From: Streptomyces sp. NBC_00464 | GTDB taxonomy: Bacteria; Actinomycetota; Actinomycetes; Streptomycetales; Streptomycetaceae | DNA length: 64,000 nt | NCBI RefSeq assembly: GCF_036013915.1 | Contig: NZ_CP107899.1 | Span: 992,001 to 1,056,000, forward strand | Direction: 5' to 3' | Shown here: piece by piece, positions 1 to 64,000 of the stretch | How positions within the stretch are numbered: position 1 is the stretch's first letter | How the letters are laid out: each line of letters opens with the position of its first letter | The notes under the pieces: model-generated | Database searches by the model: none | Told to the model about the DNA's origin: nothing | Seen by the model: only the letters and a program-made list of their open reading frames with translations | Position numbers and translations under genes: made by a program

Positions 1-246
1 GGCCCGGCGGCGGCGCACTGCCTGGCCTTCTGCCGTTCCGGCGAGGTGGTCACCGCGGTGACCCGGCTGCCACTGCGGCTGGCGGAGTCGGGCGGCTGGC
101 GCCGGACGGAGCTGGCGCTGCCGGACGACGGGGTGTGGCGCGATCTGCTGACGCCGGGCCGGAGGTTCTCGGGCGGCACGGTCGCGGTGGCGGAGCTGTT
201 CGCCGAGCGGCCGGTCGCGCTGCTCAGCAGGAGCGGTCGCGTCTAG
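1..246 (+). CDS. treY: malto-oligosyltrehalose synthase, C-terminal end (partial)
   Basis: Only the last 81 codons are in the window; the frame is open from base 1 and stops with TAG. The peptide has the TreY-type C-terminal beta domain, with GGWRRTEL, a WRDLLTPGR stretch and the closing VAELFAERPVALLSR. TreY isomerises the reducing end of maltodextrins to an alpha-1,1 linkage. treZ, which releases the trehalose, lies on the same strand about 6 kb downstream, separated by unrelated genes. The call rests on a short tail plus this context. Confidence 0.75.
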   Translation, partial: GPAAAHCLAFCRSGEVVTAVTRLPLRLAESGGWRRTELALPDDGVWRDLLTPGRRFSGGTVAVAELFAERPVALLSRSGRV

Positions 247-366
247 GGCCTCTCGTCCGGATCAGGCCGGATCGGGGAGCGGGGTCCGGTGCGTGCCGCT
301 GCAAGGCGGAGGAGGAGGTCACTGCGGAGCATGGGCGACCGTCAACAACGCTGCAGGGCCATACGC

Positions 367-1116
367 CTACGGCCTTTCGGCCGTCCGGTAGACGGAGACA
401 TGGGAGCGCGACTCCGCGGTGAATTCCTCGCCCGTCCAGTCGGCATGCCTGGACTCCAGCGTCATCCCGGCCAGCTCGGCCATCAGGTCGAGTTCGGCCG
501 GCCAGATGTACCGGTGCGGGCTGCGAAACAGCCGGGCCTCGCGGCCGCCCTCGGCGTCGAACCCGAAGTGGTGCGAGACGACCTGCTGGCGCAGGACGTC
601 GTAGGTGTCGAGCCCGACATAGCCCGGCGCCGACCCGAAGACCACGGCCTGCTGACCCGGCGGCAGCTTGCGAAGCTCGGGGACCCACAGCTCGATGACG
701 AACCGCCCGCCCGGCGCGAGGTGGCGTGCGGCGTTCCGGAAACAGGCGACCTGTTCGGCCTGCGTGAGCAGGACCGAGATGCCGTTGTAGACGAGGTAGA
801 CGAGCTGGAACTCGCCCGGCACTCGCGCGGTGACCATGTCGCCGACGACGACGGGCATGGCCGCCTCGTCCGCCTTGTTACGGAGTTCATCGACCATCGG
901 CTTCGACAGCTCGATGCCGCTGACCGGGACTCCGCGCTCCGCGAGCGGCACTGCCACCCGTCCGGTCCCGATGGCGAACTCCAGGGCCCGCCCGCCCGCG
1001 GCGAGCTCCACCAGGCGGTCCACCGTCGGCTCCAGCACCTCCGAGGCGAACATGCCGGTTCCAGGGGTGTCATAGCTCTGGGCGGCCTGGTCGTCCCAAA
1101 TCTCGTTCTGCAGCAT
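367..1116 (-). CDS. class I SAM-dependent methyltransferase
   Basis: A 249-residue Rossmann-fold methyltransferase. Residues about 45-58 carry motif I (LEFAIGTGRVAVPL), followed by an acidic SGIELSK strand, VVVGDM (SAM adenine side) and the post-motif LAPGGRFVIELW strand. This is the layout of small-molecule methyltransferases with a methyltransferase-25 fold; nothing indicates the substrate. The gene converges on treY. The ATG at 1116 has only a weak upstream SD, but the protein begins at the usual place for the family (MLQNEIWDDQAAQSYD). The neighbours do not suggest a pathway. Confidence 0.8.
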   Translation of the reverse strand: MLQNEIWDDQAAQSYDTPGTGMFASEVLEPTVDRLVELAAGGRALEFAIGTGRVAVPLAERGVPVSGIELSKPMVDELRNKADEAAMPVVVGDMVTARVPGEFQLVYLVYNGISVLLTQAEQVACFRNAARHLAPGGRFVIELWVPELRKLPPGQQAVVFGSAPGYVGLDTYDVLRQQVVSHHFGFDAEGGREARLFRSPHRYIWPAELDLMAELAGMTLESRHADWTGEEFTAESRSHVSVYRTAERP

Positions 1117-1229
1117 GAGGAGCGATGATTGACCACCGTCCGTGGGACGTCAACGCAATTTCGCCACAGCCGGGATGAGCGTGCGCCACCGGGGCCCGGC
1201 GTTCCGGCCGGACCGTTCGCCGGGAGTTC

Positions 1230-2234
1230 CTACGGCCGGACGAGAAGGGACCGCGGGCCCCGTGTGAGCAGGCCGGTGGCGGCCGGGCGGAATCCCTGCG
1301 CCCAGCGCAGGGTGGGCATCGCGTCGAGCAGGGCGCGCAGGCCCTGTTCGGCTTCCAGCCGGCCGAGCAGCACGGCGGGGCAGTCCGCGGGGCCGGGCGT
1401 GCCGCGGTCCTGGTCGCGGCGGAAGGGGTCGAAGACATCCGGTGCGGCGAACCGTTCCGGGTCACGGCCCGCCGAGCCGATCAGGCAGGCGACGGGCGCG
1501 CGGGCGGGCAGGGTGCCGCCGCTGAGGGTGACCTCGGCGACGGTGCGGCGCAGCACGATCTGGACGGGCGGGTCGCGGCGCAGCGTCTCGGTCCAGGCCC
1601 GGCCGGTGAGCGCGGGTTCGATGCGCAGGGCGGCCAGCAGGTCGGGGTCGTCCAGCAGATTGGCGAGGAGCGAGGCGAGAGCGGTCTCCCGCAGTCCGGT
1701 GTGCCGGGTGCAGGGGGCGGCGTCGGAGGCCGGGCCGGAGTCCGGGCCGGCTCCGGAGGGCAGCCAGCGGCAGAACTCCTCGACGAGATCGGCCTGCGGG
1801 CGTCCGGCGATGCGCCGGGCCAGGACGTAGGCGGTCCGCTCGACGCGCTCCGCGAGATGCCCGGGTACGGTGCCGGCCGCCACCGCGTACCGGTCGCGGG
1901 GCAGGCAGCGGGCGTTGCCGTGGCAGAGCCCGAGCGGGGCGGGCCCTCCGCGAGGCGCTCCGTCGTGCGGGAAGCCCGCGAACCTCGGATCGGTGAGGGC
2001 GGTGGCCACGTCGTCGTACCGGCTGACGAGCCAGGCGCCCAGCGGCGCGTCGTAGCTGAGCGGGTACTCCTCGCGGAGCACTCGGTAGAGCCAGTACGGG
2101 TCGTGGGCCGCGCCCGGTGCGAGGAGGCTGGGGCCGCTGCCGGCGCGGCGCGGCCGTGTGGACGGGTGCCGGACGGTGCGGCGTTCGGGCGAGGACGTCG
2201 GGGCCGGTATGTCTCCGGGCGCGTCTGCCTGCAT
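1230..2234 (-). CDS. degenerate cytochrome P450-like protein
   Basis: A 334-residue P450-like protein, shorter than the usual 400 or so. The N-terminal LLAPGAAHDPYWLYRVLREEYP and SRYDDVATALTDPRF segments are typical, as are ExxR (E216-T-L-R219) and the following VAEVTL...RDPERF..PDVFDPFR stretch. The heme-ligand loop is eroded: a Cys remains (C285, in ADCPAVLLGRLEAE), but the FGxGxHxC consensus is gone. The I-helix oxygen-activation motif (AGxxTT) is replaced by Pro/Gly/Ala-rich sequence near residues 158-178. It may be a catalytically altered P450 or one decaying in frame. No ferredoxin or reductase gene is adjacent. Confidence 0.7.
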   Translation of the reverse strand: MQADAPGDIPAPTSSPERRTVRHPSTRPRRAGSGPSLLAPGAAHDPYWLYRVLREEYPLSYDAPLGAWLVSRYDDVATALTDPRFAGFPHDGAPRGGPAPLGLCHGNARCLPRDRYAVAAGTVPGHLAERVERTAYVLARRIAGRPQADLVEEFCRWLPSGAGPDSGPASDAAPCTRHTGLRETALASLLANLLDDPDLLAALRIEPALTGRAWTETLRRDPPVQIVLRRTVAEVTLSGGTLPARAPVACLIGSAGRDPERFAAPDVFDPFRRDQDRGTPGPADCPAVLLGRLEAEQGLRALLDAMPTLRWAQGFRPAATGLLTRGPRSLLVRP

Positions 2235-2380
2235 GGCGTACCCCCCGGGGCGTTCGGTGCGCCGGTGTGCGGCGCGGTCCCTGTCAGGGGATCACCTGAA
2301 CGGGCCCGCCGCAGTCCGCGTGCGGCCGTCCGGGTGACGGGGCGGCCGCCGTCCGGCACGTGGTACGGGTCGGTCGCGGC

Positions 2381-3025
2381 TCAGTCGATGTCCTCGAACA
2401 CGGGGCGCCGGCCCGCGCGGCGCCGTACGAATCCGCGCCGTCCGGCCAGGAGGGTGATGCAGGTCCAGCCGACGGCGCCCATGACAAGCATGCCGAGCCG
2501 GCCGCCCGAATCGATGTCGGAGGCGGCTTCCAGCGGGACGACGCCCTTGGGATCCCTGACGACCTCGATCCGGTCGCCCACCTCCCAGTCCGGGTGGTCC
2601 CCGTTGTAGTTCAGGGTCTCCTTGAGCTCACCCAGCCGGCCCTCAAGGGTGAAGCGGTGATTCGATCCGCCGTTGGCGGCGGCGCTGTCGGCGGTGATGC
2701 GAACGGTCTCGCGCACGCCTCGGCCGTCGAGCGCCGCCTCGGGCGCGTACTGGACCGAGCCCACGAGCACGAACACGGCCGGCAGCACGGAGAGGGCGGC
2801 GAGCCACCACGCGTGATGGAGGAAACGCAGGACGATCACGAAGACGAAGCACCCGATGACTCCGGTGATGATCGGGATGGCGTCCGTGCCCAACGCGACA
2901 TAGGAGATGCCCGTGTTCACCGCGGCGATGATCCAGCCGAGTGCCACCACGGCGAGTGTGAACAGGAAGTACGTTCCTCGGTCCACGGTCGGACTCTGCG
3001 TCTTCTTCATGTCCACTGCAGTCAT
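2381..3025 (-). CDS. DUF3592-type membrane protein
   Basis: A 214-residue integral membrane protein with hydrophobic segments near residues 20-38, 46-66 and 73-92 and a last one around 178-196. Between these is a soluble beta-rich stretch with the DUF3592-like pattern (NYNGDHPDWEVGDRIEVVRDPK), in which a short cytoplasmic or extracytoplasmic domain senses or transports an unknown ligand. A basic tail (RRAGRRP) follows the last helix. A second in-frame Met six residues in could also be the start. The function is unknown for the family. Confidence 0.65.
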   Translation of the reverse strand: MTAVDMKKTQSPTVDRGTYFLFTLAVVALGWIIAAVNTGISYVALGTDAIPIITGVIGCFVFVIVLRFLHHAWWLAALSVLPAVFVLVGSVQYAPEAALDGRGVRETVRITADSAAANGGSNHRFTLEGRLGELKETLNYNGDHPDWEVGDRIEVVRDPKGVVPLEAASDIDSGGRLGMLVMGAVGWTCITLLAGRRGFVRRRAGRRPVFEDID

Positions 3026-3091
3026 CAGGGCAGCATAGACAGTCCTCTTCCACCGCCTCGGCCCGGCACCAGCAGGCGTGAGCGCCCCCGG

Positions 3092-3658
3092 CTACGCCGG
3101 CGGCCGGAGCGGGGGCGCCGAGAGCCGGAAGGTCATCCTGCCGAAGCTCACCTGGTCCCCCTCGCGCACCGGCACCGTCCCCGTGACGCGCTGCCCGTTG
3201 ACACAGGTGCCGTTGGTCGAGCCGAGGTCGCGCAGCACCCACCGGCCGCTGTGCGCGGTGAGTTCGGCGTGCATCCGGGACACCGTCTCGTGGCTGAGCC
3301 GGAGTCCGTTGCCCGGGTCGCGGCCGATGAGCAGGGGGTACGGACTCGGCGCCGGCAGCAGCAGTTTGGGCAGCCGCTCGGCCCGCCATGCCCTGCGGAC
3401 CCGCTCGGGAAAGCCGGAGACCCCGCTCACGGCCCGGAAGAGCTGCCGCGACCAGCGGCCGCCACTCTCCAGGTCGGCGGTGAGCGCCTCCAGTTGGTCG
3501 GAACGGCTGGCGATCAGGGCCAGTTCCATGCGCCGCATGAAGGTGTCGTGGGAGAGCTTGCCCTGCGCCGCACCCTCTCTGAGCACACCGAGAACACGGT
3601 CGCGCTGGGCGTCGGACAGCCGCGCGGGATACGTGTGGGACTCGAAGGAGGACGTCAC
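3092..3658 (-). CDS. DUF1707 and FHA domain protein
   Basis: 188 residues with a GTG start. Residues 10-65 are an actinobacterial DUF1707 helical domain (YPARLSDAQRDRVLGVLREG ... RMELALIASRSDQL). Residues about 108-185 are a forkhead-associated domain with the phosphothreonine-binding pattern LIGRDPGN, SRMHAEL and LGSTNGTCVNG. FHA domains bind pThr peptides, so this is probably an adaptor downstream of a Ser/Thr kinase; no kinase gene is adjacent. It is divergent from the GNAT gene at 3834, and the roughly 175-bp gap between them contains a GGAATATTC palindrome (3736-3744). Confidence 0.85.
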   Translation of the reverse strand: MTSSFESHTYPARLSDAQRDRVLGVLREGAAQGKLSHDTFMRRMELALIASRSDQLEALTADLESGGRWSRQLFRAVSGVSGFPERVRRAWRAERLPKLLLPAPSPYPLLIGRDPGNGLRLSHETVSRMHAELTAHSGRWVLRDLGSTNGTCVNGQRVTGTVPVREGDQVSFGRMTFRLSAPPLRPPA

Positions 3659-3833
3659 AGAACCAATTGTCGGGCCGACCGCCCCGGAGTGTCCAGAACA
3701 ACGCCGCTTTCCGCCCTCCTGACCTGCACGCCTCCGGAATATTCAGGGACCGTGCGCGCCGGACGTTGCTAAGGTCGACCGCCGTGCCGTCCCGGCGACC
3801 GCCGGGGCGAGTCCGTACACCTGTGGGGGATTT

Positions 3834-4790
3834 GTGCTCGACGCACCACTCGAACCGACCGTCCGTCCGATCAGCGGCCCGGAGGAGCTGGATCTGTTCT
3901 GCCGGCTGTCCTACGTCCTCGACCACGAACTCGCGGACGACCTCGCATCGGGCCGGCGCCGCCCGGACTGGATGTGGGTGGCCCTGCGGGGTGACCGGGT
4001 GCTGGCGCGGATCGCCTGGTGGAGCAAGGACGGCAAGGAGCCGCTCCTCCTCGACTTCTTCGACCTGGACGACACGCTGCCCGAGCCCGAGCGCGGGGAG
4101 GTCGGGCTGCGGCTGCTGGAGGCGGCGACCGCGGCCGTCGTTCCGGCCGGCGCACCGCGTCCCGAGTACGGGCGCTACATACCGCCGGACTGGCGCGAGG
4201 ACCCGGCGGCCCGTGACGTCGTCGAGGCGCGCATCCGGGTCATGGAACGCACCGGTGCCCGGATGCTCGTGGAGCGGCTGCGCCTGGAGTGGCGTGCGGG
4301 CACCCCCGTGCCGGCCGACAGCGGCCGGCTGCGGTTCCGCCCGGTCGCCGGGCGCGAGGATCTCCTCGCGCTGATGGCGCCGGTGATGGAGGGCACTCTC
4401 GACGCCCACGGACAGCAGGACCTGGCGTCCGGCCTGTCGGCGCGCGAGGCCGCGGAGAAGCAGTACGACGAGGAGCTCGCCAACTACTCGACCCCGCAGG
4501 AGTGGTGGCGCGTCGCCGAGCTTCCGGACGGTGAACCGGTCGGCTTCGTGATCCCGGCCCGCAACAGCTACAACCCGATCATCGCGTACATCGGCGTGCT
4601 GCCCGCTCAGCGCGGTCACGGCTACATCGACGAACTCCTCGCCGAGGGCACCCGGGTGCTCGCCGGGCAGGACGGCGTGGAGCGCATCCGGGCCGCGACG
4701 GACCTGGGCAACGTGCCGATGGCGAAGTCCTTCGCGCGGCTGGGCTACGTCAACTTCGAGCGCGCCTTCGACATGGTGTGGGACGACTGA
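3834..4790 (+). CDS. GNAT family N-acetyltransferase (first of a tandem pair)
   Basis: 318 residues. The GTG start is chosen for the GGGGGA SD six bases upstream. The C-terminal half (about 165-318) has the GNAT acetyl-CoA loop in VLPAQRGHGYIDELL and the beta6/alpha4 segment ATDLGNVPMAKSFARLGY. The N-terminal half (1-150) looks like a degenerate second GNAT-like lobe (DWMWVALRGDRVLARIAWW). The acceptor substrate is unknown. The downstream gene at 5027 has the same architecture and many identical motifs, so the pair arose by tandem duplication. A strong hairpin lies 22 bp after the stop. Confidence 0.8.
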   Translation: MLDAPLEPTVRPISGPEELDLFCRLSYVLDHELADDLASGRRRPDWMWVALRGDRVLARIAWWSKDGKEPLLLDFFDLDDTLPEPERGEVGLRLLEAATAAVVPAGAPRPEYGRYIPPDWREDPAARDVVEARIRVMERTGARMLVERLRLEWRAGTPVPADSGRLRFRPVAGREDLLALMAPVMEGTLDAHGQQDLASGLSAREAAEKQYDEELANYSTPQEWWRVAELPDGEPVGFVIPARNSYNPIIAYIGVLPAQRGHGYIDELLAEGTRVLAGQDGVERIRAATDLGNVPMAKSFARLGYVNFERAFDMVWDD

Positions 4791-4811
4791 CGGAGCGCCG
4801 TTTGCCGCGCA

Positions 4812-4838
4812 GGGCCGTCCAAATCCCTTGGACGGCCC
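4812..4838 (+). terminator. 11-bp perfect hairpin after the first GNAT gene
   Basis: Arms GGGCCGTCCAA and TTGGACGGCCC with a 5-base loop, no mismatches and no T tract, as is usual for Streptomyces terminators. Its position 22 bp after the stop codon fits termination. It also lies 64 bp before a small ORF with a strong SD, so a regulatory role is possible. Confidence 0.6.
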
Positions 4839-4902
4839 GCCGGGAGGGGGTTACTGTGTTCACGAGGGCATCCGGCCCCGGTCGAGGAAGGAGGCGAGGC
4901 AC

Positions 4903-4989
4903 ATGAGTACGGGCAACGGCACCATCCCGCGTACCACTTCGTTCCCGCGCTCCCGTCCCGTCCGCCGGGCGGTGTCCGACTCGGTCTGA
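4903..4989 (+). CDS. 28-residue basic small ORF, possible leader peptide
   Basis: ATG at 4903 follows a very strong SD (GGAGG within GAAGGAGGCGAG). The frame runs 28 codons to TGA and gives a Ser/Thr/Arg/Pro-rich basic peptide (start MSTGNGTIPRTTSFPRSR). The stop is 37 bp before the ATG of the second GNAT gene, which has its own GGAGG. I do not recognise the peptide. The strong SD is the main evidence that it is translated; it could be an upstream leader controlling the GNAT gene. There is no run of one residue to suggest classical attenuation. Confidence 0.4.
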   Translation: MSTGNGTIPRTTSFPRSRPVRRAVSDSV

Positions 4990-5026
4990 CCGGGAGCGCA
5001 CAGCTTTCTTCCGGAGGACTTCTTCC

Positions 5027-5938
5027 ATGACCGATCTGGTCATTCGCGCGCTCTCGCAGAGCGACGCCTCTCTCTTCGACTCCCTGCAGGACGCCTCACT
5101 CGTCGGCCGTGCCGCTTTCGGGCACCGCTACACCACGGTGGGCGACGGCGGGGAGTACCGCCCCGAGTGGACCTGGATCGCCCTGCGCGACGACATTGTC
5201 GTCGCGAGGGCCGCCTGGTGGGCCGGTCCCGATGACACCGAGCCCGTGCTGCTCAACTGGTTCGACTTCGCCGACGGCGAGGACGAGGCGGGCGCGGAGC
5301 TGCTGCGCCGCTCGCCGCTGCGCACCGAGTACGAACTGGGCCTTCCCGCGAACTGGCGCGAGGTCCCCGAGGTCCGGGCGGCCGCCGAGGCCCGGATCGC
5401 CGCCGCCACGGCGGCCGGTATGAAGCCGCTCGTCGAGCGGTACCAGTACAGGTGGACGCCGGACTGCGGTCTCCCCGAACGGCCCGGCCGGCTGGCCTTC
5501 CGTCCGGAGCCCGACGACGCGGCGATCCTCGGCCTGCTGCGCCGGATCCACTCCGTCACGCTCGACGCGCACGCCCGGCGGGCGATCGAGGGGCCCGGCG
5601 GACTGGAGGCCGCGGCCCAGGAGGAGCTCGACTTCTTCCACTGGTGCCCCTCGCCGAGGGAGTGGTGGCAGGTGGCGTACACGCCGGACGGTGAGCCGGC
5701 CGGTCTCCACATACCCGCGCACAACCCGTCGGGGCCGTGCATCGGCTTCATCGGGGTCGTGCCCGAGGCCCGCGGTCATGGCTACGGCTACGACCTGCTC
5801 GTGGAGTGCACGCACTTCCTGGCCGCCCGGGGAGCCGAGTTCATCGCGGGTGCGACCGACCGGGGGAACGTACCGATGGCGGCCGCCTTCGCGAGGGCCG
5901 GGCATCCGGTGACGCAGGAACGGATCCACCTGGTCTAG
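5027..5938 (+). CDS. GNAT family N-acetyltransferase (second of a tandem pair)
   Basis: 303 residues, a paralogue of the gene at 3834. Matching blocks are EWTWIALRDDIVVARAAWW, LPANWREVPEVRAAAEARI, SPREWWQVAYTPDGEPAG and the acetyl-CoA loop VVPEARGHGYGYDLL, followed by ATDRGNVPMAAAFARAGH. The GGAGG SD precedes the ATG by nine bases. The C-terminal lobe keeps the RxxGxG/A-type loop, so it should bind acetyl-CoA; the N-terminal lobe is shorter than in the first copy. The substrate is unknown. A hairpin terminator follows 11 bp after the stop. Confidence 0.8.
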   Translation: MTDLVIRALSQSDASLFDSLQDASLVGRAAFGHRYTTVGDGGEYRPEWTWIALRDDIVVARAAWWAGPDDTEPVLLNWFDFADGEDEAGAELLRRSPLRTEYELGLPANWREVPEVRAAAEARIAAATAAGMKPLVERYQYRWTPDCGLPERPGRLAFRPEPDDAAILGLLRRIHSVTLDAHARRAIEGPGGLEAAAQEELDFFHWCPSPREWWQVAYTPDGEPAGLHIPAHNPSGPCIGFIGVVPEARGHGYGYDLLVECTHFLAARGAEFIAGATDRGNVPMAAAFARAGHPVTQERIHLV

Positions 5939-5949
5939 GAATACGGGGC

Positions 5950-5981
5950 GGGGGCCGGTGCGGCGTTGCGCATCGGCCCCC
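5950..5981 (+). terminator. 12-bp hairpin terminator
   Basis: Arms GGGGGCCGGTGC and GCATCGGCCCCC (one G-T wobble), 8-base loop, followed by CTTCG. It sits 11 bp after the stop of the second GNAT gene and about 200 bp before treZ. Confidence 0.7.
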
Positions 5982-6182
5982 TTCGCGTGCTGTTCCCTGA
6001 AGACGTCGCGGTACGGGGCGAGTCTCCACATCCGTGAGAGGGAGTGCGTAGGGCGGAACCGGTCAGGGCAATGATCAGAACCAGACCTTAATCGCCAGTA
6101 ACGGGCTCGATCCGGCGTCATGGATCGAAGATCGCGTCTTCTGCCGACCATGGGCCGGTCCACGGAGACGAGGGAGCGCTGC

Positions 6183-7943
6183 ATGTTGTTCGAGGTATGG
6201 GCACCGGATGCGGAATCGGCCGTGCTGCGGCTGTCGGGTGAACCGCGGACCATGGAGCGCGATCCGGACCGGGCCGGCTGGTGGACCGCGCATGCGGAGG
6301 CGGCGGACGGCGACCGCTACGGTTTCGCCCTCGACGACGGCCCGGTGCGCCCCGACCCCCGCTCGCGCCGCCAGCCGGACGGGCCGGACGGAGACTCCGC
6401 CGTCGTCGACCACGACGCGTACACCTGGCGCAGCGCATGGGCGGGGCGCGGGCTGCCGGGCGCCGTCCTGTACGAGCTGCACATCGGTACGTACACCGCC
6501 GAAGGCACCTTCGACGCGGCGGCGGCCAGGCTGGGACATCTCGCCGAGCTGGGCATCACCCATGTGTCGCTGATGCCGGTCTGCCCGTTTCCCGGCGTCC
6601 ACGGCTGGGGGTACGAGGGGGTGTCGCTGTGGGCCGTGCACGAGCCGTACGGCGGCCCCGAGGGGCTGAAGCGCTTTGTCGACACGGCGCACGGGCTGGG
6701 GCTCGCCGTCGTCCTGGACGTGGTCCACAACCATCTGGGCCCGTCCGGCAACTACCTCCCCGTCTTCGGGCCGTACTTCACCGAGACGCACCACACCCCG
6801 TGGGGCGCGGCGGTCAACCTGGACGCGCCCGGCTCCGACGAGGTGCGGGCCTTCCTGCTGGGCAGCGCGCTCGCCTGGCTGCGCGACTACCGGCTGGACG
6901 GGCTGCGGCTGGACGCCGTCCACGCGCTGGCCGACACCCGGGCGCTGACGTTCCTGGAGGAACTGTCCGCCGCCACCGACGCGCTCGCTGCCGGACTCGG
7001 CCGTCCCCTCTCCCTCATCGCCGAGTCCGACCTCTGCGACCCGCGCACGACGACTCCGCGCGAGTCCGGCGGCATCGGTCTGCACGCCCAGTGGAACGAC
7101 GACTTCCACCACTGTCTGCACACCGCGCTGACGGGTGAGTCCCAGGGCTACTACGCGGACTTCGCCGCCGCCCCACTGGCCGGGCTCGCGAAGACCGTGA
7201 CGAGCGCCTTCTTCCACGACGGCACGTACTCCAGCTTCCGCGGCCGTACGCACGGCCGCCCCGTCGATGTCACCCGCAGTGCCGCCCACCGCTTCGTCGG
7301 CTACGCGCAGACCCACGACCAGATCGGCAACCGGGCGCTCGGCGACCGGCTCGCCGCCTCCCTCTCCCCCGGCCTGCTGGCCTGCGCGGCGGCGCTCGTG
7401 CTGACCGGTCCCTTCACCCCGATGCTGTTCATGGGCGAGGAGTGGGGCGCCCGGACACCCTGGCAGTTCTTCACCGACCACACCGATCCGGAGCTCGCCG
7501 AGGCCGTACGCACCGGCCGGCGGCGGGAGTTCGGGGCGCACGGCTGGGCCGAGGAGGACATCCCGGACCCGCAGGACCCGGCCACCCGCGACCGCTCCTG
7601 TCTGGACTGGAGCGAACCGCAACGCGAACCGCACGCCCGTCTGCACGCCTGGTACCGCGAACTCATCGCGCTGCGCCATGCCCTGCCCGACCTCTGCGAC
7701 CCGGACCTGGCGACGGTGCGGACGGCGTACGACGACGAGGCGCGCTGGCTGGCGTTCCGCCGGGGCGATCTGCGGGTCGCGGTCAACCTCGACGAGAAGC
7801 CGGCCACCATCCCGCTGGGCGGCGGCCGGCACCGCAGCGGCGGGGGCCGGGTGCTGGCCGCCTGGCAGCCCGTCGAGGCGCCCGGCGCGGACGGGGCGCT
7901 GCATCTGCCGCCGGAGTCGTGCGTGGTGCTGGCCGACGACTGA
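6183..7943 (+). CDS. treZ: malto-oligosyltrehalose trehalohydrolase
   Basis: TreZ hydrolyses maltooligosyl trehalose to free trehalose, the step after TreY. With the ATG at 6183 (SD GAGGGAG) it is 586 residues, the usual family size; an in-frame ATG at 6120 would add 21 residues without family character. The N-terminal beta domain (about 1-95) is CBM48-like. The GH13 barrel follows, with LYELHIGTYT, nucleophile Asp244 (GLRLDAVHAL), acid/base Glu281 (LIAESDL) and the third acid Asp379 (QTHDQIGNR). MLFMGEEWGA follows the last catalytic region. Trehalose is made here from glycogen-type glucans. Confidence 0.95.
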   Translation: MLFEVWAPDAESAVLRLSGEPRTMERDPDRAGWWTAHAEAADGDRYGFALDDGPVRPDPRSRRQPDGPDGDSAVVDHDAYTWRSAWAGRGLPGAVLYELHIGTYTAEGTFDAAAARLGHLAELGITHVSLMPVCPFPGVHGWGYEGVSLWAVHEPYGGPEGLKRFVDTAHGLGLAVVLDVVHNHLGPSGNYLPVFGPYFTETHHTPWGAAVNLDAPGSDEVRAFLLGSALAWLRDYRLDGLRLDAVHALADTRALTFLEELSAATDALAAGLGRPLSLIAESDLCDPRTTTPRESGGIGLHAQWNDDFHHCLHTALTGESQGYYADFAAAPLAGLAKTVTSAFFHDGTYSSFRGRTHGRPVDVTRSAAHRFVGYAQTHDQIGNRALGDRLAASLSPGLLACAAALVLTGPFTPMLFMGEEWGARTPWQFFTDHTDPELAEAVRTGRRREFGAHGWAEEDIPDPQDPATRDRSCLDWSEPQREPHARLHAWYRELIALRHALPDLCDPDLATVRTAYDDEARWLAFRRGDLRVAVNLDEKPATIPLGGGRHRSGGGRVLAAWQPVEAPGADGALHLPPESCVVLADD

Positions 7944-7967
7944 CCGACTGCCGGCGGCAGGCGGGGT

Positions 7968-9098
7968 CTACTCGACGATCGCCAGCTCGCGCGCGGTGGC
8001 GTTGAGGCGCCGGCCGCCGTCCTCGGTGACGGTCACGATGTCCTCGATCCGCACACCGAACCGGCCCGGCAGATAGATGCCGGGCTCGACGGAGAAGCAC
8101 ATGCCGGGCACGAGCGGCTGCTCCTCGCCCTCGATCATGTACGGGGGTTCGTGGGTGGTGACGCCGATGCCGTGGCCGGTGCGGTGGATGAAGCGTTCCC
8201 CGTAGCCGAACTCGGTGATGACGGCGCGGGCCGCCCGGTCGATCTCCTGGCAGGCGACTCCGGGCCGCACCGCGTTGCAGCCCGCCGCCTGCGCCTCCCG
8301 CACGATGTCGTGGACCCGCTGCTCCTCGGGGGTGGGCTCGCCGACGTGGACCGTGCGGGAGGTGTCGGAGCCGTACCCGTGCTTGAGGCCGCCGAAGTCG
8401 AGCACGACCATGTCGCCCCGCTCGATGGTGCGGTCACCGGCCTCGTGGTGCGGGTTGGCGCCGTTCGGTCCGGAGCCGACCACGGTGAAGTCGACCTGGG
8501 AATGCCCGAACTCGGTGAGCAGCCGGGCCAGGTCGGCGGCCACGTCGGTCTCCTTGCGGCCGGAGAACCGGACCTTGAGGATCTCCTCGTACGTGGCGTC
8601 GGCGGCGGCCCCCGCCGCGGTGAGCCGGTCCAGCTCATGGGCGTCCTTGACGGCGCGCAGCATCGGCAGCGCCTCGGTGAGGGAGGCGTACGAGGTCCCG
8701 GGCAGCAGCTGCTGGAGGCCGAGCAGATGCATGGCCCAGGCGTTGTCGCTGATCCCGAAGCGGCCCTGCGCGTCGAGCAGGGGCGCGGTGACGGCGTACG
8801 GGTCCTTGCCGTCGGTCCAGTCGCGCAGGGTCAGCGCGGGTGCGCCGACGGCCTTCTCCGCGTCCGGTGCCTCCAGGGTCGGTACGACCAGCACCGGGTC
8901 CTGGCCCGCGGTGAGGACGAGGACGGTGAGGCGCTCGGTGATCGCGGTGGGCTGATACCCGGTCAGATAGACCAGGTCGGGTCCGGGCGCGACCAGCACC
9001 CCCGCGAGTCCGGCAGCGGCGGCGCTCTCGGCGGCCCTCGTCATCCGGGCCCGGTAGTCGTCGGCGGTGAACGGTACGGGCTGGCTCTGGCTGGACAT
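7968..9098 (-). CDS. M24 family metallopeptidase (Xaa-Pro aminopeptidase/dipeptidase type)
   Basis: 376 residues; the ATG at 9098 is preceded by AGGAGG. An N-terminal creatinase-like domain (about 1-140, with DLVYLTGYQP) is followed by the pita-bread catalytic domain. The five metal ligands are visible: Asp in VVLDFGG, Asp in GSDTSRT, His in RTGHGIG, Glu in SVEPGIY and Glu in VRIEDIV. Such enzymes remove N-terminal residues ahead of proline or cleave Xaa-Pro dipeptides in the cytoplasm. It is convergent with treZ, with a 24-bp gap. Confidence 0.88.
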   Translation of the reverse strand: MSSQSQPVPFTADDYRARMTRAAESAAAAGLAGVLVAPGPDLVYLTGYQPTAITERLTVLVLTAGQDPVLVVPTLEAPDAEKAVGAPALTLRDWTDGKDPYAVTAPLLDAQGRFGISDNAWAMHLLGLQQLLPGTSYASLTEALPMLRAVKDAHELDRLTAAGAAADATYEEILKVRFSGRKETDVAADLARLLTEFGHSQVDFTVVGSGPNGANPHHEAGDRTIERGDMVVLDFGGLKHGYGSDTSRTVHVGEPTPEEQRVHDIVREAQAAGCNAVRPGVACQEIDRAARAVITEFGYGERFIHRTGHGIGVTTHEPPYMIEGEEQPLVPGMCFSVEPGIYLPGRFGVRIEDIVTVTEDGGRRLNATARELAIVE

Positions 9099-9166
9099 GA
9101 GGAACCTCCTGGCGGCGCGGAACGGCTCTCTGCATCCTGCCCGCACGGGCGTCCGCCCGCGAGTGG

Positions 9167-9808
9167 TCAGGACGGCGCGCCGGATACCGGCCGTACGACC
9201 AGATCGGCGCGGTCGCGGCCCGGGGCGACGAGCCGGGCGTTGGCCTCGTCGGAACCGGCCACCCAGCGCTCCGCGTAGGCCCGCGCCTTGCCGAACCGCA
9301 CATGCCGCTCGACGAGCCTGCGCACGCGTATCGCGTCGTCGAGCTCCAGGAACCATGCCTCGTCCAGCAGCCCGCGTACCTGCGCCCAGGGGCCCTGCCC
9401 GTACAGGAGGTAGTTGCCCTCGGTGACGACGAGCGGGACATCCGGCGGTACGGGTACGGAGCCCGCGACCGGCTCCTCCAGGGACCGGTCGAAGGCGGGG
9501 GCGTACACGACGGTCCCCGGTTCGGGCGTCCGCAGCCGGCGCAGGAGCGCCGCGTACCCGGCGGCGTCGAAGGTGTCGGGTGCGCCCTTGCGGTCCGCCC
9601 GGCCGAGCCGTTCCAGTTCGCCCTGGGCGAGGTGGAAACCGTCCATCGGCACGAGGACGGCGAGCGGCCCGAGGGCGTCGACGAGGCGCTCCGCCAGGGT
9701 GGACTTCCCGACGCCGGGCGGGCCCGCGATGCCGAGGATGCGGCGGTCCCCGGCCAGGGCGAGTCGGCGGGCGCGGGCCGTCAGGCCGGTGAGGTCGCTG
9801 GTGTCCAT
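9167..9808 (-). CDS. P-loop nucleoside/sugar kinase family protein
   Basis: 213 residues with Walker A GPPGVGKSTLAE at about 29-40, followed by the uridine-kinase/PRK-like MDGFHLAQGELERLG segment. A Walker-B-like strand (PLVVTEGNYLLYG) and a lid Arg region (DDAIRVRRLVERHVRFGK) come next. This architecture phosphorylates small hydroxylated substrates such as nucleosides, pantothenate or fructose; which one is not deducible. It is in the same orientation as the M24 peptidase, 68 bp upstream of it, so the two may be co-transcribed. Confidence 0.8.
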   Translation of the reverse strand: MDTSDLTGLTARARRLALAGDRRILGIAGPPGVGKSTLAERLVDALGPLAVLVPMDGFHLAQGELERLGRADRKGAPDTFDAAGYAALLRRLRTPEPGTVVYAPAFDRSLEEPVAGSVPVPPDVPLVVTEGNYLLYGQGPWAQVRGLLDEAWFLELDDAIRVRRLVERHVRFGKARAYAERWVAGSDEANARLVAPGRDRADLVVRPVSGAPS

Positions 9809-9867
9809 GGCGGATATTGTCCCGCTGAGAGGGGTCTCCCGGCCCCTTCCGTCTCGCGAGGAATCCC

Positions 9868-10254
9868 ATGTCCCACATCGCTCTGGTCACCCTGGTCGTC
9901 CGCGACTACGACGAGGCCCTCGGCTTCTACACCGACGCCCTGGGCTTCGAACTGGTCGAGGACACCGACCGGGGAGACGGCTCCCGCTGGGTGGTGGTGC
10001 GGCCGCGCGGCACCCAGGGCACGGGGCTGCTGCTGGCCCGTGCCAAGGACGAGGCGCAGGGGGCCAGTGTCGGGGCGCAGACCGGCGGGCGGGTCGGCTT
10101 CTTCCTGCACACCGAGGACTTCGCGGGCGACCACGCACGCATGGTGGCGGCCGGGGTGCGGTTCCTGGAGGAGCCTCGCCACGAGGTCTACGGCTCGGTC
10201 GCGGTCTTCGAGGACCTGTACGGCAACCGCTGGGACCTGCTCCAGCCCGCGTAG
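9868..10254 (+). CDS. VOC superfamily (glyoxalase/bleomycin-resistance) protein
   Basis: 128 residues with the paired beta-alpha-beta-beta-beta units of VOC proteins: MSHIALVTLVVRDYDEALGFY at the start, then GSRWVVVRPRG, VGFFLHTEDFAGDHARMVAAG and VAVFEDLYGNRWDLLQP. The C-terminal DLYGNRWDL is the canonical metal-site segment. VOC proteins are metal-dependent lyases, isomerases or dioxygenases, or drug-binding proteins; the substrate cannot be told. It is divergent from the kinase gene, with a 59-bp gap. Confidence 0.85.
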   Translation: MSHIALVTLVVRDYDEALGFYTDALGFELVEDTDRGDGSRWVVVRPRGTQGTGLLLARAKDEAQGASVGAQTGGRVGFFLHTEDFAGDHARMVAAGVRFLEEPRHEVYGSVAVFEDLYGNRWDLLQPA

Positions 10255-10310
10255 GCCGCGCTGCCGCTCCGGACCTTCCCTGGACCCGCGCGGATTGGCA
10301 TGATCAGCAC

Positions 10311-10865
10311 ATGACGAAGGACGCGGCATCCGGGGTGTACGAGGCACGGTACGGCTGGGACGGCAAGACGCTCGGGGTCGTGGCCGGGGCGGCCGCCCTC
10401 ACTCTGCTTCTGGTGGTGTCGGACGCCCCGCCGGTACTGCGGGCGATCTGTGTCGTGCTGTTCGGCGGTGGCGGGCTCTTCATGGCCTTCGTCGCCCTGA
10501 GCCGCAGGCCGGCCTTCCGTGTCGACGGAAAGGGTGTGCTGCTCGGCGGCTCTCCCGCGCGCTACCGCGCGACAACGGTGCACGTGCCGTGGCAGGACAT
10601 CACGGCGATCGTGCTGTGGCAGCAGAAGATGCCCGGCGGGTCGCTGCCCTGGGTCGGGGTGGCTCTCCGGCCGGGCGCCGTCCCGCCGCCCGCCCCCGGG
10701 CAGGGGGAAATCGCACGGGCCACGCTGCGGGCCCTCCTGCCGAACGTTCCGGCCGACGTGGTGCTGACCTCGCGGGCGGTCTCGGGCTGGCGGCTCGACC
10801 GGGCCGCACTGGACTCGGCCGTGGACGCGTTCGCGCCGGGGATCCCGGTCGTGGACGCGGGATAG
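10311..10865 (+). CDS. small membrane protein with a PH-like domain
   Basis: 184 residues. Two transmembrane helices (about 20-38 and 43-64) precede a soluble domain with the pattern of bacterial PH-like domains (FRVDGKGVLLGG, VPWQDITAIVLWQQ). The ATG at 10311 has no strong SD. I do not recognise a specific family; similar Streptomyces proteins are annotated only as membrane proteins. It starts 56 bp after the VOC gene. Confidence 0.6.
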   Translation: MTKDAASGVYEARYGWDGKTLGVVAGAAALTLLLVVSDAPPVLRAICVVLFGGGGLFMAFVALSRRPAFRVDGKGVLLGGSPARYRATTVHVPWQDITAIVLWQQKMPGGSLPWVGVALRPGAVPPPAPGQGEIARATLRALLPNVPADVVLTSRAVSGWRLDRAALDSAVDAFAPGIPVVDAG

Positions 10866-10879
10866 CCCGTCCACGCCTG

Positions 10880-11137
10880 TCAGCGGGTCCCGTTCCCCTC
10901 CAGATAGGCCAGGACCGCCAGGACCCGGCGGTGGACCGAGCCGTCGTCCTGTTCGAGGCCGAGCTTGGCGAAGGTCGATCCGATGTGCTTACTCACCGCC
11001 CGTTCCGTGACGATGAGTTCGGTGGCGATTGTGCCGTTCGCCTTGCCCTGGGCCATCAGTTCCAGGACCTCCCGCTCGCGGGGCGTGAAGCTGAGCAGCG
11101 GCTGCGCGTACGCCTTGCGGGTGAGCAGCCGGCTCAA
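10880..11137 (-). pseudogene. truncated LuxR/NarL-type response regulator (DNA-binding end only)
   Basis: Only 85 codons from a possible TTG. They encode the C-terminal LuxR helix-turn-helix: LSFTPREREVLELMAQGKAN, TERAVSKHIGSTFAKLGL and a RRVLAVLAYLEG tail. Receiver-containing relatives are about 215 residues and continue upstream of the MSRLL-equivalent position. Here the receiver is missing and the sequence beyond 11137 is unrelated. The break coincides with the edge of the Rhs island, so the gene was probably cut by the insertion or by an associated deletion. It might still make a lone HTH peptide. Confidence 0.65.
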
Positions 11138-11343
11138 AGGAAGTCCAGGCAGTCGGCGTCGCCACCCGACGTTCCATCCATGCCCTGATCAGCGGATCCC
11201 TCAGTGGATCCATCCGGAATCCCTCGACACGGCAGCTCTCACTCCATCTCACCCCGAACAGCCTCGAATTCCTGACAGCGAACGATGACCGATGCGTCTG
11301 TCATTGCAATTTCATGGAGCCAACCAACCTGTCGAGGACAGGA

Positions 11344-11568
11344 TCAGGTCGTTGGTTCAGAACAAGGAACGATCGCTTCCCAGTCCTTCACGGAGTCCCC
11401 CGTGAGAAGGAACTCACTCAGGTACATGTCCGTCTCGTCGTGAATATCCTCTTCTTTTAGCCACAGGGATTCACACTCCGGACACAGGAAGAAAATCTGG
11501 CCAGAATCCTTGCGCTTGTAGCATCGCACCCAATCCTGACCGCAATGCACACATGCCACCTTCTCCAT
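11344..11568 (-). CDS. putative immunity protein to the Rhs toxin, Zn-ribbon-like
   Basis: 74 residues from the ATG at 11568, which shares one base with the Rhs stop codon (TGATG); a TTG three codons earlier is also possible. Two Cys pairs (CVHCGQDW and CPECESLW) suggest a zinc ribbon, followed by an acidic helical tail (KEEDIHDETDMYLSEFLL). The position immediately after a polymorphic-toxin gene, translational coupling, small size and acidic character all fit an immunity protein. GC content is clearly below the surroundings, as in the toxin tip. I do not recognise the family, so the role is inferred from context. Confidence 0.6.
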   Translation of the reverse strand: MEKVACVHCGQDWVRCYKRKDSGQIFFLCPECESLWLKEEDIHDETDMYLSEFLLTGDSVKDWEAIVPCSEPTT

Positions 11569-14500
11569 CAATTCCAACTCCTCGGAAAAGCAGTGATCAC
11601 TTCATTGCCGTGTTCGACTGTGATCGAAATATAGTTCTCGCCGGAATTGAACCCGACTTGGTTCTCCATTGGAATTATATAGGTGGTGCGCGCACCCTGT
11701 TCGTTCACCGAGACAGCAGTGGCGCGCCTCCTCCACGCCTCGTCGACCGTCTCAAGCACACCCTTGCTTCCCGTGTCGAATACACCATGGTTGGCCTTCG
11801 CCGGATTCTCCTGGGTATGCTGCATCACGTGAGTAATTCGATGCCCCTCGGCGGAGCCGGGACCATAATCGAGGCCCTCTTGTGAGCGGTACCAACCACC
11901 TCCCAGGTCTTGCAGGTCACAGCCCGCCAGACCCAGAGGGTCTGACCATGTACTGGGATTCCGAACGTAGGAATTCGGATTGGGGGCCGGTTTCAGCCCC
12001 AGCGGGTCCGGGCTGATGTACCGGGCGGTCTCGGGGTCGTAGTAGCGGAAGTAGTTGTAGTTCAGGCCGGTTTCGGAGTCGGCGTACTGGCCGGGGAACC
12101 GGAGCGGGCAGTCCGCGGCCGTGGTGTCCGTCGCGGTCGGACGGCTCGTGCCCCACAAGGTGGTACGGCGGTGCCAGGCGAGTTCCCCGTCGAGTGTGAC
12201 CAGTTCGGCCGGTGTGCCGAGGCCGTCCGTGATGACGGCGTAGAAGTGCGTACTGAAGTCCGTGGCTGTGTCCTGCGTCAGTTTGGCCAGCAGTGACGCG
12301 CCTTGTTCCCGGGGCAGCGGCTTATGGTCGGTCTGGGTGAGAGGGCGGTGGGTGCCGGGGGCGTAGTCCCAGGTGGTGACCCGGCCGTCGGGCGTGGCCT
12401 GTTCGGCCAGACGTATGTCGTCCCAGACGAAGTCCGTGCGTTCGGCCACCGAGCCGTCCGCTGTCCGCCGGTGCTTGGATATGCGGCGGCCCAGGGGGTC
12501 GTAGGCGTAGCGCCAGCAGTCGCCGTCCGGTGTCACCGCCTCCGTCAGGCGGTCTTCCGCGTTCCAGGCGTACGTCCAGCGGTGCCGCTGCCCGTTGAGG
12601 AGTGTATGGGTCTTACGGATCAGGCGGCCCTGCGGATCGTGCTCGTACGAGGTGCGGCCCGCGCTGCGGATGAGGGTGCCGCTGAAATCCCGCTCTCCGG
12701 CGGACTCGTGCGCGGGGGCCGTGGCGTGGGTGAGGTTGCCCGTCGTGTCGTAGGCGTACGTCTCGGTCCAACCGTGGGCACGGACGCCCGTGACGCGGCC
12801 GGTAGCGTCGAGGTCGAACCGGCGGGTGCCCGAGCTCAGTTCGCGGATCTCGGTGAGGTAGCCATCCTCGCGGTAGGCGTAGGTGCGGTGCTGCAGAAGG
12901 CGGTCGGCCTCGTTCACACGGCCCGAGAGCGTCTGCTCGGTGAGGCGGTGGGCGGCGTCCCAGTTCTGGGTGAGCACGACGCTGTCGCCGAGTCGACGCT
13001 CGGTCTCTCGGCCCGCCGCATCGTGGGTGAACGTCAGCGAGCCGGCGTCGGTGCCGAGAGCGGCGGGCCGCCCTGTCGGGTCGTAGGACCAGCGTGAGGC
13101 CAGCCCTGACGGAGTGGTTCGCTGGACGACCCGGCCGAGGACGTCGTATGTGTAGGCGGTCGTACGGCCGTTGACGCTTTCCGTGAGCGCACAGCCCCGC
13201 GCGTCCCGCTCGATGGAGACCTCGGCGTCCGCGTTGGCCGTGTGGATCAAATCGCCCGACGGGCCATAGGTGTACGTGGTGGTGTCGCCCGCGTCGGTGG
13301 ACTGCTCGACGACGCGACCGAGCTCGTCCCGAGTGAAGGTCAGGGTTTCACCGGCCCCGTTCGTGCGGGATATCAGGCCGCCCGCCGCGGCGTGCATGTA
13401 GGTCAGTGTCCGGCCGTTGAAGTCGGTCTCCGCAGCCAGCCGTCCCGCCTCGTCGTACGTGTACGACCAGGTCAGTCCCTGCGGGTTGGTGACCTTGGTC
13501 AGCCGGAGCTCGGTGTCGTAGGAGAAGGCGTACGTCGCGCCGTCCGCGTCGGTGCGGGTGGCGGGGACGTCGAAGTGGGTGGCGTTGTGATGGGTGGTGT
13601 TGCCTGCGGGATCGGTGTGAGTGAGGAGGTTGCCCTCACCATCCCAGGTCCAGGATTCACGGGTGCCGTCCGCGTGCGCGCGCCACGTCGGCTTGCCTTC
13701 GACGGTCCAGCCCATGCGTGTGGTCCCACCGAGCGGATCAACGACTTCGATGACGCGGCCGAAGGTGTCGCGACGCGCGACCGTGGTGTGTCCGAGTTCG
13801 TCGGTCACCGCGACGGGCAGCCCGGCCGCGTCGGACGTGACCCGGCGGGCGTGGCCCAGGGCGTCGGTGACGGTCGACAGGTGGCCGGACTCGTCGTAGG
13901 CGCAGTGCGTTTCGGCGCCGAGAGGGTCGGTCGTGGTGAGCCGGTTGCCCAGCTCGTCATAGGTGTGCCGCCAGGTCGAACCGCCGGGTTCGACGACCGC
14001 GATCGGCCGGCCGAGCTCGTTGTACGTGGCCCGGGCCTCGGACCCGTCCGGCAGGGTCACACCCGTGAGGTTGCCGGATGCGTCGTAGCTGTAGCGCGTC
14101 GTACGGCCCAGCGGGTCGGCGACCGAGAGCGGCTTGTCGCCCCGCTCCGCCCACTCGGTGCGGGTGGTGTGGCCGAGCGGATCGGTCTCCTCGACGACCA
14201 TGCCCGCGGCGTTGTACCGGTGCGTGGACCGTCGGCCGAGGGAGTCTGTGTACGTGGTGGTGCGCGTCTCGTCGTCGTAGGCGAGGGCCCCGGAGAGGAA
14301 GCCGCCGCTGCCTTCGGTCCGCTCGACGCGGCCGTCGGCGTCGTAGAAGTACGCGAACGACGTGCCGTTGCGGTCGGTCCAGGAGGTGACCCGCCCCTCG
14401 GCGTCGTACGTGAAGAGCAGCGGTTCGCCGCTGGAGTTGACGACCTCGGTGAGGTTGCCCGCAGCGTCGTAGCCGTACCGCATCACGACCGTGCCGGTGC

Positions 14501-15890
14501 TCGTGCCGTCGGGCTGCACCGGCTCGTAGAGCGAAGGGGCCCGGTCGAGCAGGCGCAGGGCGGTGATGCGCGGCCCTTCGGTGTCCACCGCGAGGTAGTA
14601 GCCGCCGGAGTGGCGGAGCCCGGTCGGGATGCCGTCGGCCGTGCGCTCGACGTCGATGCGCGCGCCGTTGCGGTCGTGCCAGCTTTCCACGGGGAGGTGG
14701 AAGACACCGAAGGTGCCCGAGGGAAGGGGGGTGCTGAAGGTGCGAACGACTCCCGAGGCGGGGTCGGTGATGGTCATGACACCGTCGGGCTTGCCGTCCC
14801 ATTCGAGCGGCCAGCGGGCGCCCTTAACGGGCAGTACAGGCTGGTCTGGCTGCGGAACGGGGTAGACCAGGCGCATCCCGTCGGCGGCGGCGAACACCAC
14901 CCCGTCCCCGTCGATCTGAAGGCACTCGTCAAGGGTGGAGACCCAGGTGCGACCGAAGCAGACGCCGCCGCGGTACGACGACAGATGGGTGCGCTCGAAG
15001 ACCAGCGGGAGCCCCGCCGGGAGCGTCAGATCGGTCTGTGTCATCAGCATGGCGCCGGTCGCCACGTCGATCGGCTCTCCCACGCACGGAGTGCTCTTGC
15101 ACGGCCGGGCCGCCGGCCCGACCTCGACCAGGTCGGGGCGAAGTGTCGGGGGCCGCAGCATCAGCGGCACGCCGTCGGCGCCCGTGAACAGGTTCCCCTC
15201 CGCGCCGGCCTTCGCCACACCGGTGCCGGCGCCGAACAGCCCGCCGTACACCATGCCGTCCCGGGCCGCGGCATTGATCTCGTCCAGGCTGAAGCCCTTC
15301 TGTAGACCGGTGGCGATCTTCAGGGGTTGGGCGACCGCGAGGTCGATCGACACCGACTCGATCCCGCCGAACGCCGCCGCGACCAGTGTACCGGCGGCGA
15401 TCTCGGCGACGGTGGTGGAGACGGCGACCCCCATAGTGAGGCCGAACTCGATCAGTGCCTCGGTGGCCAGAGCGGCCGCACCCGCGGCGAGTCCGGCGGT
15501 GAAGAAGGCCAGCGCGATGCCGCCCACGATGACCGCGGCGTCGATCCCTATCTGGGTCCACAGCCTGTTGATGGCGTCATCGATGGCGTCGGCGAACTTG
15601 TCCAGCGCCTTTGCCATCTCGCGCGACGACACTGCGAGGTCGCTGAGCCAGCCCGTGTCGTTGCCCTTGGCGTAGCGTTCCCAGAACGTCGAGAACGCGT
15701 CGATCGCCTCACCGGTGTTGTTGGCGATCAGAGTGGTGGCCGCGTTGTTGACCGGCGTGCGGACATCGTCGACCGAGTCCGCGAAGGCCCGCCACGCGTC
15801 GGCCACACTGCGCAACGTGCCGGAGTTGGCGTCCGGCCACCACAGGCCCAGCTTGAGCAGGAGATCCTTGGCCTCGTCCTCGATACTCAC
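11568..15890 (-). CDS. Rhs/YD-repeat polymorphic toxin
   Basis: 1,440 residues with a GTG start overlapping the upstream gene by four bases (GTGA). Domain order: a helical WXG/LXG-like export region (1-110); hydrophobic helices (about 115-185); a DUF6531-type prelude with CKSTPCVGEPIDVATGAM near 263; many YD/Rhs repeats (about 470-1230, for example YDAAGNLTEVVN and YDEAGRLAAETDF); then the Rhs hyperconserved end GLNYNYFRYYDPETARYISP (about 1265-1285) and DPLGLAG (about 1320). The last 118 or so residues are a distinct AT-rich tip with GHRITHVMQHTQ, HGVFDTGSKG, VDEAW and a closing VITAFP strand. This resembles BECR/EndoU-like nuclease toxins, though that assignment is an inference. It is probably exported by a type VII system encoded elsewhere. 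Confidence 0.9.
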   Translation of the reverse strand: MSIEDEAKDLLLKLGLWWPDANSGTLRSVADAWRAFADSVDDVRTPVNNAATTLIANNTGEAIDAFSTFWERYAKGNDTGWLSDLAVSSREMAKALDKFADAIDDAINRLWTQIGIDAAVIVGGIALAFFTAGLAAGAAALATEALIEFGLTMGVAVSTTVAEIAAGTLVAAAFGGIESVSIDLAVAQPLKIATGLQKGFSLDEINAAARDGMVYGGLFGAGTGVAKAGAEGNLFTGADGVPLMLRPPTLRPDLVEVGPAARPCKSTPCVGEPIDVATGAMLMTQTDLTLPAGLPLVFERTHLSSYRGGVCFGRTWVSTLDECLQIDGDGVVFAAADGMRLVYPVPQPDQPVLPVKGARWPLEWDGKPDGVMTITDPASGVVRTFSTPLPSGTFGVFHLPVESWHDRNGARIDVERTADGIPTGLRHSGGYYLAVDTEGPRITALRLLDRAPSLYEPVQPDGTSTGTVVMRYGYDAAGNLTEVVNSSGEPLLFTYDAEGRVTSWTDRNGTSFAYFYDADGRVERTEGSGGFLSGALAYDDETRTTTYTDSLGRRSTHRYNAAGMVVEETDPLGHTTRTEWAERGDKPLSVADPLGRTTRYSYDASGNLTGVTLPDGSEARATYNELGRPIAVVEPGGSTWRHTYDELGNRLTTTDPLGAETHCAYDESGHLSTVTDALGHARRVTSDAAGLPVAVTDELGHTTVARRDTFGRVIEVVDPLGGTTRMGWTVEGKPTWRAHADGTRESWTWDGEGNLLTHTDPAGNTTHHNATHFDVPATRTDADGATYAFSYDTELRLTKVTNPQGLTWSYTYDEAGRLAAETDFNGRTLTYMHAAAGGLISRTNGAGETLTFTRDELGRVVEQSTDAGDTTTYTYGPSGDLIHTANADAEVSIERDARGCALTESVNGRTTAYTYDVLGRVVQRTTPSGLASRWSYDPTGRPAALGTDAGSLTFTHDAAGRETERRLGDSVVLTQNWDAAHRLTEQTLSGRVNEADRLLQHRTYAYREDGYLTEIRELSSGTRRFDLDATGRVTGVRAHGWTETYAYDTTGNLTHATAPAHESAGERDFSGTLIRSAGRTSYEHDPQGRLIRKTHTLLNGQRHRWTYAWNAEDRLTEAVTPDGDCWRYAYDPLGRRISKHRRTADGSVAERTDFVWDDIRLAEQATPDGRVTTWDYAPGTHRPLTQTDHKPLPREQGASLLAKLTQDTATDFSTHFYAVITDGLGTPAELVTLDGELAWHRRTTLWGTSRPTATDTTAADCPLRFPGQYADSETGLNYNYFRYYDPETARYISPDPLGLKPAPNPNSYVRNPSTWSDPLGLAGCDLQDLGGGWYRSQEGLDYGPGSAEGHRITHVMQHTQENPAKANHGVFDTGSKGVLETVDEAWRRRATAVSVNEQGARTTYIIPMENQVGFNSGENYISITVEHGNEVITAFPRSWN

Positions 15891-16246
15891 TTGTCACCCT
15901 GGGCGTGGCCGTCAGCCGGCTTCGTCTTGAACATTCCGGAGATCAGCTCGTCGTTGTCCACATGCCCGTCCGACAGGTCGGCCATCGCCTCGTGGATGCT
16001 GACCAGGCCGAGAACCAGGGTTCCCGCGGCCGTCTCAATAGCCTTCTGCTGAGGGCGGTAGGCGTCGCCGAACGCCTTGCCCTGCTCGTCATCGCCCCAT
16101 GGCGCACCCAGCCCGTCCAGGGTGGTGACGAGCGTGGTCAGCGCCGTGCTCAGATTCTTGCCCTGGGTATGGAAGACAGGCGCCGTCGCCTTGATATCCG
16201 CCGTCTTGATGTCCAGGACCTTGCTGCTGTCCTTGCCGTCGCCCAC
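15887..16246 (-). CDS. WXG100-like (ESX/type VII) partner protein
   Basis: 119 residues from a GTG at 16246, chosen because GGGGAAGG lies eight bases upstream; a TTG eight codons earlier is possible. The protein is helical, with a central LGAPWGDDEQGKAFGDAYRP turn matching the Trp-Gly region of actinobacterial WXG100-like proteins, and long amphipathic helices on either side. It overlaps the Rhs gene by four bases, so the two are co-translated. WXG100-like proteins commonly pair with LXG/Rhs effectors for type VII export. No EccC or other machinery gene is in the window. Confidence 0.75.
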   Translation of the reverse strand: MGDGKDSSKVLDIKTADIKATAPVFHTQGKNLSTALTTLVTTLDGLGAPWGDDEQGKAFGDAYRPQQKAIETAAGTLVLGLVSIHEAMADLSDGHVDNDELISGMFKTKPADGHAQGDK

Positions 16247-16324
16247 GCATGTCGCCTTCCCCGGTGCCAACTACGACCCGCCACAGTATCGTTGCCGGAT
16301 CATTGGCCTTGCGCCGGTTCACCG

Positions 16325-17251
16325 TCAGGCCCGGACGCCCGGACGTGCCACACCCCCCGCCGCCCCCGCCAGCGCCTCCAGCACCGGGGCGATCAGCGGA
16401 TGGGCCTCGGCGCCCCGGCGTACCGCCGCGAACACCCGGCGCGTCGGGGCACTGCCCTGCACCGGGCGGACCACCACGCCGTTCAGCGCCATCCCGCGCA
16501 GCGCGGAACGCGGGACCAGGGCCACCCCGGCGCCGGCGCCCGCCAGCGCGACCACCGCGTGGAAGTCGTCCGAGGAATGTTCGAGGTTCGGTGCGAAGCC
16601 GGCGTACTCGCAGGCCAGGACGACCACGTCGTGGCACGGGTTGCCGGGGTAGGGCCCGATCCACGCGTCCTTCGCCAGGTCGGCGACGGCCACCTGGTCC
16701 TGGCCGGCCAGTCGGTGCCCCACCGGGAGCACCGCGTCGAACGGCTCCGAGTACAGCGGTACGCGGGTCAGCCGCCGGTCGTCCTCCCCCGGTGCGCCGC
16801 GGTACTCGACCGCAACCGCCACATCGACCTGCCGGTCCAGCACCATGGGGACGCTCGCGTCGCCCTCGGCGTCCTGGACGCGGACCTTGATGCCGGGTGC
16901 AGTGCTGTTCAGGGCCGCCAGCGCGGGGGCGAGGACCAGGCCGATGCCGGTGGCGAACGCGGCGACGGTGACCGTACCGGCGTCGCCCGAGCTGTACGCG
17001 GCGAGCTCCGCCTCCGCCCGTTCCAGCTGGGCCAGCACCGCGTTGGCGTGGGTCAGCAGAATGTCCCCGGCGGGGGTGAGCCGGGCGCCGCGGGCGCCAC
17101 GCTCGACCAGCCGGTGTCCCGTCTCCTGCTCCAGCGCGGCAAGCTGCTGGGAGACGGCGGAAGGGGTCAGGTAGAGCGCGGCGGCCGCGGCGGTCACCGT
17201 GCGGTGGTCCGCCACCGCACGCAGGATGCGCAGCCGCCGGGCATCGATCAT
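16325..17251 (-). CDS. LysR family transcriptional regulator
   Basis: 308 residues. The N-terminal winged HTH (about 1-60) is typical: RRLRILRAVADHRTVTAAAA, LYLTPSAVSQQLAALEQETG, LVERGARGARLTPAG. The effector domain (about 90-295) has the LysR substrate-binding layout (GTVTVAAFATG, DVAVAVEYRG, DAWIGPYPGN, GVALVPRSAL). It lies 42 bp downstream of kbl on the same strand, so it may be co-transcribed with tdh-kbl and control threonine use. The coinducer is unknown. Confidence 0.88.
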   Translation of the reverse strand: MIDARRLRILRAVADHRTVTAAAAALYLTPSAVSQQLAALEQETGHRLVERGARGARLTPAGDILLTHANAVLAQLERAEAELAAYSSGDAGTVTVAAFATGIGLVLAPALAALNSTAPGIKVRVQDAEGDASVPMVLDRQVDVAVAVEYRGAPGEDDRRLTRVPLYSEPFDAVLPVGHRLAGQDQVAVADLAKDAWIGPYPGNPCHDVVVLACEYAGFAPNLEHSSDDFHAVVALAGAGAGVALVPRSALRGMALNGVVVRPVQGSAPTRRVFAAVRRGAEAHPLIAPVLEALAGAAGGVARPGVRA

Positions 17252-17293
17252 GTGACCTATTGTCCCAGGTCGCGAAGAGCGCCCCGGTCGCGA

Positions 17294-18487
17294 CTACTCC
17301 CCCAGTGCGGCCCGTGCGTCGACGAAGGCGTCCACCGCGCGGTTCACGTCCGCCGTGGAGTGGGCCGCGGAGAGCTGGACGCGGATGCGGGCCGCGCCCT
17401 GCGGGACGACCGGGTACGAGAACCCGATCACGTACACACCGCGCTCGAGGAGAAGCTCCGCCATCCGGCCTGCCTTCGCCGCGTCCCCGATCATCACGGG
17501 GGCGATGGCGTGGTCGCCGGGCAGGACGTCGAAGCCTTCCTCGGTCATCCGGGTACGGAAGAGCGCGGTGTTGGCGTTGAGCTGCTCGCGCAGGTCGCCG
17601 GCGGACTCCAGGAGGTCGATGACCTTCAGCGAGGCCGCCGCGATGACCGGGGCGAGCGAGTTGGAGAAGAGGTACGGGCGCGAGCGCTGGCGCAGCAGGG
17701 CGACGATCTCGGCGCGGGCGGCCACATAGCCGCCGGAGGCGCCGCCGAGCGCCTTGCCGAGGGTGCCGGTGATGATGTCGACGCGGTCCATCACGTCGTG
17801 CAGCTCGGGCGTACCGCGGCCGCCGGGGCCGACGAAGCCGACGGCGTGCGAGTCGTCGACCATGACCATGGCGTCGTAGCGCTCGGCGAGGTCGCAGATC
17901 TCGCGCAGCGGGGCGACGTAACCGTCCATGGAGAACACGCCGTCGGTGACGACGAGGCGACGACGGGCCCCGGACGCCTCCTTGAGCTGCTTCTCCAGGT
18001 CGGCCATGTCGCGGTTGGCGTAGCGGAAGCGCTTGGCCTTGCACAGCCGGATGCCGTCGATGATCGAGGCGTGGTTGAGGGCGTCGGAGATGACCGCGTC
18101 CTCCGGGCCGAGGACCGTCTCGAAGACTCCGCCGTTGGCGTCGAAGCAGGAGGAGTAGAGGATCGTGTCCTCCTGGCCCAGGAAGGAGGAGAGCCGCTGC
18201 TCCAGCTCCTTGTGGACCTCCTGGGTGCCGCAGATGAAGCGGACGGACGCCATGCCGTAGCCCCAGCGGTCCAGCGCCTCGTGCGCGGCGGCGATCACGT
18301 CGGGGTGGTCGGCCAGGCCCAGGTAGTTGTTGGCGCAGAAGTTCAGCACCTCGCCGGGGCGGCCGCCGGCGGTGACGGCCACGGTCGCGGACTGCGGGGT
18401 TCCGATGACGCGCTCGGGCTTGTGCAGCCCGGCGGCCTCGATCTCTTCGAGGGTGGTGCGCATGTCGTCGCGTACGGAGTCGAACAT
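17294..18487 (-). CDS. kbl: 2-amino-3-ketobutyrate CoA ligase (glycine C-acetyltransferase)
   Basis: 397 residues, the normal family length, starting at the ATG at 18487. It is an alpha-oxoamine synthase: [15 protein letters not shown] near the N-terminus, the [10 protein letters not shown] cofactor segment and the PLP lysine in [14 protein letters not shown]. Kbl converts 2-amino-3-ketobutyrate and CoA to glycine and acetyl-CoA, the step after threonine dehydrogenase. It lies 38 bp downstream of tdh on the same strand, the classical pairing. Confidence 0.96.
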
Positions 18488-18525
18488 GAAGGTGTCTCCC
18501 AGCTGGGTACGGAGGCGGTAGGAGG

Positions 18526-19554
18526 TCAGACGGTCCAGTCGAGGATGACCTTGCCGCCGCGACCGCTCGCCGCGTCGTCGAAGGCCGCCTCGAAGTCGCG
18601 GTAGCCGTACCGGCCGGTGATCACGGGGGCGAGGTCGAGGCCGCCCTCCAGCAGGACGGACATGGCGTACCAGGTCTCGTACATCTCGCGGCCGTAGATG
18701 CCCTTGATCGTGATCATGGAGGTGACGATCCGGGACCAGTCGACGGCGAAGTCCTCGGACGGCAGTCCGAGCATCGCGATCCGGCCGCCGTGCGTCATGT
18801 TCGCGATCATGTCGCGCATCGCCTCGGGGCGGCCGGACATCTCCAGGCCGATGTCGAAGCCCTCGCGCAGTCCGAGCTCCCGCTGGCCGTCCGCGATGGT
18901 CTGCTCGCCGACGTTGAGGGCGAGGCTGACGCCGACCTTGCGGGCCAGCTCCAGGCGGGCCTCGCTGACGTCGGTGATCATGACCTTGCGGGCTCCGGCG
19001 TGCTTGGCGACGGCGGCGGCCATGATGCCGATCGGGCCGGCGCCGGTGATCAGGACGTCCTCGCCGACCAGCGGGAACGACAGCGCGGTGTGCACGGCGT
19101 TGCCGAACGGGTCGAAGATCGCGGCGATGTCGAGGTCGACGGGGACCCGGTGCACCCACACGTTGGACGCGGGCAGCGCGACGTACTCGGCGAAGGCCCC
19201 GTCGCGTCCGACGCCGAGTCCCAGCGTGGAGCGGCAGAGGTGGCGGCGTCCGGCCAGACAGTTGCGGCACTTGCCGCAGACCAGGTGGCCCTCGCCGCTG
19301 ACCAGGTCGCCCACGGCGATGTCGACGACGTCGGAGCCGATCGCGGCGACCTCGCCGACGAACTCGTGGCCGAGGACGAGCGGGGTCTTGATGGACTGCT
19401 GCGCCCAGCCGTCGTAATTGCGGATGTGCAGGTCGGTGCCGCAGATGCCGGTACGGAGCACCTTGATCAGCACGTCCGAGGGACCCGTCTCCGGCTCGGG
19501 CACGTCCATCAGCCAGAGTCCCGGCTCGGCCTTCTGCTTCACGAGTGCCTTCAC
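18526..19554 (-). CDS. tdh: L-threonine 3-dehydrogenase
   Basis: 342 residues from the GTG at 19554 (SD AGGGA), which gives the canonical N-terminus [20 protein letters not shown]; the open frame extends further upstream without homology. Zinc medium-chain dehydrogenase: catalytic zinc ligands in GICGTDLH and GHEFVGE, a structural zinc lobe [15 protein letters not shown], and the NAD motif [17 protein letters not shown]. It oxidises L-threonine to 2-amino-3-ketobutyrate, which kbl consumes. It begins the tdh-kbl operon and is divergent from the TetR gene. Confidence 0.95.
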
Positions 19555-19900
19555 GGCTGCGGCTCCCTGTACCTGGTACGGCGTTGATGTCCCCGGGCCG
19601 GGGGCATGCCAGAGGAAGCCTGCGGCCCGGGGAAGTATGAGAGGGACGGTGGCAGCGCGCTCGACCGGCTGCCGCGCACCATCCTCCGCCGTCACGGAGA
19701 AATCTGCCGTACCCCGCGCCCCAGGTCCATCGAGGATTTCTTAAGCGCGCCCGCAGCTTGGCTTCACGCCCTGTCGTACGGGCGCGGCACCGCCTGCTCC
19801 GTTCGGCGGACGCCCACCGGGTCAGGTGTACCGCCGCGGTGCGGGGGCCGAGCGGAAAGCGGCCCCGCGGTGCCCGGCACCTGCCCGATACCCTGACCGG
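19555..19900. other. intergenic region between divergent tdh and TetR genes
   Basis: 346 bp without a supported gene. It must hold the tdh promoter and the TetR-gene promoter. I looked for TTGAC-like -35 boxes and inverted repeats and found nothing convincing enough to annotate. The TetR-proximal part is very GC-rich, and the middle has a short less GC-rich stretch (GAGGATTTCTTAAG near 19732). Confidence 0.4.
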
Positions 19901-20506
19901 ATGACCCAGCACCCCACTGCGGACGAGCAAAGGCCCGCGAACCGGGGGCCGAAGGCCGCCGCCGGCAACCGGGCCGCGCTGGTCTCCGCAGCCCGGGAGA
20001 TCTACGCGGCGCAGGGTCTGGACGCCCCGCTCTCCGGGATCGCCCGCAGGGCCGGGGTCGGGCAGGCCGTTCTGTACCGCCACTTCCCGGACCGGAACGC
20101 CATCGCGGCCGCGGTCCTGGAGGAGAACGTGCGCCAGATCGAGCAGGCGGCCGGCGAGGGTACGAGTCTCTCCGGGGTCCTGGGCGTGCTGACCTGGCAC
20201 CTGACACAGTCGGCGGCCTTCATCAGCCTGCTGCACGCCGACGAGGCGAGCGGGCACCCGCGGCAGCACACCCGCACGTTCGCCCGGGACATGCACGACC
20301 GGGTCGAGCGCGCCCTGTGGGGGTGCCTGCCGGACGGTCACCGGCTGGGTGCGCCGGACGTCCTCATGCTCGCCGTCTCCATGGTCTCCGGAGCCGTCAC
20401 CGGCCCGACCCGCGAGAGGCGTGAGGTCCGGGCGCTGGCAGCCTGGCGCCTGCTCGGCGTCGAGGTGGGGCCGGTGCGGCCCTTCGAGGGGTGCGAAGCC
20501 TCCTAG
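19901..20506 (+). CDS. TetR family transcriptional regulator
   Basis: 201 residues. The N-terminal TetR HTH (about 20-70) is clear: [40 protein letters not shown] and [14 protein letters not shown]. The C-terminal ligand domain is helical and has no recognisable effector signature. It is convergent with the lipoprotein gene at 20517. A 22-bp perfect inverted repeat about 1.1 kb downstream, in the lipoprotein/monooxygenase divergent promoter, is of the size and symmetry of TetR operators and is the best candidate target. Confidence 0.9.
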
Positions 20507-20516
20507 GGGTGTGCGG

Positions 20517-21536
20517 TCAGCCGCCGTTGGACTGGCGGATGCCCTTGGCGAGCGCGTCGAAGGTGTACAGGTAGCCGCCGGCGGGTCCGCTGACGGTCAT
20601 GTACGCCGTGGTACCGCCGGGCTCGATCGCCACGTTGGTCGCCGACTCCAGCCCTTCGGTGCGGGCCGGGACCTCCACCGTCGCGAGGCGCTCGCCGTAC
20701 TTGCTGTACACGGCCATCGCGGGTCGGCCGTGCAGTGCCTGGTACAGGTTGCCGTCGGCGTCCACCGCGATCGAGTCGGTCTGGGCGACGCCTGCGTCGA
20801 CGCGGACCGCCGTGTGCCGGCCCGCCATTCCGGGTCGCTGCTCGACGGGAAGGTAGGAGATCCGGTTCTCCGTCAGTTCGCTGACCCACAGCCCGCGGTA
20901 GTCCACGTCGAACGAGATGCCGTTCGTCGCGGAGAGCCCGCCGGCCAGGACGGTGGCGTCGCCGCCGTCACGGCCGATGCGCACCACGCGCCCGCGCGCC
21001 TCACCCTCGGACATGCCGAGGGCGTCGCTGACGTACAGATTGCCGTCCGGGTCGAAGGCGATGTCGTCGGGCTGCATCCGGGCGCCGTCGACCTCGCCGG
21101 TGAAGAAGGTGCGCCTGCCGCTGCCGTCCGGGGCCAGGGAGACGATCTCGCCGTGGGCGAAGTCGGACAGGTAGAGCCGCCCGTCGTACGGGCTGAACTG
21201 GGCCGAGGTGTAGGCCCCCCGGCTGTCGGTGAACACCTTGCGCACCGTCTTCTTCCGGACATCCACACGCAGTACCTTCGGCTTCCCGGCGGGCGCGGTG
21301 ACGTCGACGACGTTCAGCTTGCCGTCCGCGCCGAAGACCGGGCCCTCCAGCAGAGTCATCCCGGTCTCCTCGTGCACCGTGGTCAGCCGCATGAGCTCAC
21401 GGGCGGTGACGGTCCTGCCCGAAGCAGAGGATTCCGCCCTTCCGCCGGGGGTGTACGTCTCGCTGCCGCACCCGGTCAGAGCCAGCGCGCCCAGGGTGGC
21501 GAGCACGGCCAGTGAGCGGTTCCGGAGTCGTCGCAT
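20517..21536 (-). CDS. secreted lipoprotein, SMP-30/gluconolactonase-like beta-propeller
   Basis: 339 residues with a lipoprotein signal peptide (lipobox LALTGC, Cys at about 23). The mature protein has SMP-30/gluconolactonase/NHL-like propeller repeats: [50 protein letters not shown] and [15 protein letters not shown]. It is probably a calcium-dependent lactonase or a structural propeller anchored outside the membrane. It is divergent from the flavin monooxygenase. BVMOs make lactones and SMP-30 proteins often open them, so the two may act in sequence; this is an inference. Confidence 0.8.
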
Positions 21537-21582
21537 GAGGTGTCCCTCTTCCTGTCCGAAGATCGACGTGCACCGGCACCCT

Positions 21583-21604
21583 AACCGGACAGACTTGTCC
21601 GGTT
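21583..21604. promoter_or_regulatory. perfect 22-bp palindromic operator, TetR type
   Basis: Half-sites AACCGGACA and TGTCCGGTT are perfectly symmetric around a 4-base centre (GACT). It lies 46 bp upstream of the lipoprotein start and 112 bp upstream of the monooxygenase start, so one bound dimer could control both. The nearby TetR gene is the most likely binder. Confidence 0.7.
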
Positions 21605-21716
21605 GTTGTTACGGTGCGGAAGGCCGCCCGGATCCACGGCAGTTCGGCCGCCCATGGGCGGTTCGGCCCGCAACGGACAGACGCACAACCGACAAAGAGA
21701 AGACGAGGCCCCCCAC

Positions 21717-23507
21717 ATGACGTCGCCTCAGACCCCGAGCCCCGATGAGCTCTCCGCGCTGCGCGGGCGCTACCGCCGCGAACGTGAGCGGCGGGTACGG
21801 CCCGACGGCCCCCGCCAATATCGCGCCGCAGAAGCCGAGTTCGGCTTCTACGCCGCCGACCCGTACGTGGCGGAGCAGGGCGAGCGCGAGCCGCTGTGCG
21901 ACACCGTCGACGTCGCCGTCATCGGCGGCGGGTTCGGCGGGATCCTCGCCGGAGCACGTCTACGTCAGCGGGGCGTGGAACGCGTCCGCCTCGTCGACAA
22001 GGGCGGCGATTTCGGCGGCACCTGGTACTGGAACCGGTACCCGGGCATCCACTGCGACATCGAGTCCCACGTATACCTGCCGATGCTCGACGAGACCGGG
22101 TACGTACCGCGGTGGAAGTACTCCCCGGGAGAGGAGATCCGGCGTCACGCGGTACGGATCGCGCAGAAGTACGACCTCTACTCGGACGCCCTCTTCTCGA
22201 CCACCGTCACCGCCCTGAACTGGGAGGAGAGCTCCCGTACATGGATCGTGACGACTGACCGCGGCGACACGTTCCGGGCGACGTACGTCGTCACCGCCAC
22301 CGGCACCCTGTCCGATCCGAAGCTGCCGGGGATACCCGGAATCGAGAGCTTCGCGGGGCACACGTTCCACACCTCCCGGTGGGACTACGCCTACACCGGC
22401 GGCTCCCCCGAGGGCGGCCTGACGGGGCTGGCGGGCAAGCGGGTGGGGGTCGTCGGCACCGGCGCCACCGGCGTGCAGGTCATTCCGATGCTGGCCGAGG
22501 ACGCGGGGCACGTCCACGTCTTCCAGCGCACCCCCTCCACGGTGGACGTGCGCGCCAACCGTCGCACCACGGCCGCCGACGTCGGCGCGGACCGCGAGGG
22601 CTGGGCCGGTGCGCGGCGCGAGAACTTCCTGCGCATCGTCTCGGGCGAGGCGTTCGGCGAGGATCTCGTGGCGGACGGCTGGACGTCGTCGGCCGGTCTG
22701 CTGGAGAAGCTGTTGCCGAGCTTCCGACGCCCCGATGACCGGGAGGACTTCGAAGCCGCCTACGAGGCCGCCGACGCCGCCAAGATGAACGAGGTACGGA
22801 CCCGTGTCGAGCGGACCGTCGCGGACCCGGCGACGTCCGAGGCGCTCAAGCCCTGGTACCGGTACGCCTGCAAGCGCCCCACCTTCTCCGACCTGTACTA
22901 CCCGGCGTTCAACCGGAGCAACGTGACCCTGGTCGACACCGCGGACACCCACGGCATCGAACGTGTCACCGAGGACGGCGTGGTGGTGAACGGCACCGCG
23001 TACGCACTCGACTGCCTGATCTTCGCCACCGGGTTCTCCGTCGGCGTCTCCGGCGTCCTCTCCGGAAAGCTGCCCGTCCACGGCCGGGGAGGCACCCAAC
23101 TGCTCCACGCCTGGGGGCAGCACGGTATCCGGAGCCTCCACGGCTTCACCTGCAACGGCTTCCCGAATCTGATCCAGATGGGTTCGCTGCAGAACGCGAG
23201 CAGTGTCAACTACACGCACATCCTCGACGAGCAGGCCGTGCACGCGGCCGCCCTCGTCTCGGCCGCCGAGGACGGGGGCGCGCTCCTCGAACCCTCCCGC
23301 GAGGCCGAGGACGCCTGGCTCGCCACGATCACACAGGGCGCCCCGGATCACGAGTGGTTCCACGCCGAGTGCACTCCCGGCTACTACAACCGTGAAGGGC
23401 GCGGCCGCCCCAATGGCCCGCACGCCTATCCACACGGTGCCGCCGCCTTCCACGAGCTCCTGCGCCGCTGGCGGGAGGAGTCCATGGACGAGGCGCTCAC
23501 CCCGTAG
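21717..23507 (+). CDS. flavin-containing (Baeyer-Villiger type) monooxygenase
   Basis: 596 residues from the ATG at 21717. It has an FAD Rossmann motif (VAVIGGGFGGILAGARL, about 66-82), the BVMO fingerprint FxGxxxHTxxW(D) as FAGHTFHTSRWDY near 213-225, and a second Rossmann motif for NADPH (GVVGTGATGVQ). FATGFSVG and the NGFPNLIQMGSLQNAS region near the end are also family features. These enzymes insert oxygen next to a ketone, giving esters or lactones. An N-terminal extension of about 60 residues matches the larger cyclohexanone/cyclopentadecanone-type subgroup. It is followed by a convergent alpha/beta hydrolase. Confidence 0.9.
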   Translation: MTSPQTPSPDELSALRGRYRRERERRVRPDGPRQYRAAEAEFGFYAADPYVAEQGEREPLCDTVDVAVIGGGFGGILAGARLRQRGVERVRLVDKGGDFGGTWYWNRYPGIHCDIESHVYLPMLDETGYVPRWKYSPGEEIRRHAVRIAQKYDLYSDALFSTTVTALNWEESSRTWIVTTDRGDTFRATYVVTATGTLSDPKLPGIPGIESFAGHTFHTSRWDYAYTGGSPEGGLTGLAGKRVGVVGTGATGVQVIPMLAEDAGHVHVFQRTPSTVDVRANRRTTAADVGADREGWAGARRENFLRIVSGEAFGEDLVADGWTSSAGLLEKLLPSFRRPDDREDFEAAYEAADAAKMNEVRTRVERTVADPATSEALKPWYRYACKRPTFSDLYYPAFNRSNVTLVDTADTHGIERVTEDGVVVNGTAYALDCLIFATGFSVGVSGVLSGKLPVHGRGGTQLLHAWGQHGIRSLHGFTCNGFPNLIQMGSLQNASSVNYTHILDEQAVHAAALVSAAEDGGALLEPSREAEDAWLATITQGAPDHEWFHAECTPGYYNREGRGRPNGPHAYPHGAAAFHELLRRWREESMDEALTP

Positions 23508-23516
23508 GGAGCAGCG

Positions 23517-24353
23517 TCACCCCTTCCGGAGGAACTCCCGCATGTGCCGGGCGAGTTCCTCCGGCCGGTCCTCCGGGATCAGGGTGTAGCTGTCCGCGAT
23601 CTCCACCAGCTCGCCCCTGGGCAGCATGCCGGCCAGTCGGCGTCCGTGTTCCGGCGGCATGACCTTGTCCTCCGCGGCCCAGGCGACGAGCGCCGGCCGG
23701 TCGAAGGTGCGCAGGGCCTCCGCCCAGCGCAGGAGTTCGGCCTTCGGCGGCACACCCAGAACGTACTTGCGCAGGTCGCGGCGGATCTCCTTGGAGCTCC
23801 ACAGCGGCCGGAACCAGGCGTCCATCACCGCGTCCGGTACCGGCCGCTTGCTCATCCGGCCCCAGGTCATCGGCAGCCGCCGCATCGGCTTGAGCTTCAG
23901 CAGCGTGAAGGCCACGTTCAGGCCGCCGGGCATCTTGGCGGAGGCGTACAGGTTGTTGCCGGGCAGGCCGGGCGGGAAGTTGTCGAAGGCCTCGCAGGAG
24001 GTGATGACCAGCTTGCCGATCCGCTGGTCCCGGCCGTCCGCGACCAGGGCCTGGGCGCCGCCCCAGTCGTTCATGACCAGGGTGACGTCGCTGAGGTCGA
24101 GCGCTTCGAGGAACTCCGCGACCAGCCGTGCCACGCCGAGGACCGAAAGGTCGGCGTCGGGCTTCATCGGCCGCCGGTGGCCGCCGAGCGGCAGCGTCGG
24201 CACGATGCACCGATGGCCGTCCCGCAGATCCGCGACGACGTGCCGCCACAGCGAGCCGTCCATCGCCACACCGTGGAGCAGGACCACGACGGGCCCGTCG
24301 CCGCCGGTGTCCTCGTACTCGACGATTCCTGCGGAGAGCTCCAACTCAGCCAT
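23517..24353 (-). CDS. alpha/beta hydrolase, haloalkane-dehalogenase-like, lacking the usual catalytic His
   Basis: 278 residues. Oxyanion segment LLHGVAMDGSLW is near 26-37 and the nucleophile elbow is NDWGGA with Asp96, as in haloalkane dehalogenases and related Asp-nucleophile hydrolases. AAEDKVMPPEHGRRL is near 220. The C-terminal catalytic-His region, normally of the form DSGHF.xEDxPEE, here reads DSYTLIPEDRPEE, so Tyr/Thr replace the His. It may use a different base, act only on activated substrates, or not be hydrolytic. It is convergent with the BVMO, nine bases apart. Confidence 0.8.
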   Translation of the reverse strand: MAELELSAGIVEYEDTGGDGPVVVLLHGVAMDGSLWRHVVADLRDGHRCIVPTLPLGGHRRPMKPDADLSVLGVARLVAEFLEALDLSDVTLVMNDWGGAQALVADGRDQRIGKLVITSCEAFDNFPPGLPGNNLYASAKMPGGLNVAFTLLKLKPMRRLPMTWGRMSKRPVPDAVMDAWFRPLWSSKEIRRDLRKYVLGVPPKAELLRWAEALRTFDRPALVAWAAEDKVMPPEHGRRLAGMLPRGELVEIADSYTLIPEDRPEELARHMREFLRKG

Positions 24354-24450
24354 TCGGCGCTCCTCTTCGCCGGCAGTCCCGCACTTGTCGCCTCACCGTA
24401 CCCAGCGTCGGGGAGGGTACCTGCTGCACACGTCAAGACGTTGCGGCGAC

Positions 24451-24468
24451 TGCGGGAACGTTCGTCGA
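24451..24468 (+). promoter_or_regulatory. LacI-type box upstream of the beta-helix gene
   Basis: Contains TGCGGGAACGTT followed by CGTC. The same 12-mer occurs, on the minus strand, just upstream of the enolase-family dehydratase (58355-58370 region), and GGGAACGTTCG recurs in the LacI promoter at 58474-58484. The centre GAACGTTC is palindromic, as in many GalR/LacI operators. The box lies about 100 bp upstream of the secreted protein's ATG and abuts a TTGACA. Confidence 0.5.
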
Positions 24469-24484
24469 TTGACATGAACAGGTC

Positions 24485-24514
24485 TTGACCACTGAAGCCG
24501 CAGCTCCCTAATGT
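24485..24514 (+). promoter_or_regulatory. candidate promoter of the beta-helix gene
   Basis: TTGACC (24485-24490), an 18-base spacer and TAATGT (24509-24514). The start would be near 24521, leaving a leader of about 45 bases that includes a CAGACGTCTG palindrome (24524-24533). A second -35-like TTGACA lies 16 bases upstream. Confidence 0.4.
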
Positions 24515-24564
24515 GAGCAGGCATCAGACGTCTGCTGTCCGTTTTCAGAAAATGGAGTTTTTCC

Positions 24565-26556
24565 ATGCCCGGAAGACGAACCATGCTCCTCTCTGCGCTT
24601 TCACTACCGCTGGCATCTCTTCTGGCCACGGCCCCCACCGCAGCAGCACAGGCCGCCGCACCGGCCGCCTCGCAGTCCTTCTACGTCGACTGCGGCGCCA
24701 CCGCCGCGGGCGACGGAACCCAGGCCACACCCTGGAACGCACTGGCACCGGTGAACGCCCACACGTTCCAGCCGGGTGACTCGATCCTCCTCAAGCGCGG
24801 CTCGACCTGTACCGGCCAGACGCTCTCCCCCAAGGGCTCGGGCGCGACCGGAGCGCCGATCGTGGTCGACGCCTACGGCACGGGTGCCAAGCCCGCACTG
24901 GTCGGCGCGGGACAGGTCACCGACGTCGTACAACTCGCGGACCAGCAGTACTGGGAGATCCGCAACCTGGACATCTCCAACAAGGGCGCGGCCGCGGCGA
25001 CCCGGCGCGGTGTCCACATCACCAGGACCGACTCGGGCACCGGAACCTACTACCGGCTCACGGGTCTCGACATCCACGACGTCAACGGGAACCAGACCAA
25101 GAAGGACGACGACGCCAGCGCCGGAATCTTCTTCGAGGTCCTGGGGAACACGAAGCCGACGAAGTTCGACGACGTCGTCCTCACAGGCAACACGGTGCGG
25201 GCCGTGGACCGTTACGGCATCCACTTCTGGACCCGGTGGATGCAGCGCCCCCAGCTCGCCAACGCCAACTGCGGTACGACCTGCGGGGCATGGACCCCGC
25301 AGACGCGGGTCGTCATCCGCGGGAACACCGTCACCGACATCGGCGGCGACGCGATCGTCCCGCATCACACCGAGGGCGCGCTCGTCGAGTACAACAAGGT
25401 CGACGGCTTCCGCGAGCGCGAGCCCGCGCACTGCGCGGCCGGCATCTGGGGGTGGAACACCCAGGACACGCTGTACCAGTTCAACGAGGTGAGCGGCGGC
25501 AAGAGCACCTGCGACGGGCAGGGACTCGACCTCGACGAGGGCAACATCCGCACCATCTACCAGTACAACTACAGCCACGACAACGAGGGTGGCTTCATCC
25601 TCCTGTGCAACGGCGGCGGATCGACGACCGCCGACAACATCGTCCGGTACAACATCAGCCAGAACGACGGCGGCCAGCTCTTCGACATGGTCTGCGCCAA
25701 GACGACGAACACGCAGATCTACAACAACACCTTCTACCTCTCGAAGCCGGTCGAGATCATCAGCAACTCGAACGGTTCGACGTCGGCGAACGCCACGTTC
25801 ACCAACAACATCTTCCACGTGGCGACGGACGGGGCGAGCTACGTCAACGCCGCGGGCCTCGGCTACGACTCGAACGTCTTCTACGGCACCCACCCGGCCG
25901 GTGAGCCGGCCGACGCCCACAAGGTGACGACCGACCCGAAGCTGACGGCCCCCGGCACCGCCACCTCGCGCACGGACGCCGACGGCTACCGCCTCCAGGC
26001 GGGTTCCTCCGCCCTCGCCAACGGTGCGGTGGTGGCGAACGCGGGCGTACGTGACTACTTCGGCGGCCCGGTCGCGGCCGGCTGCGTACCCGACCGCGGC
26101 GCGCACCAGTCGTCCACCACCTGCATCAAGCCGACGGGACCGACGGCCGGGATCAACCGGATCTCCGCGGGAACCCAGGCGATCGACGTACCGGCACACT
26201 CCACGGCCCAGGGCACCCAGCTGGTCGGCTGGCTCTGGAACGGCGGCGACAACCAGAAGTGGAACGTCACGGCCAACGGCGACGGCACGTACACGCTGAA
26301 GAACGTGCGGAGCGGCCTGTGCGCCGAGGTCTACCAGAACTCCAAGGCGGCGGGGGCCGCCATCGACCAGTGGGCGTGCAGCGGTGACGCGAACCAGCGC
26401 TGGACCGCCACCCCCGCGACCGGCGGCTACACGCTGACGAGCAAGTCCAGCGGACTGCTGCTCACCGCGGGCGGCACCACGGACGGGGCGCTGCTCACCC
26501 AGCAGGCGGCCTCCGCCGCCGCGGTCCAGACGTGGGCCTTCACCAAGCTGTCCTGA
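24565..26556 (+). CDS. secreted right-handed beta-helix protein with C-terminal ricin-type lectin domain
   Basis: 663 residues with a Sec signal peptide (MPGRRTMLLSALSLPLASLL, cleavage near the AAAQA region). Residues about 35-510 form a right-handed parallel beta-helix of the pectate-lyase/polysaccharide-lyase type: YVDCGATAAGDGTQATPWN, HTFQPGDSILLKRGSTC, then Asn/Asp-rich turns such as NYSHDNEGGFILL. Residues about 520-663 are a ricin B lectin trefoil with QxW motifs (NQKW, NQRW, VQTW). It is likely an extracellular glycan-degrading enzyme, with the lectin binding polymer. The substrate is unknown. A LacI-type box upstream suggests sugar control. Confidence 0.85.
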   Translation: MPGRRTMLLSALSLPLASLLATAPTAAAQAAAPAASQSFYVDCGATAAGDGTQATPWNALAPVNAHTFQPGDSILLKRGSTCTGQTLSPKGSGATGAPIVVDAYGTGAKPALVGAGQVTDVVQLADQQYWEIRNLDISNKGAAAATRRGVHITRTDSGTGTYYRLTGLDIHDVNGNQTKKDDDASAGIFFEVLGNTKPTKFDDVVLTGNTVRAVDRYGIHFWTRWMQRPQLANANCGTTCGAWTPQTRVVIRGNTVTDIGGDAIVPHHTEGALVEYNKVDGFREREPAHCAAGIWGWNTQDTLYQFNEVSGGKSTCDGQGLDLDEGNIRTIYQYNYSHDNEGGFILLCNGGGSTTADNIVRYNISQNDGGQLFDMVCAKTTNTQIYNNTFYLSKPVEIISNSNGSTSANATFTNNIFHVATDGASYVNAAGLGYDSNVFYGTHPAGEPADAHKVTTDPKLTAPGTATSRTDADGYRLQAGSSALANGAVVANAGVRDYFGGPVAAGCVPDRGAHQSSTTCIKPTGPTAGINRISAGTQAIDVPAHSTAQGTQLVGWLWNGGDNQKWNVTANGDGTYTLKNVRSGLCAEVYQNSKAAGAAIDQWACSGDANQRWTATPATGGYTLTSKSSGLLLTAGGTTDGALLTQQAASAAAVQTWAFTKLS

Positions 26557-26576
26557 CCGGACCGCGACAGACAGGG

Positions 26577-26610
26577 CGGGGCCGGGTGCCGAAGGCGGCA
26601 TCCGGCCCCG
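26577..26610. terminator. 15-bp bidirectional hairpin terminator
   Basis: Arms CGGGGCCGGGTGCCG and CGGCATCCGGCCCCG (one G-T wobble), 4-base loop. It sits between the beta-helix gene (stop 26556) and the convergent MarR gene (stop 26632). Confidence 0.8.
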
Positions 26611-26631
26611 TTCGCGCGGCTGCCACAGGGC

Positions 26632-27078
26632 TCAGCCCCGCGGCCAGGGCCGCCCGTCGAGACGCTCGATGTCGCGATTGAGGCGGGCGAGCCCGTCCGC
26701 GAGCTGCGCGGCCTCCTCCGGGGTCCACTCGGCCAGCACGCGCTGCAGACCCTCCCGGTTCTCGGCCCGGTCCTTGTCCAGCCGGTGCTCACCCTCGGCC
26801 GTGATGACGAACTTCCGGGCGATCCCGCCGTCCGGGTCGGCGATACGCTCGACGACACCGACCCGCAGCATCGCGGCGGTCTGCCGGTTCAGCGTGGAGG
26901 TGTCCAGACCGAAGGCGTCCCGAAGCTGGCCGATGGACATCGGACCCTCGACCCGGATGCGGCTGAGGAGGATGTAGGCGCTCCGGTCGAGCCGCCCGCC
27001 GCCCCGCGAGGTCAGCAGACTCATATGCCGGCCGAGCAGCATCGTCTCGAACTCGATCCGTTCCACAGGCATGTCCAC
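26632..27078 (-). CDS. MarR family transcriptional regulator
   Basis: 148 residues from a GTG at 27078, chosen for AAGGAAG six bases upstream; an ATG two codons later is possible. MarR winged helix: LDRSAYILLSRIRVEGPMSI, LRDAFGLDTSTLNRQTAAML, then the wing with ADPDGGIARKFVITAEG. The C-terminal dimerisation helix is WTPEEAAQLADGLARLNRDI. The region upstream contains two tandem palindromic boxes and a TATA-rich core, so it is probably autoregulated. Confidence 0.85.
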   Translation of the reverse strand: MDMPVERIEFETMLLGRHMSLLTSRGGGRLDRSAYILLSRIRVEGPMSIGQLRDAFGLDTSTLNRQTAAMLRVGVVERIADPDGGIARKFVITAEGEHRLDKDRAENREGLQRVLAEWTPEEAAQLADGLARLNRDIERLDGRPWPRG

Positions 27079-27152
27079 GCGAGGCTTCCTTCGACTGCCG
27101 GGCTCGCCTCCCCGCGGGGCGGGCGACCTCTTTTGTACATATATACCACACG

Positions 27153-27186
27153 TGTGCACCATGCATTCAATGTGCATCATGCACAT
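27153..27186. promoter_or_regulatory. tandem palindromic operators and promoter core of the MarR gene
   Basis: A perfect 17-bp palindrome, ATGTGCAT-C-ATGCACAT, spans 27170-27186. A second, imperfect copy with the same core (TGTGCAxCATGCA) starts at 27153, 18 bp away. Next to them (27134-27147) is an unusual AT-rich stretch; on the minus strand it reads as a TATATA-type -10, with a possible TTGAAT -35 inside the operators. The layout fits MarR autorepression; the YrdC gene at 27335 may be affected too. Confidence 0.65.
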
Positions 27187-27334
27187 CTCGTGTCGGGTGC
27201 ACATCGCCTGGATGTGTGGCCGAAAAGGTTTGAGCGGCGCCCCACCACCCGAAACGGTTGTCCTGTCCCTCCCAGGGGCAGGACAACCCGCTTTCCCCTC
27301 GTACCCGTCGCCGCCCCCGCCGTAGACTCGCCGG

Positions 27335-27955
27335 ATGGCGAAGTATTTCGACGTACATCCCGAAAATCCCCAGCGACGCACCATCACGAGCGTGGCCGAA
27401 AGCATCCGCTCCGGGTCACTCGTCGCGTATCCGACGGACTCCTGCTACGCACTCGGGTGTCAGCTCGGCAGCCGTGACGGCATCTCCCGCATCCGCACGA
27501 TCCGCAATCTCGACGACCGTCATCACTTCACGCTCATGTGCCAGAACTTCGCCCAGCTCGGGCAGTTCGTACAGATCGACAACGACGTGTTCCGCGCCAT
27601 CAAGGCCGCGACCCCCGGCCAGTACACCTTCATCCTTCCGGCGACGAAGGAGGTGCCGCGCCAGTTGCTGCACCCGAAGAAGAAGACCGTCGGTGTCCGC
27701 ATCCCCGACCACGCTGTCGTCCAGGCCCTGTTGGAGGAGCTCGGCGAGCCGCTGCTCTCCAGCACCCTGCTCCTGCCCGACGAGGAGGAGCCGATGACCC
27801 AGGGCTGGGAGATCAAGGAACGCCTCGACCACGAGGTGGACGTCGTCGTCGACTCCGGCGACTGCGGCACGGAGCCGACCACCGTCATCGACTTCTCCAG
27901 CGGCGAGCTGGAGATCGTACGACGCGGAGCCGGCGACCCCTCCCGCTTCGAGTAA
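27335..27955 (+). CDS. Sua5/YciO/YrdC family protein (threonylcarbamoyl-AMP synthase-like)
   Basis: 206 residues with the YrdC fold: GSLVAYPTDSCYALGCQLGS near 27-46, the RNLDDRHHFTLMC loop near 58-70, PGQYTFILPATKEVPR, and the VGVRIPDHAV nucleotide-binding strand. Sua5/YrdC proteins make threonylcarbamoyl-AMP for the t6A modification of tRNA. This one is of the shorter YciO-like type, and since Streptomyces usually has another Sua5, it may be a paralogue with a different role. It is convergent with the ATPase-domain gene at 28000, with a hairpin between. Confidence 0.85.
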   Translation: MAKYFDVHPENPQRRTITSVAESIRSGSLVAYPTDSCYALGCQLGSRDGISRIRTIRNLDDRHHFTLMCQNFAQLGQFVQIDNDVFRAIKAATPGQYTFILPATKEVPRQLLHPKKKTVGVRIPDHAVVQALLEELGEPLLSSTLLLPDEEEPMTQGWEIKERLDHEVDVVVDSGDCGTEPTTVIDFSSGELEIVRRGAGDPSRFE

Positions 27956-27974
27956 TCCAAGTAACCGGACGCGG

Positions 27975-27996
27975 GGCCGGGCCGAAAGGCCCGGCC
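27975..27996. terminator. 9-bp hairpin with GNRA loop
   Basis: Arms GGCCGGGCC and GGCCCGGCC with a GAAA tetraloop, perfect pairing. It lies between convergent genes ending at 27955 and 28000, so it can serve both. Confidence 0.75.
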
Positions 27997-27999
27997 GGG

Positions 28000-28473
28000 T
28001 CAGAACAGCAGGTCCAGCTCCACGCGAACCGTCTTTCCCGGCCGCCCCGGGGGTACGCGCTCCAGTACCGCCCACCGGTCCGCCAGTGCCTCGACCAGCA
28101 CCAGCCCGTGCCCGCTGCCGGACCCGGGCGGCGGTTTCACGACCTCCCCGGGGCCCGGCGGGCGGCATTCGCCCCGGGTGTCGGTGACCTCGATACGGAG
28201 CGTGCCGAGCGTCTCCGGATCACCCATGGCGAGGGCGAGCCGCAGCTCGAAGTCCCTTCCCGGTACGCGTCCATGGGTCACCGCGTTGGCCGCCAGCTCG
28301 GCCACCAGCAGCGCCGCGGTGTCGGACGCGTCCGTGCGGTACGGGACGCCCCAGGCGTGCAGCTGATGAACGGCGAGCCTGCGGGCGAGCCGTGCGCCCC
28401 GGGGTGTGGAGCTGAACCGCTGCACGAACAGCCGCTCGGTGCACGGTCGGTGTGGGGTGACGGGTGCTTCCAT
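28000..28473 (-). CDS. HATPase_c anti-sigma/regulatory ATPase-domain protein
   Basis: 157 residues from the ATG at 28473. GHKL-type ATP-binding domain: N-box AELAANAVTHGRV, an EVTDT strand and the G-box GSGHGLVLVEALADRW. Stand-alone RsbW/SpoIIAB-like proteins of this kind are very common in Streptomyces and typically occur with an XRE regulator and a DUF397 protein, as here (whiJ/abaA-type loci affecting development and antibiotic production). It is divergent from the XRE gene, with a strong inverted repeat between them. Confidence 0.85.
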   Translation of the reverse strand: MEAPVTPHRPCTERLFVQRFSSTPRGARLARRLAVHQLHAWGVPYRTDASDTAALLVAELAANAVTHGRVPGRDFELRLALAMGDPETLGTLRIEVTDTRGECRPPGPGEVVKPPPGSGSGHGLVLVEALADRWAVLERVPPGRPGKTVRVELDLLF

Positions 28474-28516
28474 GCGCTCAGCCTTGCCACCCCGGACCGC
28501 GCCGACCAGCCACGCC

Positions 28517-28543
28517 ACTCGTACGCTCGGTCAGCGTACGAGT
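28517..28543. promoter_or_regulatory. perfect 11-bp inverted repeat in the divergent promoter of the whiJ-like locus
   Basis: Half-sites ACTCGTACGCT and AGCGTACGAGT around a 5-base centre. It lies 44 bp upstream of the ATPase gene and 84 bp upstream of the XRE gene. A short direct repeat (GCGTAAC twice, 10 bp apart, 28562-28578) follows on the XRE side. It is a probable binding site of the XRE protein. Confidence 0.6.
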
Positions 28544-28626
28544 ACGGAGAGTGGACGGTACGCGTAACGATGCGTAACCATGGGCGAGTTGCGGACCGGG
28601 AACAGGCGCGCGGAAGGTGGCCGCAC

Positions 28627-29478
28627 ATGACCGACAGCTTGGTGGAGACGGGCGGAACGACGGCGACGTGCGGGGAGCCCGAATCCTCGGACAGCCTCAA
28701 GGCGTTCGGGGAGGTGCTCAAGGTCCTGCGCAAACGGGCCGGGCTCACGCAGGAGGAGTTCGCCCCGCTGGTGCGGTATTCGGTGACGATGGTCGCCTCG
28801 ATCGAGCAAGGGCGCCGCTTCCCGCCGCCCGCGTTCGTGGAGCGGGCCGAGGACGTGCTGGACGCCATGGGGGTGTTGCGGGCGGCGGCCAAGCATCTGT
28901 CGCGGCGGCCGGGGCTGGCCAGCTGGTTCCGCCAGTGGGCCCAGTTGGAGCGGGAGGCGATCATCCTCCAGACGTACGAATGCCGGTTGGTTCCGGGTCT
29001 GTTGCAGACGGAGGCGTATGCGAGGACGCTGTTCGCCGAAAAGTTGCCGCCGATGGGCGACGAGCAGATCGAGGCCCAGGTGGCGGCCCGGCTGGAACGC
29101 CAGGAGCTGTTACGGCAGCGACCCAACACTGCATACAGCTTCATCCTTGAAGAGCATCTGCTGCTGCGTAGAACCGGTGGCCGGGCTGTCACTGCCGAGC
29201 TGATCGAGCACCTGCTGGAACTGGCTTCCCTCCGCAACATCGAGCTTCAGATCATGCCGGTGGTGCGGGAGCGTCATGCGGGAATCGACGGACCCATGCA
29301 GCTCCTTGAGACTCCCGAGAACCGCTGGCTCGGCTACTCCGAGGGACAGGAAAGCGGCCAGTTCATCTCCGATCCCAAAGTCGTCAGCACGCTCCAAATG
29401 CGATATGCCAGGATGCGTTCGCAGGCTCTCTCACTGGAGGACTCCCTGAGCCTGCTGCGGCAGATGCGAGGAGCGTAA
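28627..29478 (+). CDS. XRE family regulator, whiJ/Scr1-like (DUF5753), contains a TTA codon
   Basis: 283 residues. N-terminal HTH_XRE (about 24-85): FGEVLKVLRKRAGLTQEEFA, YSVTMVASIEQGRRFPPP. The C-terminal DUF5753 domain (about 100-280) starts WAQLEREAIILQTYECRLVP and includes GLLQTEAYARTLF. This is the regulator component of whiJ-type triads with DUF397 and an ATPase-domain protein. Leu162 (bases 29110-29112) is TTA, the codon read by the bldA tRNA in Streptomyces, so translation is likely tied to development. The stop overlaps the DUF397 start (TAATG). Confidence 0.92.
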   Translation: MTDSLVETGGTTATCGEPESSDSLKAFGEVLKVLRKRAGLTQEEFAPLVRYSVTMVASIEQGRRFPPPAFVERAEDVLDAMGVLRAAAKHLSRRPGLASWFRQWAQLEREAIILQTYECRLVPGLLQTEAYARTLFAEKLPPMGDEQIEAQVAARLERQELLRQRPNTAYSFILEEHLLLRRTGGRAVTAELIEHLLELASLRNIELQIMPVVRERHAGIDGPMQLLETPENRWLGYSEGQESGQFISDPKVVSTLQMRYARMRSQALSLEDSLSLLRQMRGA

Positions 29479-29723
29479 TGAACACGACGGAACTGACCTG
29501 GTTCAAGAGCAGCTACAGCGGCAGCTCCGGCGACTCCTGTGTGGAAGTCGCCCTGTCCTGGCACAAGTCGAGCTACAGCAGCGGCTCAGGCGACTCCTGC
29601 GTAGAGGTCGCCACCTGCCCCACCACCGTCCACATCCGCGACTCCAAGGTCGAGGAGGGCCCCCAGCTCGCCCTCTCCCCCACATCCTGGACGCGCTTCG
29701 TGGCGTACGCCGTCCAGAGCTGA
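29478..29723 (+). CDS. DUF397 protein with duplicated N-terminal motif
   Basis: 81 residues, translationally coupled to the XRE gene (one-base overlap, TAATG). The DUF397 signature W(F/H)KSSYSxxSGDSCVEVA occurs twice in tandem (residues about 8-25 and 28-45), followed by the usual RDSK and LSPTSWTRFVAYA end; most family members have one copy. DUF397 proteins are thought to act with their XRE partner, as a modulator or antitoxin-like factor. The duplication at protein and DNA level suggests recent slippage or unequal crossing-over. Confidence 0.9.
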   Translation: MNTTELTWFKSSYSGSSGDSCVEVALSWHKSSYSSGSGDSCVEVATCPTTVHIRDSKVEEGPQLALSPTSWTRFVAYAVQS

Positions 29724-29779
29724 GCGCACCGCTCCACCACTCCACCCGCCCGCCCGCCCAACGGAGGACCCGACCGACC

Positions 29780-30187
29780 ATGCCCCGTGCCGTCACCCTG
29801 ATCCGCTCCGCCGCCCTGTCCGACGTCGCCGAGTACGCCTACGCGGCCACCGCCCCAGCCGAGGCGCGCCTGATCTTCCTGGCGGGGGCCTGCCCGCTGA
29901 ACGAGGACGGTTCGACGGCGGCGGTCGGGGACTACGCGGGCCAGGCCGCGAAAGCCGTGGAGAACATGCAGACCGCGCTGCATGCGGCCGGCGCCTCCTT
30001 GGAGGACGTCATCAGCACCCGCGTGCTCGTCGCGTCCGCCCGGCAGGAGGACCTGGGGACCGCGTGGAAGGTGGTCCGGGCCGCCTTCGGTGACCATGAC
30101 GTGCCCAGCACGTTGATGGGCGTCACCGTGCTCGGCTACCACGACCAGCTCGTCGAGATCGAGTCCGTCGCCGCCGTGCTCGACTGA
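29780..30187 (+). CDS. RidA family protein
   Basis: 135 residues with the RidA/YjgF fold: EYAYAATAPAEARLIFLAGA, NEDGSTAAVGDYAGQAAKAV, ALHAAGASLEDVISTRVLVA and VPSTLMGVTVLGYHDQLVEI. Classical RidA deaminates reactive imines and has a conserved Arg after the PAR motif; here that region reads VPSTLMGV, so the carboxylate-binding Arg is not in the usual place. It belongs to the divergent Rid subfamilies and its substrate is uncertain. It starts 56 bp after the DUF397 gene and is convergent with the metallopeptidase gene. Confidence 0.8.
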   Translation: MPRAVTLIRSAALSDVAEYAYAATAPAEARLIFLAGACPLNEDGSTAAVGDYAGQAAKAVENMQTALHAAGASLEDVISTRVLVASARQEDLGTAWKVVRAAFGDHDVPSTLMGVTVLGYHDQLVEIESVAAVLD

Positions 30188-30199
30188 CACGCCCGGCCT

Positions 30200-31132
30200 T
30201 CAGCTCTTGAGGTACGGCTGAAGCAGAGTGCTCCATGCGTCGTTCATCTGCTCGAACTCAGCGGGGCACCTGGCCGCACGGGTCTCGGGCAGCACGCCGT
30301 CCGGGTTCTCCGCGCTTTGCACGACGCCCTGGAAGGAGCTGGGGTCGGAGCCGTACAACCAGCAGATCTCGTTGTAGAAGCGCTGGGCACTGAGCGAGTG
30401 CTCGTCCGAGAACTTCCCTGAGATGTCTCCCTGTTGGTCCGCCGCGGCGAGCGCGCCCCACGCGTCGATGGCACTCACCGCGTACTCGCGGTGCAGGGAG
30501 TCACCCACGAGCAGCAGGGTGGCGAGCTGGTCGGCCGCGTCCTCCTCCTTGCCGGTGGTCGCCAGGCCGTAGACGTCGATCAGCCCGTGGCCCAGTTCAT
30601 GGAGGACGGAACTGTTGGTGAAGCCGATGAGGTCGTCCTCGGTGGCCCGCGTCTGCTGGGCCTCGGTGCCCGTGGTGTTCTGCGCGCTGAAGACGGGGGC
30701 GAACTGGGAGATGAGTTCGTAGCAGAGCGTGATGCTCTGCGTCTTGGGGTCCCAGAAGGCGTTGACCTCACCGCAGCTGCGCCCGGTCAGGGGTATGTTC
30801 TGGGGCAGGGCGATCCGGGAGTTGGCGTGCGCCGCGACGCCTTCCAGGACTTCGTTCGCCTGAAGGAACTGCTGGGCCTGCTGGTCCTCCTGGGTCGCAC
30901 CGGCCTCGTAGGTGACGACGAGTTCCCCGGTGCCCTGAGGGGCGGGAGTGGTCTTCTGCGGTAGCGCGGCGTCCCGGACCGGGCTCCCTGTCGCCGGCGC
31001 GGTCGGTGCGGCCTGGACCGTGTGCCCGCGCGCGGCGCCGGCGGTGCCCGATGCGCAGCCCGTGACCGATGCGATCGCGAGGGAGGCGGCGAGCGCGACC
31101 ATCGCCCGTGTTCGCGTACTGGTGCCTTCCAC
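30200..31132 (-). CDS. secreted lipoprotein, DUF4344-type metallopeptidase
   Basis: 310 residues from a GTG at 31132 (SD AAAGGTGG). The signal peptide ends in a lipobox (SVTGC, Cys near 26). After a Pro/Thr/Ala-rich linker, the DUF4344 domain (about 70-305) carries the zinc motif HELGHGLIDVYGL near residue 180 and an EEDAADQLATLL helix that probably supplies the third ligand. CGEVNAFWDPKTQSITLCYE precedes it. It is likely a membrane-anchored extracellular zinc protease; the substrate is unknown. Its upstream region runs into the mobile unit that starts at 31305. Confidence 0.8.
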   Translation of the reverse strand: MEGTSTRTRAMVALAASLAIASVTGCASGTAGAARGHTVQAAPTAPATGSPVRDAALPQKTTPAPQGTGELVVTYEAGATQEDQQAQQFLQANEVLEGVAAHANSRIALPQNIPLTGRSCGEVNAFWDPKTQSITLCYELISQFAPVFSAQNTTGTEAQQTRATEDDLIGFTNSSVLHELGHGLIDVYGLATTGKEEDAADQLATLLLVGDSLHREYAVSAIDAWGALAAADQQGDISGKFSDEHSLSAQRFYNEICWLYGSDPSSFQGVVQSAENPDGVLPETRAARCPAEFEQMNDAWSTLLQPYLKS

Positions 31133-31304
31133 CTGATCCACCTTTCTGACCCGGTGAGGGTCCGGCGTGGGAGCCGGTGGCGTGGGGAACCCGGGGTTTT
31201 TCCGGCCGATGGACCGACCCGCGTACCTCAGGGACCAACCTGACAGCGGGAGGGCAGGGGCGCTCGCGGCAATCCGCCATTCGGGTGGCAGGCCGGGTCG
31301 GGAC

Positions 31305-31368
31305 CAGGGCCCCGGCGAGTGCCTGGATCGCCCCACCCTGGGTGATTCAGGCACTCGCCGGGGCCCTG
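31305..31368. mobile_element. 64-bp internally deleted IS derivative (MITE-like palindrome)
   Basis: Two 21-bp arms, perfectly complementary (CAGGGCCCCGGCGAGTGCCTG), separated by 22 bp. Reading in from the left, it matches the left end of the IS at 31844 for about 43 bases, including GATCGCCCCACCCTGGG and GTGATT. It then jumps to the IS right end (CAGGCACTCGCCGGGGCCC). It is therefore the two IS ends joined with the transposase deleted. As a strong hairpin it may also end transcription between the lipoprotein and VOC genes. Confidence 0.75.
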
Positions 31369-31411
31369 GCTTCACCCTTGCCACCCGCGGTCCGCGTGGC
31401 AAGATCGCCGG

Positions 31412-31813
31412 ATGCTGAAGCTCACCGATTTCATCATCGACTGCCCCGAGCCCATGAAGCTCGCGGCGTTCTACGCCGAGGTCACCGGCGAACCCGTCAA
31501 GCCCGACAGCGACGACAACTGGGCCGGCATCAAGTTGGGCAAGATCGAGCTCGCGTTCCAGCGCGTCGACAACTTCCGCGCCCCGAACTGGCCCGACGAC
31601 GAGCACCCCAAGCAGTTCCACCTCGACTTCGAAGTCGACGAGTTCGAACCCGAGGAACAGCGCCTCACCGCCCTCGGCGCCACCCTCCGCAAGGACTTCG
31701 TCGGCGAGGAGGGCTACGGCTGGCGCGTCTACACCGACCCGGTCGGCCACCCCTTCTGCCTGTGCCGCAACAGGCGCGTCCAGTGGATCGACGGCGAGCC
31801 CGTCGGGCTCTGA
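31412..31813 (+). CDS. VOC superfamily protein carried in the mobile unit
   Basis: 133 residues with paired VOC modules: LTDFIIDCPEPMKLAAFYAE, GIKLGKIELAFQRVDNF, then FHLDFEVDEFEPEEQRLTAL and WRVYTDPVGHPFCLCRNRR. It resembles Streptomyces glyoxalase-like proteins annotated as VOC or bleomycin-resistance-like; the substrate is unknown. The gene has no close SD. It is bracketed by an IS-derived 64-bp palindrome (44 bp upstream) and the left end of an IS (31 bp downstream), so it appears to be cargo. Confidence 0.85.
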   Translation: MLKLTDFIIDCPEPMKLAAFYAEVTGEPVKPDSDDNWAGIKLGKIELAFQRVDNFRAPNWPDDEHPKQFHLDFEVDEFEPEEQRLTALGATLRKDFVGEEGYGWRVYTDPVGHPFCLCRNRRVQWIDGEPVGL

Positions 31814-31916
31814 CGGACACCGCATGGGCCCGGGGGCTCCGGGCATGGCCCCGGCGAGTACCTGGATCGCCCCACCCTGGGGTGATTGATCTCGATGGCG
31901 AGCCCCGGAAGCAGAT

Positions 31917-31979
31917 GAACACGGCACCTGTGGATCATGTAGTTCTCTACGCTGCAAGATCCATGAAGGTGCCGTGTTC
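31917..31979 (+). promoter_or_regulatory. long hairpin burying the transposase start
   Basis: Outer arms GAACACGGCACCT (31917-31929) and AGGTGCCGTGTTC (31967-31979) pair perfectly over 13 bp. Inside are TGGATC/GATCCA and a small GTAG/CTAC stem. The GTG start at 31974 lies in the right arm, so any transcript entering from outside would hide it. IS elements such as IS10 and IS50 use the same device against read-through expression. Confidence 0.55.
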
Positions 31980-33265
31980 GTTCCTCCATCATCTCCTGTC
32001 GCTGTCCGTGCGCCTCATGCGCCCTGCCTGGAAGCTCTCCGCGAGGGTGTGGCCAAGGACCAAGTCCGTGGCCTGGTTGCCGAGTTCGAGTCGGTCACCG
32101 ATCCGCGAGGGGCCTGCGGAGTGCGCTACCGGCTCTCCTCTGTCCTGGCCCTGGTGGTCTGCGCGATGACCCCGTCCGGCCACGACTCGATCACCGCGGC
32201 GGCGGAGTGGTGCCGACGTGCGACGCCGGAGGAGCTGGCCGCCTTCGGCCTGCCGTACCACCCGCTCCTTGGCCGCTACCGGATCCCGAGTGAGAAAACC
32301 ATGCGCAGCATCCTGGGGCGGCTCGATCCCGGCGAGATCAGCGCGGCCGGGCACGACTACCTGCGGCCCCTGCTGTCCGCACGGTCCCGCCGTCCGGAGC
32401 CGGTGATGCCCGACGGTGGCACCGAGCGTGAACAGCGTCGGGCCCACCGGGCGGCCGCCCGCGCCGAGCCGGTACGCGGCGGCGGGCGATCGCAGCGGAC
32501 GGTAAGTGCCTGCGCGGCGCCAGACGCCCCGACGGCAGGCGCGTCTTCGTCCTGTCCGCCGTCCGGCACGGCGACGGTGTCACGCTCGCCTCCCGCGAGA
32601 TCGGCGCGAAGACCAACGAAATCCCCGAGTTCGCACCCCTGCTCGACCAGATCGACGACGCGGATCTCGCGGGGGCGGTCGTCACCGCCGACGCCCTCCA
32701 CGCCCAACACGACCACGCCACCTACCTGCGCGAACGCGGCGCCCACTACCTGCTGACCATCAAGAACAACCAGCGCAGACATGCCCGTCAACTCCACGCC
32801 CTGCCCTGGAAAGACATCCCCGTGATTCACCGCGACGACGCCCGGGGACACGGCCGCCACGAGCAGCGGCTCGTACAGGTCGTCACCGTCGACGGCCTGC
32901 TCTTCCCGCACGCAGCACAGGTCCTGCGTATCCAGCGCCGTCGTCGTCTCTACGGGGCGAAGAAGTGGTCCAGCGAGACCGTCTACGCCGTCACCGACCT
33001 GCCCGCCGAGGAAGCGAACGCAGCCGAGATCGCATCCTGGGCTCGCGGCCACTGGACCGTGGAGAACACCGTCCACTGGTGCCGAGATGTCACCTTCAAC
33101 GAGGATAAGTCCCAGGTCAGGACCCACAATGCGCCCGCCGTACTCGCTGCCCTCCGCGACCTGATCCGCAGCGCGCTCAAGCTCGCCGGCTACGTCAACA
33201 CCGCCGCCGGACGACGAGCCCACACCGACCGCCCCCGCGTCCTCACCCTCTACGGCATCACATGA
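31974..33265 (+). pseudogene. ISAs1-like transposase, frameshifted
   Basis: The first frame (GTG 31974 to about 32477) encodes FESVTDPRGACGVRYRLSSV, a DSITAAAEWCRRATPEE segment and PSEKTMRSILGRLD. Family similarity then continues in the -1 frame from about 32477: RAIAADGKCLRGARR (first catalytic Asp), VVTADALHAQHDHATYLRER (second Asp), LLTIKNNQ, and HWTVENTVHWCRDVTFNEDK (catalytic Glu) to a TGA at 33265. The shift falls in a CGGCGGCGG run. A one-base loss is the simplest reading; a programmed -1 shift cannot be excluded. All three DDE residues remain across the two frames. Confidence 0.8.
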
Positions 33266-33513
33266 TCAAACCGGACGAGCCAGGCACTCGCCGGGGCCCT
33301 GGGGTCGGGACGCTGTCGGGCAACGCTCCGGGAGCGGGGACCCCAAGGTGCCGGGCACGCCGTCCGGGACGCCATAGGAATCCCCTATAGCACCTGCTTA
33401 CATTTCGTCTTTGCCTCTCCTTCTCTCCCGAACGTACCGTCAGAACAGCTCGACGACGAAGAATTCCACTTCTGCCGGGCGGACACGTACTCATTCCTGA
33501 GAGGACCAGCGAC

Positions 33514-34284
33514 ATGACCACGACGGAGAATGGATCGGGAACGCAAGAACTCGCCGGAAAGCGGGCCCTGGTCACGGGTGGCTCTCGCGGAATCGGAGCA
33601 GCCATCGTGCGCCAACTCCGCGATGCCGGCGCCGAGGTGCTCACCACCGCCCGGTCGGCAGCACGTACGGTGCCGGACGGCGTCACCTTCGTCGAGGCCG
33701 ACGTGCGGACACGGGCCGGTGCGGAGACCATCGCCGCGGCCGCGCAGAAGACGCTCGGCGGGGTGGACATCCTGGTCAACAACGCGGGTGGGGCGGGGCC
33801 GTTCCTGCAGACCGCGGACATCCCGGACGAGGAGTGGCAGAACCAGCTGGATCTGAACTACCTGGCCTCCGTGCGGCTGGACGCCCTGTTGGCGCCGGGA
33901 ATGCGGGAACAGGGTTCGGGGGCGATCGTGCACGTGTCCTCGGCCGCGACCCCGTTCACGCCCCCGCCGTTCCTGCACTACACCGCGGCGAAGGCCGCGT
34001 TGGAGAACTACAGCCGTGGGCTGGCCCAGGAGCTGGCACCGTCCGGTATCCGGGTCAACATCGTCAGCCCCGGCAGGACCGAGACCCCCGGCGGCGAGGC
34101 GACGCGCGAGGAGTGGGCGCGCATGCTCCCGGGGTCCGGCGCGGACAACAGCGGCGTGCCGCTGGGACGCGTCGGCCGGCCCGACGACATCGCCGACGCG
34201 GTGCTGTTCCTTGTTTCCGACCGGGCGAGCTGGGTGACCGGGAATATTCTCACCGTGGACGGCGGCGAATTCCCCAGGAGCTGA
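33514..34284 (+). CDS. SDR family oxidoreductase
   Basis: 256 residues, classical short-chain dehydrogenase. The cofactor motif is VTGGSRGIGAAI (about 20-31), then VNNAGGAG; the catalytic triad is Ser in HVSSAA plus Tyr and Lys in HYTAAKAAL. GILTVDGG-type closing sequence appears as NILTVDGGEFPRS. Residues after beta2 (TARSAART) lack the acidic residue of NAD enzymes, which hints at NADP. The substrate is unknown. Upstream (33374-33388) is a small ATAGG/CCTAT repeat near possible promoter elements. It is convergent with the S8 protease gene, with a hairpin between. Confidence 0.9.
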   Translation: MTTTENGSGTQELAGKRALVTGGSRGIGAAIVRQLRDAGAEVLTTARSAARTVPDGVTFVEADVRTRAGAETIAAAAQKTLGGVDILVNNAGGAGPFLQTADIPDEEWQNQLDLNYLASVRLDALLAPGMREQGSGAIVHVSSAATPFTPPPFLHYTAAKAALENYSRGLAQELAPSGIRVNIVSPGRTETPGGEATREEWARMLPGSGADNSGVPLGRVGRPDDIADAVLFLVSDRASWVTGNILTVDGGEFPRS

Positions 34285-34316
34285 CGCGTACGGAATTCCG
34301 GAGCGCAGACATGAAA

Positions 34317-34350
34317 GTGGTGGGGGCGCCCGAGAAGGCGCCGCCACCAC
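34317..34350. terminator. 14-bp bidirectional hairpin
   Basis: Arms GTGGTGGGGGCGCC and GGCGCCGCCACCAC, 13 of 14 pairs, 6-base loop. It lies between the convergent SDR (stop 34284) and S8 protease (stop 34367). Confidence 0.75.
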
Positions 34351-34366
34351 GTGCGTACTGCGGGGG

Positions 34367-37300
34367 TTAATTGAGTGTCAGGAAGGTTCCCGCGCCGTTC
34401 GGGTATTCGATCCAGACGGTGGACCGGGCTCCCGCCGGAACGCCGGACCAGGTGGCGGTCAGGTCGGTCGGGGTGCCGGGGGTGACACGGGCGTGGTCGG
34501 GCGTGACCGTGACCTTGCCGGTGACCGGGCTGTCCTCGGTGATGTTGTTCACCTGGTAGGTGTACGGGGTGACGGTGTCGTCCGTACTGCCGAGGGCGAC
34601 CACGGCCACGAAGATCGTCCCTGCGTTCGGCTGCCGCAGGCTGATGGTGGATGTTCCGTTGCTGTCGGGATCAGCGAAAGCACCGTCCTGCAGGACGCCG
34701 TCGACCATCCGGCCCCAGACGACGCCGACGATGGTGTCTGCCGCCGGGTCGAAGTGGATCGTGATCTGGGAGGCCTTGGTGCCGGCCGGGATGTTCGCCT
34801 CGTAGTAGGTCTCGGCAGCGGTTCCGGTCAGAGTGCCCTTGGTGAGGGGCGAGGAGACCGGGCCGTTGGCGGTGGCCGTGAGGGTGCTGGTGGCCGGGGT
34901 GACGGAGTAGGTGGTCTCGCCGCTCGTGCCGGTGCCCTTGACCTCGTCAGGGGCGTGGACGCTCTGCGGGGTGACGGCGATCGGGCTGCGGACGGTGGTG
35001 CGGCCCGAGGTCCAGGTGAGGGAACCGGTGTCGAGGGCTCCCGAGTGCGCGGTGGTCACGTCGAGCTTGACGGTGAAGGTGCGCTTCTGTCCGGCGTGGC
35101 TGAAGTGCAGGACGGACGGGGAGACGGTGGCCTTGATGCCGGGGAGGTCGACCTTGGCCCGGTAGGTGCCGGCCGAGGTGGCGGTGACGGTACGGGTGAC
35201 CGTCTGGGTGCCGAAGAGCTCACCGATGGCGATGGAGGGGTAGTTGAGGTCGCTGGGATCGATGGCCTCGGTGCCGGTCCGGGTGTCGATGCCGACACCT
35301 TCGAGGTAGGCCAGCCAGTCCTTTTCGTTGGAGTCGTAGACGAGTCCCGGCCGGAGCATCGCCCGGGCCTCGACCTCGCCGGCGCCCTGGGCGAAGACGT
35401 CGCCGCTGTTCCTGCCGTCGTCGGTCTTGGTCGGGGAAGCGGTGGTCATCATGGCCGACTTGATGCTCATCGGGGACCAGGTGGGGTGCTCGGAGAGGTA
35501 GAGGGCGGCGAGACCGGCGATGTGCGGGGTCGCCATGGAGGTGCCGGAGTAGAAGTCGAAGTCGCGGCCGTGGTTACCGGGCGGAGCGACGGCGGCGAGG
35601 ATGGTGGCACCGGGCGCGGTGATGTCGGGCTTGAGGAGGTCGCCCTTGCCCACGAGGGAGGGTCCGCGGGAGGAGAAACCGGCGACCTGCGGGTAGGTGG
35701 CGCCCTTGCCGCCGCTGGTGAGGGTGGCGGTGGCGCCGTCCGTGGCGGCGTAGTCGCGTACGGCGGTGGCGTCGGAGCCGCTCAGGTGGACGGTCGGTAT
35801 GGAGTGCAGGTCGCCGTCGCTGCTCTCGTTACGCAGGTTGACCAGGACCATGGCGATGCCGCCGGCCCTCTTGACCTCGGCGGACTTGTCGATGCGGGCA
35901 TTGGTGCCCCGGTCGCAGACGACGGTCTTTCCGGTGGTGAGCGCGGGGTCGAGCGTGCCCGCGATGCACAGGTCGGCGTCGGCGGTGTCGGCGTCGGCGT
36001 TCTTGACCGCGGCGGCACGGACGAGGGGCGCGGAGCCGACGGTGTCGTGCACGCTGGTGCTGATGCCCGTGTAGCTCTTCCCGTTGCCGAGGGTGACGGT
36101 GCCCGTGTAGGGGGCAATGGTTCCGGCGGCGACGGTGGTGGTCCAGGGAGCCGTGTTGTCGAGGCTGGCGGCTTCGGGGCCGGCGTTGCCTCCGGCGGTG
36201 GCGACGAAGATGCCGGCGGCGGCGGCGTTGCGGAGCGCGACCTGGGAGGGGTCGTCGTAATCGCTCTCGAACATGGCGCCGAGGGAGTAGTTGATGACGT
36301 CCACACCGTCGGCGACGGCCTGGTCGATGGCGGCGACGAGGTCGCTTGTCAGGCCGCCGTCCTGGGTGCCGTCCTTGCTCTGCCAGAGGGCCTTGTAGAC
36401 GGCGACGGTGGCGGCCGGGGCGACGCCGGAGATGGTGCCGAGGTCATTGCCGTCGGCGGTGGCCCGGACCCCGGCGTTGCCGGCCGCGGTCGATGCGGTG
36501 TGGGTGCCGTGGCCTTCGCTGTCGCGGGGGGATATGTAGCCGCCGCGGTTGGATTCGGGGACGTTCCGGAGCCAGCCCTCGCCGAAGTAGCGGGCGCTGA
36601 TGATCTTCTCGTTGCAAGCGGCGGCGATGAAGCTCTCGCCGGTCTGGCAGGTGCCGGTGAAGGTGGTGCCGTCGGCCTTGTGCATGACGGTGGTCGTGCC
36701 GTCGAGGTAGGGCCGGTAGCGCTCGTCCTTGGAGGGCTTCTTGCCGTGCTTGCCGCTGGGCTTCTTGCTGGTGAGCGCCGGGGCCTTGAAGGAGGCGCTC
36801 TCGGGCCAGATGCCGGTGTCGATATCGCCGACGACGATGCCCTGACCGGCCTTGGCCGTGCCACCGAGAGCGGCCCACAGTCCCTTGCGGCCGGAGAGGC
36901 CCAGGAAGTCGGTGGAGTTCTTGTCGTCGGTGGCCTGGTGGAGCCGGTCGGGCGCGATGTTGGTGACGCCCTCGGTGCGGGCCAGCTGGACGAGCTGGGC
37001 GGCGTTGAGGTGGGCGCTGAAGGTGTTGGTGGTGACGGCGTAGTGCTGGCTGACGGTGGCGCCGACCTTCTTGGCTACATGCGTCTGCTCGTCCGTCAGG
37101 TGGGAGCGGTAGCGCTTGGCGTTCGCGCTGGTGACGTCGAGCTTCCTGCCCGCGGTGGGCCGCGTGGCGGGGAGGTCGTCGACGCTGCCGTCGTACGTGA
37201 CGAGCGGCTGGTCGGCGAGGGTGATCAGGTAGGTGCCGGCAGCCGGAGGACTGGCGGGGCCCGTCGCGGAGGCGGGGGTGGCGAGGGGCAGGCTGAGGGC

Positions 37301-37387
37301 GGCGAGGGTGGTGGTGAGCAGGGCACCGATGGTGCCGCGCCGGATGCGGGACGCTCTTCGTGGCTGAGGTGTCACGGATTTCCTCAC
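34367..37387 (-). CDS. secreted S8 family serine protease (subtilisin-like)
   Basis: 1,006 residues from a GTG at 37387. Signal peptide about 1-42, then an I9-type propeptide (YLITLADQPLVTYDG; SAHLNAAQLVQLARTEGVTN). The catalytic domain has Asp in GDIDTGIWPES (about 190), His in DSEGHGTHTAS (about 296) and Ser in SGTSMATPHIAG (about 615), with a PA-like insertion between His and Ser. This large layout resembles plant-type subtilases, followed by a fibronectin-III-like domain (about 690-800) and further Ig-like domains to the end. It is an extracellular protease. It is divergent from a TTA-containing regulator at 37657, a likely controller. Confidence 0.93.
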   Translation of the reverse strand: MRKSVTPQPRRASRIRRGTIGALLTTTLAALSLPLATPASATGPASPPAAGTYLITLADQPLVTYDGSVDDLPATRPTAGRKLDVTSANAKRYRSHLTDEQTHVAKKVGATVSQHYAVTTNTFSAHLNAAQLVQLARTEGVTNIAPDRLHQATDDKNSTDFLGLSGRKGLWAALGGTAKAGQGIVVGDIDTGIWPESASFKAPALTSKKPSGKHGKKPSKDERYRPYLDGTTTVMHKADGTTFTGTCQTGESFIAAACNEKIISARYFGEGWLRNVPESNRGGYISPRDSEGHGTHTASTAAGNAGVRATADGNDLGTISGVAPAATVAVYKALWQSKDGTQDGGLTSDLVAAIDQAVADGVDVINYSLGAMFESDYDDPSQVALRNAAAAGIFVATAGGNAGPEAASLDNTAPWTTTVAAGTIAPYTGTVTLGNGKSYTGISTSVHDTVGSAPLVRAAAVKNADADTADADLCIAGTLDPALTTGKTVVCDRGTNARIDKSAEVKRAGGIAMVLVNLRNESSDGDLHSIPTVHLSGSDATAVRDYAATDGATATLTSGGKGATYPQVAGFSSRGPSLVGKGDLLKPDITAPGATILAAVAPPGNHGRDFDFYSGTSMATPHIAGLAALYLSEHPTWSPMSIKSAMMTTASPTKTDDGRNSGDVFAQGAGEVEARAMLRPGLVYDSNEKDWLAYLEGVGIDTRTGTEAIDPSDLNYPSIAIGELFGTQTVTRTVTATSAGTYRAKVDLPGIKATVSPSVLHFSHAGQKRTFTVKLDVTTAHSGALDTGSLTWTSGRTTVRSPIAVTPQSVHAPDEVKGTGTSGETTYSVTPATSTLTATANGPVSSPLTKGTLTGTAAETYYEANIPAGTKASQITIHFDPAADTIVGVVWGRMVDGVLQDGAFADPDSNGTSTISLRQPNAGTIFVAVVALGSTDDTVTPYTYQVNNITEDSPVTGKVTVTPDHARVTPGTPTDLTATWSGVPAGARSTVWIEYPNGAGTFLTLN

Positions 37388-37541
37388 GGGTGTTCGGGCA
37401 TGCCGGAGAGGCGAGCGGGGGCACTCGCCCGGGGTGTGAGTCGGCGACTTGGGGTGACGAACCGCCGTTCATGTGGGGTGATCGATAGGCGATTCGAGAG
37501 AAGTGAACGCTGTGCGATCACTTGGTGTCCAGATAATCTGA

Positions 37542-37573
37542 TGGCGTGTTTGGCGCGGTGACCAAACGCGCCA
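37542..37573. promoter_or_regulatory. 12-bp inverted repeat between protease and divergent regulator
   Basis: Half-sites TGGCGTGTTTGG and CCAAACGCGCCA (one mismatch in DNA symmetry) around an 8-base centre, 84 bp upstream of the regulator's start. A GATAAT-like -10 lies just before it (37532-37537). It is a plausible operator of the regulator at 37657. The rest of the 269-bp gap shows nothing else I can support. Confidence 0.5.
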
Positions 37574-37656
37574 CCTGCGGGGGGACGATCGGCCGGTGAC
37601 CTGCACTGCCCGTATCTGTCCGGGCGGCCCGACACGTGGGGCAGGGGAGGCTGATC

Positions 37657-38637
37657 TTGCTGGAAGCAGTGGGCGTGAGCACGTTCGACGAGGTCGTGTA
37701 CCGCGTGGTTCTGACGGGGCCACAGGTCGCGGTGCGTGATCTCGCGGAGAGCGTGGGGGCCGGAGCGGCGCGTACCGGACAGGCGTTGAAGCGCCTCGCC
37801 GCTCTGGGGCTGGTGCGGCGGGTGGGGCGGGGCCAGTGGGAGGCGGTGAGTCCGCACTCGGCCTTGTCGGCGTTGCTGCACCTCCGCCGGTCGGAGACGG
37901 AGACGGTGTTCGCCGGGGTGGAGACGGAGTTCGCCGAACTGCATCGCCTGCACCGGGCCGGGCAGTTGCGGTCGGACCCGGGTGCCCTGGTGGAAGTGCT
38001 GACGGGTCAGGAGGTGATGGCCCGAAAGATCGAGGAGTTGAGCCGGTCCGTCACGACGCATCTGTGGACGCTGGACAAACCGCCGTATCTGGAGCCGGTG
38101 GGAGAGCCGCACCACAACGAGCGGGAGACGTCGACGACGAGGGAGTGGCGGGAGCGTGGCGTGGACATCCGGGGCGTGTACTGCCTGGAGTCGATCGAGC
38201 CGCCCGGGCGGCTGGAGTCGATTCTGAACCTGGCGGCGCTCGGGGAGCAGTCACGCCTGTTGCCGCACCTTCCGTTCAAGGCGCGGATCGTGGACCGGCG
38301 GGTCGCGGTGGTGCCGTTGGCGGGAGGGAGCAAGGACTCGATCGTGCTGGTGCATCCGTCGGGCCTGCTGGACGGTCTGATCGAGTTGTTCGAGGCCTAC
38401 TGGGAGCGGGCCGAGCCCCTGCTTTCCGAAGGGCTCGGCGTGGTGGAGGGTCCCAGCGAGGAGGAGTTGATGCTGGTGCGGTTACTGCATGCCGGGTTCA
38501 AGGACCAAGCGATCGCACGGCAGTTGGGAGTCAGCGTGCGTACGGCGACGCGTCGGGTCGCGGCGTTGATGCGGAAGCTGAATGCGGTGACGCGGTTTCA
38601 GGCCGGAGTGGAGGCACGGGAGCGGGGCTGGGTCTGA
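37657..38637 (+). CDS. TrmB/LuxR-type regulator with a TTA codon
   Basis: 326 residues from a TTG at 37657, chosen because GGGAGG lies six bases upstream; a GTG seven codons earlier is possible. The N-terminal winged helix is TrmB-like (YRVVLTGPQVAVRDLAESVG, QALKRLAALGLVRR). The middle (about 100-250) is a PLD-like sensor region (GVDIRGVYCLESIEPPGRLE). The C-terminus is a LuxR HTH (MLVRLLHAGFKDQAIARQLG, SVRTATRRVAALMRKLNAV). Leu276 (38482-38484) is TTA, implying bldA dependence. This two-ended architecture is common in Streptomyces next to secreted protease genes, as here. Confidence 0.88.
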   Translation: MLEAVGVSTFDEVVYRVVLTGPQVAVRDLAESVGAGAARTGQALKRLAALGLVRRVGRGQWEAVSPHSALSALLHLRRSETETVFAGVETEFAELHRLHRAGQLRSDPGALVEVLTGQEVMARKIEELSRSVTTHLWTLDKPPYLEPVGEPHHNERETSTTREWRERGVDIRGVYCLESIEPPGRLESILNLAALGEQSRLLPHLPFKARIVDRRVAVVPLAGGSKDSIVLVHPSGLLDGLIELFEAYWERAEPLLSEGLGVVEGPSEEELMLVRLLHAGFKDQAIARQLGVSVRTATRRVAALMRKLNAVTRFQAGVEARERGWV

Positions 38638-39512
38638 GGCGACTCGGTCCGGGTCTCCCGGCGCAGAAGGTCGAGCAGGGCCGTCTCCCCCGGGCCCGCG
38701 TCCTGTCGGAGCACGGCGATGACGGGCTGCGAGACGGCCGGGAACACCGGGCGGACAAGGTGCTCGTAACCGTGGGGCACCGCGGAGGCCGGGACGAGCG
38801 TCACGCCCAGGCCATGGGCGGCCCAGCGCACGGCCGTCGCGATCTGCGTCACGCGGGCGGCCGTGGCCGGGGTCAGGTCGTTGTCCCGCAACACACCCAG
38901 CAGTACGCCGTCGATCGCACTGTCGCGGTCGAACCTCACCCACGCCTCCCCGTCCAGCTCACGCAGGTCGACCCGGTCCGCGGCAAGCCGCCGGTCGCCG
39001 GGTCCGAGCACCACGACGAACTCCTCGTCGCCGAGGTGGTGGGCGTCGGCGGGGCTCCGCTCGCACGCCGCCATCAGGGCCAGGTCCAGCACGCCCCGGC
39101 GGCACAACCGCTCCAGCTCCGCGGAGCTCGGCTCCTCGAAGACGGTCACCTCCAGCTGCGGGAAGCGGCGGCGCAGCGCGTCCAGCGCGCCCGGCAACTG
39201 CCGCGTACCGAAGCCCATCTGCGCCGCGACCACCAGCTCGCCCACCAGCTCGTCGGCACCGGCCCGCGCCGTCGCCCTCGCCTTCCGCGCCGCGCTCACC
39301 GCGACCTCCGCCTCCCGCAGGAACGCGCGGCCGACCACGGTGGCCACGAGCCCGGTCGGAGTGCGGGCGAACAGTTCCACGCCGAGTTCCCGCTCCAGGT
39401 TGCGGATCTGCTGGGACACCGACGGCTGAGCCACGTGCAGCCGCTCCGCCGCAGCCGTCACCGAGCCCTCCTCGGCCACAGCCAGCGCGTACTCGAACTG
39501 ACGAAGACTCAT
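38598..39512 (-). CDS. LysR family transcriptional regulator
   Basis: 304 residues from the ATG at 39512 (SD GGAG). N-terminal HTH: MSLRQFEYALAVAEEGSVTA, LHVAQPSVSQQIRNLERELG, LFARTPTGLVATVVG. The effector domain starts around residue 90 (GELVVAAQMGFGT) and includes GLGVTLVPASAV. Its 3' end overlaps the convergent regulator gene by 40 bp (38598-38637). The target is unknown; no metabolic gene is divergent from it, and the upstream 416 bp carry only a direct repeat near the next gene. Confidence 0.88.
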   Translation of the reverse strand: MSLRQFEYALAVAEEGSVTAAAERLHVAQPSVSQQIRNLERELGVELFARTPTGLVATVVGRAFLREAEVAVSAARKARATARAGADELVGELVVAAQMGFGTRQLPGALDALRRRFPQLEVTVFEEPSSAELERLCRRGVLDLALMAACERSPADAHHLGDEEFVVVLGPGDRRLAADRVDLRELDGEAWVRFDRDSAIDGVLLGVLRDNDLTPATAARVTQIATAVRWAAHGLGVTLVPASAVPHGYEHLVRPVFPAVSQPVIAVLRQDAGPGETALLDLLRRETRTESPQTQPRSRASTPA

Positions 39513-39854
39513 ATGCTCCTGCTCCCCTCCCGGCGACGGGCTGCGGTCCACACCGCGGCCATCGTTGTTCGTCGTACTGACAGACAGCCGGTACATCGTG
39601 GCAGGTACCTCGTATATTCCGCTTCCCGGCTGCGGATTCGTCCCCCTCGCGGCCGGCGGCCCGGGACGCGCGGGCAGCCCACGAACTCCGCCAACTCGCC
39701 CCGGAGTCGCTCCTCGACTGAGTTGCCGCATGGATGAATCGGCGCGATGCTGGTGGCAAAGGCCGTTCGGGAATCCCGCAATGCGGGGTCGAGGGCCCGG
39801 CCAGGTGCAAGGACTGCGCGAATGTGCCGACACCGGTGCCGGCAGCAGATCCGT

Positions 39855-39893
39855 TCCAGAGTTCTGTCGGGGCACTCCAGAGTTCTGTCGGGG
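39855..39893 (+). repeat. 18-bp direct repeat upstream of an unknown gene
   Basis: TCCAGAGTTCTGTCGGGG occurs twice (39855-39872 and 39876-39893), 21 bp apart, which is two helical turns, so bound proteins would sit on one face. The second copy ends 35 bp before the ATG at 39929. This is the only structure I see in the 416 bp between 39513 and 39928; the rest shows no gene I can support. Confidence 0.6.
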
Positions 39894-39928
39894 GAAGTCA
39901 TCACCGACACCCGAAGGGGATACGCGTC

Positions 39929-41755
39929 ATGATTGACGCCCGCACCCATGTCGTCGCACTGTCCCATCAGATCGACACGCTGGCTGCCGCGCCCGTTCAC
40001 CCCCGGCTCGGGGCGGCCCGGGATCAGCTCGTGGCCGACTGCGCCGACCACCGCGCCTACGCACGGCTGGGCTCCCTGCTCGACCACGTGCTGTACCACG
40101 CGGCCTCGGACGGTGCGGAGATCGAACTGCTCGCGGAAGCATCGAAGATGTGGACGGAAGGTGTCGATCTCTATACCGAGGTCGGCAGAATTCGCAGTGA
40201 GATCGAGTCCGCCCTGGTCGATCCGTCGAACCCAGGTTCCGCATCGAGGTTCTGCGATGCCACATCGAGCTTCCGCCACCTCATGAACAACGCGAAGGAA
40301 ACGTTTACCGAGATGGACAGCCTCGGAAAGAGGCTGCGGAAAATGACTCACATTCCGCGACATCCACGGCAACAGGATGAACCCCTGTCCCAGTGGAGCT
40401 GGGGGGACGTCTTCCTGGCCCGCAGAACCGATGCGCTCGCACGTGCCGCATTCAGCGAGGCCGGTACGGCGGAGACTCGCGCCATGGCGTTCGGAATCCT
40501 GTCCGGCTACTCGACGAACGCCCAGGGATCGACGTACCTCACGCAGGTCGTCGGCGGACCTCGCCGTTCCCACCGGTTCCGGGACCGCATAGCCCGGAAC
40601 GCGGTCGGGTCATGGTTCGCCGAACGATACCCGGACGTCAGAAGCTGTCGCGGGATAGCGGAGTCCCTCCGCTTCACCGGCGTCCCGGACAGGACGCTGC
40701 CCGGTGAGGCGGTCGACTTCATCACCCGGACGCTTGAGGCGACGTACGACCTGTCGCAGCTGGCCGCAGTGCCTGACCTGGGGCAAGGGTACGAGCGCCT
40801 GATCACGCAGCTGGAACTGCTCGACACGTTCGCTCAGCCGCCGACACCGGCACTGCCTGCGCCTCAGTTCATCACGAAGATGTTCTCCGATCCCGCGCAT
40901 CCGCCGCAGTCGCCCACCACACCGGAAACAGCCACTCCGCCGTACGCCCACGGGCCCGGCGTGAAGCCGACCACGTACTCCGGTGGCCCCGGGTTCGGCG
41001 GCGGTCAGAAGCAGCCGCCCACCGCGACGGACAGCACGGCCGACAGCGAGAGCGCCTGCGGAAGTTTCTGCCTCGCCGTGCTGGCGTTCCTCGCCTTCGC
41101 CGGCCTGCTGGGAGGCCCTTGCTGGGGAGAATGGGCCGAAGGGAAATCCTGCACCTTCTGGGAAAAGCACGTTGCGGAGAACTGGAGAAACGCATTCACC
41201 ATCGATCTCACCCAGGAAGAGAAGGATGCGCTGGCCGCACAGAACCAGCCTCTCACCGCGAGCGGTTTCACCGCAGCAGCGGGAGTTCCCCAGATCGATG
41301 AACTCGTCTCCCAGTTGTTCGACCTGCAGGTGCGCCTGTGGGAGGCCCTGGGCAAGGCGAGCGCCTTCCTTTCCGGGTGCGGACTCATCTACCCGGAGGG
41401 GCGCCTCGAATTCCCTCTCTACCGTCAGTTCCTCACGGTCCCAAACGATACCGTGCAGCCGCATCGCCCTGAACTCGACGACGTCCACACGTTCTACCGG
41501 TATCCGCAGACCGAGCTCGAGAACCCGGTGGATTTCGCCGCACCCGTCCCCGTCGGCGCCAATCCAGGACGATTCCTCGCTGTCGCGGTCCCCGACTGCG
41601 TGCAGAGGTGGGAAGAGATCGCCGACGGCTCGCCCGGCGTCAAGAACCTTGACCTCGACGCGGATCGGGGTGTGGCCCATCCGTGCTGGTCCACCGTCGG
41701 CTCCATCGACGACGACCCGGTGGGCGTGGACATTCTCGCCTACCCGGACCAGTAA
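39929..41755 (+). CDS. unrecognised 608-residue protein with one membrane segment
   Basis: I do not recognise this family. The ATG at 39929 follows GAAGGGGA. The N-terminal 330 residues look mainly helical and soluble (SHQIDTLAAAPVHPRLGAAR, LDHVLYHAASDGAEIELLAE, RLRKMTHIPRH). A Pro/Thr/Gly-rich linker (about 335-375) follows, then one hydrophobic segment (FCLAVLAFLAFAGLLGG, about 384-400) flanked by Cys residues (CGSFC, PCWGEWAEGKSC). The C-terminal 190 residues include LYRQFLTVPNDTVQPHRPEL. It could span the membrane once. GC is lower than in the neighbours. It is followed after 12 bp by another unrecognised gene and probably forms an operon with it. Confidence 0.7.
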   Translation: MIDARTHVVALSHQIDTLAAAPVHPRLGAARDQLVADCADHRAYARLGSLLDHVLYHAASDGAEIELLAEASKMWTEGVDLYTEVGRIRSEIESALVDPSNPGSASRFCDATSSFRHLMNNAKETFTEMDSLGKRLRKMTHIPRHPRQQDEPLSQWSWGDVFLARRTDALARAAFSEAGTAETRAMAFGILSGYSTNAQGSTYLTQVVGGPRRSHRFRDRIARNAVGSWFAERYPDVRSCRGIAESLRFTGVPDRTLPGEAVDFITRTLEATYDLSQLAAVPDLGQGYERLITQLELLDTFAQPPTPALPAPQFITKMFSDPAHPPQSPTTPETATPPYAHGPGVKPTTYSGGPGFGGGQKQPPTATDSTADSESACGSFCLAVLAFLAFAGLLGGPCWGEWAEGKSCTFWEKHVAENWRNAFTIDLTQEEKDALAAQNQPLTASGFTAAAGVPQIDELVSQLFDLQVRLWEALGKASAFLSGCGLIYPEGRLEFPLYRQFLTVPNDTVQPHRPELDDVHTFYRYPQTELENPVDFAAPVPVGANPGRFLAVAVPDCVQRWEEIADGSPGVKNLDLDADRGVAHPCWSTVGSIDDDPVGVDILAYPDQ

Positions 41756-41767
41756 GGACCGAGAGCC

Positions 41768-42676
41768 ATGGACGTGGATCAAGGCCGCGATCAGCAGCCG
41801 CACGGCAATCAGCAGCCACAGGGCGAGGGCAACGACCGACCGTTCCTGTACATCTACAGCTACCCGCCGCCCACCCTGCCCCTCGGGGAAGAGGACATCG
41901 GCGAGCGGCCCGTGCCCAGTGATGTCTGCTGGTATCTGTGCTCCGGCATCCAGCCGTTGACGCCGTTCCGGCCCGGAGAGGAACTGACTGTCCAGGTGTC
42001 CGTCGGAAACTGGCAGGGCGGGAACAGCGCTTCGCTGGCCTACGTCGGAGTGTGGTGGTCCAAGCCGGTGAGTGGTCCCGTCATCCCCGACCCGTCCAAG
42101 TTCATCGGATTCTCGCCGGTCGAAGTTCCTCCTCATGGCGGCCGGTCGGAAACCTCTCCCGTCACCGCGAGAATTCCCGCAAGCTCGGGGAACCACATAT
42201 GCCTGCTGGCCAAGGTCTGGCATCCGCTGGACAACGTGGCCGCCGGAGGGCTGGCAGATCCCGTCAACGACAGGCACTGGGCGCAGCACAACCTGACCGC
42301 CATGCCTGCCTCGCCGCCTCAGCCGTTCGCGTTTCTGGCGACGAACCCGCTGGATCGGGAAGCCACGTATCAGATCGATGTGCGGCCCATGCCACGGGAG
42401 TTGTGGGGCAATCTGCCCACCGATGATCGGCTCCGGCCGACGCCTGCTTCGGCATGGCTTTCCCTGACCAGCACGGCCGGCGGCGCGGAGGAGGTGCAGG
42501 GCCAGGACGCACTGACTCTTACGCTGACGCTCGGCCCGCGGGAGCAGCGCGAGATGGAGCTGCTGATTGTCGTGACCGACGAGGTGGGGAGTGGGACCTT
42601 CGTCCCCTTCCAGATCGCCCAGTACCGGGACGAGCGGCCTGTTGGCGGCATAGCAGTGCTGTTGCAGGGGAGTTGA
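41768..42676 (+). CDS. unrecognised 302-residue protein, Ig-like (CARDB-type) beta domain
   Basis: No family recognised for the whole. After a Gln/Asn-rich start (about 1-25), the middle resembles Ig/CARDB-like beta sandwiches: FRPGEELTVQVSVGNWQGG, ASLAYVGVWWSKPV, and SSGNHICLLAKVWHPLDNVA, where a cytosolic-looking CLLAKVW strand is typical of such domains. A second beta region follows (ALTLTLTLGPREQREMELLI). There is no signal peptide or membrane helix. It starts 12 bp after the previous gene and is probably its partner. The hairpin at 42718 ends the unit. Confidence 0.7.
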   Translation: MDVDQGRDQQPHGNQQPQGEGNDRPFLYIYSYPPPTLPLGEEDIGERPVPSDVCWYLCSGIQPLTPFRPGEELTVQVSVGNWQGGNSASLAYVGVWWSKPVSGPVIPDPSKFIGFSPVEVPPHGGRSETSPVTARIPASSGNHICLLAKVWHPLDNVAAGGLADPVNDRHWAQHNLTAMPASPPQPFAFLATNPLDREATYQIDVRPMPRELWGNLPTDDRLRPTPASAWLSLTSTAGGAEEVQGQDALTLTLTLGPREQREMELLIVVTDEVGSGTFVPFQIAQYRDERPVGGIAVLLQGS

Positions 42677-42717
42677 GCGTTCGCCGGCGAACAGTCGTGC
42701 ATGGCCGGACACGTGCC

Positions 42718-42747
42718 GCCCGGCACCGGGACCGACCGGTGCCGGGC
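42718..42747 (+). terminator. 12-bp perfect hairpin terminator
   Basis: Arms GCCCGGCACCGG and CCGGTGCCGGGC, 6-base loop, 41 bp after the stop at 42676. It also sits 33 bp beyond the end of the RCC1 remnant on the other strand, so it may work both ways. A small perfect palindrome GTTCGCCGGCGAAC (42679-42692) precedes it. Confidence 0.75.
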
Positions 42748-42780
42748 AGGTTGGGGATCGGATCCAGTACGCGACCGGAC

Positions 42781-43044
42781 TCAGTACACGAAGGTGGACC
42801 GGCCCGCCTTTACGGTCGCGACATGGGCGATGCCGCTGCCGGGCGGGGGTACCTGCACAGGCTTGGCCGACGGCGTCACCGTGCCGTCACCGAGCTGGGA
42901 AGGTGGCGTTGTCGCCCCAGCTGATGGCCGAGCCGTCGTCCAGGGACGCCACCATGTAGTCGTATCCGCCCAGGATGTCCGTGAAGGTCACCGTCGAGGG
43001 CACGGTCTCGGCCGACAAGGGGATGGACGACATCCCCGCGCCGA
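42781..43044 (-). pseudogene. frameshifted fragment of an RCC1-repeat protein
   Basis: One frame encodes TVTFTDILGGYDYMVASLDD and GSAISWGDN, which match an RCC1 repeat end, then stops at TGA. The next frame continues the repeat exactly where expected: QLGDGTVTPSAKPVQVPPP and HVATVKAGRSTFVY, ending at 42781. A one-base shift at the CTTCCCAG run joins them into a normal WGDN..QLGDGT repeat. Only about 1.5 repeats remain, whereas RCC1 propellers have seven. It is a decayed 3' fragment. The rest of 42748-43280 shows no other gene. Confidence 0.6.
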
Positions 43045-43089
43045 CAGCTCCGGGCCTACGCACGACGGACTGATCCGGCGCCCGTTTGC

Positions 43090-43116
43090 GGGGCCGGGGC
43101 TGTGGGCCCCGGCCCC
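43090..43116. terminator. 10-bp perfect GC hairpin
   Basis: Arms GGGGCCGGGG and CCCCGGCCCC with a 7-base loop. It lies between the RCC1 remnant and the GAP1 gene and is not next to an intact stop codon, so it is either a leftover terminator or part of the GAP1 leader. Confidence 0.4.
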
Positions 43117-43280
43117 GTCTTCGCGACCTCGGGGGACCCCAGTCCTTGATAGCGTCGCCCCAGCGACTGCGGAACACTCCCCGCCGGGGTCGTCGCTCTG
43201 CCGGGACGGCGCTGCCACCACGGGACGGCGGGTGCGGGTGGCAAGGGGACCTCCACGGCAGGGACGAAGAGAGCCGACGC

Positions 43281-45728
43281 ATGAGCCTCGCGCAGTTGCA
43301 CTACACCTCCGCAACCGGCGGGGACGGTCCCGGAACCGGCGAGGCCGAACCGATACCGGCCCGTTTCACCGCAGTTGACGCCGCGATACCCGCGTCCGTG
43401 CTCACCGAGGCCGGCCCGCTCCTGGCGTACGAGACACCCTCCGGTACCGCGCCCCGGCTCGCGGACGCCGCACTGCGCGCCCTGCCCGAGGCGTTCAGCT
43501 TCAGCGTGCTCTCCGACGGCAGTCATCTGCTGGCCCGGACCGTGGCGGTGCAGCCCGCACCGACCTCCGCCGTGGGCTTCCACGCGCACGCGGTCCATCT
43601 CCCGCCCGGCACCCGGCTGCCGGGCGGCGCGCTCCCGATCGCCGCCTGCCGGTCCGCCCGCTGGGCCGCCACGACGCCGGACCGAACGCTGCCCGGTCCG
43701 CTCGCCGCCCTGCCCGCCACCGGCCACGCCCGGGACCGTGAGGGGCTCAACGACTTCGCCGTCTCCCGGGGCCCCTGGCTCGCCGGCGTCCTGGCCGATC
43801 TTCGCCGGCTGTACGAGCAGGACGACGCCGGCCGGGTCGTGCTCGTCGAGCGGCAGAGCGCGGACGTGGCCCGGTGGATCGCACTGGCCTGCGTCGCGCT
43901 GCCCGACGATCTCGCCGAACGGCTGACCTTCACCACGTACACCCGCCACCCGCAGCGCGCCCCGCAGCAGATCGTCGGGGTGCTGCCGCAGGACGCGCAC
44001 GAGCTGACGGCCCCCGGTTTCCGCGTCCACACCTGCACCGGCCCGCGCCCGGAAGGTTCCGTGCCCGATGCCTGGGCCGAGACTGCTGCCCGGATCTGGC
44101 GGAGCCGCACGCCGGAGCTGTTCCGGGAGGCCGCAGAGCTGCCCGGGGAGCCGTTCGCCGCCGGGCCGGTGGCCGTGACCGCTCTGTGCGCGGGCATCGC
44201 GCTGGGGACGACCGGACGGGCCGCCGCTGCCGGCTGGGCCGCCGAACGGCCCTACGCGCTGGACGCGAAGCGCACCCGGCAGCTCGTCGACGCACTGACC
44301 GAGCCCGGGGTCGACGACCGGACCGGCCCCGAGTTCGACGCCGCGGGACGGCTCTTTGCCGCGCTCGACGGCCGCTCCCCCGCGACGACCACGACCCCAC
44401 TGGCCGCGATGCTGGTCACGGAAGCGGTCCGGGGCGGAAACGGCTCCGTGGAGCTGCCCGGCCGCACCGCCTTCAGCGGTCCCGAGGGCGCGGCCGTCGC
44501 CTCGGTGCTCGGCCCGGAGATCCTGACCGAGCTGAGCGGTGCGGGCGCCGGTCTCGACGTGGCCAGGACGGTGCAGCTGCTGCGGGTGGCCCGGCTGCTC
44601 GGCGTGGACTGCGAGGACCTGCTGCCCTCGGTCGTCCGCCGGCTCGCGCCCGCCCTGCTGGAGCCCGGGGACGGCGAGCCGGGCTGGGCGCCCGCGCTGC
44701 TGGAGCTGATGGACGAGCAGTTCGACGTCCGTACGGCGCTGCTCGGTGCGCTGGACCGGATCGCACCGCAGGACCCGTCGGGGGTCGAGCGGCTGCTGGG
44801 GCGGGTGCCACTGCCGTTCACCGGCACCCAGTCGCTGCCGCATCTGCGGATGTGCGCCGAGGCGCCGGAGGCCAAGGCCGGCTGCGGAGCGGACCGGGTG
44901 GGCGCGGTGCACCGGGTGCTCCGGGCCGCCGGAATGTCGCCGTTCGCGGAGCCGCTGGTGCTGCGGACGGCCGTGGGCCTTGTGTGGGAGGACGGCACGG
45001 TGACGGCGGGCGAGGGCCGGCTGCTGCTGGAGGCGGCCACGTCGGACGCCCACCGGACGGCCGGCACCTGGTCGCACCTGGTGGCCGCGGCGCTCGGCGC
45101 CCCCGCCACCGACGAGGAGGCGCCGGAGCTCGCCCATGACCTGCTGCGGGGCTTCCCGCAGGACATCGGCGGCCGGGAGCGCGGGGCGCTGCTGCTTCTG
45201 GAGTTCGCCCGCGAGATCCGGTCGGACGCGGCGGCACCAGAGTGGGCGGAGCGGGTCCGCGCGCTGCGCAGGGGCGCCGAGCCGGTGGAACCGGAGGTGC
45301 TCGGCCATGCGTTCGGCGCGCTCGCCGAACGGCTGCTCGCGCCGGACCGGCCGGAGGCCGAGCTGTACGCCCTCGTGCACAGCAACGACCCCGATCTCGT
45401 CGCCGCGTACGACCGGGCCGCACGCGGCGACGGTGTCCGCTCCCGCCTGAGGGCGGAACCGGCCTACGCCGCGGACTGCTTCGCCGTCTGGACCGCGCAT
45501 CCGCACGCGGGTGAGGAGTGGAGCCGGACCGCTGACGCCCTGCTGGAGGAGGTGCTGCGCCCGGCCGTGCGCACGCTCTCCGCCGACGACGTCGCGGCGG
45601 TGGAGGAGGCCGTGGGACGCTCGGGCAGCAGCGGCCGGGCGGACGCCTTCCATGAATGGAACCGTCGGGGCCGGGGCACCTTGGGGCGCATCGGCCGGCG
45701 GATCGCGGGCCGGGTGCGCCGGGGATGA
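43281..45728 (+). CDS. GTPase-associated protein 1 (GAP1) family protein
   Basis: 815 residues from the ATG at 43281. The N-terminal domain matches actinobacterial GAP1-N2 proteins: LAQLHYTSATGGDGPGTGEA, FRFSVLSDG-like AFSFSVLSDGSHLLARTV, GNFHAHA-type GFHAHAVHLPPG. Two long helical middle and C-terminal regions follow, with a very basic end (GRIGRRIAGRVRRG). The family is named for co-occurrence with a TRAFAC-type GTPase in predicted conflict or signalling systems; no such GTPase gene is adjacent here, so its partner is elsewhere or lost. The role is not established. Confidence 0.8.
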   Translation: MSLAQLHYTSATGGDGPGTGEAEPIPARFTAVDAAIPASVLTEAGPLLAYETPSGTAPRLADAALRALPEAFSFSVLSDGSHLLARTVAVQPAPTSAVGFHAHAVHLPPGTRLPGGALPIAACRSARWAATTPDRTLPGPLAALPATGHARDREGLNDFAVSRGPWLAGVLADLRRLYEQDDAGRVVLVERQSADVARWIALACVALPDDLAERLTFTTYTRHPQRAPQQIVGVLPQDAHELTAPGFRVHTCTGPRPEGSVPDAWAETAARIWRSRTPELFREAAELPGEPFAAGPVAVTALCAGIALGTTGRAAAAGWAAERPYALDAKRTRQLVDALTEPGVDDRTGPEFDAAGRLFAALDGRSPATTTTPLAAMLVTEAVRGGNGSVELPGRTAFSGPEGAAVASVLGPEILTELSGAGAGLDVARTVQLLRVARLLGVDCEDLLPSVVRRLAPALLEPGDGEPGWAPALLELMDEQFDVRTALLGALDRIAPQDPSGVERLLGRVPLPFTGTQSLPHLRMCAEAPEAKAGCGADRVGAVHRVLRAAGMSPFAEPLVLRTAVGLVWEDGTVTAGEGRLLLEAATSDAHRTAGTWSHLVAAALGAPATDEEAPELAHDLLRGFPQDIGGRERGALLLLEFAREIRSDAAAPEWAERVRALRRGAEPVEPEVLGHAFGALAERLLAPDRPEAELYALVHSNDPDLVAAYDRAARGDGVRSRLRAEPAYAADCFAVWTAHPHAGEEWSRTADALLEEVLRPAVRTLSADDVAAVEEAVGRSGSSGRADAFHEWNRRGRGTLGRIGRRIAGRVRRG

Positions 45729-45827
45729 CCGCGCGAGTCGTCGGGGGCGCGCTGCGCCGGGTACCTTTGGGGCACAACGATCTCGTGGGCTCCTGGCGGG
45801 CTGCGTGAACCCCAGGAGGAACAACAG

Positions 45828-46289
45828 ATGACGACGAACCGTGGGCGCAAGGACGTGATCCGCGACCGGATGGCGGCGACCGGTGAGTCGTACAACGTGG
45901 CCGCCCGCAACCTCAAGGCGATGAAGGACATGGGCGCCACGCGTGACGCCGTCCTCACGCAGCGCTGGCGCGCGGCCGAATCCCTCGACGTGCCGTGCCC
46001 CTGCGGGGGCACGTGCGAGCCGGGCGAGCGCTGCGAGCGCTGCCACGCGCTGCACCGGCACGTGGCGCGGTACCCGGGGAGCGCCACCGAGGTCGAGACC
46101 TGGGTGGACCGCTACGAGTGCACCGGCTGCTCCGCCTCGTACACGCTGATCGTCCAGCTGCCCGGCCGGCCCTGGGGTGTCGCGGAGACCGTGATCCAGG
46201 GCGGCTCGGCCGAGTCGGTCGTGCGGGCCCGGGTCTTCCCCGGTGTGGTGCACCCGCTGCTGAAGCCCGAGACGCCGGAAGAGGACTGA
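45828..46289 (+). CDS. conserved actinobacterial Zn-ribbon protein
   Basis: 153 residues; ATG preceded by AGGAGG. The N-terminal 50 residues are helical and basic (RKDVIRDRMAATGESYNVAA). Cys clusters follow: CPCGGTC, CERCHAL and YECTGCSASY, typical of treble-clef or zinc-ribbon sites. The C-terminal strand reads WGVAETVIQGGSAESVV. The start resembles short proteins that bind nucleic acids, but I cannot assign a function. A long hairpin overlaps its stop codon. Confidence 0.65.
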   Translation: MTTNRGRKDVIRDRMAATGESYNVAARNLKAMKDMGATRDAVLTQRWRAAESLDVPCPCGGTCEPGERCERCHALHRHVARYPGSATEVETWVDRYECTGCSASYTLIVQLPGRPWGVAETVIQGGSAESVVRARVFPGVVHPLLKPETPEED

Positions 46290-46310
46290 CGCGTCGCGTC
46301 AGTCCTCTTC
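46278..46310. terminator. 16-bp perfect inverted repeat, bidirectional terminator
   Basis: Arms GAAGAGGACTGACGCG and CGCGTCAGTCCTCTTC with a single base between, so the real loop uses a few stem bases. It includes the stop codon of the upstream gene (46287-46289) and ends 11 bp before the stop of the convergent msrB. Confidence 0.8.
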
Positions 46311-46320
46311 GGTCCGGTTC

Positions 46321-46725
46321 TCAGGCGTCCGGCGTCAGCCGCAGTGAGATCGAGTTGATGCAGTACCGCTGGTCCGTCGGGGTCGGGTAGCCCTCGCCCT
46401 CGAAGACGTGGCCCAGGTGCGAGCCGCAGCGGGCGCACCGGACCTCGGTGCGGACCATGCCGTGGCTGCGGTCCTGGATCAGCTCGACCGCGTCCGTGTC
46501 CTTCGGGTCGAAGAAGGACGGCCAGCCGCAGTGCGACTCGAACTTGGTGTCGGAGCGGAACAGCTCCGCGTCACAGGCGCGGCAGGAGTAGACGCCCGTG
46601 GTCTTGGTGTCGGTGTACTCGCCGACGAAGGCCGGCTCGGTGCCGGCCTTGCGCAGGACGGCGTACTCGGCGGGGGACAGCTCCTCCCGCCACTGCTCGT
46701 CCGGCTTCTCGATGTCGTACGGCAC
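46321..46725 (-). CDS. msrB: peptide-methionine (R)-S-oxide reductase
   Basis: 134 residues from a GTG at 46725 (SD GAGGGA), which fits the normal MsrB length; the open frame extends upstream into the murC end. The catalytic Cys is in RYCINSISL near 122. The structural zinc is bound by two CxxC pairs (SCRACDAE and RCARCGSH), with the conserved HCGWPSFF and GHVFEGEG segments. It reduces methionine-R-sulfoxide in oxidised proteins. It starts 11 bp after the murC stop on the same strand, so the two are probably co-transcribed. Confidence 0.95.
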   Translation of the reverse strand: MPYDIEKPDEQWREELSPAEYAVLRKAGTEPAFVGEYTDTKTTGVYSCRACDAELFRSDTKFESHCGWPSFFDPKDTDAVELIQDRSHGMVRTEVRCARCGSHLGHVFEGEGYPTPTDQRYCINSISLRLTPDA

Positions 46726-46735
46726 GGTGGCTCCC

Positions 46736-48130
46736 TCAGCTCGACAGGTGGTCCAGGATCTGCGGGCCGAGGTCCGTGACATCGCCCGCCCCCATGGTGA
46801 GAACGAGGTCGCCGGGCTTCGCCATTCCCGCGATGACCTCGGGGACCGTCGCCTTGTCGTGCACGGCGGTGACGTCGGCGCCTGCGGCCTTCGCGGCGTC
46901 GATGATCAGGGTGCTGGTGATGCCGGGGATCGGGTCCTCGCGGGCCGGGTAGATGTCGAGGACCACGGAGGCGTCGGCCAGCGCGAGGGCCTGTCCCATC
47001 TCGGTGCCGAGCTCCTGGGTGCGGGAGAAGAGGTGGGGCTGGAAGACGACCAGGATGCGGGCGTCGGTGGCGGCGCCGCGCATCGCTTCGAGGTCGGCCG
47101 TCATCTCGGTGGGGTGGTGGGCGTAGCTGTCGATGACCTGGACGCCGGCCGCCTCGCCCTTGAGCTGGAGGCGGCGCTTGACCCCGGTGTACTTGCCGAG
47201 GGCCGAGGCCAGGTTGTGGGCGGGAATGCCGAGGGCGACGCCCGCGGCGAGGGCGGCCACCGCGTTCAGCGCGTAGTGGCGGCCGGGGACGGAGACGGTG
47301 AAGGTGAGGTACTTCCCGTTCAGGACGACCGTGACCTCACTGGTCAGACCGCGCGGGGTGATCTTGTGGACGCGTACGTCCGCGGTCTCGGACTCGCCGT
47401 AGGTGACGACCTTGAGCGCGGACAGGTCGCGCACCCGGCGGGTCAGCTCGACGGCGCCGGACTGGTCGGCGGAGATCACCAGGGTGCCGTCGGGGACGAT
47501 CTTGCCGGCGAAGGTCTCGAAGGAGTCGTAGATCTCGTCCATCGAGGCGTAGTTCGCGTGGTGGTCGAGCTCGACGTTGAGGACGATCGCGACCTCGGGG
47601 TCGTACTTCTGGAAGCTCCGGTCGCTCTCGTCCGCCTCGGCGACGAAGATCGCGCCCTCGCCGTGGGTGGCGTTGGTGCCGGGTCCGGCGAGGTCGCCGC
47701 CGATCGCGTACGAGGGGTCGAGGCCCAGCTCGGTGAGGGCGACGGCCAGCATCGAGGTGGTGGTCGTCTTGCCGTGGGTGCCGGCGACGGCGATGGAGCG
47801 CAGCCCCTGCATCAGGGAGGCGAGGGCGTCGGAGCGGTGCACGACGGGGATCGAGAGCTCCCCGGCGCGCACCAGCTCCGGGTTGTCGTCGCGGATGGCG
47901 CTGGAGACGACCACGCACGTGGCGTCGTCGGCCAGGTGACCGGCGGCGTGTCCGATGTGGACGGTCGCCCCCAGCGCGCGCAGTGCCTCGGCCGTGGCGG
48001 ACTCCTTGGAGTCGCTGCCCGCGACCTTCGCACCGCGCCGGGTGAGGATCTTCGCGATGCCCGACATTCCGGCGCCGCCGATGCCGATGAAGTGCGGCCG
48101 TTCCATGGCGGCAGGAATACCGGGTGCCAT
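46736..48130 (-). CDS. murC: UDP-N-acetylmuramate--L-alanine ligase
   Basis: 464 residues from the ATG at 48130 (SD GGGAGA). It adds L-alanine to UDP-MurNAc in peptidoglycan synthesis. The N-terminal Rossmann motif is GIGGAGMSGIA (about 16-26), the ATP loop GTHGKTTTT starts at 117, EADESDRSF and LNVELDHHANY are Mur-ligase signatures, and SYAHHPTE lies in the C-terminal domain. In Streptomyces murC lies outside the main division/cell-wall cluster, as here. It is followed by msrB and preceded by a small stress-type gene. Confidence 0.97.
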   Translation of the reverse strand: MAPGIPAAMERPHFIGIGGAGMSGIAKILTRRGAKVAGSDSKESATAEALRALGATVHIGHAAGHLADDATCVVVSSAIRDDNPELVRAGELSIPVVHRSDALASLMQGLRSIAVAGTHGKTTTTSMLAVALTELGLDPSYAIGGDLAGPGTNATHGEGAIFVAEADESDRSFQKYDPEVAIVLNVELDHHANYASMDEIYDSFETFAGKIVPDGTLVISADQSGAVELTRRVRDLSALKVVTYGESETADVRVHKITPRGLTSEVTVVLNGKYLTFTVSVPGRHYALNAVAALAAGVALGIPAHNLASALGKYTGVKRRLQLKGEAAGVQVIDSYAHHPTEMTADLEAMRGAATDARILVVFQPHLFSRTQELGTEMGQALALADASVVLDIYPAREDPIPGITSTLIIDAAKAAGADVTAVHDKATVPEVIAGMAKPGDLVLTMGAGDVTDLGPQILDHLSS

Positions 48131-48170
48131 GCGTGTGTCTCCCAGGGTGGTGCGGGTAAGGGCTCCCAGC

Positions 48171-48644
48171 CTATTCGCTGTGCGCGAAGAGCTTGAGCAC
48201 CGGTACGCCGACCTTGTGACGGGCACGGGACGCCCAGTCCCGGTGGAAGAACTCCTCCACGTAGTGCGGGGCCGTCAGGACGATGACCTCGTCGGCCTCC
48301 GCCTCGTCGACGACGGACTTGAGCTTGTCCAGGGGGTGGTTCTCGATCACCTGTCCGACGGCTTCCGAGCCCGCCTGGCGCAGGGCCTCCAGGGACACTT
48401 CGAGTGCGAGTTCGGCGGACTGTCTGGCGTTCTTGCCCTCCGGCTCCTCGCTCTCCCGGGCCGCTTCCTTCAGTTCGCCCATCGCCAGGTCGTCGATGGC
48501 CCGCAACAGCACATCCGCCTGGTCCCCGCGCGGCTGCATGAGTACGACGAAGGAGATCTGCTCCTCCCCGTGCAGGGTGGTGACGAACTCGACGTCCTCG
48601 GAAGTGAGGGGCTTCTCGATCATCAAAACGCTGGTGAACACCAC
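48171..48644 (-). CDS. conserved actinobacterial protein, possibly UspA-like
   Basis: 157 residues from a GTG at 48644 (GAAGGG upstream); an ATG seven codons later lacks an SD. The chain alternates helices and strands, with a first strand FTSVLMIEKPLTSEDVEFVT and a closing EVIVLTAPHYVEEFFHRDWA, then VGVPVLKLF. That last segment resembles the end of universal-stress-type folds, but the ATP-binding GxxGxxxG motif is absent. Some relatives are annotated as indole-3-glycerol phosphate synthase, which I see no basis for. It lies 40 bp upstream of murC on the same strand. Confidence 0.6.
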   Translation of the reverse strand: MVFTSVLMIEKPLTSEDVEFVTTLHGEEQISFVVLMQPRGDQADVLLRAIDDLAMGELKEAARESEEPEGKNARQSAELALEVSLEALRQAGSEAVGQVIENHPLDKLKSVVDEAEADEVIVLTAPHYVEEFFHRDWASRARHKVGVPVLKLFAHSE

Positions 48645-48752
48645 AGGGCCCTTCTGCTTCAGTGACCGTCGTCGATCACTGCTGAAACCATCCTTCCCCG
48701 TGCTCGCACGGGGTCTGCGAGATCCATTCTGCCCACCGAACGCTAACCGGAA

Positions 48753-48764
48753 CGGAATATTCCG
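48753..48764. promoter_or_regulatory. CGGAATATTCCG palindrome upstream of the murC-side operon
   Basis: A perfect 12-bp palindrome with an AT core, 109 bp upstream of the GTG at 48644 and 8 bp past the end of the reductase gene. A closely similar sequence (CCGGAATATTCAGG) lies near 3735, upstream of the DUF1707-FHA gene. The binding protein is unknown. Confidence 0.35.
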
Positions 48765-48771
48765 CTGATTG

Positions 48772-49536
48772 TCAGATCCGACGGTACCGAGAGAAGAGGA
48801 ACCCGGCCTCCTCCAGCAGCGAAGCCAGGGCGAATCGTTCCGGCACGGCCACCGACGGGCCGCCCGCGATCCGCTGCGCATCGCCGGCCGTGAGCATCGG
48901 CGACAGGGTCAGGCACATCTCGTCCAGCACGCCCGCCGCGACGAACTGGCCGAGCAGCCGGGGGCCGCCCTCCGTCAGCAGCCGCTGGTGTCCGCGGTCG
49001 GCCAGCTCCCGCACGGCGCGCGCCGGATCCACCCGGGAGCCCTCCCCCGCGATCACCACCTCGGCGCCCGCCTTCCGGGCCGCCTCGATCCGGTCGGGCG
49101 GCGCGCCCGCACCGGTGAGCACGAGCGTCGGGACCAGCGGCGAGACGAAGAGCGGCAGCGAGAAGTCCAGGTCCAGGCTGCCGCTGACCACGGCGACCGC
49201 GGGCGCGGGCCCCTGCCCGGCGGCCTCCCGGCGTGCCGCGAAGGCCTCCCGGGCCCTGGCGGGGCGGTAGCCCTCCAGCCGTACCGTCTCCGCACCCGCG
49301 ATCACCACGTCGGCCAGGCCCCGCAGGGTGCCGAAGATCCGCATGTCGCTCTCGCAGGAGATCGGCTGCGAGCGGCCGTCGTGCTGGGCGGCGCCGTCGA
49401 GGGTCGACACCATGTTGGCGCGCAGCCAGGACCCCTCGGTCTCGGGATAGGCGTAGGCGTCGGCGAGGGCGTCCAGGCTCCACTCGCCTCGGTCGTCGGC
49501 CGCTGTCAGGTCGGTCACAGGGAACAGGCGTCGCAT
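48772..49536 (-). CDS. RibD C-terminal-type (pyrimidine reductase) family protein
   Basis: 254 residues. It has the dihydrofolate-reductase-like fold of RibD-C/RibG: SWLRANMVSTLDGAAQHDGR, MRIFGTLRGLADVVIAGAET, VAVVSGSLDLDF, and LLTEGGPRLLGQFVAAGVLD, with NADPH-binding GGP and EMCLTLSP motifs. Such stand-alone reductases either act in riboflavin synthesis or on related pyrimidines or tetrahydropterins. There is no deaminase domain. It is divergent from zapE; the gap is 35 bp. Confidence 0.88.
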   Translation of the reverse strand: MRRLFPVTDLTAADDRGEWSLDALADAYAYPETEGSWLRANMVSTLDGAAQHDGRSQPISCESDMRIFGTLRGLADVVIAGAETVRLEGYRPARAREAFAARREAAGQGPAPAVAVVSGSLDLDFSLPLFVSPLVPTLVLTGAGAPPDRIEAARKAGAEVVIAGEGSRVDPARAVRELADRGHQRLLTEGGPRLLGQFVAAGVLDEMCLTLSPMLTAGDAQRIAGGPSVAVPERFALASLLEEAGFLFSRYRRI

Positions 49537-49571
49537 GTCCGGCAGTCTGGCACGGCCTAAGCTGGGGAGTT

Positions 49572-50663
49572 GTGTCCTCCTCCACCGCCGTGCCGGGGTC
49601 CAGCCCCATAGCCGAAACGGCCCCGCTGTCCCTGTGCGCCCTTGAGCCGCATGTCCCTGCCGACCGTCTGGTCGCCGAGATGGTGCCGCCGCCGCGCTTC
49701 GACTCGGTGCGTTTCGATACGTACGTCCCCGACCCCGACCAGCCGAGCCAGATCGAGGCCGTCAAGGTCCTCTCCGACTTCGCCGCCGGGCTCGGCGGAG
49801 CGCACGCGACGGGCGCCGGCAAGCGCAAGTGGTTCGGCAAGAAGGCCGCCGCGCCGAGCGGCCCGCGCGGGGTCTATCTCGACGGCGGCTACGGCGTCGG
49901 CAAGACCCATCTGCTCGCCTCGCTCTGGCACGCCACGCCCGCCGCGCCCTCGCTGAAGGCGTTCGGCACCTTCGTGGAGCTGACGAACCTGGTGGGCGCG
50001 CTGGGCTTCCAGCAGACCGTGAAGACGCTGAGCGGGCACCGGCTGCTGTGCATCGACGAGTTCGAACTCGACGACCCGGGTGACACCGTGCTGGTCTCCT
50101 CGCTGCTGAGCCGGCTGGTCGAGGCGGGGGTGGCGCTCGCCGCGACCTCCAACACACTGCCGGGCAAGCTCGGCGAGGGCCGGTTCGCCGCGGCCGACTT
50201 CCTGCGGGAGATCCAGGGGCTGTCCTCGCACTTCCGCCCGCTGCGCATCGACGGCCAGGACTACCGCCACCGCGGCCTGCCCGACGCCCCGCCGCCGTAC
50301 TCCGACGAACAGGTCACCAAGGCGGCGTACGCGACCGAGGGCGCCAGCCTGGACGACTTCCCCGCGCTGCTCGACCATCTGGCCCGCGTCCATCCGAGCC
50401 GGTACGGCGCCCTGACGGACGGCATCCGGGCGGTGTGCCTCACCGAGGTGCAGCCGGTGCCGGACCAGTCGACCGCGCTGCGGCTCGTGGTGCTCGCGGA
50501 CCGCTTGTACGACCGGGAGGTTCCGGTACTCGCGTCCGGGCTGCCGTTCGACCGGCTGTTCAGCGAGGAAATGCTGAACGGCGGGTACCGGAAGAAGTAC
50601 TTCCGGGCAATCTCCCGGCTGACGGCGCTGGCGCGTGACGCAAAGGGGCTGGTGGCGCAGTAG
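49572..50663 (+). CDS. zapE: cell division ATPase ZapE/AFG1 family
   Basis: 363 residues from a GTG at 49572 (SD GGGGAG). AFG1-type AAA ATPase: FDSVRFDTYVPDPDQPSQIE near the start, Walker A GGYGVGKTHLLA (about 101-112), Walker B LLCIDEFELDDPGD, sensor-type ATSNTLPGKLGEGRF, and the ending EEMLNGGYRKKYFRAISRL. In E. coli ZapE associates with the Z-ring and needs ATP; the eukaryotic homologue acts in mitochondrial quality control. The Streptomyces role is not established here. Confidence 0.92.
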   Translation: MSSSTAVPGSSPIAETAPLSLCALEPHVPADRLVAEMVPPPRFDSVRFDTYVPDPDQPSQIEAVKVLSDFAAGLGGAHATGAGKRKWFGKKAAAPSGPRGVYLDGGYGVGKTHLLASLWHATPAAPSLKAFGTFVELTNLVGALGFQQTVKTLSGHRLLCIDEFELDDPGDTVLVSSLLSRLVEAGVALAATSNTLPGKLGEGRFAAADFLREIQGLSSHFRPLRIDGQDYRHRGLPDAPPPYSDEQVTKAAYATEGASLDDFPALLDHLARVHPSRYGALTDGIRAVCLTEVQPVPDQSTALRLVVLADRLYDREVPVLASGLPFDRLFSEEMLNGGYRKKYFRAISRLTALARDAKGLVAQ

Positions 50664-50747
50664 GTTCGGGGACGTAACAAACGGCCGGGCACGACGGAGT
50701 GCCTCGCCACCCCCGTACAACCGCGCATTCCTTTGAAGGGAACCAGC

Positions 50748-51173
50748 ATGGCTACCACGCGTCAGGCGCACACGGTCTGGGAAGGCAACCTGATCGAGGG
50801 CAAGGGTGTCGTCACCCTCGACTCCTCCGGAATCGGGGAGTACCCGGTCTCCTGGCCGTCCCGCGCGGAGAAGGCGAACGGCAAGACCAGCCCGGAGGAG
50901 CTGATCGCCGCGGCCCACTCCAGCTGCTTCTCGATGGCGCTCTCCAACGGTCTCGCCACGGCCGGCACCCCGCCGACCCGGCTGAACACCCAGGCCGAGG
51001 TCACCTTCCAGCCCGGCACCGGCATCACCGGGATCCACCTCACCGTCGAGGGCGAGGTGCCGGGTCTCGACGAGGCGGGCTTCGTCAAGGCGGCCGAGGA
51101 CGCCAAGGCGAACTGCCCGGTCAGCCAGGCGCTGACGGGCACGACGATCACGCTGAGCGCCTCGCTCGCCTGA
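50748..51173 (+). CDS. OsmC/Ohr family peroxiredoxin
   Basis: 141 residues from the ATG at 50748 (SD GAAGGGA). OsmC-type fold with the two redox cysteines in AAHSSCFSMALSNGLA and AKANCPVSQALTG, and the conserved KTSPEELIAA segment. These proteins reduce organic hydroperoxides using lipoyl or other dithiols. It is alone in its transcript, with a strong terminator 16 bp after the stop. Confidence 0.92.
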   Translation: MATTRQAHTVWEGNLIEGKGVVTLDSSGIGEYPVSWPSRAEKANGKTSPEELIAAAHSSCFSMALSNGLATAGTPPTRLNTQAEVTFQPGTGITGIHLTVEGEVPGLDEAGFVKAAEDAKANCPVSQALTGTTITLSASLA

Positions 51174-51189
51174 TCGTTCCCTCTCCCCC

Positions 51190-51226
51190 ACTGTCCCCGG
51201 GCCGGCACCTGCCGCCCGGGGACAGT
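51190..51226 (+). terminator. 13-bp perfect hairpin terminator
   Basis: Arms ACTGTCCCCGGGC and GCCCGGGGACAGT, 11-base loop, 16 bp after the OsmC stop. Confidence 0.8.
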
Positions 51227-51378
51227 GCTGTCCACACCGACGAGACCCGGCCGTGTTCACCTTTCGGCCATCTTGAATGCTCCTGCAATACACCCGCGAT
51301 TCTCATCGCCTCCTCATCCGTCGTTGGTTGCGTGACGCCTGCCGGCCGGTCCGGCACGGACGACGAAGGAGGCGCGCG

Positions 51379-52290
51379 GTGTCGCAACCCGACATGGCTC
51401 CGTTCCGGGAGCCCGCCCAGGGGCGTCCCGAGGACGACGAGGACCCCCCACCGCTGCATGTCGCGAGCAGACTGCACGCGTTCAACAGATACGAGCTCAA
51501 GTACCTGGTCCCCGTGGACCTGGCCGCAGAACTCCGCGACGAACTCGCGGAGCGGATGGACCGTGACCTGAACAGTCCGGTCGGCGGCTACGGCGTCTGG
51601 AGCCTCTACTACGACTCACCGGAGCTGCGGTTCTACTGGGAGAAGATCGAAGGACTCAAGTTCCGCCGCAAGCTGCGCATCCGGCACTACGGCGAACCGG
51701 ACGGCGTCTCGGACGCGTCGCCGGTGTGCGTCGAGATCAAGCAGCGCGTCAACCGGGTCACACAGAAGCGCCGCATCACCCTCCCGTACGGCACGGCCCG
51801 TCAACTCTGCGACGGGCGGGAGCTGGTGGATCACACGCCCAAGGAGCGCGCCTTCATCCACGAGGTGCTCGACCTGGTGGTACGGCTGAATCTTCGGCCG
51901 ACCGCGATCACCGGCTACCAGCGCGAGGCTCTGGTCGGGCGCGGCTCGGACACCGGCCTGCGCGTGACCTTCGACCGGCGCATCCGGGGCCGTGACCGGG
52001 ACTTCCACCTCGGTCAGCCCAATCCGGAGAACCGCTTCACCATCCCGCCACACATGTCGGTGATGGAGATCAAGGTCAACGAGCGCACCCCTCACTGGAT
52101 CACCGACCTGGCCGCACGCCGCAATCTCAGCCTCGTGCGGGTCTCCAAGTACGTCCAGTCGATCGAGGCGTTCGGCCTGGCGCCCCGGTCCGTCTTCCAT
52201 CTCGACGAGGCGGACTTCCCGCCGCCCGCCGACCCCCTCGACACGCAGCTGCCGGCGCACGAGCCGCCGGTGAAAGCAGGAGCACAGTGA
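51379..52290 (+). CDS. VTC domain protein (polyphosphate polymerase-like)
   Basis: 303 residues from a GTG with AAGGAGG six bases upstream. Residues about 35-290 have the VTC tunnel fold with basic strands: FNRYELKYLVPVD, WSLYYDSPELRFYWEKIEG, FRRKLRIRHYG, CVEIKQRVNRV and VMEIKVNERTP. In yeast the VTC4 catalytic domain makes polyphosphate from ATP; bacterial relatives are usually found, as here, with a DUF4956 membrane protein and a CotH-like kinase. The four-base overlap with the next gene (GTGA) shows coupling. Polyphosphate synthesis is inferred only. Confidence 0.85.
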   Translation: MSQPDMAPFREPAQGRPEDDEDPPPLHVASRLHAFNRYELKYLVPVDLAAELRDELAERMDRDLNSPVGGYGVWSLYYDSPELRFYWEKIEGLKFRRKLRIRHYGEPDGVSDASPVCVEIKQRVNRVTQKRRITLPYGTARQLCDGRELVDHTPKERAFIHEVLDLVVRLNLRPTAITGYQREALVGRGSDTGLRVTFDRRIRGRDRDFHLGQPNPENRFTIPPHMSVMEIKVNERTPHWITDLAARRNLSLVRVSKYVQSIEAFGLAPRSVFHLDEADFPPPADPLDTQLPAHEPPVKAGAQ

Positions 52291-52964
52291 ATTTCGATCT
52301 GCAGGAACTCAGCGGGACGTTCAGCGTCACCGACGTCGTCGCGGCGATGGTGCTGTCCTTCGTCCTGAGCACGGTGATCGGCTACGTCTACCGGTACACC
52401 CACCGGAACGTGTCCTACAGCCAGTCCTACGTCCAGACCCTCGTCATCGTCGGCATGATCGTCGCACTGATCATGCTCGTCGTCGGGTCCAACCTCGCGC
52501 GGGCGTTCTCGCTGGTCGGCGCGTTGTCCGTGGTCAGGTTCCGTAACGCGGTCAAGGAGACCCGGGACGTCGGCTTCATCTTCCTGGCCATGGCGATCGG
52601 CATGGCCTGCGGCGCCCGCTTCTACACGCTGGCCGCGGTCGGCGCGGTCGTCATCTGTGTCGTGGTCGTCATCATGCACAAGTTCGACTGGTTCGCCCTG
52701 AACGTCCAGCGCCAGGTCGTCAAGGTCCAGGTCCCGGCGGGCGAGGACTACACCCCCGGCATACGCGACGTCCTGATCAAGTACACCACCGAGTTCGAGC
52801 TGGTGAGCACCGAGACGATCCGTGGCGGGGCGTTGAACGAGGTGTTCTACACGGTCCGCATGAAGAAGGGCACCGAGCCCGGTGACCTGGTCACCGCGTT
52901 GCAGGAGCGCACGTCCGGACAGCGGGTGACGGTGCTGACCGGTTACGACACGACCGACCTGTGA
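52287..52964 (+). CDS. DUF4956 membrane protein
   Basis: 225 residues, GTG start overlapping the VTC gene by four bases. Four hydrophobic helices: about 14-34, 47-67, 70-90 (with the conserved SLVGALSVVRFRNAVKETRD cytoplasmic turn) and 92-125. A soluble C-terminal domain (about 135-225) has an ACT-like pattern (VLIKYTTEFELVSTETIRGG, EVFYTVRMKKG). The family always accompanies VTC/CotH genes; its role may be export or anchoring. It overlaps the CotH gene by four bases as well. Confidence 0.85.
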   Translation: MNFDLQELSGTFSVTDVVAAMVLSFVLSTVIGYVYRYTHRNVSYSQSYVQTLVIVGMIVALIMLVVGSNLARAFSLVGALSVVRFRNAVKETRDVGFIFLAMAIGMACGARFYTLAAVGAVVICVVVVIMHKFDWFALNVQRQVVKVQVPAGEDYTPGIRDVLIKYTTEFELVSTETIRGGALNEVFYTVRMKKGTEPGDLVTALQERTSGQRVTVLTGYDTTDL

Positions 52965-54724
52965 GCCCCGGCGACGGCACGCCCCGAAGGCGACGGCTGC
53001 GCGACCGCGTCCCCGTACGGCTGCGGCACCACTGGAAACCGGCGGGGGCGCTGTGCGCGGGGCTCGCGGTGATGCTGTACGCGTTCGGCGACGCGCGCAT
53101 CTCCCCGTACGTGACCTCCGCCTCCCGGGTCGAGGCCGACACGATCACCGACGACGTCGGGGGCACGGTCGGGCTGTACGACACGGCGGTGCGGCACTCC
53201 ATCCAACTGGAGTACAACCAGAGGGACTTCGACAAGATGATGAAGGAGTTCAAGGAGGACGGGACCAAGGACTCGATCCCGGCGGACCTCACCATCGACG
53301 GGGTCTACCTCCAGGACGTCGGAATCCGGCTCAAGGGGAACTCCACGCTGCGGTCCCTGCAGGGCGGCAACGGCGGCGGAATGCCCGGCGGTGGCGGAAT
53401 GCCGGGTGGTGGCGGAATGCCCGGTGGTGGCGGAATGCCCGGTGGTGGACAGGCCGCCGGTGGCGGACTGGGCGGCCCGCAGGCCGGCGGTACGGCTACG
53501 GCCGGTGGTGGACAGGGCGGCCCGCAGGCCAGCGGTACGGCTACGGCCGGTGGGCCGGCTGCGACCGGCGGGCCGACGGCTGCCGGTGGTGCGGACGAGG
53601 CGGGCGGGCCGACGGCTGCCGGTGGGCGAGGTGGTGGCGGCGGAATGACGCAGTACAACCTCTCCGCCGACAAGCCGGAGGAACTCCCCTGGCTCATCAA
53701 GATCGACGAGTACGTCGAGGGACGCGCCTACCAGGGCGAGCGGGAGATCTCGCTCCGTCCGGGCGCCAACGCCCAGGTGCCCGTCAACGAGGCGCTGGCG
53801 CTCTCGCTGATCGACGGGACCGGGGAGCCGGCCGAGCGGTACGGCTTCTCGACCCTGAAGGTCAACAACCGGCCGGCCGCCGTGCGCCTGATGGTCGAGA
53901 ACCCCGACACCGAGTACGCCGAGGCCGTCGAGGGCGAGTCGGTGGTGTACAAGGCCAGGGCCGGCGGCACGTTCGCCTACCAGGGGGACGACCCCTCGAA
54001 GTACGAGACGTCCTTCCGCCAGCTGAACAAGGTCGGCAGCCAGGACCTCGAACCCGTGATGAAGCTGACCAAGTGGGTGGAGAACTCCTCGGACAAGGAG
54101 TTCGCCGCGAACCTCGACCAGTACGTCGACGTCGACTCGTTCGCCCATTACGTCGCGACGCAGAACCTGCTGATGAACTTCGACGACATGGCGGGCCCGG
54201 GGAAGAACTATCTGCTCGGGTACGACCTGAACACCAAGAAGTTCTCCGTGCTGGGGTGGGACTACAACCTCACCTTCAGCGGGGACGCGACCGCCGGGCC
54301 GGACGACGAGATGAGCATGGGCGGCGGTCGTCCGGCCGGACAGCAGGCGGGGCAGCAGGGCGGGCAGACCGGGGAAGCCCCTCAGGGCATGCCGGACATG
54401 CCCGACGGAGCGGGCGGCCCCGACGCGGCCGAGGGCGGCGACGCCCCCGCCGCGGGCCGCGGCGGCGGAATGTCCGGGCACGCGCTCAAGGAACGCTTCC
54501 TCGGGCTCGACGCCTTCGACGCGGTCTACGAGAAGGCGTACCAGGACCTGTACGAGAAGTTCTACGCCTCCGGCAAGGCCACGAAGACGCTGAAGGCCCT
54601 CGCGGCCCAGGCCGAGCTGGCAGGCGTCCCCGCCAAGGACGTCGACACCGTGGTGGGCGCCTTGCGCACCACCGTCACCTCGCGGACCACGGCCCTGGCG
54701 AAGAACAAGGAGGTCACCGGCTGA
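52961..54724 (+). CDS. CotH kinase family protein, membrane-anchored, with Gly-rich insertion
   Basis: 587 residues; GTG overlaps the previous gene by four bases. One N-terminal transmembrane segment (about 28-44) then extracytoplasmic domains. CotH kinase signatures: QLEYNQRDFDKMMKEFKEDG, VGIRLKGNST, LPWLIKIDEY, YAEAVEGESVVYKA, the catalytic-type DVDSFAHYVATQNLLMNFDD and NYLLGYDLNTKKFSVLGWDY. A low-complexity block (about 130-230, MPGGGG repeats and Gly/Ala/Thr-rich) is inserted in the middle, and a second Gly/Gln block is near 455-505. CotH proteins are atypical protein kinases acting on exported proteins. It is probably the effector of this module. Confidence 0.87.
   Translation: MSPGDGTPRRRRLRDRVPVRLRHHWKPAGALCAGLAVMLYAFGDARISPYVTSASRVEADTITDDVGGTVGLYDTAVRHSIQLEYNQRDFDKMMKEFKEDGTKDSIPADLTIDGVYLQDVGIRLKGNSTLRSLQGGNGGGMPGGGGMPGGGGMPGGGGMPGGGQAAGGGLGGPQAGGTATAGGGQGGPQASGTATAGGPAATGGPTAAGGADEAGGPTAAGGRGGGGGMTQYNLSADKPEELPWLIKIDEYVEGRAYQGEREISLRPGANAQVPVNEALALSLIDGTGEPAERYGFSTLKVNNRPAAVRLMVENPDTEYAEAVEGESVVYKARAGGTFAYQGDDPSKYETSFRQLNKVGSQDLEPVMKLTKWVENSSDKEFAANLDQYVDVDSFAHYVATQNLLMNFDDMAGPGKNYLLGYDLNTKKFSVLGWDYNLTFSGDATAGPDDEMSMGGGRPAGQQAGQQGGQTGEAPQGMPDMPDGAGGPDAAEGGDAPAAGRGGGMSGHALKERFLGLDAFDAVYEKAYQDLYEKFYASGKATKTLKALAAQAELAGVPAKDVDTVVGALRTTVTSRTTALAKNKEVTG
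53375..53446 (+). repeat. four tandem 18-bp repeats in the CotH gene
   Basis: Unit GGCGGAATGCCCGGTGGT, four copies with one or two changes, encoding MPGGGG repeats. A second, larger direct repeat (GGGCGGCCCGCAGGCC at 53479 and 53517) follows, so the block has grown by slippage. Length variation between strains is likely. Confidence 0.85.
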
Positions 54725-54898
54725 CCGGTGGGGTGCCCGGGCAGGAAGACCCCTTCCGGGCCCGGGCGCCCCACCGGCATACCCGCGGATCCGGTTCCTG
54801 TGAGTCCGCACATGTTCGGCCGCTACGCTCTCGCGCACCGCACAGCGCCGCCTCGCCCGGCGTGCGTTCCGTCCGTACCGCGCGAGGTGATCCGTTCC

Positions 54899-55618
54899 AT
54901 GGGCGCGCAGTCAGCCCGGCACACCGTCCTGGTCGTCGAGGACGATCCAAGCATCCGCACCCTGCTCGCCTCGGTCCTGAACGCGGCCGGGTACAGCGTC
55001 GTCCCGGCGGCGGACGGGCGGGAGGCCATCGGCGAGACGGGCCGCTGCCGGCCGGACCTGATCGTGCTGGACGTAACGCTTCCGGACACCGACGGATTCG
55101 CCGTGACCCGCGAACTCCGTTCCCGCGGCGACTACACCCCGGTGCTCTTCCTCACCGCCCGCACCGACATCGAGGACCGCATCATCGGGCTCAGCTCCGG
55201 CGGTGACGACTACGTCACCAAGCCCTTCCACGTCCAGGAGCTCCTGCTGCGCATCCGCGCCATCCTGCGCCGCACCGCCGGATCGTCCCGGCCGCCGGCC
55301 GAGCGGCCCCCGCTGCGGTACGCGGACCTGCGGGTCGACCGCGACCGGCACACCGTGCACCGTGCCGGACAGCCCGTGCAGCTGTCCCCGACCGAGTTCC
55401 GGCTCCTGGTGTGCCTGGTGTCCCATCCGGAGAAGGTCCTGGAGAAGCAGGAGATCCTCCAGGAGGTGTGGCAGTACGGCTTCGCCGGGGACACCCGCAT
55501 CGTCGACACGTACATCAAGAACCTGCGCCGCAAGACCGGTCACACCGGCCCTCCGCTGATCCACACCGTGCGCGGCGTGGGCTACTGTCTGCGGCTGCCC
55601 CGTGCGGACGCGCCCTGA
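54899..55618 (+). CDS. OmpR/PhoB-type response regulator (orphan)
   Basis: 239 residues from the ATG at 54899 (SD GAGGTGA); a GTG four codons earlier is possible. Receiver domain: acidic pair VVEDDPSIR, phosphoacceptor Asp in LIVLDVTLPD, Thr in FLTAR and Lys in VTKPFHV. The C-terminal winged helix is YADLRVDRDRHTVHRAG, LSPTEFRLLVCLVSHPEKVL, RIVDTYIKNLRRKTG and TVRGVGYCL. No histidine kinase gene is next to it. It lies between the VTC/CotH module and a PhoX-type gene and could control either. Confidence 0.92.
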   Translation: MGAQSARHTVLVVEDDPSIRTLLASVLNAAGYSVVPAADGREAIGETGRCRPDLIVLDVTLPDTDGFAVTRELRSRGDYTPVLFLTARTDIEDRIIGLSSGGDDYVTKPFHVQELLLRIRAILRRTAGSSRPPAERPPLRYADLRVDRDRHTVHRAGQPVQLSPTEFRLLVCLVSHPEKVLEKQEILQEVWQYGFAGDTRIVDTYIKNLRRKTGHTGPPLIHTVRGVGYCLRLPRADAP

Positions 55619-55768
55619 GACTCGGGATCGGCATTCCGTCCCCTTCTGCCCCGGAGCGTCGGGGCAGGACCGGCCAGTCGGCCATGACAACGTTCACCGG
55701 AGGCCTCGAACGGGCAGGCCTGCTTTTGACGATGCCATGTCACCTGTCCGCCAACAGGGAGTTGCCAC

Positions 55769-57142
55769 ATGTCAACCGCACCTCGTCCTCTCGCGACACG
55801 CCGCCAGGTCCTGGCCACGGGCGGCGCAGCCGCCACGATCGCCTTCACCGGGGCCTTCACCGAACTCTTCGCGGGAACGTCCGCCGCCCGCGGCCACGCG
55901 GGTTACGGCCCACTGGTGCCCGACCCCGACGGGCTGCTCGATCTCCCGAAGGGGTTCCGCTACCGGGTGCTGTCCCGGGAGGGCGACCCGCTCCGCTCCG
56001 GCGAGGGACCGGTCCCCAGCCACTGCGACGGCATGGCCGCGTTCGCGGGCCGGCGCGGACACGTCGGGCTGGTGCGCAACCACGAGAACCGGGTCGACGC
56101 GGCGATCTCCGTGCCGACCGTCAAGGGGCTCACCTACGACCCGATGGGCAAGGGCGGCTGTACGGCCCTGGAGCTCGACGGCCGGGGCAACGTCCTCGGC
56201 GAACGCGTCGCCATCGCCGGCACCGCGGTCAACTGCGCCGGTGGGCGCACCCCTTGGGACACCTGGCTCACCTGCGAGGAGACCGAGGACAGGGCCGGGA
56301 CCAACGGCTACACCAAGGACCACGGGTTCATCTTCGAGGTGGACGGCGCGAATCCGCACCGTACCGGCGCCGTACCGCTGACCGCGATGGGCCGTTTCCA
56401 GCACGAGGCGATCGCGATCGATCCGCAGAACGGTGTCGTGTACGAGACCGAGGACGCGTTCGAGAAACCGTTCGGGCTCTTCTACCGCTTCCTGCCCGAG
56501 AAGCCGCTCGGCGGCACGGGCTCGCTCCGGGCCGGCGGCCGGCTGGAGGCCATGCGGGTGCCGGGGGTCCCCGACCTCTCCGCGGTCCAGAAGACCGGGA
56601 CGAGCTTCGAGGGGATCGAGTGGGTCCCCGTACCGGACCCGCTGGCCGCCGACACACCCATCCGCTTCCAGGACTTCGGGCCGAAGGGCATCACCCATGG
56701 CCAGAAGCTGGAGGGCTGCTACTGGGGCGGCTCCTCGGTCTACTTCGTCTCCAGCTTCGCGCACAGCTCGGAGGGGTCGGCCGCCGACCACTTCGGGCAG
56801 GTCTGGCGGTACGAGCCGCAGCGGCGCCGGCTGACGCTGGTCATCGCCTTCGGCCCGGACACGGACATCCAGCTGCCGGGCGAGTCGCCCGACAACATTA
56901 CCCTGGCGTCCGACGGCGGGCTGATGGTGTGCGAGGACGGCGGCGGGGCTCAGCATGTGTTCGGTCTGACGCGGCGCGGCGAGGTGTACGCCATGGCGCG
57001 CGGCCGGCAGAACATCGGGACGCCCGAGGAGCCGGAGTGGGGCGAGTTCGCCGGGGTCACCTTCTCGCCGGACTTCGGGACGATGTTCGTCAACTGCTAC
57101 ACGCCGGGGACGACGTTCGCGGTGACGGGTCCTTGGCGCTGA
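55769..57142 (+). CDS. PhoX family (DUF839) protein, Tat-exported
   Basis: 457 residues with a twin-arginine signal (TRRQVLATGGAAATIAFTGA). The mature protein matches the PhoX/DUF839 beta-propeller: LPKGFRYRVLSREGD, HCDGMAAFAG, LVRNHENRV, DTWLTCEETED, GRFQHEAIAIDPQ, VYETEDAFEKPFGLFYRFLP and ITLASDGGLMVCEDGGG. PhoX alkaline phosphatases use calcium and iron and release phosphate outside the cell. Close Streptomyces homologues are annotated as phosphatase PhoX or DUF839; activity is not proven by sequence. The gene is monocistronic, with a strong hairpin after it. Confidence 0.85.
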   Translation: MSTAPRPLATRRQVLATGGAAATIAFTGAFTELFAGTSAARGHAGYGPLVPDPDGLLDLPKGFRYRVLSREGDPLRSGEGPVPSHCDGMAAFAGRRGHVGLVRNHENRVDAAISVPTVKGLTYDPMGKGGCTALELDGRGNVLGERVAIAGTAVNCAGGRTPWDTWLTCEETEDRAGTNGYTKDHGFIFEVDGANPHRTGAVPLTAMGRFQHEAIAIDPQNGVVYETEDAFEKPFGLFYRFLPEKPLGGTGSLRAGGRLEAMRVPGVPDLSAVQKTGTSFEGIEWVPVPDPLAADTPIRFQDFGPKGITHGQKLEGCYWGGSSVYFVSSFAHSSEGSAADHFGQVWRYEPQRRRLTLVIAFGPDTDIQLPGESPDNITLASDGGLMVCEDGGGAQHVFGLTRRGEVYAMARGRQNIGTPEEPEWGEFAGVTFSPDFGTMFVNCYTPGTTFAVTGPWR

Positions 57143-57154
57143 CCGGCTGAGCGA

Positions 57155-57191
57155 CCGGGGCGGCGGACGGGCCGGCCGTCCACCGCCCCGG
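57155..57191. terminator. long bidirectional hairpin
   Basis: Outer arms CCGGGGCGG and CCGCCCCGG, inner arms GGACGG and CCGTCC, with one mismatch between the stems. It lies between the convergent PhoX gene (stop 57142) and dehydratase gene (stop 57198). Confidence 0.8.
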
Positions 57192-57197
57192 CGTCCC

Positions 57198-58340
57198 CTA
57201 CCAGTTGGTGAACGCCCCGTCCGACGTGCGCAGATGGGGGCGCTCGGCCGCCGTGGCCTGGTACGCACGGGCCTCGTCTCGGTCGATGTCGACCCCGATG
57301 CCGGGCAGTTCGCTGAACTCGATCCGTCCCGGCACGACGACCGGGCGGTGGGTGAAGAGCGCGGCGATGGCCGGTTCGGGGTCGGTCTGGTGCTCCTGGA
57401 TCGCCACGTTCGGGCAGGCCAGGTTGAGCTGGAGCGAGGAGGCCGCGGTGACCGGGCCGAGCGGGTTGTGGGTGGCGAGCTTGACGTGGTGGGCCTCCGC
57501 CATGGCCGCGATCTTCTTCGCCTCGGTCAGACCGGCGGCGACGCCCACGTCGACCCGGGCGTAGTCGATGAGTTCGCCCTCGATCAGGGGCCTGAACTCC
57601 CATTTGGATCCGTACTGTTCCCCCGCGGCCAGCGGAACGCCGGTGCGCGCCCGGAGCATGCGGTAGCTGTCGGGGTTCTCGCAGCGCAGCGGGTCCTCCA
57701 CGAAGTACGGGCGGGCCGCCTCGATCTCCCGGCACAGGGTCAGCGCCTCGGGCGGGTCGAGCCGGGTGTGCACGTCCAGGATGAGCTCCACCTCGTGGCC
57801 CACCGCGTCCCGTACCTGGTGGAAGAGTTCGACGGTGTCGCGCAGGCAGCGGCGGGCGTCCAGCACGTCGTCGGCGTCGTGCGGTGCGGCGAAGCGCAGA
57901 TGACGCCAGCCGGACCGGGCGAGGTCGCGGCAGCGGTCGAGGAACCACTCCCGGTCGTGGTACCCGTCACCGACGTGCACATAGGCGGGTACGTGGTCGC
58001 GCACCCGGCCGCCGAGGAGTTCGTGCACGGGTACGCCCAGCGCCTTGCCCCGGATGTCCCACAGGGCCACGTCCACGGCGGCGATGGCGGCGCCGAGTAT
58101 CCGGTCCGCGGGAAAGAAGCCGCGGCGGAACATCACCTGCCACAAGTGCTCGATGCGCCGCGGGTCCTCACCGATGATCAGCTCGGCCAGATGGGCGAGC
58201 CCGCCCGCGACCGCCTTCTGCCGGGATCTGATGCCGACCTCGCCCAGGCCGTGGATGCCTTCGTCGGTGTCGACCACCACGAGCATCATGCTGTCGCCGT
58301 GATCGGGCAGAGTCAGCACTTCCAGGCCGGTGATCTTCAT
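57198..58340 (-). CDS. enolase-superfamily sugar-acid dehydratase (mandelate racemase type)
   Basis: 380 residues from the ATG at 58340. N-terminal capping domain (MKITGLEVLTLPDHGDSMML, FRRGFFPADRILGAAIAAVD) then a barrel. Metal ligands are Asp in LILDVHTRLD, Glu in YFVEDPLRCEN and Glu in PLAAGEQYGSKW. His in DVHT and His in LATHNPLGPV can act as the acid/base pair, as in galactonate/mannonate-type dehydratases. It probably dehydrates an aldonic acid. It is divergent from a LacI regulator and associated with an ABC sugar importer. The exact substrate cannot be told. Confidence 0.85.
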   Translation of the reverse strand: MKITGLEVLTLPDHGDSMMLVVVDTDEGIHGLGEVGIRSRQKAVAGGLAHLAELIIGEDPRRIEHLWQVMFRRGFFPADRILGAAIAAVDVALWDIRGKALGVPVHELLGGRVRDHVPAYVHVGDGYHDREWFLDRCRDLARSGWRHLRFAAPHDADDVLDARRCLRDTVELFHQVRDAVGHEVELILDVHTRLDPPEALTLCREIEAARPYFVEDPLRCENPDSYRMLRARTGVPLAAGEQYGSKWEFRPLIEGELIDYARVDVGVAAGLTEAKKIAAMAEAHHVKLATHNPLGPVTAASSLQLNLACPNVAIQEHQTDPEPAIAALFTHRPVVVPGRIEFSELPGIGVDIDRDEARAYQATAAERPHLRTSDGAFTNW

Positions 58341-58352
58341 GCCACTCCTCGA

Positions 58353-58370
58353 TGAAAACGTTCCCGCAAT
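58353..58370 (-). promoter_or_regulatory. LacI-type operator 1, dehydratase side
   Basis: On the minus strand, TTGCGGGAACGTTTTCATC. It lies 13 bp upstream of the dehydratase ATG and overlaps its SD region, so binding would block expression. It shares TGCGGGAACGTT with a box at 24451 and GGGAACGTT with the LacI-side operator. Confidence 0.6.
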
Positions 58371-58462
58371 TTCAGAACAGTTGATGAGAACGCATCATCG
58401 ACACCGGTGCCACGCTCGCGCAAGCCCCCTGCACACAAGAGATTTTCCTGATGGAAACACTC

Positions 58463-58491
58463 TTGACACGCCTGGGAACGTTCGCAAGGAT
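58463..58491 (+). promoter_or_regulatory. LacI-gene promoter with internal operator 2
   Basis: A consensus -35 TTGACA (58463-58468), 17-base spacer and AAGGAT (58486-58491). The box TGGGAACGTTCGCA (58473-58486), with palindromic centre GAACGTTC, fills the spacer. A repressor there would exclude polymerase, giving autoregulation. Confidence 0.6.
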
Positions 58492-58528
58492 CCACCGCAT
58501 CCAGCAAGGATCAGGCGAGGAGGCCGGT

Positions 58529-59512
58529 GTGGCAGTCACAATCCGGGAGGTGGCGAGCGCCGCGGGCGTCTCGGTATCGACGGTGTCCCGTGCGTTCACC
58601 GCACCCGACCAGGTCCAGCCGAGGACCAGGCAGCGCATCCTGGACGCCGCGGCCAAGTTGGGCTACTCCCCGAACCCGGCGGCACGCAGCCTGCGGGGCG
58701 GGGGCACGGGGACGCTCGGGCTGATCGTCCCGGACATCACGAACCCGTTCTTCCCGCCGATCATCAAGGCGATGCAGGCCCGCGCCCGGCGGCTCGGCTA
58801 CACGGTCCTGGTCGCCGACAGCGACGAGCGGGAGGCCGACGAGCTGGAGGCCATCGCCGCCGTGTCCAAGCGGGTCGACGGCCTGGTGCTGTGGGCCTCC
58901 ACGCTCACCGAGGAGCGGTTGCGTGAACTCTCGGACCGGATGCCGGTAGTGGTCGTGAACCGCCATGTACCGGGCATTCCCGAGGTGCGGATCTCCCTGT
59001 CGGCCGGAATCGCGCAGACCGTCGAGCATCTGCGCGCCTACGGCCACCGCCGCTGCGTGTTCATCAACGCCTCGCGCGCCGAACTCAGCCGCGGCAAGTC
59101 CATCCAGGAGTCCTTCGAGGCCCTGGACCTCTCACTGGTGGAACTCGGCCCGTACGAGCCGCGGTTCGAGACCGGGGTACATGCGGCCACGCTCGTCGGC
59201 GCACACGGCGCCACGGCGGTGATCGCCCACAACGACCTGGTCGCCCTCGGCGTGCTGCACCAGCTGTCCAACCTGGGCGTCAGCGTCCCGGGGGACGTCA
59301 GCGTCGTCGGCATCGACGACACCCTGCTGGCCTCCGTCTCCACCCCGGGACTGACCACCATCAGGATCGACCCCGAAGAAATCGCCACCCGGGCCGGCGA
59401 TCTGCTCATCGAGACGATCGCCGGCCGCGCGAGCGGCGACGACGCGCCCTGCGTGGAGATCGGCTCCCGGCTGATCCCACGCGCCTCCACGGGCCCCGCG
59501 CCCACCCACTGA
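58529..59512 (+). CDS. LacI family transcriptional regulator
   Basis: 327 residues from a GTG at 58529, with GAGGAGG close upstream. LacI HTH: TIREVASAAGVSVSTVSRAF and RTRQRILDAAAKLGYSPNPA, hinge LRGGGTGTLGLIVPDITNPF. The periplasmic-binding-protein-like domain follows (VDGLVLWASTL, MPVVVVNRHVPGI, AVIAHNDLVALGVL, DVSVVGIDDTLLASVSTPGL). It should bind the boxes at 58353 and 58473 and sense a sugar acid or its breakdown product. It precedes the importer genes on the same strand. Confidence 0.93.
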   Translation: MAVTIREVASAAGVSVSTVSRAFTAPDQVQPRTRQRILDAAAKLGYSPNPAARSLRGGGTGTLGLIVPDITNPFFPPIIKAMQARARRLGYTVLVADSDEREADELEAIAAVSKRVDGLVLWASTLTEERLRELSDRMPVVVVNRHVPGIPEVRISLSAGIAQTVEHLRAYGHRRCVFINASRAELSRGKSIQESFEALDLSLVELGPYEPRFETGVHAATLVGAHGATAVIAHNDLVALGVLHQLSNLGVSVPGDVSVVGIDDTLLASVSTPGLTTIRIDPEEIATRAGDLLIETIAGRASGDDAPCVEIGSRLIPRASTGPAPTH

Positions 59513-59601
59513 TCCACCACCCCTCCGCGTACCGAGCCGCCTGAGCTCCGCCGGGCCCGCCGGCCCTCTCCCTACCCTCTCCTGCCCTCCTTGGAGTAGA
59601 A

Positions 59602-60981
59602 ATGTCCAGAACCTCCCGACGTGCGGCCGTACTCGGCTGCATAGCCGTGGCCGTGACCCTCACCGGCTGTTCCTCCGTCACCCCGGGCAAGGCGGGCTCG
59701 GGCGGCGACGTCGTCCTGCGGGTCCAGGGCATGCCCCCGGCCACCGACAAGCCGGGCCTGGCCCTGTTCAAGCAGCAGGTCGCCGACTTCGAGAAGGCCA
59801 ACCCGGGGATCCAGGTCAAGGGTTCCACCACCGTCTTCGACCCGCTGACCTTCTCCGCCAAACTGTCCGGCGGCAGCGTCGAGGACGTCATCAAGGTGCC
59901 GCTGACCGAGCCCCAGCGGCTCATCCAGCAGAAGCAGGTGCAGCCGATCACCGGGCAGCTCCAGACCTGGGACCACTTCAAGGAGTTCAACCCGCAGGTC
60001 CTCCAGCCCGTGAGCGACAGCTCCGGCGACGTCTTCGGCGTACCGCAGAATCCGTACGCCCAGGGCCTGGTCTACAACCGGGACCTCTTCGAGAAGGCCG
60101 GACTCGATCCCGACAAGCCGCCGACGACGTGGGAGGAGGTCCGGGCGGCCGCGAAGAAGATCAGTGAGAAGACCGGCAAGGCCGGCTTCGTCCACGAGTC
60201 GAAGGACAACCAGGGCGGCTGGCAGCTGACCATGCTGTCGTACGCCTTCGGCGGGGAGCTGGAGACGCAGCAGGGCGGCACGTACACGGCGACCCTCACC
60301 GGCGCGGAGACGAAGAAGGCGCTCAACCTGCTGAAGGACATGCGCTGGAAGGACGACTCGCTCGGCCGGAACCTGCTCAACAACCAGAACGACGTCGTCA
60401 AGCAGTTCGCGGCCGGGCAGGTCGGGATGTTCATGGGGAGCCCGGGAACATTCCGGCTGGCCAAGATGCAGTTCGGCATGGAGAACCCCGACGCCTTCGG
60501 GGTCGGCGCCATGCCGCAGTCCGGCGGCAACGCCACGCTGACCGGCGGCGACATCTACATGGTCCCGAAGTCGGCCGACAAGAAGCACGCGGCGGCCGCG
60601 GTCAAGTGGCTGACCTTCGCGTACGCCCAGCCGCAGTACAGCACCCAGATCGCCGCGCAGCAGGCCAAGGCGCTCTCCGCCGACCCCAAGTCCGCGGTCG
60701 GCGTGCCGACCCTGCCGGTCTTCGACGCCGAGCGGCAGAAGCAGATCGACGCGGCGATCAAGCCGTACATCAACGTGAAGCCGGAGAACTTCCGGCCGTA
60801 CACCGAAGGTCTGGCGAAGCTCGACCTCAAGCCCGAGCCGCCGTACCAGGCGCAGCAGCTCTACACGGCGCTCGATTCGGTCGTCCAGTCGGTGCTCACC
60901 AAGCGCGACGCCGATGTCGACGCCCTTCTGGCCGCGGCCGAGAAGGACGTCAACACCAAGCTCTCCGCCGGCCAGAAGTAG
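59602..60981 (+). CDS. ABC transporter substrate-binding lipoprotein (carbohydrate type)
   Basis: 459 residues. Lipoprotein signal MSRTSRRAAVLGCIAVAV with lipobox LTGC (Cys near 23). Family-1 solute-binding protein layout: LALFKQQVADFEKANPGIQV near 50, GVPQNPYAQGLVYNRDLFEK near 145-165, TTWEEVRAAAKKISEKTG, a GMFMGSPGTFRLAKMQF segment and SADKKHAAAAVKWLTFAYAQ. It delivers a sugar or sugar acid to the two permeases that follow. It starts 89 bp after the LacI gene. Confidence 0.92.
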   Translation: MSRTSRRAAVLGCIAVAVTLTGCSSVTPGKAGSGGDVVLRVQGMPPATDKPGLALFKQQVADFEKANPGIQVKGSTTVFDPLTFSAKLSGGSVEDVIKVPLTEPQRLIQQKQVQPITGQLQTWDHFKEFNPQVLQPVSDSSGDVFGVPQNPYAQGLVYNRDLFEKAGLDPDKPPTTWEEVRAAAKKISEKTGKAGFVHESKDNQGGWQLTMLSYAFGGELETQQGGTYTATLTGAETKKALNLLKDMRWKDDSLGRNLLNNQNDVVKQFAAGQVGMFMGSPGTFRLAKMQFGMENPDAFGVGAMPQSGGNATLTGGDIYMVPKSADKKHAAAAVKWLTFAYAQPQYSTQIAAQQAKALSADPKSAVGVPTLPVFDAERQKQIDAAIKPYINVKPENFRPYTEGLAKLDLKPEPPYQAQQLYTALDSVVQSVLTKRDADVDALLAAAEKDVNTKLSAGQK

Positions 60982-60987
60982 TCCGCC

Positions 60988-61944
60988 ATGAGCCTGCTCA
61001 CCCCTTCCCGGCGCCCCGCCGCCGTACGCAAGGAGCCGCTGCCGCAGGACGCGGACCGGCGGACCGGACCGCGCGGCGGGGCCCTGCGCAAGCAGTTCAC
61101 CGCCTGGCTGTTCCTGGTCCCGACGCTGCTGATCTTCGGGCTCTTCGCCTGGTGGCCGATCGTCCGCAGCCTGCTGATCAGCTTCCAGCGGACCAATCTC
61201 GTCGATCCCGCCGTCTGGGTGGGCTTCGACAACTTCCGGGCGGTCTTCGACGATCCGCTGCTGGGGACCGCCGTCGGCAACACGCTGCTCTTCGTCGGCC
61301 TCGGCCTGCTGATCGGCTTCCCCGCGCCTCTCTTCCTGGCCGCCGTCATGTCCACGGTGCGGCGCGGCGCCGGGGTGTTCCGCTTCCTCGTCTATCTGCC
61401 CGTGGTCATTCCGCCGGTGGTGGCGATCCTGCTGTGGAAGTGGTTCTACGACCCGGGCAGCGGGCTCTTCAACAGCGCCCTGGGGGCCATCGGTCTCGGC
61501 CCGTACTCCTGGCTGGAGTCCTCCGACAGCGCGATGCTGTCCCTGGTACTGGAGTCGACATGGGCGGGCATGGGCGGCGCCGTGCTGATCTATCTCGCGG
61601 CCATGGTCGGCATCCCGGGTGAGCTGTACGAGGCCGCCGAGATGGACGGGGCCGGGATCTGGCGCCGGCTCTGGCACATCATGCTTCCGCAACTGCGTTC
61701 GGTCATCGGGCTGTTGCTGCTCGTGCAGCTGATCAACACGGTGCAGGTCTTCACCGAGCCGTACGTCTTCACCGGCGGCGGCCCGGAGAACTCCACCCTC
61801 ACCGTGCTGCTGCTGATCTTCCGGTACGCCTTCCAGGACGGCGCGTACGGCCAGGCGGCCGCGCTCTCCTTCCTGATGGTGCTCGCCCTCGCCCTGCTCT
61901 CCGCGGTCTATCTGCGGGCCACCCGCAGCTGGAGCAAGTCATGA
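60988..61944 (+). CDS. ABC sugar transporter permease, MalF/UgpA type
   Basis: 318 residues with six transmembrane helices, the first at about 36-55 (WLFLVPTLLIFGLFAWW). The EAA loop that docks the ATPase reads YEAAEMDGAGIWRRLWHIML near 210-230. It starts six bases after the binding-protein stop and ends with a four-base overlap into the next permease gene (ATGA), so the importer is one operon. Confidence 0.93.
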   Translation: MSLLTPSRRPAAVRKEPLPQDADRRTGPRGGALRKQFTAWLFLVPTLLIFGLFAWWPIVRSLLISFQRTNLVDPAVWVGFDNFRAVFDDPLLGTAVGNTLLFVGLGLLIGFPAPLFLAAVMSTVRRGAGVFRFLVYLPVVIPPVVAILLWKWFYDPGSGLFNSALGAIGLGPYSWLESSDSAMLSLVLESTWAGMGGAVLIYLAAMVGIPGELYEAAEMDGAGIWRRLWHIMLPQLRSVIGLLLLVQLINTVQVFTEPYVFTGGGPENSTLTVLLLIFRYAFQDGAYGQAAALSFLMVLALALLSAVYLRATRSWSKS

Positions 61945-62819
61945 CCTCCCTCACCACCTTCGTCTCCGTCAACGACCGGCAGCGGCCCGGCGTCCGCGCG
62001 GCCGTGCGCTCCGTCCAGGTCCTCACGCTCCTCCTGCTGCTGCTCATCGGCATCGGGCCGCTCTACTGGATGGTCAAGGGCGCGGTGTCGCCGCCGACCG
62101 AGCTGACGACGCATCCCCTCGCCCTGTGGCCGGACCGGCCGCTGACGGGTAACTTCACCATCGCGTACCGGGATCTGGGCGTCGGCCACTACCTGATGAA
62201 CAGCCTCCTGGTGGTGGGCGGTTCGTGGCTGGTCCAGCTCTTCGTCTCGGCCACCGCCGGCTTCGCGCTGTCGGTGCTGCGGCCCCGGTTCGGCAAGGTC
62301 GTCTACGGGGCGATCCTCGCGACGATGTTCGTGCCGTACACCGTGAACATGGTCAGCCTCTTCATGACCGTGATCGATGTGCCGTTCCTCCACCTCAACC
62401 TCGGTGACACCTACTGGGCGATCTGGCTGCCCGCGGGAACCAACGCCTTCACGGTGCTGCTCGCCAAGCAGTTCTTCGACGCCCTGCCCCGCGAGCTCTT
62501 CGACGCGGCCCGGGTCGACGGTGTCAGCACCCGGCAGCTGCTGACGAAGATCGTGCTGCCGATGAGCCGGCCGGTGCTCGCCGTGATCAGCCTGCTGGCG
62601 GTCATGCACAGCTGGAAGGACTTCATCTGGCCGCTGGTCGCGATCACGGACCCCGAGAAGCAGCCGATCAGCGTCGCGCTCGCCCAGCTCGCCACCCAGG
62701 CCCCGCAGGACCAGCTCATCGCGGCGATGGTGCTTGCCGTCGCGCCGCCCGTGCTCGTCTTCGCCGTCTGCCAGAAGTACATCGTCGCCGGACTCGGCTT
62801 CACCGGCGTCAAGGGCTGA
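61941..62819 (+). CDS. ABC sugar transporter permease, MalG/UgpE type
   Basis: 292 residues, six transmembrane helices, first at about 27-46. The EAA loop reads LFDAARVDGVSTRQLLTKIV, followed by LPMSRPVLAVISLLAVMHSW. It completes the importer membrane domain. No ATPase gene follows; Streptomyces importers of this class commonly share the MsiK ATPase encoded elsewhere (established for several sugar systems), which is the likely case here. Confidence 0.93.
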   Translation: MTSLTTFVSVNDRQRPGVRAAVRSVQVLTLLLLLLIGIGPLYWMVKGAVSPPTELTTHPLALWPDRPLTGNFTIAYRDLGVGHYLMNSLLVVGGSWLVQLFVSATAGFALSVLRPRFGKVVYGAILATMFVPYTVNMVSLFMTVIDVPFLHLNLGDTYWAIWLPAGTNAFTVLLAKQFFDALPRELFDAARVDGVSTRQLLTKIVLPMSRPVLAVISLLAVMHSWKDFIWPLVAITDPEKQPISVALAQLATQAPQDQLIAAMVLAVAPPVLVFAVCQKYIVAGLGFTGVKG

Positions 62820-62875
62820 ATCCCAGCCCCCCTCTCACTGCAGCTTCCTCTTAGGGACAAGAGAAAGGCACTGCC

Positions 62876-64000
62876 ATGTCAGTCGCACGCCGCAGGTTCC
62901 TCCAGGGCACAGCCGTCGCCGCGGGCGCGGCCCTCATCCCGGCGGGGGCCGCGTACGCCGCGGACCCCGTCACCCTCACCGCCGAGGGCATCACGCTCGT
63001 CGGCCGGAGCGACGGGAGTGTGCTGCTCAAGGACGCCGCAGGCACCGACCGTCTGCTGCTCACCCATTTCATGATCAAGGACAGTGTGCTGGGCCAGCAG
63101 CGCACCTTCGGCGGCACCCCGGCGCGGATCACGCTGCCCGACGGGCGCCCCGCCCTGCAGATCACGTACATCCTGGGCGGCGGAGCCCCCGGCATCACCG
63201 TGACCGGCACGTTCGACGTCACCGCGCACAAGGCGCACCTGAAGTGGGAGGTCGCCGGCTCCACCACACTGACGCCGACCGGCTTCCTGTTCGCCCGCGC
63301 CGCCCAGGGCACCGGCGCGACGGAGTCGTACGAAGCGCTGACCACCTGGGAGAAGGACCCCCGGGGCGGCATTCCGTACGAGGTCAACGCGGGCGCCGTC
63401 TACACCGACACCTGGCCGGACGCCACCGCCTTCGTCTGCCTGTCCGCCACCACCCCCTCGTACACCAACGCCACCTGGGTCCACGCGCCCGGCACCGCGA
63501 CCGGCACGACCACCGCCGTCACCGAGGCCGACATCGTGCTCGGCACCATGCGGCCGCGCGGTGCGGGTGCCCTCGCGAAGCGCCGGCCACTGGGCATCGA
63601 GGTCTGGACCGACCAGCCCTTCAACCTGTACAAGGCCGCCGGGCAGACCATGACGCTCAACGCCCAGGTGGTCAACGGGGCGGCCGCCGACCGGTCGGTG
63701 ACGCTGAACTGGTGGGCGCGCGACTTCGCCGGCACGCAGATCGCCGGAGGCACGGTCTCCCGTACGGTGGCGGCCGGAACGGCGTGGGACGCCGCCTTCA
63801 CGGTCACCTCCCCGTCCCAGGGCATCGTCTTCACGGAGGTCGAGGCCGTGGCGGGAAGCGACAAGGCGCTGGCCCGCACCAACCTCACGGTCCTGCCGGA
63901 CTTCGCCTACCAGGCGGGCGACGAGTCGATGTTCGGCATCGCCAACTACCCCTGGCTGCTGAAGCCGAGCCAGGACGCGGTCCTCGGGCTGATGAAGACG
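62876..64000 (+). CDS. Tat-exported carbohydrate-active-type protein (partial, 3' end outside window)
   Basis: The first 375 codons of a gene that runs off the window. The Tat signal is ARRRFLQGTAVAAGAALIPA. The mature N-terminus is beta-rich (LTAEGITLVGRSDGSVLLKD, ITYILGGGAPGITVTGTFDV), followed by an Ig-like stretch (NWWARDFAGTQIAGG) and the beginning of what may be a barrel domain (DESMFGIANYPWLLKPSQDA). This layout fits large secreted glycoside hydrolases; the family cannot be named from this part. It starts 56 bp after the second permease and is likely co-transcribed, supplying the imported sugar. Confidence 0.7.
   Translation, partial: MSVARRRFLQGTAVAAGAALIPAGAAYAADPVTLTAEGITLVGRSDGSVLLKDAAGTDRLLLTHFMIKDSVLGQQRTFGGTPARITLPDGRPALQITYILGGGAPGITVTGTFDVTAHKAHLKWEVAGSTTLTPTGFLFARAAQGTGATESYEALTTWEKDPRGGIPYEVNAGAVYTDTWPDATAFVCLSATTPSYTNATWVHAPGTATGTTTAVTEADIVLGTMRPRGAGALAKRRPLGIEVWTDQPFNLYKAAGQTMTLNAQVVNGAAADRSVTLNWWARDFAGTQIAGGTVSRTVAAGTAWDAAFTVTSPSQGIVFTEVEAVAGSDKALARTNLTVLPDFAYQAGDESMFGIANYPWLLKPSQDAVLGLMKT

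Follow-up and report, generated by a model that had tools for sequence, protein, structure and literature searches.

A single IS can move the DNA adjacent to it, as ISs with passenger genes do, and in Paracoccus marcusii a mosaic element is reportedly made of ISPmar4, of the ISAs1 family, and a transposable module (TMo), a case that we know by its title alone. In the passages of PMC3281130 that deal with TMos, it is one IS that moves adjacent DNA. In classical IS composite transposons (e.g. Tn5), as presented in the corresponding part of PMC10969869, genes between IS ends move together, and one partner may be defective. Miniature transposon derivatives serving as ends that carry foreign genes appear in the relevant sections of PMC4133298 for TIME-COMP elements, with repeats at the outer borders, and of PMC10969869 for MITE-flanked integrons; in both, as these sections have it, a miniature stands at both ends and the transposase comes from elsewhere. 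For ISAs1 elements, the pertinent part of a Frankia study gives CAGGG termini and 10-bp repeats (PMC11946415). The unit described here adds a cargo gene to an ISAs1-type IS and has a 64-bp derivative as one of its ends. Unlike the classical composite transposons, it has one partner of only 64 bp, which codes for nothing; unlike the TIME-COMP elements and the MITE-flanked integrons, it pairs one miniature with one whole IS; and unlike TMos, the Paracoccus mosaic and passenger-gene ISs, it has a second end, of the same IS type, that sets the far border. No description of this hybrid form, a whole IS and a 64-bp end around a cargo, was found in our searches of the open-licence literature.

The window, by which we mean the whole stretch of 64,000 nucleotides that was analysed, corresponds to positions 992001-1056000 of contig C1 in the 8.96-Mb genome of Streptomyces sp. 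NBC_00464. In it, a unit of 1997 bp (31305-33301), made of a palindrome, a VOC gene and an IS, lies between a DUF4344 gene (minus strand, approximately 30200-31126) and an SDR gene (from 33514 on). Both outer ends of the unit begin with CAGGGCCCCGGCGAGTGCC, and the 10-mer GGGTCGGGAC abuts them on the outside as an exact 10-bp match, with its left copy at 31295-31304 and its right copy at 33302-33311 (both on the plus strand). The preliminary description of this DNA had placed IS ends at 31305 and 33301 with an identical 10-mer just outside, and these coordinates proved exact to the base. It had also stated that the repeat is missing around either IS copy alone; indeed, no flanking repeat of 4 bases or more is present around the 64-mer alone or around the inner IS (31844-33301) alone. 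A single target duplication thus encloses the whole unit and none encloses its separate parts, as in a composite transposon. The earlier designation as a very small composite transposon is therefore apt for the way in which the unit would work, with the duplication around all of it. It does not fit the classical definition, in which the cargo lies between two IS copies, because one IS copy is here reduced to a 64-bp end pair and a whole IS is found on one side only.

The IS is 1458 bp long (31844-33301, plus strand). Its transposase gene (31974-33265, plus strand) has lost its continuous frame through a small deletion near 32476, as seen against the open 431-aa frame found in Streptomyces durocortorensis, a break that the preliminary description does not mention. 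That open 431-aa transposase matches NF033564, the ISAs1 model, with 158.9 bits (cutoff 70, E 1.6e-46), and the pieces of the window transposase, searched apart in Pfam, match DDE_Tnp_1_assoc and DDE_Tnp_1. The ISAs1 family is defined by a DDE transposase, by terminal repeats of 14-22 bp starting with CAGGG and by a target duplication of about 10 bp; the first is present, the second is found at both outer ends of the unit, and the 10 bp around the unit correspond to the third. The IS shares with the ISAs1 family the NF033564 match, the CAGGG termini and the 9-10 bp repeats (family definition as in part of PMC11946415), in agreement with the earlier view of an ISAs1-like IS. The outer right end (33281-33301, minus strand), which is the right terminal repeat of the IS, keeps an intact CAGGG terminus. 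The inner left end of the IS (31844-31886, plus strand) differs from the outer end at its terminus, where CATGG replaces the family's CAGGG start, and at position 17. Both copies of the unit have the CATGG terminus and GTACC further in, and the left terminus is CAGGG in the other 10 of 12 IS copies compared. A programmed frameshift of the transposase was rejected because in 10 of the 12 copies the frame stays open over 455-473 codons without interruption; it is shorter only in the window copy (288 codons) and in copy G295a (378 codons).

We then looked at this IS in other genomes of the genus. It was matched at E 1e-30 or better in 40 of 392, its own included, and among the matches listed six others (G104, G202, G224, G295, G313 and G339) carry it at full length with 86-99% identity; elsewhere in its own genome nothing matches it better than at 72% over approximately 380 bp. 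The flanks of 10 foreign copies, each with both ends complete and both flanks readable, were inspected for repeats. An exact repeat of 9-10 bp is present in five of them (G295b, G295c, G313b, G104a and G104b, the last counted despite an insertion of about 1.5 kb that splits it), a 10-bp repeat can be read in G313a provided that a duplication of 6 bp at the terminus is tolerated, and the remaining four have none (G295a, G339 and the plasmid copies of NBC_01384 and NBC_00289). The repeat of G313a and the register of NBC_00289 were read by eye from the flanks, and the count leaves out the G224 copy, which lies at the end of a contig, and two degraded copies of G220, neither of which has a repeat. 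In the G313 genome, one ISAs1-type copy (L105:3530-3574) has its left terminus, CAGGGC, twice in tandem inside an otherwise exact 10-bp duplication. Given the 9-10 bp repeats at related copies, the 10 bp around the unit are of the size that this transposase makes.

The outer left end of the unit is a palindrome of 64 bp (31305-31368, no strand assigned), in which an IS left end (about 43 bp) is joined to an IS right end (about 21 bp) and the CAGGG terminus is intact. Its first 38 nt match the left end of the IS (31844 on) at 95%, and its last 21 nt, together with one base beyond, match the right end at 100%; the element can be read as an IS whose interior has been deleted. In single-stranded form it is predicted to fold into a single hairpin with 29 base pairs (z -9.6 with respect to 200 shuffles). 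MITEs are short non-coding elements whose terminal repeats are those of an autonomous element related to them, and this description suits an element of 64 bp that is palindromic and matched at both IS ends. They also multiply independently, each with its own duplication, and here just two of the 333 genus genomes, namely the window's own and G220, contain the end-pair pattern, neither copy with a duplication of its own. The pattern was an exact one with 5-35 bases between the arms, which copies cut by contig ends escape, as happened in S. durocortorensis because the contig is cut there; no viral contig contained it. When the left region (116 bases) was compared with 392 genus genomes at E 0.001, 20 genomes gave some match, and among the matches listed the palindrome was spanned only in its own genome and in G220. 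The G220 palindrome is perfect, 65 bp long (L101:5637-5701, that is, G220:C1:7223636-7223700) and without target duplication. Two truncated genes that are unrelated to each other meet precisely at this palindrome, as if it marked an IS-linked rearrangement: one, with a relative on a plasmid of Streptomyces sp. NBC_00161, is cut there, and what is left of the other, with a relative on pFRL3, follows. A solo palindrome may therefore be a recombination scar and not a thriving MITE.

The cargo is a VOC / Glyoxalase_6 gene (31412-31813, plus strand) coding for 133 aa, with Glyoxalase_6 as the sole Pfam family above cutoff. That it might be a drug-resistance gene, as had been proposed, found no support: NCBIfam, searched for a known resistance VOC protein, gave no match at E 0.01, and Pfam returned nothing but Glyoxalase_6. 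A phmmer search against solved structures produced nothing better than E 0.04. The two copies of the unit differ in two silent and two changed codons of the VOC gene, too few to judge selection. In Streptomyces sp. WZ.A104, a VOC gene that matches window 31393-31813 at 96% identity stands between unrelated flanks. The match begins 19 bp upstream of the start codon and extends to the stop codon; the upstream region of the gene in the unit (31369-31411, plus strand) thus has its last 19 bp in common with WZ.A104, and its first 24 bp match nothing there. No IS ends are found in the 8.4-kb locus that holds the WZ.A104 gene, and among the 59 loci with VOC relatives on which IS ends were sought, only that of S. 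durocortorensis has them. At 43 of the 59 loci, 13 or more of the 19 bases immediately upstream of the start codon agree, which leads us to infer that the VOC gene took a short promoter region with it.

The second copy of the unit belongs to a species of the same genus, S. durocortorensis RHZ10 (G202), on contig NZ_JAFEUF010000008.1 (G202:C601). Window 31360-33301, the part with the VOC gene and the IS, is matched there at 98.6% over 1946 bp, and the match stops exactly at the IS right end, with unrelated sequence beyond. On the other side the contig breaks off within the palindrome, in poly-C/G junk (L113:9817-9906, that is, G202:C601:75816-75905), so that only about 10 bases of the palindrome can be read and the left end and left repeat cannot, as if the hairpin had stopped sequencing or assembly. 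The left junction was sought with the predicted 10-mer CCGGGCAGAC joined to the IS terminus, allowing one mismatch; the search gave eight one-mismatch hits, four of these loci did not match the window when compared with it, and the junction was not found. The S. durocortorensis genome, searched with the IS end, contained a lone exact match, the known right end. Both genomes also have in common a 3.6-kb block of three genes (window 19921-23491; G202:C601:68929-72590), whose products we take to be a TetR-like protein, a lipoprotein and a Baeyer-Villiger-type monooxygenase. This block is 78-82% identical, and as the unit is far more alike than that, it probably moved horizontally and recently. 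The S. durocortorensis unit lies about 1.3 kb from the block and the window unit about 8 kb from its related block, so that both insertion sites are close to this block, perhaps by coincidence.

The flanks were then used to look for an insertion site without the unit. The left flank (30902-31263, ending 41 bases before the junction) gave no empty site in 392 genus genomes; it was matched at E 1e-5 in 20 of them, its own genome apart only over short stretches of at most about 70 bases. A search with 4.8 kb around the unit against 61 genomes revealed no homologous empty site among the matches listed. Six loci from this search were compared with the window, and five have the SDR gene downstream; in four relatives (G007, G014, G021 and G031) the right flank is common only from about 33352-33377 on, in the SDR promoter region. 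Within window 33352-33513, upstream of the SDR gene, there is a CATAGGAATCCCCTATAG-like palindromic block, common upstream of the SDR homologs of the same four relatives and possibly an operator. The comparison with an empty site suggested in the preliminary description thus yielded none, and neither of the two findings that would speak against the unit, a VOC gene at this locus without the IS ends or an empty site holding both 10-mers, was encountered. The test is a weak one, since none of the genomes searched has homologous flanks on both sides. The unit matched no phage; 55 plasmid records matched it, none over 80% of the query, and with the left region as query two plasmid records gave matches of 39 bases each, as long as an IS end.

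In summary, we consider it very probable, on the evidence of the compared sequences, that the 1997-bp unit at 31305-33301 was inserted as one transposon. The earlier claim that a deleted IS copy, a VOC gene and an IS moved together is supported by the 10-bp repeat, which is of the size seen at five of the ten related IS copies, and also by the occurrence of the VOC and IS part in a second species beside a different right flank.

One could suppose instead that the VOC gene was resident and that the 64-bp element on its left and the IS on its right were inserted independently, the 10-bp match being coincidental. A copy of this IS can be without a repeat, as in 4 of the 10 foreign copies, and no empty site is known; nevertheless, base composition gives a chance of about 4e-6 for a 10-base match at two fixed junctions, and 8 of 2,000,000 random pairs of window positions matched over 10 bases. 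GGGTCGGGAC itself occurs twice in the window, both times at the borders of the unit (chance expectation 1.11, anywhere and on both strands). As a nearly identical VOC and IS part also stands beside another right flank in S. durocortorensis, independent insertions appear highly improbable to us. Separate insertions at a chromosomal VOC gene may have taken place elsewhere, in S. durocortorensis or a relative, so that the unit was assembled there and only the window copy moved whole. In S. durocortorensis the inner IS has CCGGG on both flanks; this 5-bp match may be due to chance or hint at another history, in which this species could keep the assembly site, and the left junction is unread in the contig. 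Against this, wherever this IS type shows repeats they are 9-10 bp long, not 5, and the 1200 bases right of the S. durocortorensis unit match none of 58 other VOC loci, and we regard such an assembly as unlikely.

A further alternative concerns only the origin of the left end. Instead of being a MITE that was inserted, the 64-bp element may be a scar left beside the VOC gene by an IS-mediated deletion or by recombination of two IS copies, and later used as a transposon end. The sole other palindrome found, that of G220, sits without a repeat at a junction of unrelated truncated genes, and end pairs in just 2 of 333 genus genomes are unlike what a multiplying MITE would leave; on the other hand, the window element joins the left and right ends of the IS cleanly, as a MITE of the deletion type would, and a search for exact ends overlooks copies cut by contig ends, such as that of S. 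durocortorensis. We hold a scar to be a serious possibility, if not the favoured one, and the movement of the finished unit would be unaffected by it.

Returning to insertion of the unit as one transposon, the mechanism that we propose is that an ISAs1-type DDE transposase uses the right end of the whole IS together with the outer end of the 64-bp deletion derivative of the same IS type, so that the VOC gene between the two used ends would travel along. The inner left end, with its CATGG terminus, is presumably weak or dead and would block or weaken solo movement of the IS; given this mutation, we infer that the transposase pairs the outer 64-bp end with the right end instead of the inner left end and carries the VOC gene. 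As the window transposase is frameshifted, the window copy is now probably movable only with a transposase from elsewhere. More tentatively, and with a likelihood that we put just short of even, the IS may have become an obligate gene carrier that spreads between Streptomyces species, its own left end point-mutated and the role of that end taken by the 64-bp end pair beyond the VOC gene.

If the IS is such an obligate carrier, every jump must take the VOC gene with it, which would make the unit a minimal carrier of 2 kb, and the change in the inner end could be a simple way for an IS to become locked to its cargo. Units of this kind are easily missed in annotation, because only a single IS is called, with no more than a 64-bp palindrome as the second end; one of the two assemblies broke at this palindrome, and other draft genomes may likewise lack unit ends of this sort. 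With the unit present in two species, and with a close relative of its cargo gene that is free of IS ends, the example suggests that a single IS, together with a 64-bp scrap of itself, could make an ordinary chromosomal gene mobile.
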